Shown here one piece after another: positions 1 through 32,593 of a DNA stretch of 32,593 bases. Origin of the DNA: an uncultured Verrucomicrobiota bacterium (GTDB lineage Bacteria; Verrucomicrobiota; Kiritimatiellia; RFP12; UBA1067); assembly GCA_945834475.1 (NCBI GenBank), contig CAMAHK010000018.1:1-32593 (forward strand), given 5' to 3'. A program made the translations under genes and the position numbers. The notes beneath the pieces are model-generated. The model saw nothing but the letters and a program-made list of their open reading frames with translations. It made no database searches and was not told the origin of the DNA. Within the stretch, counting starts at the first letter, position 1, and the number at the start of each line of letters is the position of its first letter.

Positions 1-2
1 TT

Positions 3-386
3 GTGCGTCTTGAGAAGGATCAGCCGTGGGGTTCCAAGTTCATGCAGCGCGTCAGTGCCGATCTGAAGACCTGGATGTCGGAGGCAAAGTGCTTTTCTCG
101 CGTGAATCTCTATTATATGGTGAGATTCTTTAACCTTTATGCGCCGGTCAAAATTGTTCAGCAGATTGCTAAACAATCTACTCCGACTTCTGCCGAATCG
201 CAAATTGTTCAGCAAGTTGCTGACCAATTAGGGTTGGTGGCGGGAGCCACGCACCAAGTTGGTGCGCAAATAGTCCACCAACTTGGTGACCAATTGCAAT
301 TGGGGCAGTTTGAGGCAAAATTCCCCAATGTGTCGAAGTTGCTTTTTGACGTTCCGCGGCGATATGATAGAATAGCTTCATTATGA
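3..386 (+). pseudogene. DUF1016 (YhcG/PDDEXK nuclease family) N-terminal domain, truncated
   Basis: Translation LEKDQPWGSKFMQRVSADLKTWMSEAKCFSRVNLYYMVRFFNLYAP resembles the DUF1016 N-terminal domain. It is followed by a degenerate QxVxQ-rich stretch and an early stop at RYDRIASL. No C-terminal nuclease domain follows. The 5' end may be cut by the window. Confidence 0.6.
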
Positions 387-466
387 CGAAGGATATTGGA
401 GTTGATCTTGATTGCGTGTCTCGCGGGTCAGGTTCTGGGGCTGCAGTTTTTAGCAGAGCTTGTTGA

Positions 467-628
467 AGGAGGTTTGACGCGCAGAAGAAGCATGTCGGGA
501 AAACCTCGGTTACCTATCATGTCGACGTCTACCGCCGTGACATCGAAGCATCGGACGAAGAGCATGTCTTCCATACGGACATTACGTTCGTGCGTGTCGA
601 CGAACACGGCAACAAGCTGGCGCTGTGA
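467..628 (+). pseudogene. C-terminal remnant of an acyl-CoA thioesterase-like protein
   Basis: Reading frame RRFDAQKKHVGKTSVTYHVDVYRRDIEASDEEHVFHTDITFVRVDEHGNKLAL* (frame ending at TGA 626-628) has hotdog thioesterase C-terminal character. It lacks an in-frame start and is preceded by an in-frame stop at 464-466. Confidence 0.4.
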
Positions 629-710
629 GATAATCTCGTTAGGACGATAAGGGGCTTTCGAGGGTCTGGTACGCCAAGTCACATTTCCGCGAACGTTGTA
701 GAGTCTATAT

Positions 711-773
711 TGACCTTTTAGGGAATGTTATGTTGCAATATAGCCGATTTTTATCCCTATAAGGAATGTTATG
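711..773 (+). promoter_or_regulatory. Putative HipB operator/promoter region with duplicated GGAATGTTATG
   Basis: GGAATGTTATG occurs at 722-732 and 763-773 (41 bp apart). Each copy is preceded by a CC..T..AGG dyad (GACCTTTTAGGG; TATCCCTATAAGG). The second copy contains the hipB start ATG. Confidence 0.45.
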
Positions 774-1088
774 GTATATAAGACTAGAGAAGAAATGCTG
801 AAGACGCTTGGCAGCAATTTGAGGGCGTTGAGATTGGCGGATAATCTATCGCAGCAGACATTGGCGGAGAGAAGCGGAATCTCTCTGAAAGCGGTACGCA
901 ATCTTGAGGCCGGCGAGAATTCGTCTACGCTTTCTCTTCTATCCTGTTGCCGTACATTGCGCAAGACCGATTGGCTCATGGAATTGGCACCGCCCGAGAT
1001 AGACGATTCGCTTTTCGAGCGAAAGGCGTCCGGCGCATCCAGACGCCAACGCGCCGGCCGCAAAGGGAAAGGAGGTGTCCATGTCTGA
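771..1088 (+). CDS. hipB: HipB-like XRE-family antitoxin
   Basis: 105 aa with an HTH (LADNLSQQTLAERSGISLKAVRNLEAGE), directly upstream of and overlapping a hipA-like reading frame. Confidence 0.75.
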   Translation: MVYKTREEMLKTLGSNLRALRLADNLSQQTLAERSGISLKAVRNLEAGENSSTLSLLSCCRTLRKTDWLMELAPPEIDDSLFERKASGASRRQRAGRKGKGGVHV

Positions 1089-2300
1089 ATTCAAGCATGT
1101 CGGTCGCGTGATGGTGTCGCTATGGGGACAGCGTGTTGGCATTATCGTTCCCGTAGGTTCGCGCGGCGAGACGTATGCTTTTCAGTACGACCGCAAGTTT
1201 CTCAAGTCCGGTCTTGAGATTGCGCCGCTGATGATGCCGCTTCGCAGAGAGCCGTATGCGTTTGCCGATCTGCCGCGCAGCGAGTACGAAGGACTCGAAG
1301 GACTTCCGCCGGCATTTGCCGATTCGCTGCCGGATGCGTTCGGCAGAGGTCTCGTCGATCGTTGGTTGACGGAGAAGGGATGTGTCCGCTCCGAGATCAC
1401 GGCGATGGACAGGCTTGCCTACATAGGCCGGCGGGCCGTTGGCGCGTTGACGTATGAGCCTGACCGAGGCCCTGGCGGGCGGCCGGCGGCATTTGAGATG
1501 CGCAACCTTGTGGAAGCGGCACGGCGCGGGCGGCCAATGGGGAGCTGGTGGATCTTGATGGAGCGGATGCGCTCAGGGCAATCATAAGAATAGGCTCCTC
1601 GGTCGGAGGTGCGCAGGCGAAGGCCCTTGTCGGTTGGAATCGCGAGACGGGTCAGTTTCTCTTCGGCGACCGTGATCTTCCGGAAGGGTTTGAGCACTGG
1701 ATAATCAAGTTCACGCCGCGGGAATATCCGTGGCGCGGTCCGACTGAATACGCGATGTATCAAAGGGCGCGGGATGCCGGGGTCGACATGTGCGAGTCGA
1801 CGCTGTACGAACTGGACGGACTCGGCCATTTCATGACAAAGCGCTTTGACCGGGACGGCTCGCGGCACTTTCATGTCCAGACGCTTTCGGCCATGGCTCA
1901 CTTTCCGATGTCCGTGCCGCTGGAATTCAGGACATATGAGCAGTATCTGGCGACGGTTGACGCGCTGCATCTTGGTTACGAGGCGCTTGAACAGGCGTTT
2001 CGGAGGATTGTGTTCAATGTCGCGATAGACGAATGCGATGACCACACGAAGAACTTTTCGTTCATGATGAAAGAGGATGGTGTCTGGCGGCTTGCGCCGG
2101 CATACGACCTGACAGGCTCGCGATTCCCGTCTGACGACCCGTTGCCAGCGCATGGCGGGCGACACCAGCTCTCCGTCAACGGCAAGCAGTCGAAAATAAC
2201 CGACGACGACCTCTTGCAGGTCGCCGACCGCTTCGCGCTCGGCACCGCGCCGCGTGTGATACGAGAGGTGAAGGCGGCGCTGGGTTTGAAAGAACTCATA
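1081..2300 (+). pseudogene. hipA: HipA-like kinase, frameshifted near 1520-1530 and replaced at the 3' end
   Basis: ORF 1075..1587 carries the HipA N-terminal part (VGALTYEPD...). ORF 1548..2639 continues it in another frame (IIRIGSSVGGAQAKALVGWN ... FVIDECDDHTKNFSFMM-like ... APAYDLTGS). After about 2298 the protein is no longer HipA-like and reads antisense to a transposase. Confidence 0.75.
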
Positions 2301-2450
2301 GGGGACAGTCCCTCTTTTGAGGCGGTGACGGCCGTCGTTTCTCGCGCGTTTCGCGACGGCGCTCTGTCATGCGCGATTTCGGAGCGTGCTTCGCCACCGG
2401 CGGAGCCTTTCCGTCGTCATCTTCCCGTCAAATTGTCTCATTGGCACAGA

Positions 2451-2467
2451 CCGACGGATTCCGTCGG
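2451..2467. repeat. REP-like short palindrome CCGACGG-att-CCGTCGG
   Basis: 7-bp perfect arms with a 3-nt loop, just beyond the 3' end of the RAYT remnant. Confidence 0.5.
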
Positions 2468-2503
2468 ACGCCTTCTCTTCTGCCCGCCCCGGCGAACGGG
2501 ACC

Positions 2504-3142
2504 CTATGCCGCCTGTCTGCGCGGCAGCTCCCAGATGAACGCGCGGCAGCGCTTCACCGACCGCCTGCCGGCCTTCGGGAAGTGCCTCGGCAGGAAATCC
2601 CTCACCTTCTTCAGGAAACCGAAGTCAGCCGAAATGTAGGCCCCCGTCTTGAAGACCTTCATCGACACGCGGATTGCCTGCGACGCCCGGTAAGTCGGCG
2701 GCACACGGGCGGGGCGGCCCTCTTTGTCCGCCGTCTCCTCGTCGTAGTCGTCAAACCACCTCTTGAGCTCCTCCGGCGTGACGCCTGGCGGCAGCTCGTC
2801 CGCATAGATCGACTCGAGCATCGCCCGGACCTCCTCCCAGGGCTGGCCGAACATGGCTTCGTACATTCTGCGGCATCGCTCGCCGTCCTCTCCCGCGTCG
2901 TTCGCCGCCAGCGAATAGCTGCTCCACTTCCAGGCGTCGGGCGAGGGCGCGATCCCCGCCTTCACCGGATTGTACGCGACATATGCGGCCACGACGGCCA
3001 GCACCTCGCGCTTGCGCTCGACGACGCCGCTGTAGAACCGGCCCTGCCAGAGGCACCCCTCGTGGCCGTACGTGTCGTTGTACCACATGCTGACCTTCTC
3101 CTTCAGTGTCTTGAGGTTATGCTGGGCCCAACATAACCTCAA
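2504..3142 (-). mobile_element. REP-associated tyrosine transposase (RAYT, Y1_Tnp/IS200-like), N-terminally truncated
   Basis: MWYNDTYGHEGCLWQGRFYSGVVERKREVLAVVAAYVAYNPVKAGI is the C-terminal half signature of RAYT proteins. The HUH-containing N-terminal half is absent. Confidence 0.75.
3111..3142. repeat. 32-bp near-perfect palindrome at the truncated 5' end of the RAYT
   Basis: TTGAGGTTATG-c-TGGGCCCA-a-CATAACCTCAA, with one mismatched pair. Confidence 0.85.
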
Positions 3143-3256
3143 TTATGTGTAGCAGATAGTTATGTTGTCTTGAAACTTTATACCCTTGATTTTTACAGAG
3201 GTCCTGTTTCCGAATATTCCAGGTCGAATCTTTAATGTCCAAATAGCATAAGTTCT

Positions 3257-3658
3257 ATGTCGCACATGATTCCAGAGACGACGCTTGAATTCGATCCGCA
3301 GGGGCGGGAGGATCTTGTGTTCAATGCGCTGAAGGTTGGACTTGGGGATGGGTATTGGGTGTTTCATTCTTGCTCGGTGAATCAGACAGGACGGGACGGA
3401 TCGTTCTACGAGAAGGAGATCGACTTCGTCATCTATCACCGGGAGAAGGGCATCCTTTGCCTTGAGGTTAAGAACGGAAGCGGGATTTCGTACTATGGTG
3501 GAATCTGGCGGTATTCGAGCGGACAGCCGATGCCGCATCATGGGCCGTTCAAGCAGGCGCAGTTTTCGGTCTGGCGTGGGAGTTCCTTTGCCGCGTTGTG
3601 CCGATTGTGTTGTTTTGCGCGGTGGTGCTGGCGGCCGTCGTGGGCGGATTGTGGCTGA
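3257..3658 (+). pseudogene. NERD-domain (nuclease-related) N-terminal fragment
   Basis: EKEIDFVIYHREKGILCLEVKNGSGISYYGGIWRYSSG...GPFKQAQ is NERD-like. After about 3561 the homology ends. A different frame then encodes a hydrophobic tail (FGLAWEFLCRVVPIVLFCAVVLAAVVGGLWLIGRVARALGGK*). Confidence 0.6.
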
Positions 3659-3765
3659 TCGGGCGTGTGGCGCGGGCATTGGGCGGAAAGTAGGGGCGGC
3701 GCAGGGTAGGTGGCGGTTCTTCAAGGTCGGGGTTGAGATACGGTAGATTGGTACTGTCCTTGCTT

Positions 3766-3868
3766 TTCATGCAGATTCTGTGAATTTTCAATGTAGCTTT
3801 CATGCGTAAAATGTGAATATATGGCATTGTATTCATGCGGAAAGTGTGATACACTATGCCGCATGAAT
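3766..3868 (+). promoter_or_regulatory. Three direct repeats at 33-bp spacing plus a dyad overlapping the start codon
   Basis: TTCATGC-repeats start at 3766, 3799 and 3832. ATTCATGCGG (3831-3840) and CCGCATGAAT (3859-3868) form a perfect 10-bp inverted repeat around AGTGTgatACACT. Confidence 0.75.
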
Positions 3869-5194
3869 CGGGATTTACTGGCAAAACTTCAGGATTGGAA
3901 CAGAAGCGAGAAACGTAAGCCACTTGTTCTCATGGGCGCACGGCAGGTTGGCAAGACCTGGCTGATGGAAGAGTTCTCTCGTGTTTGCTATCCAGAAGAC
4001 ACGGTTAAGGTCAATTTCATGACGGATGATGTTCTTCGGGATGCGATGGGACATGTCAATCTTGATGCGCAATCCGTCGTCGAGGTGATAGAAACGGTGA
4101 CGTCCAGAAAAATTGTTGCCGGACGTACATTGCTCATGATGGATGAGATTCAGGAAGCGCCGCGTGCCCTGACGGCACTGAAGTTCTTTCAGGAGCAGAT
4201 GCCGCAGCTTGCCATTATCGTGGCTGGATCGCTCTTGGGTGTCGCCGTGAACAGGAATCGGAAGAAGGGAATGCGCGAAAAACCGGCACGTGTATCGTTT
4301 CCCGTTGGCAAGGTTAACTTCCTAGATGTTCGTCCGATGACGTTTGTGGAGTTTTTGGATGCGATTGGCGAAACGGGGAAAAGCGCGGCAATTCGGGGAG
4401 AGAAGTGGTCTGTGATGGAGTCCATGTCCCCCTCGTTCGAAGATCTCGTTCGCAAGTATGCGCTTGTTGGCGGCATGCCGGAAGCGGTATTGACATACAG
4501 CCTTACGCATAATCTGGCGGACGTTCGAAAGGTGCAGCAGGAGATTCTGTTGGCCTATGACGAGGATTTCGCCAAGCACATTGAAGGGGCGATGCTCCAG
4601 AAGGTACGATTGCTGTGGCGGTCGGTTCCCGCTCAACTGGCAAAGGAGAACAAGAAGTTCATTTATACGGCATTGAGGGAAGGTGCACGGGCACGGGAAT
4701 ACGAGGTGGCGTTGGAGTGGCTTGAAGACGCGGGGATGGTTTGTCGGGTCAATCGCGTCACGCGGCCTGACCTGCCGCTCAAGGCATATGAGGAATTCGG
4801 CGCTTTCAAGTTGTATGCCCATGATGTCGGATTGGTGTCGGCCATGAGCGAGTTGCCGCCTTCGGTGGTGTTGGATGGGAATAAGGCCTTTACGCATGCC
4901 AAAGGCATGTTGGCCGAACAGCTTGTCCTGGAAGAACTGGTGGCTCGGGATGTTCATCCGTATTACTGGTCACCGGATGATACGCGGGCGGAAGTTGAGT
5001 TTGTTGTGCAGGGTGAACGTGCCGTATTTCCGATAGAGGTGAAGGCGGAAAAGAACCTTAAGGCAAAGAGCCTGAAGATTTATCGTGAACGCTTTTCCCC
5101 GGAGAGATGTCTGCTTTTTTCAATGGATAAGCGCAGTCCTGGAACGCAAGTAGACGGTTATCCGCTGTATGCGATTGCGGCGGTGCGCCTTTGA
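3863..5194 (+). CDS. AAA ATPase with DUF4143 C-terminal domain
   Basis: Walker A-like GARQVGKT, Walker B-like LLMMDEIQ, and a C-terminal PIEVKAEKNLKAKSLKIYRERFSPERCLLFSM nuclease-like segment typical of the AAA_14/DUF4143 family. The internal ATG at 3863 is the likely start. Confidence 0.85.
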   Translation: MNRDLLAKLQDWNRSEKRKPLVLMGARQVGKTWLMEEFSRVCYPEDTVKVNFMTDDVLRDAMGHVNLDAQSVVEVIETVTSRKIVAGRTLLMMDEIQEAPRALTALKFFQEQMPQLAIIVAGSLLGVAVNRNRKKGMREKPARVSFPVGKVNFLDVRPMTFVEFLDAIGETGKSAAIRGEKWSVMESMSPSFEDLVRKYALVGGMPEAVLTYSLTHNLADVRKVQQEILLAYDEDFAKHIEGAMLQKVRLLWRSVPAQLAKENKKFIYTALREGARAREYEVALEWLEDAGMVCRVNRVTRPDLPLKAYEEFGAFKLYAHDVGLVSAMSELPPSVVLDGNKAFTHAKGMLAEQLVLEELVARDVHPYYWSPDDTRAEVEFVVQGERAVFPIEVKAEKNLKAKSLKIYRERFSPERCLLFSMDKRSPGTQVDGYPLYAIAAVRL

Positions 5195-5200
5195 TCTCGT

Positions 5201-5382
5201 GGACGCCGGTGGAGGCGTCCGCGCAGGGCATCTAAATGGACAGATATGAAAGTTTGTCAGAAATTCGTGGTGCTCTCGCCTAACTCTTTGTAAGCGGGAG
5301 ACGGGGTAGGTCCTTCGGACATTGCTTCGCAATCGCCGCAAAAAAAGTTCGCCGTCGAGGCGAACGTGGAAAGTCGGGTTAA
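5201..5382. repeat. Composite intergenic block of short hairpins
   Basis: GGACGCC-ggtgga-GGCGTCC (5201-5220); GTCC-ttc-GGAC (5310-5320) directly abutting ATTGC-ttc-GCAAT (5321-5333); GTTCGCCGTCGAGGCGAACGTGGAAAGTCGGGTTAA (5347-5382), which is shared with 32009-32044. Confidence 0.7.
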
Positions 5383-5399
5383 TCAGAAAGGGATGAACC

Positions 5400-5675
5400 A
5401 TGAACAAACTCGGAGTATTTTTGATGATTGGAATGGCCTTGGTCGGCGCGGTGACTTGCCGCGCCGATGAGAAAACGACCATTCGCGATTCGCAGGGGCG
5501 GATCAAGGCGACGATCACGACGGATCGTAATGGAAAGAAGACGATCCGCGATTCGCTCGGACGCATTCAGGGAACCGAAACGACTGACCGCAACGGCAAA
5601 AAACCTATCGTGACGGAAGCGGTCGACTCATCGGTACACGCAAGGTTCAGTAAAAGGGAGGTGCAAAATGACTAA
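5400..5675 (+). CDS. Small exported protein with two ~21-aa repeats
   Basis: N-terminal signal-peptide-like segment, then TTIRDSQGRIKATITTDRNGK / KTIRDSLGRIQGTETTDRNGK. RBS-like agaaaggg lies upstream. Confidence 0.6.
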   Translation: MNKLGVFLMIGMALVGAVTCRADEKTTIRDSQGRIKATITTDRNGKKTIRDSLGRIQGTETTDRNGKKPIVTEAVDSSVHARFSKREVQND

Positions 5676-5737
5676 AGGAAAAATCAAGGGAAATCAGTTG
5701 TAGTCATTCAATAGACTGCAATGGTATAATATTCGGC

Positions 5738-5974
5738 ATGAGCAATTTGTATAGAAGTAGCGATGAGAAGGTGATCGCGGGCGTGTGTGCCGGACTGGCG
5801 CACAAGCTCGATCTCAACATGTCTGGCTTGCGGTGGGTTGTGGCGTTGGTGACGATGTTCCTTTCCGGCATCCCGGCAATTGTGTACATCATTCTTTGGG
5901 CGATTCTGAAGCCGCGCCCAACGGGCGGAGTGATCGACGTTTGGTTCGGATGCGCACCACTCCGCAAAACATAG
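5738..5974 (+). CDS. PspC-domain protein
   Basis: LYRSSDEKVIAGVCAGLAHKLDLNMSGLRWVVALVTMF..GIPAIVYIILWAILKP is a PspC domain. TATAAT lies at 5725-5730. Confidence 0.8.
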   Translation: MSNLYRSSDEKVIAGVCAGLAHKLDLNMSGLRWVVALVTMFLSGIPAIVYIILWAILKPRPTGGVIDVWFGCAPLRKT

Positions 5975-6288
5975 AGAGGTTCGCCGAGTTTGCTGACAGC
6001 TGGCGGGTCGTCGTGTTCGACACCGAGACCACGGGCGTCTCTTGCTCGGACGAGATCTGCCAGCTTGCTGCGGCAGAGTACGTCAATGGTCGGCTTGAGC
6101 GGACGATGAACGTCTACATCCGCCCGACTTGCGAGATGAATCCGTGGGCAGAGCAGGTTCACGGCATTTCGATGGATTATCTCGACGAGCATGGGATTGA
6201 TCCAGAGGATGCGCTCCATCAGTTTTTCGGGCATCCGAAAACGCCCTTTCAGAATGGTTCTGGGAGGGCGTTTTTCGTTTCATTCTGA
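5950..6288 (+). pseudogene. DnaQ-like (DEDDh) 3'-5' exonuclease, C-terminally truncated
   Basis: VVVFDTETTGVSCSDEICQLAAAEYVNGRLERTMNVYIRP is the ExoI motif region. The protein runs out after EDALHQFFG into a terminator-like hairpin, and the remaining Exo motifs are missing. Confidence 0.6.
6237..6274 (+). terminator. Rho-independent terminator-like hairpin
   Basis: aaaACGCCCT ... AGGGCGTttttc: about 9-bp stem followed by a T-run. Confidence 0.65.
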
Positions 6289-6377
6289 GACTCTGAAAAA
6301 TAATTTTCAAATGTGCGTTTCACCCCTTATTTTATTGGGTGAAATGAACATTGGTCCGCTTGCGTCCGAGTCCGATT

Positions 6378-6557
6378 TTTGGTATAATATTCAGCGTTGA
6401 GAGACATCAAGAGTTGGATCAAAAATCCATGCCAACCGAGCCTCAGAAAAGAGGCCACGGTGGATCGGGAGAGACCCCGGATGTGCGTTGCTTAGGTAGG
6501 CAACGAAAAACGGATGGGACCGGTCTTGTGTTTCTCGCAGAGGAAGGAGAAACCGAG
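6378..6557 (+). promoter_or_regulatory. Promoter (TGGTATAAT) and structured 5' leader with at least four hairpins, candidate cis-regulatory RNA
   Basis: TATAAT 6383-6388. Hairpins: GCCTC/GAGGC (6440-6455), CGGG/CCCG (6466-6479), CGTTGC/GCAACG (6486-6505), GTTTCTC/GAGAAAC (6530-6553). The last includes part of the aaggag SD upstream of ATG 6558/6561. Confidence 0.5.
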
Positions 6558-6776
6558 ATGATGACCGTGTTCGTCCGAAACAAGCACAAAAAGGCAATCG
6601 AGAATGCGCTGGATCTCCCTGCGTGGGTCTGGGGCGGCATCAGCGACCTGTCCAGCCTGCATGGCGTGTCACCGAGCACGGTTATGAAGCGGGCGATTTC
6701 GGCATACATCGCTAGGTACTACAAACACAGCATCGTCTGCTCGAAGCTTGGCTCCGAGACCCTCCGCTGCGCCTGA
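6558..6776 (+). CDS. Small hypothetical protein (HTH/RHH-like segment)
   Basis: MMTVFVRNKHKKAIENALDLPAWVWGGISDLSSLHGVSPSTVMKRAISAYIARYYKHS. SD aaggag lies upstream. Confidence 0.5.
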   Translation: MMTVFVRNKHKKAIENALDLPAWVWGGISDLSSLHGVSPSTVMKRAISAYIARYYKHSIVCSKLGSETLRCA

Positions 6777-6804
6777 TCCGTTTACAACAAAAGGAGAAAC
6801 AACC

Positions 6805-7182
6805 ATGAAAGAACAGAGTGCGACCATGATCAAGATCACTGAGACGACCGTTCGCGGCGACGAACATGAAGCTCCCGTCGACCGCACGTTCCAGACTGCT
6901 GACGAGGCTAAGGCATTCCTGAAGGACCGTCTGACGGAATGGTATGAGGAGCAGGGTTTCGGGACCGAGGATGCGGAATCCGAAGCCGAGGACGCATGGA
7001 CGCTGCGCGGCATTTCCGTGACGCTTCGCGAGGATGGCGTTGAGCCTCTGATGTTCTGCCTCGACATTGAGGACGGATCCCGTAGTGGTGAGAGCAATCC
7101 GCTACTGGTGGACATTGACTTGCGCGATGAGACGCAGCGCCGTCTTGAGGACGAGGCTCTTGCCCAGGAGGACGCGGAATGA
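6805..7182 (+). CDS. Small highly acidic hypothetical protein
   Basis: Internal ATG of ORF 6748..7182, preceded by aaaggagaaacaacc. D/E-rich throughout. Overlaps the next ORF (ATGA). Confidence 0.6.
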   Translation: MKEQSATMIKITETTVRGDEHEAPVDRTFQTADEAKAFLKDRLTEWYEEQGFGTEDAESEAEDAWTLRGISVTLREDGVEPLMFCLDIEDGSRSGESNPLLVDIDLRDETQRRLEDEALAQEDAE

Positions 7183-7718
7183 GTGACAATGCCCGAGTCG
7201 ATTACCGGGACGTCCTTGCGGCACTCGGGGCGATGATGGCCGAGGCTGGCGACGAGGGAGTCGTCGCCGAGCCTTACGTCACGCTCGACGGCTATGAACT
7301 CGCGGAGGACTATCAGCTTGAGCGGATCCGGATTGGACGCGGCTATTCGCTTGAAATCTGCGGACTCACGCTGTGCTACGATGAGATCGGACACACATGG
7401 AACCTTGATCCGAACGAGATCGCTGGGAGCGCGGCTGCGCTCAAGGACCTGGACGAGTATCTCTGCGATCACGTCGTGAGGGACGACAGCTGGGAATACG
7501 AAAGTTCGGAGCTTACGATGGATGACCTCGTCGAGTTCGTGAACGAGACGCTGTTCGCCTGCGAGTTCTACACGGACGAGGACAGCTCCAATGTCTATGT
7601 GAAGGACTGGTCGGCGGACGAGGACTTCTTCGAGGACAAGACGCTTATCTCGTCCGACCGCGCAATCGACCTCCTCGCCGCAAACCCGAGCTACTGGCTC
7701 GACGAAACCTACTTGTAA
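7179..7718 (+). CDS. Highly acidic hypothetical protein
   Basis: 179 aa. D+E is about 44 against about 10 K+R by manual count. ATGA overlap with the upstream ORF. Confidence 0.65.
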   Translation: MSDNARVDYRDVLAALGAMMAEAGDEGVVAEPYVTLDGYELAEDYQLERIRIGRGYSLEICGLTLCYDEIGHTWNLDPNEIAGSAAALKDLDEYLCDHVVRDDSWEYESSELTMDDLVEFVNETLFACEFYTDEDSSNVYVKDWSADEDFFEDKTLISSDRAIDLLAANPSYWLDETYL

Positions 7719-7729
7719 GAAAGGATATT

Positions 7730-8143
7730 ATGAATTCGTATCTCAATGAAACCGATGAGGTGAGAAACCTCCGCAACCGCTTCTGCGAGTTGATCAAGAG
7801 CGGCGCGTCGCCGGCCATGTGCAAGCTGAAGTTCTGGGCGGAACTGAAGAACGCCGTCGTGCGGGAGGCCTTCAGGAAGACCGGCGAATCCGCTCCACCC
7901 GCAGCCTTGGAACCATTCGGCGTTCCCCGCGCCCGCGAGCTGACGGCTGTAATTCGCCGTCTGTACCGCCAATGGGACGCTGGCAAGCTGACGGACCAGG
8001 AGTTCCTCGACAAGGCTCATGCGGTCAATGCAGACTTCGAGGTGCTTCTTGAGTACGATAAGGTTTCTGACGAAGAGATGATGAGATACCACGACGAGTA
8101 TTCGTCATCAATTGAAGCGGCTACGGAGACGGTTTGTCTTTAA
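7730..8143 (+). CDS. Hypothetical protein
   Basis: Start preceded by aagaaaggatatt. Third or fourth member of the same small-ORF operon. Confidence 0.6.
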   Translation: MNSYLNETDEVRNLRNRFCELIKSGASPAMCKLKFWAELKNAVVREAFRKTGESAPPAALEPFGVPRARELTAVIRRLYRQWDAGKLTDQEFLDKAHAVNADFEVLLEYDKVSDEEMMRYHDEYSSSIEAATETVCL

Positions 8144-8190
8144 TCAAATTATACAATAAAACAATGGATATTTGATATAATATGAATGTC

Positions 8191-8619
8191 ATGAAACGAG
8201 TAAACAAAGAGGTCGCACAATTGAGGGCTTTTACGGTTCACCCTGGATGGGCGTGGGCTCTCTTGGCTGGTGTCAAGAAACAGGAGTGGAGGACATTTCT
8301 TCCTAACCCGCGCGAGGGCGAGTGTGCCATTCACGTCTCGAAGAGTTATACGCGCGCGCAGTGGCAGCGTGAAGCGGATAGCGTAAAAGAATGGTGGCGG
8401 CGCAAGCTTCCGCCGTATGAAGAACTCGTGGAGAACTGGTGCGGAAAGGTTGTCGCGATTTGTAACTACAAGGCGAGCGAAGAAGACTGGGAGGACGATG
8501 CCTATGGCTGGCACATCTCGAAGGTGCGCAAGCTGAAGAAGCCGTTTGCGACGAAGGGTGCTCTCAAGCTCTGGAGAATGTCGCCGGAAGTGACGGCACA
8601 GACGATGGAAGCGCTTTAA
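8191..8619 (+). CDS. ASCH-domain (PUA-like) protein
   Basis: RAFTVHPGWAWALLAGVKKQEWRTFLPNPREGECAIHVSKSY matches the ASCH N-terminal pattern. TGATATAAT is at 8173-8181. The alternative start is 8182. Confidence 0.7.
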   Translation: MKRVNKEVAQLRAFTVHPGWAWALLAGVKKQEWRTFLPNPREGECAIHVSKSYTRAQWQREADSVKEWWRRKLPPYEELVENWCGKVVAICNYKASEEDWEDDAYGWHISKVRKLKKPFATKGALKLWRMSPEVTAQTMEAL

Positions 8620-8639
8620 TTCAGTAAGGGATTGATGCA

Positions 8640-10181
8640 ATGATTTCGGACGACCTCAAGAAGTCGATTGATCGAATCTGGGATACGCTGTGGGCTGGCG
8701 GCCTCACGAATCCGCTGACCGACGTCGAACAGATCACCTACCTGCTTTTCATGAAGCTGATCGACGACAACGAGACGCGGGCGGAGAAGAACGCCGCGAT
8801 ACTTGGCGGCGATGTGATTGATCCGATCTTCAAGAAGGGCGTCTGGAAGCCGGAGGGCGCGGCGAATGGGGTTGCTTACGATTCCCTGCGCTGGAAGAAC
8901 TTTTGTCACAAGTCGCCGGACAAGATGCTGTCGCTTGTGCGCGAATATGTCTTCCCGTTCATCAAGACGCTTGGCAAGGGCAAGGACACGGCCTTCTCCG
9001 CCTTTATGGCCGACGCCGTCTTCCTGATTCCCACGGCGAATGTACTCGTGACGCTAGTCGACGAAATCAGCGCGATGGATCTCAACAACAAGGATGCGAT
9101 GGGCGACGTGTACGAGGAACTCCTCAACCGCGTGGCGTCCTCCGGCACCAACGGTCAGTTCCGAACCCCGCGTCACATCACCGAGATGATCATCGAGATG
9201 CTCGAACCGACGCTCGACGACACGGTCATGGATCCTGCGATGGGGTCGGCCGGATTCCTTCTCTCGGCCATCTCCTTCGCCAAGAAGCGCTATCCCCAGC
9301 AGCTCAAGAAGGCGGCGACGCTCAAGCGCTTCAAGTCGTCCTTCGTCAACGGGTTTGACACCGACCCGACGATGCTCCGAATCGGCGCGATGAACCTGAT
9401 GCTCCACGGCATTGAGTCGCCGAGCATCGCCTACCGTGATTCGGTTAGCGAGGACAACACCGACCGCGCCTGCTGTACGGTGATCGCCGCGAATCCGCCG
9501 TTCACTGGTACAATCTTTCAGGACTCGGTCGCGAAGGATATTCTCGCCATCACGAAGACGGGCAAGACCGAGCTCCTCTTCCTGTCGCTGTTCGTGCGGC
9601 TTCTGAAAATCGGCGGGCGGTGCGGCTCGATCGTGCCGCAGGGCGTTCTGTTCGGAAGTTCCTCTGCGCATCTCGCGATCCGAAAGGAACTTGTCGAACA
9701 CCAGCGCCTCATTGGTGTTCTTTCTCTCCCGAGCGGAGTCTTTCAGCCGTATTCGGGCGTTGCGACGGCAGTGCTGTTCTTTCAGAAGACGGACAACGGC
9801 GGGACGGAGGACGTCTGGTTCTACGACATGAAGGCCGACGGACTCTCCCTCGACCAGAAGCGCGAGAAGATCAAGGAGAACGACATCCCCAACATCATCA
9901 ACCGCTACAACGAGTGGAAGATGCGTGGCCTCGAAGGCGAGGGGCATCCGTGGAGCGTCGAACTGGACAAGTCGATCGTCTTTACGGACCGCAAGGCCAA
10001 GTGCTTCACCGTCCCCAAGGCTGAGATCGTCGCCAACAACTACGACCTCTCGTTCAACAAGTACCGCGAAGTCGAGCAAGTCAAGGAAGACCTCCCGCCC
10101 GTCAAGGATCTCGTCCGCCAGATCGAAAAGTTGACCGCCGATTTCGATAAGGGCTTCGCCGCACTGAAGGGGACACTGTGA
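8640..10181 (+). CDS. hsdM: Type I restriction-modification system, methyltransferase subunit HsdM
   Basis: Contains GQFRTPRHITEMIIEMLEP, VMDPAMGSAGFL and NPPFTG (NPPF motif IV). Confidence 0.97.
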   Translation: MISDDLKKSIDRIWDTLWAGGLTNPLTDVEQITYLLFMKLIDDNETRAEKNAAILGGDVIDPIFKKGVWKPEGAANGVAYDSLRWKNFCHKSPDKMLSLVREYVFPFIKTLGKGKDTAFSAFMADAVFLIPTANVLVTLVDEISAMDLNNKDAMGDVYEELLNRVASSGTNGQFRTPRHITEMIIEMLEPTLDDTVMDPAMGSAGFLLSAISFAKKRYPQQLKKAATLKRFKSSFVNGFDTDPTMLRIGAMNLMLHGIESPSIAYRDSVSEDNTDRACCTVIAANPPFTGTIFQDSVAKDILAITKTGKTELLFLSLFVRLLKIGGRCGSIVPQGVLFGSSSAHLAIRKELVEHQRLIGVLSLPSGVFQPYSGVATAVLFFQKTDNGGTEDVWFYDMKADGLSLDQKREKIKENDIPNIINRYNEWKMRGLEGEGHPWSVELDKSIVFTDRKAKCFTVPKAEIVANNYDLSFNKYREVEQVKEDLPPVKDLVRQIEKLTADFDKGFAALKGTL

Positions 10182-10366
10182 TGGGAGTGAAGTCGATGAA
10201 AGGCGCGGAATCGCAGAACGTCGAGTATAAGCGCAGCTGGCACGACAACGGTGATACTCAAGGTGATACCCAAGGTGATACTCAAGGTGTTACTCAAGGT
10301 GTTACCCAAGGTGTTACTCAAGATAGCGGGCATTGGGAAGTTGTCTCTGAGAAGGGGGCGGTCTGA
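10181..10366 (+). CDS. Mini-ORF: AlbA_2-like N-terminal sliver fused to (G[DV]TQ)6
   Basis: MGVKSMKGAESQNVEYKRSWHD resembles the start of AlbA_2 putative DNA-binding proteins, but the domain core is absent. The 3' end overlaps hsdS (TGATG). Confidence 0.55.
   Translation: MGVKSMKGAESQNVEYKRSWHDNGDTQGDTQGDTQGVTQGVTQGVTQDSGHWEVVSEKGAV
10250..10321 (+). repeat. 12-bp tandem repeat, 6 copies (GGTGWTACYCAA)
   Basis: GGTGATACTCAA GGTGATACCCAA GGTGATACTCAA GGTGTTACTCAA GGTGTTACCCAA GGTGTTACTCAA. Confidence 0.97.
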
Positions 10367-11529
10367 TGGGTGTGCGGGAAACCACAAAGATCGCAAAGAT
10401 CGCAAAGGTGCGGTTGGGGGATGTGTGCTCAATAAACATGGGTCAGTCTCCCGATTCAAAGAGTTACAACTCTGAAGCTCGTGGACTTCCGTTTTATCAG
10501 GGCAATGCTGACTTTGGTGATGATCATCCAACGCCCCGCGTATGGTGCGATACGCCTACTAAAGTTGCTGAAGTTGGCGAAATACTGATTTCGGTTCGAG
10601 CCCCAATCGGTGCGTTAAATTTTGCCAATGAACGGTGTTGCATTGGACGTGGGCTTGCGTCATTAAATCCTAGCAGTGAGATTATTCCTCGATATTTATA
10701 TTATTCATTAAGAAGCAAGAATGAAGAGTTGAATCTAAGAGGAACTGGGAGTACGTTCAAGGCAATAAACAAGAAATCATTAGCTACCGTAGAATTTTTC
10801 CTTCCATCGCTCCCTGAGCAGAAGCGGATTGCGGAGGAGCTGGATCAGATTTGTGAACTGAAGAAGAATGCGGAAGAGCGTCTCGCGCTGATGGATCAGC
10901 TTGTCAAATCCCGGTTTGTCGAGATGTTTGGGAATGTGGTTAGAAATGATCGGGGGTGGACAATCTCAAAGTTTGGTGAGGTAACTGATTCGCGTTTGGG
11001 AAAGATGCTCGACGCCAAAAAGCAAACAGGGCTACATAAACGGAAATACCTAGCGAATTTTAATGTTCAGTGGTTTAAAATTGATGCGTCTGAATTACAT
11101 GAGATGGATTTTGACGAGGCTGATCGACTCGAATTCGCACTTAAGGATGGAGACCTATTGGTTTGTGAAGGTGGCGAATCTGGTAGGTGCTGCGTTTGGC
11201 GGAACCAGATAGAGAACTGCTATTATCAAAAAGCATTACATCGCGTACGTTGCCATGCCGATAAGCTTGATCCTGATTTTCTCTCTTATTGGTTCTTGAT
11301 GAGCTGTAAGGGACATGCGTTTGATCATATCCTTGGGGCAAAGGCAACGATCGCCCATTTGCCAGGCGTTAAGCTGAAGGCATTGGATGTTGTTGTTCCT
11401 CCAATAGCCCTCCAGTGCGAGTTTGCCGCGTTCGTGGCTGAGGTCGACAAATCGAAATTTGTCTTGCGCGAGACGGTGGCGCGAATGGAAACGCTCTACA
11501 AGGCGAAGCTTCAGGAGTATTTCGGATGA
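10366..11529 (+). CDS. hsdS: Type I R-M specificity subunit HsdS with two target recognition domains
   Basis: Two TRD-like halves separated by LPSLPEQKRIAEELDQICELKKNAEERLALMDQLVKSRFVEMFG, with a second conserved region at the C-terminus. Confidence 0.95.
   Translation: MGVRETTKIAKIAKVRLGDVCSINMGQSPDSKSYNSEARGLPFYQGNADFGDDHPTPRVWCDTPTKVAEVGEILISVRAPIGALNFANERCCIGRGLASLNPSSEIIPRYLYYSLRSKNEELNLRGTGSTFKAINKKSLATVEFFLPSLPEQKRIAEELDQICELKKNAEERLALMDQLVKSRFVEMFGNVVRNDRGWTISKFGEVTDSRLGKMLDAKKQTGLHKRKYLANFNVQWFKIDASELHEMDFDEADRLEFALKDGDLLVCEGGESGRCCVWRNQIENCYYQKALHRVRCHADKLDPDFLSYWFLMSCKGHAFDHILGAKATIAHLPGVKLKALDVVVPPIALQCEFAAFVAEVDKSKFVLRETVARMETLYKAKLQEYFG
10383..10409 (+). repeat. 9-bp tandem repeat, 3 copies, at the hsdS 5' end
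   Basis: CACAAAGAT CGCAAAGAT CGCAAAGGT. Confidence 0.85.
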
Positions 11530-11610
11530 GCTGTGTGTGAGGTGCGTATGATCTCTGGATTCTTGCGATTGCCTTAAGTCTGTCCGCAATGGTATAATTC
11601 AAAGCAAGAG

Positions 11611-11841
11611 ATGAGCGAGCAAGATATCAATGATGCGAACCTGCTGGTTGTCATAGCCGTTGATGGCTATGCCCGTCGGCACCATGTCTCTGCGTCGGAA
11701 GCGTACGGGTATCTGTCGAGCAAGGCGATCCCTCAGGTCATTCGCGAGAATTACGCGACGCTGCATATGCAGGATCCGTTCGAGGTCGTTGATTTTGTCG
11801 AGGATGTCCTGAAGCGGGAGACGGAGGTTATCAATGGGTGA
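11611..11841 (+). CDS. DUF3791-like small protein
   Basis: NDANLLVVIAVDGYARRHHVSASEAYGYLSSKAIPQVIRENYATLHMQDPFEVVDFVEDVLKRE. TGGTATAAT is at 11590-11598. Confidence 0.65.
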   Translation: MSEQDINDANLLVVIAVDGYARRHHVSASEAYGYLSSKAIPQVIRENYATLHMQDPFEVVDFVEDVLKRETEVING

Positions 11842-12055
11842 ATACATCTACAAGGGGCAGGATGTCACGATTTGCGTGCTGATTCAGATTGAGAATGTCG
11901 TGCGAATTCTTGCCCGGCGTGAGGGCTGTGTGTTTGATGAGATGCTTGGGCGTTTTTATTGTTCGAGGACATACAGGAACCTGATCAATCCAGACTGCGG
12001 GCTCTGGGCCGAAAGTGCGGACTATATCGCCGACGATTTTGCGCGTGTTGCATGA
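11834..12055 (+). CDS. Small protein overlapping the DUF3791-like ORF (TA-like pair)
   Basis: MGEYIYKGQDVTICVLIQIENVVRILARREGCVFDEMLGRFYCSRTYRNLINPDCGLWAESADYIADDFARVA. 8-bp overlap with the upstream ORF. Confidence 0.55.
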   Translation: MGEYIYKGQDVTICVLIQIENVVRILARREGCVFDEMLGRFYCSRTYRNLINPDCGLWAESADYIADDFARVA

Positions 12056-12077
12056 GTTGTCGGATGGAGTCTTTTGG

Positions 12078-15000
12078 ATGAGCTTTTACAAGAAGATTTC
12101 TGATGCGATTGGTGCGGCCTTGTCCGGCAATGATGCTGTTGCGCTTGCGAAGGTTGCGCGTGATGCCGTCATGTCGGCGGCGAAGCGGCTCTTCGAGCAC
12201 AAGGGCGTGGGGCTTGATGACGATATCACTTTGATTGAGCTGATTCATTCGCCCGTCGTCGAGGAGTTCGTCGGAACGGCAGAGGCTGTTGCCGCGCTCG
12301 ATTTCGTGCGTATCCTCGGCACGAATGCAGATCACGAACGCGGAGTGAAGAAGACGAGGGCCGCGCAGGCTGCGAAGACGGCGCTCGACTTTGCTGCGCT
12401 TGTCGGAGCGGCCGTTGAGCCGGGGAGTGTCACGCCGCCGACAAGCTTCGCGCCTGCCTTGACTGAGGCCGAGACACGTCGCCTTTACATCGACACGTAT
12501 CTTGAGGAGGCGGGATGGAAGGTCTCGGAGGTGAAGGGTGAGACCAATCCAGATGGTGCATCCGTCGAGGTCAAGGTGACGGGGATGCCGCCGGATGGAC
12601 AGGATGGCTTCTGCGACTATGTGCTGTTCGGGGCGGACGGGAAGCCGCTGGCGGTTGTCGAGGCGAAGAAGACGTCTGTCAGTGAGGAGAAGGGGCGTGT
12701 TCAGGTTCAGCGTTACGGCGAGTGTCTGGAGCGTCAGTATGGTGTGAAGCCCGTCCTCTACTACACGAACGGTTACACCATCAAGTGTCTGGACCGTGTC
12801 TACGCGGAGCCTCGTCGCCTGGTTGCGTTCCATACACGCAAGGAGCTTGAGCGGATGCACGCGCTGCGTTCGCGCGGGAGGATCGGGGACATGAACCCCA
12901 ATCCCGAAATCGCGGGACGTCCTTACCAGAGTACGGCAATCAAGAGCATCTGCGAACATCTCGACGGCAAACACCGGAAGGGGCTTCTCGTCCTCGCCAC
13001 TGGAACGGGCAAGACGCGCGTCTCAATTGCTCTGATTGATGTTTTGACGCGTAATGGCTGGATTAAGAATGTTCTCTTTCTGGCCGACCGCCGGGAACTC
13101 GTCCGTCAGGCGCACAAGGAGTTTGAGAAACAGCTGCCCAATATGACTTACTCCGTTCTGTCGGACAAGAAGCTCCGTGGGAAGGAGGATGCTCGGATCA
13201 TGTTCTCGACGCATCAGACGATGATTCGGTACATCGATGCTGAGGCGAAGAAGTTTACTCCGGGACGTTTTGACCTCATTGTCATTGACGAGGCGCACCG
13301 CTCAATCTTCAACAAGTACGGTGCGATCTTCCGTTACTTCGATTCGCTGTTGGTCGGCCTGACGGCGACACCGAAGGAGGATGTTGACGCGAACACCTAT
13401 AAGATCTTTGACTGCGAGAGCGGAAGTCCGAACTTCTCGTATCAGATCGAGGAGGCCGTGAAGGCGGGCTGGCTCGTCGACTGGGAGCTTTTCAATAAGA
13501 CAACGGATGTTTTGAGTTACGGCATCCACTACGATGAACTTTCTGAAGAGGAGCGCAAAGCTGCCGATGAGCTTTTCGGGGATGCAGGCTATGACGAGAC
13601 ACCAGAGTATGTCTCGAACTCCAAGATCTTCAAGGCGGTCTATAATACGAAGACGGTCGACCTGGTCCTTCAGGATCTCATGAAGCTCGGCTTCAAAGTC
13701 GGAGGAGGTGACATGCTCGGCAAGACGGTCGTCTTTGCCATGAATCACCATCATGCCGAGATGATCGTCGAGCGATTCAAGAAGCTCTATCCCCAGTATC
13801 CCGAGGAATACTGTCAGCTGATCGACAACTACGAGAAGTTCGCCGATACGCTCATTGATGATTTCAAGACCAAGCCCGGCTTCCGAATCGCAGTCTCGGT
13901 CGATATGCTCGACACGGGTATCGACGTGCCGGAGATCCTGAATCTTGTCTTCTTCAAGCAGGTGAAGTCGAAAATCAAGTTCATTCAAATGGTCGGGCGT
14001 GGAACGCGGACGTGCGAAGATGTCTTCGGCCCCGGTCAGCATAAGAAGAAATTCCGTGCCTTTGACTGGTGCGGTAACTTCGAGTATTTTGGCATGGGAG
14101 GCAAGGGGTCCGAGGACGGTGGGTTGACGAAGTCGCTCACGCAGACCTTGTTTGAGCTTAGGCTTTCGCTTGCCCGTCAGCTTCAGCACGTCGATCACCA
14201 GCAGTTCCCTTGGCGCAAGGCTTATCGGAAGGAGTTGGCGACGGGTCTTCATGCGGCGACCGTCCTGCTCAAGTCGCGAACCGCCCGAATTGACGTGCGT
14301 GAAAATCTTCCTCATATCGACAAGTATGTGAGCGAAGATGCCTGGAAGGCGATTTCGCCTATGGCTGAGTCCGAGATCTCGACATTCATTGCTCCTCTTG
14401 TTGAAAGCGAAGAGGGCAACGAGTTCGTCAAGATGTTCGACGCGCGGATGCTCAGAATCGAGAATGTTATCGCTTCCGGCGCAGACATCGAGAAGGCCAA
14501 GGTGGACGTTCGCGCGGTCAGGAAGACAGCGAAGGCGCTACAGGGGCTTGGCACGATTGACGAGATTGCGGCCAAGGCAAAGGAGCTTAAGGAGCTTGTG
14601 AATGACGAGCTCTGGCTCAAGCCGGAAATTGAACGCATCGAGACGCTGCGCAAGGAGCTTCGGATGCTCATGCCCTATCTCAAGGACGAGAAAAAGGCAC
14701 TTGTCGACCTGCAGATCGACGATCGGGTTCAGGAGCGGATGGGCGCGGGCTGGATGCCCGACGTGAAAACCTATCGTGAGAAGGTGATCGACTATCTCCT
14801 AAAGCATTCGGACTCGCCAGTCATCGCCAAGATCCGTGCGCTTGAGAAGCTCTCTCGCAAGGATATGGATGAGATCGAGCGAGTTTGTTTTGAAGAGCTT
14901 GGAACACGAGAGGACTTCGAGGCCGAGAATGAAGATGTGGGCGGACGTTCGCTGGCCGGGTTCCTCCGCAGTCTCACGGGACTTGATCAAGCTGCGGTCA

Positions 15001-15230
15001 ATAGGTGCTTTGGAGAGTTCCTCAATGACAGTACGCTGACGGCAGATCAGCAGTCGTTCGTCTCGGAGGTGATCGATTACCTGATGGCCAACGGCGAGGT
15101 CAGCGTCGACGATCTGAAGACCAAGGCTCCGTTCAATGATATGGATCTGGCGGAGATCTTTGGGGGTCGTTACGATGTCTTGCTGAAGATTCGTGATGCG
15201 ATTGTTGAACTTGAATCCATAGCCGTGTAA
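12078..15230 (+). CDS. hsdR: Type I R-M restriction subunit HsdR
   Basis: VVEAKK nuclease motif; ATGTGKT Walker A; DEAH (VIDEAHRSIFNKYG); LTATPKED; VGRGTRT. Start taken as ATG 12078 within the longer ORF. Confidence 0.95.
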   Translation: MSFYKKISDAIGAALSGNDAVALAKVARDAVMSAAKRLFEHKGVGLDDDITLIELIHSPVVEEFVGTAEAVAALDFVRILGTNADHERGVKKTRAAQAAKTALDFAALVGAAVEPGSVTPPTSFAPALTEAETRRLYIDTYLEEAGWKVSEVKGETNPDGASVEVKVTGMPPDGQDGFCDYVLFGADGKPLAVVEAKKTSVSEEKGRVQVQRYGECLERQYGVKPVLYYTNGYTIKCLDRVYAEPRRLVAFHTRKELERMHALRSRGRIGDMNPNPEIAGRPYQSTAIKSICEHLDGKHRKGLLVLATGTGKTRVSIALIDVLTRNGWIKNVLFLADRRELVRQAHKEFEKQLPNMTYSVLSDKKLRGKEDARIMFSTHQTMIRYIDAEAKKFTPGRFDLIVIDEAHRSIFNKYGAIFRYFDSLLVGLTATPKEDVDANTYKIFDCESGSPNFSYQIEEAVKAGWLVDWELFNKTTDVLSYGIHYDELSEEERKAADELFGDAGYDETPEYVSNSKIFKAVYNTKTVDLVLQDLMKLGFKVGGGDMLGKTVVFAMNHHHAEMIVERFKKLYPQYPEEYCQLIDNYEKFADTLIDDFKTKPGFRIAVSVDMLDTGIDVPEILNLVFFKQVKSKIKFIQMVGRGTRTCEDVFGPGQHKKKFRAFDWCGNFEYFGMGGKGSEDGGLTKSLTQTLFELRLSLARQLQHVDHQQFPWRKAYRKELATGLHAATVLLKSRTARIDVRENLPHIDKYVSEDAWKAISPMAESEISTFIAPLVESEEGNEFVKMFDARMLRIENVIASGADIEKAKVDVRAVRKTAKALQGLGTIDEIAAKAKELKELVNDELWLKPEIERIETLRKELRMLMPYLKDEKKALVDLQIDDRVQERMGAGWMPDVKTYREKVIDYLLKHSDSPVIAKIRALEKLSRKDMDEIERVCFEELGTREDFEAENEDVGGRSLAGFLRSLTGLDQAAVNRCFGEFLNDSTLTADQQSFVSEVIDYLMANGEVSVDDLKTKAPFNDMDLAEIFGGRYDVLLKIRDAIVELESIAV

Positions 15231-15263
15231 GTAGTGGTCTAATGGCCTGCAAGAGGACTTGAA

Positions 15264-16028
15264 ATGAGTGAAGAGAGAGCAGTTCAAACGATGTCATGTT
15301 TTCTGCGCGAATCGCAGGAGCTGACATATGTGCTTGATGGCGATTCCTTGAAGGATGTCGTAACACTGATGGTGATGAAGGGATATTCGCAGATTCCCGT
15401 TCTTCACAACAAGATCGCTGTTCCACGGGAAATGTCAATTGTCGGCGTAATCACATGGGAGTCGATCGGAAAGTGCATGACCTCCGGCAGTTTCTCTCTT
15501 GGTACTCTTAAGGTTGCGGACTGTATGCTTCCGCGCGAACGGATCCGGTTCTGCCGGGAAACGGATGCAGTTAAGGACGTGGCCGAGAAAATGGCCGATA
15601 CTGAATTTGCAATCGTTCTTGACGAGACGCGGGCGGTACGGCGAATGGTGACATATTTCGATCTTGCGTCGCTGTATCTGGAAATGGTCAAGCCTTTCTC
15701 AATCATCGAGTCGATCGAAATGTCGATCCGGCGAATGCTGGAGGTGCTTTCGGTCGATGAGCTGAAGGCTGCGGGGAGAACGGACGAGCGTAAAGAGCGA
15801 ATCCAATCGGTCTCAGACCTTGAGTTCTCCGAATATCGAGCGCTCCTTTCGGCGTATTGGGATCGCCTCAATACGAATCTCTCTAAGAAGGTCGTACTCG
15901 ATGCGCTTGAGGATGTTAATATGATCCGCAATGCGGTGATGCATTTCCGTCCCGAGGGCGTGAGTCCGTCAGATGCGAAACTACTACAGGAAGTGAAGAG
16001 TCTTCTCTCGATGAGTGTGAAAGGCTGA
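15264..16028 (+). CDS. CBS-domain protein with a C-terminal HEPN-like segment
   Basis: N-terminal CBS pair-like region (DVVTLMVMKGYSQIPVLHN...VVGVITWESIG). C-terminal DLEFSEYRALLSAYWDRLNTNLSKKVVLDALEDVNMIRNAVMHF contains R-x4-H. Confidence 0.7.
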   Translation: MSEERAVQTMSCFLRESQELTYVLDGDSLKDVVTLMVMKGYSQIPVLHNKIAVPREMSIVGVITWESIGKCMTSGSFSLGTLKVADCMLPRERIRFCRETDAVKDVAEKMADTEFAIVLDETRAVRRMVTYFDLASLYLEMVKPFSIIESIEMSIRRMLEVLSVDELKAAGRTDERKERIQSVSDLEFSEYRALLSAYWDRLNTNLSKKVVLDALEDVNMIRNAVMHFRPEGVSPSDAKLLQEVKSLLSMSVKG

Positions 16029-16119
16029 TTATGGTGATGAATAGATGAATAAGGGATAAAAATGCAGATGCTTTCGCGCCAACAATACATGATCGAGGTT
16101 CTGATTGGCGGAGGAACGA

Positions 16120-16368
16120 ATGATAGACAGCTTTGACGAACAAGTCCTGCAGCATGTGCGGGCGCTGAAGGCGATCCGCGAGAAGTTCCTCGCTGCGCCG
16201 AATCGTAAGGCGGCGTTGGTGGGGCTCCCGAAGCTCGAACCCGAGGACTACGCGGCGATCGTCGAGTCGTGGCCGAAGGACTACGACCGCATTCTCGCAA
16301 GATCCGAACGCACCGAAGCCGAAGTCGAGCCGCGAGCGCCGGGCGATGAAGAAGGGGAAGTAATATGA
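16120..16368 (+). CDS. Hypothetical protein
   Basis: 83-codon ORF with upstream gaggaacga; 4-bp overlap with the next ORF. Confidence 0.5.
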   Translation: MIDSFDEQVLQHVRALKAIREKFLAAPNRKAALVGLPKLEPEDYAAIVESWPKDYDRILARSERTEAEVEPRAPGDEEGEVI

Positions 16369-16598
16369 TACACGGACATGAAGTGCTGCGGATGATGGAG
16401 GGGAATAGCTACGCCTCCGCAGAGGAGTTGATCGCGGCCATCGTCGCGAAGTTTGGATCGGACGCACGATTCCATACATGCTCGGCTTCGGATATGGACG
16501 CGGCATCTCTCGTCGCCTTCTTCGAGGCGAAGGGCAAGTTCAAGCCGGCAGAGGGCGGTTTCACGATGGATCGCGGCAAGGTCTGCAAGGATTATTGA
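16365..16598 (+). CDS. YecH-like (DUF2492) metal-binding protein
   Basis: IHGHEVLRMMEGNSYASAEELIAAIVAKFGSDARFHTCSASDMDAASLVAFFEAKGKF matches the YecH family pattern. Confidence 0.8.
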   Translation: MIHGHEVLRMMEGNSYASAEELIAAIVAKFGSDARFHTCSASDMDAASLVAFFEAKGKFKPAEGGFTMDRGKVCKDY

Positions 16599-16839
16599 AA
16601 GGGTGCGAAAATGGCGGACGAGTTGAAGACATTGCCTATGGACGAAGGACTTGCTGCCGCGAGGCAGACGACTTCGACACGGATCGCGGCAAGATCTGTC
16701 CGATGGCGATGCACGTTGCTTTTGTCTATGCGGACATCCTCCGCTATGGCGGAACGATGCCGCGCATGAAGGACGGGGCGATCACATTCTGCTGCCCTGA
16801 CGCGGACGTGATCAACATCTTCGAGATTCGCAAGGAGTC

Positions 16840-17190
16840 ATGACCAAGGATGACGCATTCGCGAAGCTTGCGAGAAGCAAGTTCCGGAGCCGCTTCAAGC
16901 TCGCGGCGGATGACCTCGCCTACATCGATCGCGTCGGACTTGAGACGATCCGTCGCCATGCCGAGGACTTCGTGCGGGAGAAGCTCGGCCCCGCCGAGCC
17001 CAGGAACGACGGCAAGCAGATACCGATGCGAGGACATCCGATCTTCAAGGCCATGCACGGCTCGGCGATGTGCTGCCGAGGCTGCATGGAGAAGTGGTGG
17101 CATGTGAAGCGCGGCATTCCGCTTACGGACGAACAGAGGGCGAAAGCCGTCGATTTCCTGATGGCGTGGGTTGAGCGACGGATGGTATAA
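16840..17190 (+). CDS. DUF4186 family protein
   Basis: FRSRFKL...GLETIRRHAEDFV...NDGKQIPMRGHPIFKAMHGSAMCCRGCMEKWWHV matches the DUF4186 signature. Confidence 0.8.
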   Translation: MTKDDAFAKLARSKFRSRFKLAADDLAYIDRVGLETIRRHAEDFVREKLGPAEPRNDGKQIPMRGHPIFKAMHGSAMCCRGCMEKWWHVKRGIPLTDEQRAKAVDFLMAWVERRMV

Positions 17191-17204
17191 CCCGAGTTTC
17201 CTAG

Positions 17205-17270
17205 ATGAACGTCCGCGACAGCGAGGCCGTGGGGGCCTTGCTGGACGCGGCGGGCCACGAGGGGTCATAA
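17205..17270 (+). pseudogene. Sliver of a MiaB/RimO-type methylthiotransferase N-terminus
   Basis: MNVRDSEAVGALLDAAGHEGS* resembles the segment after the TFGCQ motif of MiaB (QMNxxDSExxxALLxxxGHE). Nothing else of the gene is present. Confidence 0.45.
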
Positions 17271-17480
17271 GGGTCCGTCCCGTCTGCCGTGGTCCATGAG
17301 CCAGAGGCTGTCGAGCTCGCTGATCGCGTTGAGCCAGGCGTTCTGCCTGTCCTCGTCTATCTCGCCGAGATCGAGAAGCTGCCGCTGGACGACGCGACGC
17401 CCCGTACGCGAGTTCTCCGCGACGCTCCAGTAGTCATGAACCTTGCCGTCCTTGAATCGTGATGTCTTGCGTAAAAACAT
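17265..17480 (-). mobile_element. IS1634-like (IS4-superfamily) transposase N-terminal fragment
   Basis: MFLRKTSRFKDGKVHDYWSVAENSRTGRRVVQRQLLDLGEIDEDRQNAW resembles the N-terminus of IS1634-type transposases. No catalytic core remains. Confidence 0.65.
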
Positions 17481-17616
17481 GAGGGTATTATCTCATAATG
17501 TCGCGGACGATGGGGGTGTGGTCTGGAGCAAGGTCGGCTAATTCGTCGATCAGAGCGTAGTCGTCGGGCTGTCCAACTCCTTATGGCGTAGCGCGACTCG
17601 AAAGATTGAATAGTGC

Positions 17617-17641
17617 TATAATATTCCATATGAATGTTATA
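17617..17641. promoter_or_regulatory. 25-bp imperfect palindrome over a -10 box upstream of the uronate operon
   Basis: TATAATATTC-CATAT-GAATGTTATA (9/10 arm positions match). TATAAT at 17617-17622 is extended (TGC). Confidence 0.5.
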
Positions 17642-17699
17642 TCCCATCATCCGGGAATATGATAAAATAACACTGATTTGAAGGAAGGTTATTTGTACT

Positions 17700-18803
17700 A
17701 TGTCTGAATCTCTTAATGTGAAGCCTGCGGGTTCCTGTCTGTGGGATGCCGCGTCCCTTGGTGAAATCATGCTTCGTCTCGATCCCGGCGACGGGCGCAT
17801 CCATACGACGCGCACCTTCGACGTCTGGGAAGGCGGCGGCGAATACAATGTCGTCAGAGGTCTCCGTCGCTGCTTCGGTCTCAAGACGACGGCCGTGACG
17901 GCGTTCGCCGACAATCCGGTCGGGCGTCTCGTCGAGGACTTCATGCTCCAGGGCGGCGTCGACGTCAGCCACGTGAAGTGGGCGAAGTTCGACGGCATCG
18001 GCCGCGAGGTCCGCAACGGACTCAACTTCGTCGAGCGCGGCTACGGCTGCCGCGGTGCGCGTTCGTGCGCCGACCGCGGGCTCACGGCCGTCTCGCAGCT
18101 TAAGCCCGGCGACATTGACTGGGATCAGCTCTTCGGCAAGGAGGGCGTCCGCTGGTTCCACACGGGCGGCATCTTCGCCGCGCTTTCCGAGACGACGGCC
18201 GAAGTCGCGATCGAGGCCCTCAAGGCCGCGAAAAAGTACGGCACGGTGACCTCGTACGACCTCAACTACCGCGCGTCGCTCTGGAAGTCCATCGGCGGCC
18301 AGGCGAAGGCGCAGGAGGTCAACAAGGAGATCGCGAAGTACGTCGACGTGATGATCGGCAACGAGGAAGACTTCACGGCGGCGCTCGGCATCGAGGTCGA
18401 GGGCGTGGACGCGAATCTGACGGCGCTCCCGATCGAGGGCTTCAAGAAGATGATCGAGAAGGCCGTGTCGATCTACCCGAACTTCAAGGCCGTCGCGACG
18501 ACGCTCCGCAGTGTGAAGTCCGCGACGATCAACGACTGGTCGGCGATCTGCTGGTACAAGGGCGAATTGCATGAGTCCATCCAGCGTCCCGGCCTCGAGA
18601 TCTACGACCGCGTCGGCGGCGGCGACTCGTTCGCGTCGGGGCTCATCTACGGCTTCATGACGTTCGACGACGCCGAGAAGGCCGTCAATTACGGCGCGGC
18701 GCACGGTGCGCTCGCGATGACGACCCCGGGCGACACGTCGATGGCCACGAAGGCCGATGTCGAGAAGCTGGTCGGCGGCGGAAGCGCACGAGTTGACCGT
18801 TGA
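17700..18803 (+). CDS. kdgK: 2-keto-3-deoxygluconate kinase (PfkB family)
   Basis: GEIMLRLDPGDGRI..., DRVGGGDSFASGLIYG PfkB signature; next to a KDPG aldolase gene. Confidence 0.88.
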   Translation: MSESLNVKPAGSCLWDAASLGEIMLRLDPGDGRIHTTRTFDVWEGGGEYNVVRGLRRCFGLKTTAVTAFADNPVGRLVEDFMLQGGVDVSHVKWAKFDGIGREVRNGLNFVERGYGCRGARSCADRGLTAVSQLKPGDIDWDQLFGKEGVRWFHTGGIFAALSETTAEVAIEALKAAKKYGTVTSYDLNYRASLWKSIGGQAKAQEVNKEIAKYVDVMIGNEEDFTAALGIEVEGVDANLTALPIEGFKKMIEKAVSIYPNFKAVATTLRSVKSATINDWSAICWYKGELHESIQRPGLEIYDRVGGGDSFASGLIYGFMTFDDAEKAVNYGAAHGALAMTTPGDTSMATKADVEKLVGGGSARVDR

Positions 18804-18818
18804 GGTGGTCAACTCGTG
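18787..18818 (+). repeat. Perfect 12-bp-stem hairpin with the kdgK stop codon in its loop
   Basis: CACGAGTTGACC-gttgaggt-GGTCAACTCGTG; TGA at 18801-18803. Confidence 0.9.
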
Positions 18819-18820
18819 AG

Positions 18821-18848
18821 CGATAAGAGATAAGCGATAAGTGATAAG
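18821..18848 (+). repeat. Heptanucleotide array A, (NGATAAG)4
   Basis: CGATAAG AGATAAG CGATAAG TGATAAG, running into TGAAGGAG (SD of kdgA). Confidence 0.95.
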
Positions 18849-18863
18849 TGAAGGAGTTTTGAG

Positions 18864-19505
18864 ATGGATATGATCAAGACCATGGCGGCGGCTCGGATTA
18901 TTCCGGTCATTGTCATTGAGGATCTCGCGAAGGCGGTGCCGCTGGCGCAGGCGCTCGTGAAGGGCGGCTTGCCGGTTCTGGAAGTCACCTTCCGCACGGC
19001 GTGTGCGGCGGAGGCGATCGCGAAGATCAAGCAGGAGGTTCCGGGCGCGGTGCTGATCGCGGGTACGGTCCTCAAGCTCGAGCAGCTCAAGGCCGCGAAA
19101 GCGGCGGGTGCCGAGGCGTGTGTCGCGCCGGGGTTCGATCCGGCAATCGTCAGCGCGGCGAACGAGATGGGCATGCCGTTCTGTCCGGGCGTGGCGACGG
19201 CGTCGGAACTCAGCCAGGCGCTCGCGCTCGGCTGCAGTTTCGTCAAGTTCTTCCCGGCCGAATCGGCGGGCGGTGTCAAGTACATCAAGGATCTTCTCGG
19301 CGCGTTCCGCTGGACGGGTGTCACGTTCATGCCCACGGGCGGCGTGAAGCTCTCGAATGTCGCGGACTACCTCTCGGTTCCCGAGATCATCTGCTGCGGC
19401 GGCACGTGGATCGCCCCGAAGGACGCGATCAAGTCGGGCGACTGGGCGACGATCGAGAAGCTGGCGTCCGAAGCGGCCGCCCTTGCCAAGGAGATCAAGA
19501 AATGA
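18864..19505 (+). CDS. eda: KDPG/KHG aldolase
   Basis: RIIPVIVIEDLAKAVPLAQALVKGGLPVLEVTFRT...VLIAGTV...FVKFFPAE...FMPTGGV. Confidence 0.95.
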   Translation: MDMIKTMAAARIIPVIVIEDLAKAVPLAQALVKGGLPVLEVTFRTACAAEAIAKIKQEVPGAVLIAGTVLKLEQLKAAKAAGAEACVAPGFDPAIVSAANEMGMPFCPGVATASELSQALALGCSFVKFFPAESAGGVKYIKDLLGAFRWTGVTFMPTGGVKLSNVADYLSVPEIICCGGTWIAPKDAIKSGDWATIEKLASEAAALAKEIKK

Positions 19506-20914
19506 AAATGAGCAACTTCCGCTGGGTCATCTGCGCGCTTCTCTTCTTCGCGACGACGGTCAACTACCTAGATCGTCAGGTGTTGTCGCTGACGTGGAAG
19601 GACTTCATTGCGCCGGAGTTCAACTGGACGGACAACGACTACGGCACGATCACGGCCGTCTTCTCGATCATCTACGCGCTCTGCAATCTCTTTGCGGGCA
19701 AGTTCATCGACTGGATGGGCACGAAGAAGGGTTACCTCTGGGCGATCTTCATCTGGTCTCTCGGCGCGTGCCTGCACGCGGCCTGCGGCGTCGGGACGGG
19801 CTGGCTCAAGGCGGCGGGGTTCGTCTCGATGATGGGCATCACCGTCTCGGTCTGGCTCTTCCTCGCCTGCCGCGCGGTGCTCGCGCTCGGCGAAGCGGGC
19901 AACTTTCCGGCGGCGATCAAGGTGACGGCCGAGTACTTCCCAAAGAAGGACCGCGCGTTCTCGACCTCGATCTTCAACTCGGGCTCGTCCGTCGGTGCGC
20001 TCGCCGCACCGCTCACGATTCCGCTCATCGCGAAGTTCTGCGGCTGGGAGTGGGCGTTCATCATCATCGGTGCCCTCGGCTTCGTGTGGATGGGCTTCTG
20101 GATGTGGCTCTACAAGAAGCCGGCGGAGAATCCGCGCGTCAATGCGGAGGAGCTTGCGTATATTCAGCAGGATGAAGAGGGAACCGACGGGCGCTCTGGC
20201 GCTCCCGCACCCTTGCCCGATGAGGCGGCTGCGCCGCGGATCTCGTACGCCAAGGCGTTTTCGCTGCCGCAGACCTGGGCGCTGGTCTTGGGTCGCTTCT
20301 TGACCGATGGCGTGTGGTGGTTCTTCCTCTTCTGGACGCCGGGATACCTCTCCGACCAGTTTGGCTACAAGAGCTCGGACGGCATGGGCATGGCGCTCAT
20401 CTTCACGCTCTACGTGATCGTCACGTTCGTCTCGATCTACCTCTGCAAGCTGCCGACGATCATGGTCGACAAGAAGGGAATGAATCCGTACGAGGGCCGT
20501 ATGGTCGCGATGTTCGTCTTCGCGTGCTTCCCGCTCCTCGCGCTCGGCGCTCAGCCGCTCGGCGCGTTTTCGGCGTGGTGGCCGGCGATTCTGATCGGTC
20601 TCGCGTGCGCGGGACACCAGGCGTGGTCCGCGAACGTCTACTCGGTCGTGGGCGACATGTTCCCGAAGTCCACGATCGGCACGCTCACCGGCATCGCCCA
20701 GTTCGCGGCCGGCTGCGGCAGCTTCATGGTCAACAAGTCCGCCGGCAAGCTCTTCACCTACGCGGCCGAGCAGGGCGATGCGTTCACCTTCTGCGGCTAC
20801 TCGGGCAAGCCCGCAGGCTACATGATCCTCTTCAGCTACTGCGCCGTCGCCTACATCATCGGCTGGGCGTGCATGAAGGGACTCGTGCCGCACTATAAGA
20901 AAGTCGAACTTTAA
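19502..20914 (+). CDS. exuT: MFS hexuronate transporter (ExuT-like)
   Basis: NFRWVICALLFFATTVNYLDRQVLSLTWKDF and many TM segments. Located between eda and uxuA. ATGA overlap with eda. Confidence 0.88.
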   Translation: MKMSNFRWVICALLFFATTVNYLDRQVLSLTWKDFIAPEFNWTDNDYGTITAVFSIIYALCNLFAGKFIDWMGTKKGYLWAIFIWSLGACLHAACGVGTGWLKAAGFVSMMGITVSVWLFLACRAVLALGEAGNFPAAIKVTAEYFPKKDRAFSTSIFNSGSSVGALAAPLTIPLIAKFCGWEWAFIIIGALGFVWMGFWMWLYKKPAENPRVNAEELAYIQQDEEGTDGRSGAPAPLPDEAAAPRISYAKAFSLPQTWALVLGRFLTDGVWWFFLFWTPGYLSDQFGYKSSDGMGMALIFTLYVIVTFVSIYLCKLPTIMVDKKGMNPYEGRMVAMFVFACFPLLALGAQPLGAFSAWWPAILIGLACAGHQAWSANVYSVVGDMFPKSTIGTLTGIAQFAAGCGSFMVNKSAGKLFTYAAEQGDAFTFCGYSGKPAGYMILFSYCAVAYIIGWACMKGLVPHYKKVEL

Positions 20915-20919
20915 TCCAT

Positions 20920-20940
20920 CACTTATCACTTAACACTATG
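20920..20940 (+). repeat. Heptanucleotide array B running into the uxuA start codon
   Basis: CACTTAT CACTTAA CACTATG. Confidence 0.85.
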
Positions 20941-22107
20941 AAACAAGGTTGGAGATGGTATGGCGATGCTGACGCCATTACGCTGAAGGAAATCCGTCAG
21001 GCGGGCGTGACCGATGTGGTTGCGGCCCTTTACGAGCGCAAGCCGGGCGAAGTCTGGCCCGTCGCCGAGATCAAGGCGCGCGCGAAGAAGGTGAAGGATC
21101 ACGGCATGGTCTGGTCCGTCGTCGAGTCCGTGCCGATTCACGAGGACATCAAGAAGCACACGGGCGACTACCTCAAGTATGTCGCTGCCTACAAGCAGAC
21201 CCTGCGCAACCTCGCGAAGTGCGGCATCAAGACGGTGTGCTACAACTTCATGCCGGTCCTGGACTGGACGCGCTCGAACCTCACGTACGCGCTTCCCGAC
21301 GGCTCGACCTGCCTTGAGTACAACGAGTACGAGCTTGCGGGCTTCGACATGTTCTACCTGAAGCGCCCGGGCGCGGAAAAGGAATACGACAAGAAGACGA
21401 AGGACCGCGCGACGAAGCTCTGGAAGAAGCTCTCCGCCAAGGAGAAGAAGCGCGTCGCCGATTCCGTTCTCTGCGGACTTCCCGGCACGGTCGACGACCT
21501 GACGCCCGAGGAGTTCCTTGCGCAGCTCAAGACCTACGAGGGCATTGATGACAAGAAGCTCCGCGAGAACATGTACTGGTTCCTCAACGAGATCTCGCCG
21601 GTCCTCGAGGAGACGGGCGTGAACATGTGCATCCATCCGGATGATCCGCCGCATCCGATCTTTGGGCTGCCGCGCATTCTCTCGAATGCGAAGGACATCG
21701 CCCAGATGTACAAGGAATGTCCCTCGAAGCACGTCGGCCTCACGCTCTGCACGGGCTCGCTCGGCGGCGACCCGAAGAACAACGCGGTCGAGATCATGAA
21801 GAAGTTCGGCAAGCGCGTCTACTTCTGCCACTTCCGCAACCTCGAGTATACCGACGACAAGGTCTTCCACGAGTCGCAGTGCCACCTCGTCGGTAACACC
21901 GACATGCCGAAGCTCTTTGAGGAGTTCCTCAAGGAGGAGAAGCGCCGCGGCGAGAAGATCGTGGTTCGTCCTGACCACGGACGCTTCCTCGAGATCGACA
22001 AGGGCCGCAAGTGCTATTGCGGCTACAGCTATGGCGGACGCCTCATCGGCCTCGCTGAACTGCGCGGTCTTGAAATCGGCCTCAAGTACGCGAAGAAAGG
22101 TCTCTGA
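20938..22107 (+). CDS. uxuA: Mannonate dehydratase
   Basis: QGWRWYGDADAITLKEIRQAGVTDVVAALY...GMVWSVVESVPIHEDIK...NFMPVLDWTRS...CIHPDDPP. Confidence 0.97.
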   Translation: MKQGWRWYGDADAITLKEIRQAGVTDVVAALYERKPGEVWPVAEIKARAKKVKDHGMVWSVVESVPIHEDIKKHTGDYLKYVAAYKQTLRNLAKCGIKTVCYNFMPVLDWTRSNLTYALPDGSTCLEYNEYELAGFDMFYLKRPGAEKEYDKKTKDRATKLWKKLSAKEKKRVADSVLCGLPGTVDDLTPEEFLAQLKTYEGIDDKKLRENMYWFLNEISPVLEETGVNMCIHPDDPPHPIFGLPRILSNAKDIAQMYKECPSKHVGLTLCTGSLGGDPKNNAVEIMKKFGKRVYFCHFRNLEYTDDKVFHESQCHLVGNTDMPKLFEEFLKEEKRRGEKIVVRPDHGRFLEIDKGRKCYCGYSYGGRLIGLAELRGLEIGLKYAKKGL

Positions 22108-23717
22108 TGAAACTCTCCCTCGATTCGATCAAGAACGAACCGTTGGCCTGGATCAAGGCCGGCGTGGAACTGCCGGCGTTTGATGTGTGCGCGATGCGCG
22201 AGATGACCGAAGCCGCTCCTGAATGGGTGCACTTCGGTGCGGGCAACATCTTCCGCGGTTTCATCGGCTCGCTGAGCCAGAAGCTCCTCAACGACGGCGA
22301 GGCGAAGACGGGCATCATCGCGTGCGACACGTTCGACTACGAGGTGATCGACAAGATTTACACGGCGTTCGACTCGCTGACGCTGAATGTCCTTCTCAAT
22401 CCCGACGGCACGGTCTCGAAGGAAGTGCTCGCGGGCGTCGCGAAGGGCATCAAGGCGAACTTCGCCGATGCCGCCGCGAAGGCCGAGCTGAAGAAGATCT
22501 TCCGCGCACCCTCGCTCAAGATGCTCTCGTTCACGATCACCGAGAAGGGCTATCAGCTGCGCCGTCCCGACGGCTCGCTGATGCCGGTCGTCGAGGCCGA
22601 CATGAAGGAGGGTCCCGAGACGAGCCGCCACGCGATGGCGGTCGTCGCGGCGCTTCTCCTCGAGCGTTTTAACGCCGGGAAACTGCCGATGGCGGTCGTG
22701 TCGATGGACAACTGCTCGCACAACGGCGAGAAGCTGAAGGCGGGTGTCGTCGAGATGGCCGAGGCGTGGGTGAAGAACGGCTTCGCGCCGGCCGCGTACC
22801 TTGACTACGTGAAGGACGAGTCGGTCGTCTCGTTCCCGTGGTCGATGATCGACAAGATCACGCCGCGTCCGCACCCGATGGTCGTCGAGCAGCTGACGAA
22901 GGACGGCATCGAGGGCATGGAGCCGATCGTCACGGAGAAGAAAACCTTCATCGCGCCGTTCGTCAACGCCGAGAAGCCGCAGTATCTCGTGATCGAGGAT
23001 CGCTTCCCGAACGGACGTCCCGCGCTCGAGAAGGCGGGCGTGTACCTGACGGACCGTGAGACGGTCAACAACACCGAGAAGATGAAGGTGACGACGTGTT
23101 TGAATCCGCTCCACACGGCGATGTCGATGTACGGCTGCCTCCTCGGCTACACGCTCATCTGCAAGGAGATGCAGGACGAAGACATCGTCAAGCTCGTCAA
23201 GCGCCTGGGCTACGTCGAGGGCCTTCCGGTCGTCGTCGATCCGAAGATCCTCTCGCCGAAGGCGTTTATCGACGAGGTCGTCAATGAGCGTCTCCCCAAT
23301 GTCTTCATGCCGGACGATCCGCGCCGCATCGCGACCGACACGTCACAGAAGGTCGGCATCCGCTTCGGCGAGACGGTGAAGAGTTACGTCGCGACGGGCC
23401 GCGACCTCAATGAACTCGTCGCGCTGCCGCTCGCGATCGCAGGCTGGCTCCGCTACCTCCTCGCGGTCGATGACGCGGGCGAGGCGATGGAAGTCTCGGC
23501 CGATCCGCTCAAGGACGAGCTGCAGGCGAAGCTTCAGGGCGTCGTCTGGAACGATCCCGCGTCGTATGCGGGACAGATCCGTCCGATCCTCGCGAACGCG
23601 TCGATCTTCGGCTCCGACCTGACGGCGATGCCGCTCGCGGACAAGATCGAGGGCTACTTCAAGAAGCTCCTCGCCGGTCCGGGCTCCGCGCGGAAGCTGT
23701 TGCAGGAGGAACTGTAA
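22107..23717 (+). CDS. uxuB: Fructuronate reductase / mannitol dehydrogenase family
   Basis: HFGAGNIFRGFIGSL...STDNCSHNGEK-like (SMDNCSHNGEKL)...NPLHTAMSMYGCLLG. One-base overlap with uxuA. Confidence 0.88.
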   Translation: MKLSLDSIKNEPLAWIKAGVELPAFDVCAMREMTEAAPEWVHFGAGNIFRGFIGSLSQKLLNDGEAKTGIIACDTFDYEVIDKIYTAFDSLTLNVLLNPDGTVSKEVLAGVAKGIKANFADAAAKAELKKIFRAPSLKMLSFTITEKGYQLRRPDGSLMPVVEADMKEGPETSRHAMAVVAALLLERFNAGKLPMAVVSMDNCSHNGEKLKAGVVEMAEAWVKNGFAPAAYLDYVKDESVVSFPWSMIDKITPRPHPMVVEQLTKDGIEGMEPIVTEKKTFIAPFVNAEKPQYLVIEDRFPNGRPALEKAGVYLTDRETVNNTEKMKVTTCLNPLHTAMSMYGCLLGYTLICKEMQDEDIVKLVKRLGYVEGLPVVVDPKILSPKAFIDEVVNERLPNVFMPDDPRRIATDTSQKVGIRFGETVKSYVATGRDLNELVALPLAIAGWLRYLLAVDDAGEAMEVSADPLKDELQAKLQGVVWNDPASYAGQIRPILANASIFGSDLTAMPLADKIEGYFKKLLAGPGSARKLLQEEL

Positions 23718-23772
23718 ACTTTTACCCGCCGCGGGCGAGACGCACTGCGGTACGGGGAGAACCTCCCTCCGC

Positions 23773-23807
23773 CACTTATCGCTTATCGCTTATCACTTAT
23801 CTCTATG
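23773..23807 (+). repeat. Heptanucleotide array C running into the uxaC start codon
   Basis: CACTTAT CGCTTAT CGCTTAT CACTTAT CTCTATG. Confidence 0.95.
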
Positions 23808-25229
23808 AAAAAGCCTTTCATCCACGACGACTACCTCCTGACCACCAAGGCGGCCAAGGAACTCTACCACGGCTATGCCGAGAAGATGCCGATCATCGAC
23901 TACCACTGCCATCTCCCGCCGGTGGAGATCGCGGAGGACAAGCGGTGGGACGACATCGCCGACGTGTGGCTCGGCGGCGACCACTACAAGTGGCGTCAGA
24001 TGCGCACGAACGGCTTTGAAGAGCGTCTCTGTTCAGGACGCGGTACCGACGGCTGCGCGAGCGGCTGGGAGCGCTTCGAGGCGTTCGCGAAGTCGATGGA
24101 GCGTCTCGTCAAGAATCCGCTCTTCGACTGGTCGCACCTCGAGCTCGCGCGTTACTTCGGCGTCACCGAGCGTCTTTGCGGGGCGTCGGCGAAGCGCATC
24201 TACGCGGCCTGCAACAAGGAGCTGAAGAAGAAGGGCTTTTCGGCGCGCGGGCTTATGAAGAAGTCGAATGTCAAGGTCGTCTGCACGACGGACGATCCGG
24301 TCGACTCGCTCGAGCATCACCTCGCGATCGCGAAGAAGCCGTTCCACACCCAGATCCGTCCGGCGTGGCGTTCCGACAAGGCGTCCAAGATCGACAATCC
24401 GAAGGTCTGGAACGAGTGGATGGACAAGCTCGCGGCTGCGGCGGAGATGCCGGTGAAGACGTATGACGACTTCCTGGAGGCGATGGCGAAGCGTCACGCG
24501 TTCTTCGAGAAGGCGGGCTGCGTCGTTTCCGACTACGGCATCACCGAGGTCTTCGCGACGCCGTACACCGAGGCTGAGGTCGCGCGCATCTTCAAGAAGG
24601 CGCGCACGGGCAAGCCGGTGTCGCCGGAAGAGGCGCTTAAGTTCAAGAGCGCGTGGCTCTACGAGGGACTCAAGGCGGACGCGAAGGCGAACTGGACGAC
24701 CCAGCTCCACTACAACTGTCTCCGCGACCTCAACGGCGCGATGTTCGACATCATGGGTCCGGACACGGGCTTCGACGCGATCGGCGACTGGAGCGTGACG
24801 GAGAACCTCGCGAAGCTCTTCGACCGTCTCGAGCGGACGGACGACCTGCCGCGCTGCATCCTCTACTCCCTCAATCCGAAGGACAACGAGATGCTGGCGA
24901 CCGTGATGGGCTGCTTCCAGAAGGCGCCGTACCGCGGCAAGATCCAGCTCGGCGCGGCGTGGTGGTTTCTCGATCAGAAGGACGGCATGCGCAAGCAGAT
25001 CGAGTGCCTCGCGGCGCTCGGCACGCTCGGCAACTTCGTCGGCATGCTCACCGACTCGCGCAGCTTCCTCAGCTACACGCGTCACGAGTACTTCCGTCGC
25101 ATCCTCTGCCAGAAGCTTGGCGAGGAAGTCGAGAAGGGCGAGCTGCCGAACGACCTCAAGTGGCTCGGGGGGCTCGTGAGCGACATCTCATTCAACAACG
25201 CCAATTCGTATTTCGGCTTTAACGCATAA
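23805..25229 (+). CDS. uxaC: Glucuronate isomerase
   Basis: MPIIDYHCHLPPVEIAEDKRWDDIADVWLGGDHYKWRQMRTNG...TDDPVDSLEHH...LTDSRSFLSYTRHEYFRRILC. Confidence 0.97.
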   Translation: MKKPFIHDDYLLTTKAAKELYHGYAEKMPIIDYHCHLPPVEIAEDKRWDDIADVWLGGDHYKWRQMRTNGFEERLCSGRGTDGCASGWERFEAFAKSMERLVKNPLFDWSHLELARYFGVTERLCGASAKRIYAACNKELKKKGFSARGLMKKSNVKVVCTTDDPVDSLEHHLAIAKKPFHTQIRPAWRSDKASKIDNPKVWNEWMDKLAAAAEMPVKTYDDFLEAMAKRHAFFEKAGCVVSDYGITEVFATPYTEAEVARIFKKARTGKPVSPEEALKFKSAWLYEGLKADAKANWTTQLHYNCLRDLNGAMFDIMGPDTGFDAIGDWSVTENLAKLFDRLERTDDLPRCILYSLNPKDNEMLATVMGCFQKAPYRGKIQLGAAWWFLDQKDGMRKQIECLAALGTLGNFVGMLTDSRSFLSYTRHEYFRRILCQKLGEEVEKGELPNDLKWLGGLVSDISFNNANSYFGFNA

Positions 25230-25242
25230 GGGAATAAAGAGA

Positions 25243-26403
25243 ATGGAAACGAAGATTCTGCAGTTCGGCGAGGGCAACTTCCTGCGCTGTTTTATTGATT
25301 GGATGGTTCAGAAGATGAACGACAAGGCCGGCTTCGACGGTCAGGTGCAGATCATCCAGCCGATTGGCGACGAGCTGTGCGTGCCGTCGCAGATCCTGAA
25401 TGCGCGTGGCGGCAAGTACCATACGTGCCTTCGCGGCATCATCGGCGGCAAGACCGTCGAGGAGATCGAGGAGATTTCATCCGTCAAGGGCGTCGACCTC
25501 GCGGCGAATCTCGAGAAGTACGCGACGCTGCCGTCGCTTCGCTTCGTTGTCTCGAACACGACCGAGGCCGGCATCCAGTACGTGAAGGGCGAGAACACCT
25601 TCCCGGCGAAGGTGCTCCGCCTTCTCAAGGCGCGTCACGCGGCGGGCCTCCCGGGTCTCGTCTTCATCCCGTGCGAGCTGATCGAGCACAACGGTGACAA
25701 CCTCAAGGCTTGCGTGCTGAAGCATCTGTGCGACGAGGAAACCGTACCGTCGCCGCTCTCGGCGACAGGCGCTCTCCGAGCCTACATTGAAAACGAGTGC
25801 GTGTTCTGTTCGACGCTCGTCGACCGCATCGTCGCGGGCCGTCCCGATCCCGAGTCCGCCGCGCGCTACGAGAAGCAGCTCGGCGAGCGGGACGAGGTGC
25901 TCGTCTGCGGCGAACCGTTCCACTTCTTCGTGATCGAGACGCCGGCCGGCTTCGACCTCGAGCGGGAGCTGCCGCTCCGAAAGGCGGGCGTCAACGTCGT
26001 CTACACGCCCGACATACAGCCCTACCGCACGCGCAAGGTGCGCTTCCTCAACGCGACGCACACGACGATGGTCTATCTCGGGCTCGAGAAGGGCTTCACG
26101 GAGGTCGCGCAGTGCATTGCAGACCCCGAGTTCAACGCGTTCGTCCGCCAGGTTGTCTTCGACGAGATCTTCCCGACGGTGGACCTGCCCGACGCGGAGA
26201 AGAAGGAATACGCCGAGAGTGTCCTCGAGCGCTTCGCGAATCCGTTCGCGCACCACCAGCTCAAGTCGATCGCGCTCAACACGATCGCGAAGTGGAAGAC
26301 GCGGTGCCTGCCGGTCGTCTGCGACTACTACAAGTTGAACGGCAAGTTGCCTGATGCGATGATGAAGGGCTATGAGGCGATTGCGAGGCATTATGATCAT
26401 TAA
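25243..26403 (+). CDS. uxaB: Tagaturonate reductase
   Basis: ILQFGEGNFLRCFIDWMVQ...IPCELIEHNGDNLKACVLKH...NATHTTMVYLGL. Confidence 0.93.
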   Translation: METKILQFGEGNFLRCFIDWMVQKMNDKAGFDGQVQIIQPIGDELCVPSQILNARGGKYHTCLRGIIGGKTVEEIEEISSVKGVDLAANLEKYATLPSLRFVVSNTTEAGIQYVKGENTFPAKVLRLLKARHAAGLPGLVFIPCELIEHNGDNLKACVLKHLCDEETVPSPLSATGALRAYIENECVFCSTLVDRIVAGRPDPESAARYEKQLGERDEVLVCGEPFHFFVIETPAGFDLERELPLRKAGVNVVYTPDIQPYRTRKVRFLNATHTTMVYLGLEKGFTEVAQCIADPEFNAFVRQVVFDEIFPTVDLPDAEKKEYAESVLERFANPFAHHQLKSIALNTIAKWKTRCLPVVCDYYKLNGKLPDAMMKGYEAIARHYDH

Positions 26404-27745
26404 TCCGCTTGACAATGTGGAGATTCGCGAGGACGGGCACAAGTACGCCCGCCGGGACATCGCGGAAGGCGAGAACGTGATCAAGTACGGCATGCCGATC
26501 GGGCATGCGACGCGCGCGATCGCGGCGGGCGAGCACGTGCACGTCCACAACCTGAAGACGAACCTCGGGGAGGTGCTCGAGTACCGTTACGAGCCCGAGT
26601 TCTCGGACGTGACGCCCGTGGCGCCGCCGACGGTCCGGGCCTACCGTCACGCGGACGGCCGCGTCGGTATCCGCAACGACCTCTGGGTGATCCCGCTCGT
26701 CGGCTGCGTGAACCGCCTCGCCGAGCGCCTAGCGCAGGCGGTGGGTGGACTCGCGCTGACGCATCCGTACGGGTGCTCGCAGATGGGCGCGGACCACGAG
26801 ATGACGGCGAACATGCTCGCCGCGTTCGTGCGTCATCCGAACGCGGGCGGCGTCCTCGTCGTGGCGCTCGGGTGCGAGAACAACACGCTGGAGAGCTTCA
26901 AGGCGCGGCTCGGGGACTTCTCCGGGCTCAACGTCCGCTTCCTCAAGGCGCAGGACCCGGGCGACGAGTACGAGAAGGGACTGGCGCTCTTGGCGGAGCT
27001 CGACGCGGCGCGTCCGAAGGAGCGCGTCGAGGTGCCGGCGAGCGAACTCGTGGTCGGTCTCAAGTGCGGCGGGTCGGACGGCTTTTCGGGCCTGACGGCG
27101 AATCCGCTCGTCGGGCGCTTCAGCGATTGGCTCGTCGCGCGCGGCGGGTCGACGGTGCTCACCGAGGTTCCGGAGATGTTCGGCGCGGAGACGCTGCTGA
27201 TGAAGCGCTGCCGCACGCGGAGCGTCTTCGACAAGTGCGTGAAGATGATCAACGACTTCAAGGACTACTACACGGCGCATCACCAGGTCTGCTACGAGAA
27301 TCCCTCGCCGGGCAACAAGGCGGGCGGCATCTCGACCCTAGAGGACAAGTCGCTCGGCTGCGTCCAGAAGGGCGGTTCGTCGCCGGTCGAGGACGTTCTC
27401 CTCTACGGCGACCACGTGAAGGCGCACGGGCTCTCGCTGATGACGGGTCCCGGGAACGACCTCGTCGCCTCGACGGTGCTTGCCGCGGCGGGCGCCCACC
27501 TCATCCTCTTCACGACGGGACGCGGCACGCCGTTCGGCTGCGTCGTCCCGACGCTCAAGGTCGCGACGAACGACACGCTCGCGCGGAACAAGCCGAACTG
27601 GATCGACTGGAACGCGATGTCGAATCCCGATGTTGATCAATTCGCCGCGAAGATCCTGCGCGTCGCCTCGGGCGAGGAGCTCGCGAAGAACGAGCTCAAC
27701 GGGGCGCAGGGCATTGCGATCTTCAAGAATGGCGTAACGCTGTGA
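26393..27745 (+). CDS. uxaA: Altronate dehydratase
   Basis: N-terminal SAF-like region; HPYGCSQMG; LKCGGSDGFSGLTANPLVG; TTGRGTPFGCVVPTLKVATN. 11-bp overlap with uxaB. Confidence 0.95.
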   Translation: MIINPLDNVEIREDGHKYARRDIAEGENVIKYGMPIGHATRAIAAGEHVHVHNLKTNLGEVLEYRYEPEFSDVTPVAPPTVRAYRHADGRVGIRNDLWVIPLVGCVNRLAERLAQAVGGLALTHPYGCSQMGADHEMTANMLAAFVRHPNAGGVLVVALGCENNTLESFKARLGDFSGLNVRFLKAQDPGDEYEKGLALLAELDAARPKERVEVPASELVVGLKCGGSDGFSGLTANPLVGRFSDWLVARGGSTVLTEVPEMFGAETLLMKRCRTRSVFDKCVKMINDFKDYYTAHHQVCYENPSPGNKAGGISTLEDKSLGCVQKGGSSPVEDVLLYGDHVKAHGLSLMTGPGNDLVASTVLAAAGAHLILFTTGRGTPFGCVVPTLKVATNDTLARNKPNWIDWNAMSNPDVDQFAAKILRVASGEELAKNELNGAQGIAIFKNGVTL

Positions 27746-27802
27746 GGCGGCTCGGCTTCGGCACGTTCCACCAACGGGACGAATTGTGGTATAATGGGAG
27801 AG

Positions 27803-29038
27803 ATGAAAAAGACACTCTCTGTTTGTTTGGTGGGCCTTGTGCTGGCGGCGCTGGATTCTTCGGCGGCGACGGTTCGTCTTATTTATGGCAAGGACTGGTC
27901 TCGAGCCGGTCGTGACGTCGCGAAGACTCTGCAGTCGCAGGCCTGGAAGAGGCTCGCGAAGTCGCAGTACAAAGTCGAACTCGTTGATGAGAAGGAGAAT
28001 CGGCAGAGTCCGGCGAATCTCGGCTCGAACAAGCTGCCGGCGATTTTCGTGCTGGACGACAAGAACCGCTGCTATTGCGTGATTGAAAATGTGCCGAGCC
28101 GTGCAACGGCGGAGTGGCTGTTTCGACAGATCGACCGTGCGTCGGAACTTCGCGCCGAGATCGAGAAAAAGTACAGCACCGACACGATCGACGGTTGCGG
28201 CGAGCTGATGAATGCGATGGAGCGCTTTGTGGGCGGGCCGAACCGCGTGATTTCGAAGAACTTTTACGGCGACGTCTACGAGAAGCTACAGAAGCTCGAC
28301 CCGCAGGACAAGGAGGGTTGGATCCGTCACTTCACGATGCCGTTCGTTGACCACGATGGCAAGCAGCGTCGGTGCAACCACTCGGATGCGCTTGAAATCG
28401 TTGAGGAGGCGACCTGGTATCGCAAGGAGAACAAGGTCTACGCCGGCGAGAAGTTCATCGAGGAGCAGATGAAGTTGCCGCGCCAGCACCTGACGAAGGA
28501 GCAGACGCAGGGACTCCTGATGGCGAAGTTCGCGCTCTATGCGCCGGGCGACATGAACCGTCCGTGGCAGAGCGACAAGCGGGACGAGATGGTGAAGCTT
28601 CTGAAGCGCATCGCCGCAGCGGACGAGACCACGTTCTGGGGCACGAGCGCGCTCGGGTGGCTCGCGTGCAACGCGATCGGCGAGCCGGCGTTTTCGACGT
28701 ACTGGGGTTGGCGGAAGGGCGACATTCCGTCCGGCAAGTTTGAGACGACGCTCAAGTACGGCGTCGGCCATTCGTTCTCGAAGCCCGGCGACTACACGGT
28801 CGAATTCGACCGCACGGAAGGCGCAGCGATCAAGTTCGATTCCGTTTCGCTCTACAAGGGGAAGGAAGAGGTTGCGAAACTGACGGCCAAGCCGGGCGAG
28901 CCGTTCACGGTGAAGATCGAGCGCGCGGTCGCGGGTAAGCTGACGCATATGGTTCTCCGCGGTACGTCAGGCGGCGAGTCGTCCGGTAGGATTAACATCG
29001 TCCGTACGGTTCTGCGGCCGCGCAAGGAAGGCAAATGA
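27803..29038 (+). CDS. Exported protein of unknown function (thioredoxin-like N-terminal part)
   Basis: Signal peptide MKKTLSVCLVGLVLAALDSSAA; 412 aa. TGGTATAAT ends 7 nt before ATG 27803. Confidence 0.7.
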   Translation: MKKTLSVCLVGLVLAALDSSAATVRLIYGKDWSRAGRDVAKTLQSQAWKRLAKSQYKVELVDEKENRQSPANLGSNKLPAIFVLDDKNRCYCVIENVPSRATAEWLFRQIDRASELRAEIEKKYSTDTIDGCGELMNAMERFVGGPNRVISKNFYGDVYEKLQKLDPQDKEGWIRHFTMPFVDHDGKQRRCNHSDALEIVEEATWYRKENKVYAGEKFIEEQMKLPRQHLTKEQTQGLLMAKFALYAPGDMNRPWQSDKRDEMVKLLKRIAAADETTFWGTSALGWLACNAIGEPAFSTYWGWRKGDIPSGKFETTLKYGVGHSFSKPGDYTVEFDRTEGAAIKFDSVSLYKGKEEVAKLTAKPGEPFTVKIERAVAGKLTHMVLRGTSGGESSGRINIVRTVLRPRKEGK

Positions 29039-31056
29039 GCGAGGTCTCCTTCTTTCAGGACCTGGCCGTGCTGATGGCGGCCGCCGGACTCGCGGCGGCC
29101 GTCTTTTCGCGTCTGGGCTGGTCGAAGGTGCTGGGCTATCTGCTCGCGGGCGTCATCATGAACGAGCACACGTGGGGCGGCGGCTTCCTGACCGATCCCG
29201 CGTCCGCCCAACTTGCGGGGCAGCTCGGTGTCGTGTTCCTCATGTTCGGCATGGGTCTGTCGTTCTCGCCGCGCGAGATGAAGAAGATCCGCTCGGTCGT
29301 GTTGCCGGCGGCGCTCCTCGACACGATCGTGATGATCTGGCTCGGATACACGATCGGGACGCGCGTCTTCGGCTGGTCGTCGGTCCAGGCGTTCTTTCTT
29401 GGCGTGGCGATCTGCGATTCGGCGACGACGCTTTTGGCGAAGGTCATCGGCGAGCTCGGGTGGGAGAATCGCGTCTTCACGAAGTATGTGCTGGGGACAT
29501 CGATTTGCGAGGACATCGTCTGCGTCGGCGCGATCGCCGTGGCGACGGGCTTCGCGGGTACGGGCGACATGTCGGTGATGGCGCTCGTGAAGTCCCTCGG
29601 CGGCCTCGGCGTCTTCTTTCTGTCGGTCCTTGCGTTCGGCTTCGTCTGCGTGCCGTGGCTGCTCGATTCCGTCGCGAAGGGGAAGGACGACGAGTCGCTC
29701 CTGCTGGTGCTTCTCGGCTGCGGCTTCCTCATCACCTTCATCGCCGACCGCATGGGCTGTTCGCTCGCCCTCGGCGCATTCCTCGTCGGCATCATCGGCG
29801 GTTCGAGCGACGTCCGCGACCGGCTCGTGCGGCTCCTCGAGCCGCTCAAGGCAATGTATTCGGCGATCTTCTTCGTGTCCATCGGCCTGCTCGTCGATCC
29901 GGCGGCACTCCTGGACCACCTGCCGCAGATCCTGCTCGTCTCGGCCGTGATCGTCGTCGGCAAGTTCTTGAACGTGACGCTCGCGTCCCTCGCGGCGGGC
30001 GTCGAGGTGAAGACGGCCGTGCAGACGGGTTTCGGGCTCGCGCAGATCGGCGAGTTCGCGTTCATGGTCGCGATCCTCTACGCGACGCTGACGGGCGAGA
30101 CGGGCGGCGACTTCTTCTCGGTCGCGATCGGGGCCTCGCTCTTGACGACGGTGATCAACCCGTGGATGATCCGCGTCTCGGACCGGGTGGGCGATTTTGC
30201 GGAGTGCCTTGTGCCACGGCGTCTGGCGCATCGGCTGGCCGAATACCGGGCGTGGGTTGACAAGATCCGCGCGACGGAAGATTCGCCGGCGTTGCAACGT
30301 GTGCGGACGGCGGCGATTCGACTCGGCATCTACGCCTCTCTCATCCTGGCGGCGTCAGTCCTTTTCTCGCTTCTCCACCGCTTTGACTTCAGCCGCTTCT
30401 CGTCCTGGTTCGAGGAGTACGACGATATCGTCTTCTTCGTGCTGGGGAACGCGTTCGTCCTTTCGCTGCTGCCGCTCATCCTGTCGGCCGCGCGCGAACT
30501 CGGCCTCGGCATCGCCCGCATTCTGATCGGCAAGGCGACGGCGAAGTGGGTGCGGCCGGTCTATCAGGTCATCCGCGTCTTCGTGCTGATGGCGGTCTGC
30601 GTCCTCTTCTTCGCCGAATGGCTGATGCTCGACATCGCGAACGCACCGCGCGGCGGCCTTTCGCTCGGCGTGCTGCTGGTCGTCTTCTCGCTGACGGCGG
30701 TGCTCGGCTGGCGGTTCTTCGTGCGCGCGGGACGTCAGGCGTCGGGCCGGTTCCGCGAGGCGCTGACGGCCGTGGAACGGCGCGAGGGCCTGGCGAAGAC
30801 GATGACGCTGACCGTTCCGGAGGGGACGATTCATCGCTTTACGCTTGACGCGGCATCCCCAGCGGTCGGCGGCACGGTCGTGACGCTCAATATCCGCGCG
30901 AAGACGGGCGCGTCGATCGTATCCGTCATCCGTCAGGATGTGATCACGCGCAACATCGGTCCCGAATGGGAATTTGCCGTCGGCGACACGCTCGTCGCGC
31001 TCGGTGACGCCCGTCAGATCGCCGCGCTCAAGGATTTGTTGGGGGTGACCGTATGA
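29035..31056 (+). CDS. CPA2 (KefB-like) monovalent cation:proton antiporter with C-terminal TrkA-C-like domain
   Basis: Multiple TM segments; LGYLLAGVIMNEHTWGG...LFLGLxF-like (FLMFGMGLSFSPREMKK); GFGLAQIGEFAFMVA; C-terminal GTVVTLNIRAKTGASIVSVIRQD...EFAVGDTLVALGD. Confidence 0.9.
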   Translation: MSEVSFFQDLAVLMAAAGLAAAVFSRLGWSKVLGYLLAGVIMNEHTWGGGFLTDPASAQLAGQLGVVFLMFGMGLSFSPREMKKIRSVVLPAALLDTIVMIWLGYTIGTRVFGWSSVQAFFLGVAICDSATTLLAKVIGELGWENRVFTKYVLGTSICEDIVCVGAIAVATGFAGTGDMSVMALVKSLGGLGVFFLSVLAFGFVCVPWLLDSVAKGKDDESLLLVLLGCGFLITFIADRMGCSLALGAFLVGIIGGSSDVRDRLVRLLEPLKAMYSAIFFVSIGLLVDPAALLDHLPQILLVSAVIVVGKFLNVTLASLAAGVEVKTAVQTGFGLAQIGEFAFMVAILYATLTGETGGDFFSVAIGASLLTTVINPWMIRVSDRVGDFAECLVPRRLAHRLAEYRAWVDKIRATEDSPALQRVRTAAIRLGIYASLILAASVLFSLLHRFDFSRFSSWFEEYDDIVFFVLGNAFVLSLLPLILSAARELGLGIARILIGKATAKWVRPVYQVIRVFVLMAVCVLFFAEWLMLDIANAPRGGLSLGVLLVVFSLTAVLGWRFFVRAGRQASGRFREALTAVERREGLAKTMTLTVPEGTIHRFTLDAASPAVGGTVVTLNIRAKTGASIVSVIRQDVITRNIGPEWEFAVGDTLVALGDARQIAALKDLLGVTV

Positions 31057-31766
31057 AGAAGACGCTGTCTCTTGTCCTTCTGTTGCTCGTCATCGCTGTG
31101 GTGGGGCAGGTCGCGCTACGCCGACAGCGAACGGCTGCCGCGCCGGCGCTCGCGGAAGGGGCGTTCGCCGCCTTGGGTGGACTCCGCTCGCTCGCAGCCG
31201 AGGTTATCTGGTTTCGGGCCGACCGTTTGCAGGACGAAGGCCGCTATGTCGAGCTCGCCCAGCTCGCGAGCGCACTCACGGCAATGGAGCCGCACACGCC
31301 CGAGGTGTGGAGCTATGCGGCGTGGAACCTCGCGTACAACATTTCTGTGATGATGCCGTCGGACGAGGACCGCTGGCGCTGGGTCGTGGCGGCGATGCGG
31401 CTTCTGCGGGACGAGGGACTTCGGCTCAATCCGGGCGATCCCGACCTTTGCCGCGATCTGGCCTGGCTCTTCGAGCTCAAACTCGGCACGAGCATTGACT
31501 CGGCAGCCGAGACCTATCGTCGGCTCTGGCGCGAGATAATCACCGACGTTCAGGCGCGAGATGCGTGGACCGAACTTCGGATGGAACCGGCGAAGATGCG
31601 GGCGATCGAGGAGCGAACCGGATTGGCCGACTGGACGGATCCGTGTCTTTCGGCGGTCTATTGGGCGGCGGAAGGCCTGCCGCGTGCCACCGGCACGACG
31701 CGGTCGATGCTCGAGGAAATCATCCGCCAGTCGCTAGTCATCTACCGCAAGCGGCAAGCTTCGTGA
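31053..31766 (+). CDS. TPR-like membrane-anchored protein of unknown function
   Basis: N-terminal TM helix, then RSLAAEVIWFRADRLQDEGRYVELAQLASALTAMEPHTPEVWSYAAWNLAYNISVMM. 4-bp overlap with the antiporter. Confidence 0.7.
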   Translation: MKKTLSLVLLLLVIAVVGQVALRRQRTAAAPALAEGAFAALGGLRSLAAEVIWFRADRLQDEGRYVELAQLASALTAMEPHTPEVWSYAAWNLAYNISVMMPSDEDRWRWVVAAMRLLRDEGLRLNPGDPDLCRDLAWLFELKLGTSIDSAAETYRRLWREIITDVQARDAWTELRMEPAKMRAIEERTGLADWTDPCLSAVYWAAEGLPRATGTTRSMLEEIIRQSLVIYRKRQAS

Positions 31767-31906
31767 ACCCTGAAGTTAGACGTTGAAGTGGCCGTGGATA
31801 AGCGGTCGTGAATTTGATATACTTTCATCCGTCTGAAAACGCCACGACTCCGTCGTCGCGTGAGTAGGGCCATAGGTGTTGAACTGATGGGCGAATGCCA
31901 AAGGGG

Positions 31907-31926
31907 ACGCGACATTCCTGTCGCGT
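31907..31926. repeat. Short palindrome ACGCGACA-ttcc-TGTCGCGT
   Basis: 8-bp perfect arms. Confidence 0.85.
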
Positions 31927-31992
31927 GAGAAAGAAACAACCCCAACGCATCCCTCCGTCCACCCACCACCGCATAAGATTTAGCATCAACGC

Positions 31993-32043
31993 TAACCCGA
32001 CTTCCCACGTTCGCCGTCGACGCGAACGTGGGAAGTCGGGTTA
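31993..32043. repeat. 51-bp perfect palindrome (22-bp arms, 7-nt loop)
   Basis: TAACCCGACTTCCCACGTTCGC-cgtcgac-GCGAACGTGGGAAGTCGGGTTA. The right half plus loop recurs, diverged, at 5347-5382. Confidence 0.97.
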
Positions 32044-32593
32044 AGATAAATAGTGGAGGAAAGTCTGTCGAAGGTGGATTTTTGATCTTTACGGAAGAAG
32101 AGAAGGGAGTATTTGTCTCGAAGGAGCCGTTGTCGGAAAAGTGGTTTAGGCGTTTTATGGGGGCGGAAGACTTCTTGTATGACAAGTGCCGTTATTGCCT
32201 TTGGCTTGTGGATGCATCGCCGAAGGAACTGCGCGAGATGCCTCGTGTTCTCGAACGTATAGAGCAAGTTCGCGTCTTTCGACAGTCCAGCGTCAAGGAG
32301 GCGACACGTGATGCGGCAAACACACCTGCACGATTTATGGAGATTAAACAGCCAGGCTCTGATTACCTCATGGTGCCGGCCGTTTCTTCAGAAAAGCGCG
32401 AATATGTCCCCATAGGCTTTTTGGCGAAGGATGTGGTTGCGAGTAATTTGGCCAATTATATTGCAGACACATCGCTCTATCACTTCGGCGTACTGACCTC
32501 CTCCGTGCATATGGCGTGGATGAGGGCTGTGGCGGGGAGGTTGGAGATGCGGTATCGCTACTCTGCCGCGATCGTGTACAACAACTTCCCGTG
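32028..32593 (+). pseudogene. MmeI/type IIG-like class I SAM DNA methyltransferase, C-terminal TRD portion only (continues past window)
   Basis: Frame VGSRVKINSGGKSVEGGFLIFTEEEK...WFRRFMGAEDFLYDKCRYCLWLVDASPKELREMPRVLERIEQVRVFRQSS...SDYLMVPAVSSEKREYVPIGFL...LYHFGVLTSSVHMAWMRAVAGRLEMRYRYSAAIVYNNFP. No N-terminal or methyltransferase core lies upstream; the frame begins inside the palindrome. Confidence 0.75.

What the first reader, a model, noticed from the sequence alone, without database searches (positions are those of the whole stretch)
3766..3868. Three repeats at exactly 33-bp spacing, ending in a dyad that encloses the promoter and start codon of a DUF4143 ATPase
Seen directly: TTCATGCAGATTCTGTGAAT (3766), TTCATGCGTAAAATGTGAAT (3799) and TTCATGCGGAAAGTGTGATA (3832) are spaced exactly 33 bp apart, about three helical turns. 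The third unit also forms ATTCATGCGGaaAGTGTgatACACTatgCCGCATGAAT (3831-3868), which contains ATG 3863. A plausible promoter sits inside: TTGTAT (3827-3832), 17-bp spacer, TGATACACT extended -10, and then only 7 nt to the ATG. Inference: a phased operator for cooperative binding, possibly autoregulation by the ATPase itself, controlling a near-leaderless transcript. DUF4143 ATPases are abundant and their function is largely unknown.
Basis: partly seen in the sequence, partly recalled or inferred. Interest (0 to 1): 0.66.

Follow-up and report, generated by a model that had tools for sequence, protein, structure and literature searches.

The report
Self-read operator arrays of DUF4143 ATPases
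The three phased repeats in front of this gene are one case of a promoter array found in front of the same kind of ATPase-nuclease gene (a very common, untested phage-defence candidate) in at least seven bacterial phyla, and the repeat letters change in step with amino acids of the protein, so each protein most likely reads, and controls, its own promoter.

Summary
Of 254 non-redundant homologous AAA_14/DUF4143 genes, 168 carry a strong direct repeat in the 220 bp upstream, 161 of them spaced exactly 32 or 33 bp (controls 12/191). The arrays occur in at least seven phyla, on chromosomes and plasmids. Units share a core (AAAA[A/G]TGT); their 5' half differs between genes but is near-identical within an array. 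The -10 (or Bacteroidota -7) box sits at a fixed helical phase to the units. No neighbour gene is conserved. Residue 400 (PD-(D/E)XK domain) predicts the 5' half of the unit: Q gives AA[G/C][T/A][C/G], K gives TT-rich; this held in unseen loci (12/15 vs 0/23, p=2e-7), and 20 co-changes on the tree all go the right way. R278 in the winged-helix recognition helix goes with G after ATGT. Best reading: cooperative autoregulation, probably repression, by the protein itself, with paralogue-private specificity. Binding and repression are inferred, not shown. The family is PADLOC's PDC-S01.

The parts
3766..3785 (+). repeat unit 1 (distal)
   Evidence: detected as array copy
3799..3818 (+). repeat unit 2
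   Evidence: 33 bp from unit 1
3832..3851 (+). repeat unit 3, lying in the -35/-10 spacer and touching the -10
   Evidence: same geometry as the commonest class of homologues
3827..3832 (+). inferred weak -35 (TTGTAT)
   Evidence: sequence; 17-bp spacer also read in several homologues, e.g. TTGATT-17-TACACT in L070; not reported by the consensus scan
3850..3855 (+). inferred -10 (TACACT), preceded by TG
   Evidence: sequence; phase -1/0 to unit end as in homologues
   Evidence: not seen in relatives read
3863..5194 (+). AAA_14 / DUF4143 ATPase gene, 443 aa (PADLOC PDC-S01); start set by homology (M-x-R at the N terminus)
3920..4357 (+). AAA_14 domain (residues 20-165), P-loop GARQVGKT
4583..4822 (+). 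winged-helix domain (residues ~241-320); recognition helix 277-289; R278 codon 4694-4696 associated with G after ATGT
4898..5191 (+). C-terminal PD-(D/E)XK-like part (E352, E377, E379, E392, K394); K400 codon 5060-5062 covaries with the 5' half of the unit

Best explanation
The three units are an operator array for the protein that the gene encodes. The AAA-winged-helix-PD-(D/E)XK protein binds each unit through its own DNA-reading surfaces: the winged-helix recognition helix (R278) at the conserved AAAA[A/G]TGT end, the C-terminal PD-(D/E)XK domain (K400) at the private end. Because units are 32-33 bp (three turns) apart, bound protomers stand on one face of the helix and can assemble cooperatively through the AAA modules. 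The promoter-proximal unit lies on the -35/-10 region, so occupancy most likely represses the gene (autorepression); a change of oligomeric or ATP state, or titration, would derepress it. Each paralogue has its own unit sequence, so the many paralogues in a genome do not cross-regulate. Shown: the arrays, spacing, promoter phasing, private sequence, absence of a conserved neighbour, and residue-base covariation. Inferred: physical binding, its sign (repression), cooperativity, and the inducing signal.
For: 161 of 168 strong upstream repeats are at 32/33 bp among 254 genes, versus 5 at 32/33 bp in 191 control genes. 172 arrays, 2-6 copies, spacings 33:217, 32:112, 31:5, 34:5; positions 9-14 carry 0.05-0.37 bit between genes but are 86-92% identical within arrays. 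Seven phyla, Fusobacteriota. No neighbour family shared by more than 4 of 80 loci. The -10 is phased to the units with a 10.7-bp period, p=8e-15 (sigma70 type) and p=5e-10 (TAnnTTTG type). Residue 400 vs unit 4-7, z=12.3 under within-clade permutation; disjoint pairs 33:0; prediction written and met in held-out loci, 12/15 vs 0/23, p=1.7e-7; on a tree built without that region, 20 of 33 residue changes fall on the same branch as the unit change, all in the right direction. R278 with G after ATGT, held-out 13/13 vs 5/41. AlphaFold model (pLDDT 86) resembles Pab2304 and DNA-bound Orc1/Cdc6.
Against: No binding or expression data. The PD-(D/E)XK active-site residues are conserved, so the domain could cut the units rather than only bind them. 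About a third of the homologues show no array by this pipeline. Several further residue-base links picked from the discovery set did not reach significance in held-out data, and R-with-AGTT failed too. The R278 link has only 4 same-branch co-changes. Phylogenetic non-independence weakens all simple p-values. Overlap of an upstream array with a promoter is partly forced by geometry; the helical phasing is the stronger point.
Confidence: 0.74

Rival explanations
1. The protein reads the arrays, but as loading or cleavage sites of its nuclease (for mobility, copy-number control or a self-marking step) rather than as a transcriptional operator.
For: The reading residue 400 lies six residues after the E392-V-K394 motif of a PD-(D/E)XK domain whose catalytic residues are nearly invariant in 240 proteins. 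The genes also ride on plasmids.
Against: Units lie only upstream: 1 of 78 arrays has unit copies elsewhere in its locus, so there is no matching end element. The promoter is helically phased to the units in two promoter types.
Confidence: 0.14
2. An unlinked host regulator binds the units; the association with the gene is regulatory but not self-directed.
For: Arrays are operator-like and near promoters.
Against: Units differ between paralogues of one genome and the query unit is unique in its genome; the same architecture in at least seven phyla and on plasmids would need a universal co-travelling regulator, yet no neighbour is conserved; unit letters track residues of the encoded protein.
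Confidence: 0.05
3. The repeats are sequence-intrinsic elements: phased A-tracts that bend DNA or act as UP elements.
For: The core is an A-tract and the period is close to three helical turns.
Against: The TG(T) letters are among the most conserved, the 5' half is kept identical inside an array although it is free to vary between genes, and it covaries with protein residues.
Confidence: 0.04

Closest known systems
PADLOC PDC-S01 (phage-defence candidate), Pfam PF13173 AAA_14 + PF13635 DUF4143
   Same: The encoded protein scores E=8e-152 to PDC-S01 and has both Pfam domains. It is described as an ATPase fused to PD-(D/E)XK, the fourth most common defence across prokaryotes, experimental validation pending for most PDCs (PMC12988326).
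   Different: The passages read describe no promoter, repeat or self-regulation for PDC-S01, and the library holds one paper naming DUF4143.
RptR repressor of type I RM defence islands (PMC12255303)
Archaeal Orc1/Cdc6 initiators and their origin-recognition boxes
   Same: AAA + winged-helix architecture; DNA-bound Orc1/Cdc6 structures are among the best fold matches (2v1u, 2qby); repeated boxes near the own gene (box part from general knowledge).
   Different: TM-scores are low (0.29-0.33), there is an additional PD-(D/E)XK domain, private units instead of conserved boxes, and no evidence of replication function.
Pab2304, Walker-type ATPase of Pyrococcus abyssi (PDB 2qen)
   Same: Best fold match, E=4e-7.
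   Different: 14% identity; TM 0.42/0.52; no DNA site described in the tool result.

Membership tests
AAA_14/DUF4143 (PDC-S01) protein family | Curated HMM matches to AAA_14, DUF4143 and PADLOC PDC-S01 | tested here: met
   DUF4143 116.8 bits, AAA_14 64.5 bits, both above cut-off; PDC-S01 503.9 bits
AAA_14/DUF4143 (PDC-S01) protein family | P-loop, Walker B and PD-(D/E)XK residues | tested here: met
   K31, D94, E95 invariant; E352, E377, D/E379, E392, K394 nearly invariant in 240 proteins
Validated anti-phage defence system | Protects cells against phage | not testable with these tools
   Only location (HipBA and type I RM genes in the window) and the published candidate status
Autoregulatory direct-repeat operator | Repeated sites overlapping or phased to the promoter of the gene | tested here: met
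Autoregulatory direct-repeat operator | Encoded protein determines site specificity | tested here: met
   Residue 400 predicts unit class in held-out loci and co-changes on the tree; correlational, not biochemical
Autoregulatory direct-repeat operator | Binding of the protein and change of transcription | not testable with these tools
   needs EMSA and reporter assays
CRISPR-like array | Identical repeats with unrelated spacers of fixed length, leader and cas genes | tested here: not met
   2-6 diverging copies abutting the gene's promoter, and no gene family shared by more than 4 of the 80 loci within 3 kb
Transposon end repeats | Related repeats at both ends of the element | tested here: not met
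   1 of 78 loci has unit copies elsewhere
RNA element (riboswitch/leader) | Rfam match; element inside the transcript | tested here: not met
   No Rfam match at E<=1; the units lie upstream of the inferred -10

The most novel reading that the evidence does not exclude
One of the most abundant candidate defence families of prokaryotes is self-addressed: every copy carries a private, co-evolving DNA address in its own promoter, read jointly by the winged helix and the PD-(D/E)XK domain. The nuclease domain's DNA specificity would then be readable from the promoter alone, which gives a residue-to-base code and the first concrete DNA target for a DUF4143 protein. Bound protein held on the array would be the resting state of the defence, released or activated by a phage signal.
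Probability: 0.35. Interest if true: 0.9.

Novelty: new variant of a known kind. Interest (0 to 1): 0.8.

Why it matters
DUF4143/PDC-S01 proteins are counted in the tens of thousands and, in the literature that could be searched here, have no described biochemical target. The arrays give each protein a predicted binding site, a cheap assay (EMSA or reporter with its own promoter), and natural specificity-switch pairs for mutagenesis. They would explain how genomes keep up to ~39 such paralogues apart, and supply a sequence signature for annotating start codons and promoters of the family.

Tried and rejected
Conserved exact motif TTCATGCGnAAAnTGTGA as a regulon site: rejected, it is unique to this locus. 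Dyad 3831-3868 as an operator: not rare (23 comparable arm pairs in the window) and not seen in the relatives read. Repeats at both ends (mobile element): not found. Neighbour-encoded regulator: no conserved neighbour. RNA element: no Rfam match. PDB relatives by sequence: none useful (only Midasin P-loop matches). A first regional Mantel analysis on 87 arrays gave only weak signals. Residues 376, 402 and 280 covaried with unit letters in the discovery set but not significantly in held-out data, and R400 with AGTT failed; these are not claimed. An initial 278-unit10 link turned out to be a register effect of the G after ATGT. The first held-out batch had too few Q proteins to decide (2), so more loci were fetched before the final reading; the written prediction and the array PWM were left unchanged. 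The unit-class pattern in the test (AA[GC][TA][CG]) is the one written, slightly wider than the one used.

Full report
Observation. The three units and the 33-bp spacing are exactly as described. In the whole genome of the window (2.57 Mb, 134 contigs, 85.5% complete) the pattern TTCATGCNNNNNNTGTGA occurs three times, all here, and with up to three mismatches only two weak sites appear elsewhere. The units are therefore private to this gene.

The gene. ORF 3863-5194 encodes 443 aa with AAA_14 and DUF4143 and matches PADLOC PDC-S01 at E=8e-152. PDC-S01 is reported as the fourth most common defence across prokaryotes, ATPase fused to PD-(D/E)XK, with experimental validation pending for most PDCs (PMC12988326); it is also the most frequent individual locus in rumen genomes (PMC13356809). 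AlphaFold (24-sequence alignment, mean pLDDT 86) gives an AAA module, a winged helix (recognition helix 277-289, wing 293-319) and a C-terminal alpha/beta part with E352, E377, E392-V-K394. Best fold matches are Pab2304 (2qen) and AAA-winged-helix initiators of the Orc1/Cdc6 type, with modest TM-scores.

Recurrence. Homologues in the same genus almost all carry 2-4 direct repeats at 32-33 bp immediately upstream. Eighty further loci from named genomes show the same in Kiritimatiellae and Victivallales (Verrucomicrobiota), Bacteroidota, Bacillota, Gastranaerophilales, Spirochaetota, Actinomycetota and Pseudomonadota; a Fusobacterium plasmid adds a 2-copy case. The enlarged set has 254 non-redundant genes chosen by protein similarity alone. 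In it, 168 have a best repeat of at least 16/20 identical bases in the 220 bp upstream, and 161 of the 168 are spaced 32 or 33 bp, although 20-60 bp was searched; 191 other genes of the same loci give 12, of which 5 at 32/33. With an iterated weight matrix, 172 arrays have 2-6 copies and spacings 33 (217), 32 (112), 31 (5), 34 (5).

Anatomy of a unit. The 3' part, AAAA[A/G]TGT, is the shared core. The 5' part (positions 9-14) is close to random between genes (0.05-0.37 bit) but 86-92% identical among copies of one array. So copies in an array are kept alike while the sequence is free to differ between genes, as expected if each gene's units have a dedicated reader. 29 of 172 arrays are inverted relative to the gene.

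Promoter. In 92 of 115 arrays with a clear -10, a unit overlaps the -35/-10 region; proximity alone favours that. More telling, the distance from the unit to the -10 follows a 10.7-bp period (R=0.64, n=78, p=8e-15), and the same holds for the Bacteroidota -7 element TAnnTTTG (R=0.79, n=34, p=5e-10). Two promoter types with different consensus are thus placed on the same helical face relative to the array. Here unit 3 touches the inferred -10 (TACACT 3850-3855), one of the commonest classes. The p-values treat sequences as independent, which they are not fully.

Who reads the array? No neighbour gene family is shared by more than 4 of 80 loci within 3 kb, so the gene travels alone and the parsimonious reader is its own product. 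Covariation supports this. Mutual information between protein columns and unit positions, compared with permutations of units within protein clades, has its strongest pairs at residue 400 with unit positions 6 and 7 (z=12.3 and 11.1; also 5 and 4). The table is simple: glutamine goes with AAAAGTC/AAAACTC-type, lysine with TTTTC/ATATTC-type. In 52 disjoint protein pairs (identity at least 45%) that differ at this residue, the G/C type is with Q in 33 and never the other way. I wrote the prediction down and then fetched new loci. In 68 held-out arrays, Q has the predicted type in 12 of 15 and K in 0 of 23 (p=1.7e-7). On a maximum-likelihood tree of 240 proteins built without residues 388-412, 33 residue changes and 36 unit changes occur; 20 coincide on the same branch, all in the right direction. 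A second link, R278 at the start of the winged-helix recognition helix with G after ATGT, holds in discovery (34/37 vs 7/65) and held-out data (13/13 vs 5/41) but has few independent co-changes (4), so it is weaker. The query obeys both: K400 with TTTTCATG, R278 with TGTGA. Other residue-base links from the discovery set (376, 402, 280) did not hold.

Mechanism. Shown: array, spacing, promoter phase, private sequence, solitary gene, residue-base covariation. Inferred: the protein binds its array with winged helix and PD-(D/E)XK domain, stacks cooperatively on one face of the DNA, and represses its own promoter by occupying the -35/-10 region. Private sequences would insulate paralogues; up to 39 DUF4143 genes occur in one genome of this genus, and the window's genome has 14, several with visibly different arrays. 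The main rival is that the domain with intact catalytic residues cuts or loads at the array.

Variation in the family. Other DUF4143 subfamilies carry, at the same place, repeats at 22-23 bp (L021, L037, L038, L050) or long near-perfect palindromes (13-17 paired bases against a shuffled maximum of 8-9: L001, L012, L018, L022, L026). This suggests that promoter-proximal self-operators are general to DUF4143, with changing geometry; that extension was not tested by covariation.

Novelty. Autoregulation through direct repeats is a known kind; RptR represses a defence island through three direct repeats (PMC12255303). New here are the cross-phylum array of a solitary ATPase-nuclease family, its paralogue-private units, and a residue-to-base rule placed in a PD-(D/E)XK domain. 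The open-access library holds a single paper that names DUF4143 and no paper combining at least four of the five terms autoregulation, direct repeats, 33 bp, AAA+ ATPase and nuclease; subscription journals and preprints are not covered.

Noticed in passing
L001, L012, L018, L022, L026 upstream regions: DUF4143 genes of other subfamilies have 13-17-bp-arm palindromes just upstream of the -10 instead of 32/33-bp arrays.
   Followed up: partly
L021, L037, L038, L050 upstream regions: Some DUF4143 subfamilies have repeats at about 22-23 bp (one helical turn less) in the same position.
   Followed up: partly
L124:5880-5960: A second array with the same unit and the same preceding terminator-like stretch lies about 2.9 kb downstream of the gene with no DUF4143 gene behind it; perhaps a relic of a lost copy or a second target.
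   Followed up: partly
L387:3870-3990 (B. thetaiotaomicron plasmid NZ_CP143942.1): Two units 66 bp (2 x 33) apart with the middle position degenerate, next to two HipBA pairs; a convenient system for experiments.
   Followed up: partly
[quoted passage not shown]
   Followed up: partly
3257-3658: ORF with a NERD domain (PF08378) covering only the N-terminal part; looks like a truncated gene just upstream of the array.
   Followed up: no
2504-3142 (- strand): ORF without Pfam match that by eye resembles the C-terminal part of a REP-associated transposase; next to it the inverted repeat GAGGTTATG...CATAACCTC (about 3114-3141).
   Followed up: no
L111, L130, L148 versus L127: The same unit (GTGCGACTAAAAA) occurs in Bacteroidota in inverted orientation and in a Clostridiales genome in forward orientation, so specificity is shared while array orientation differs.
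   Followed up: partly
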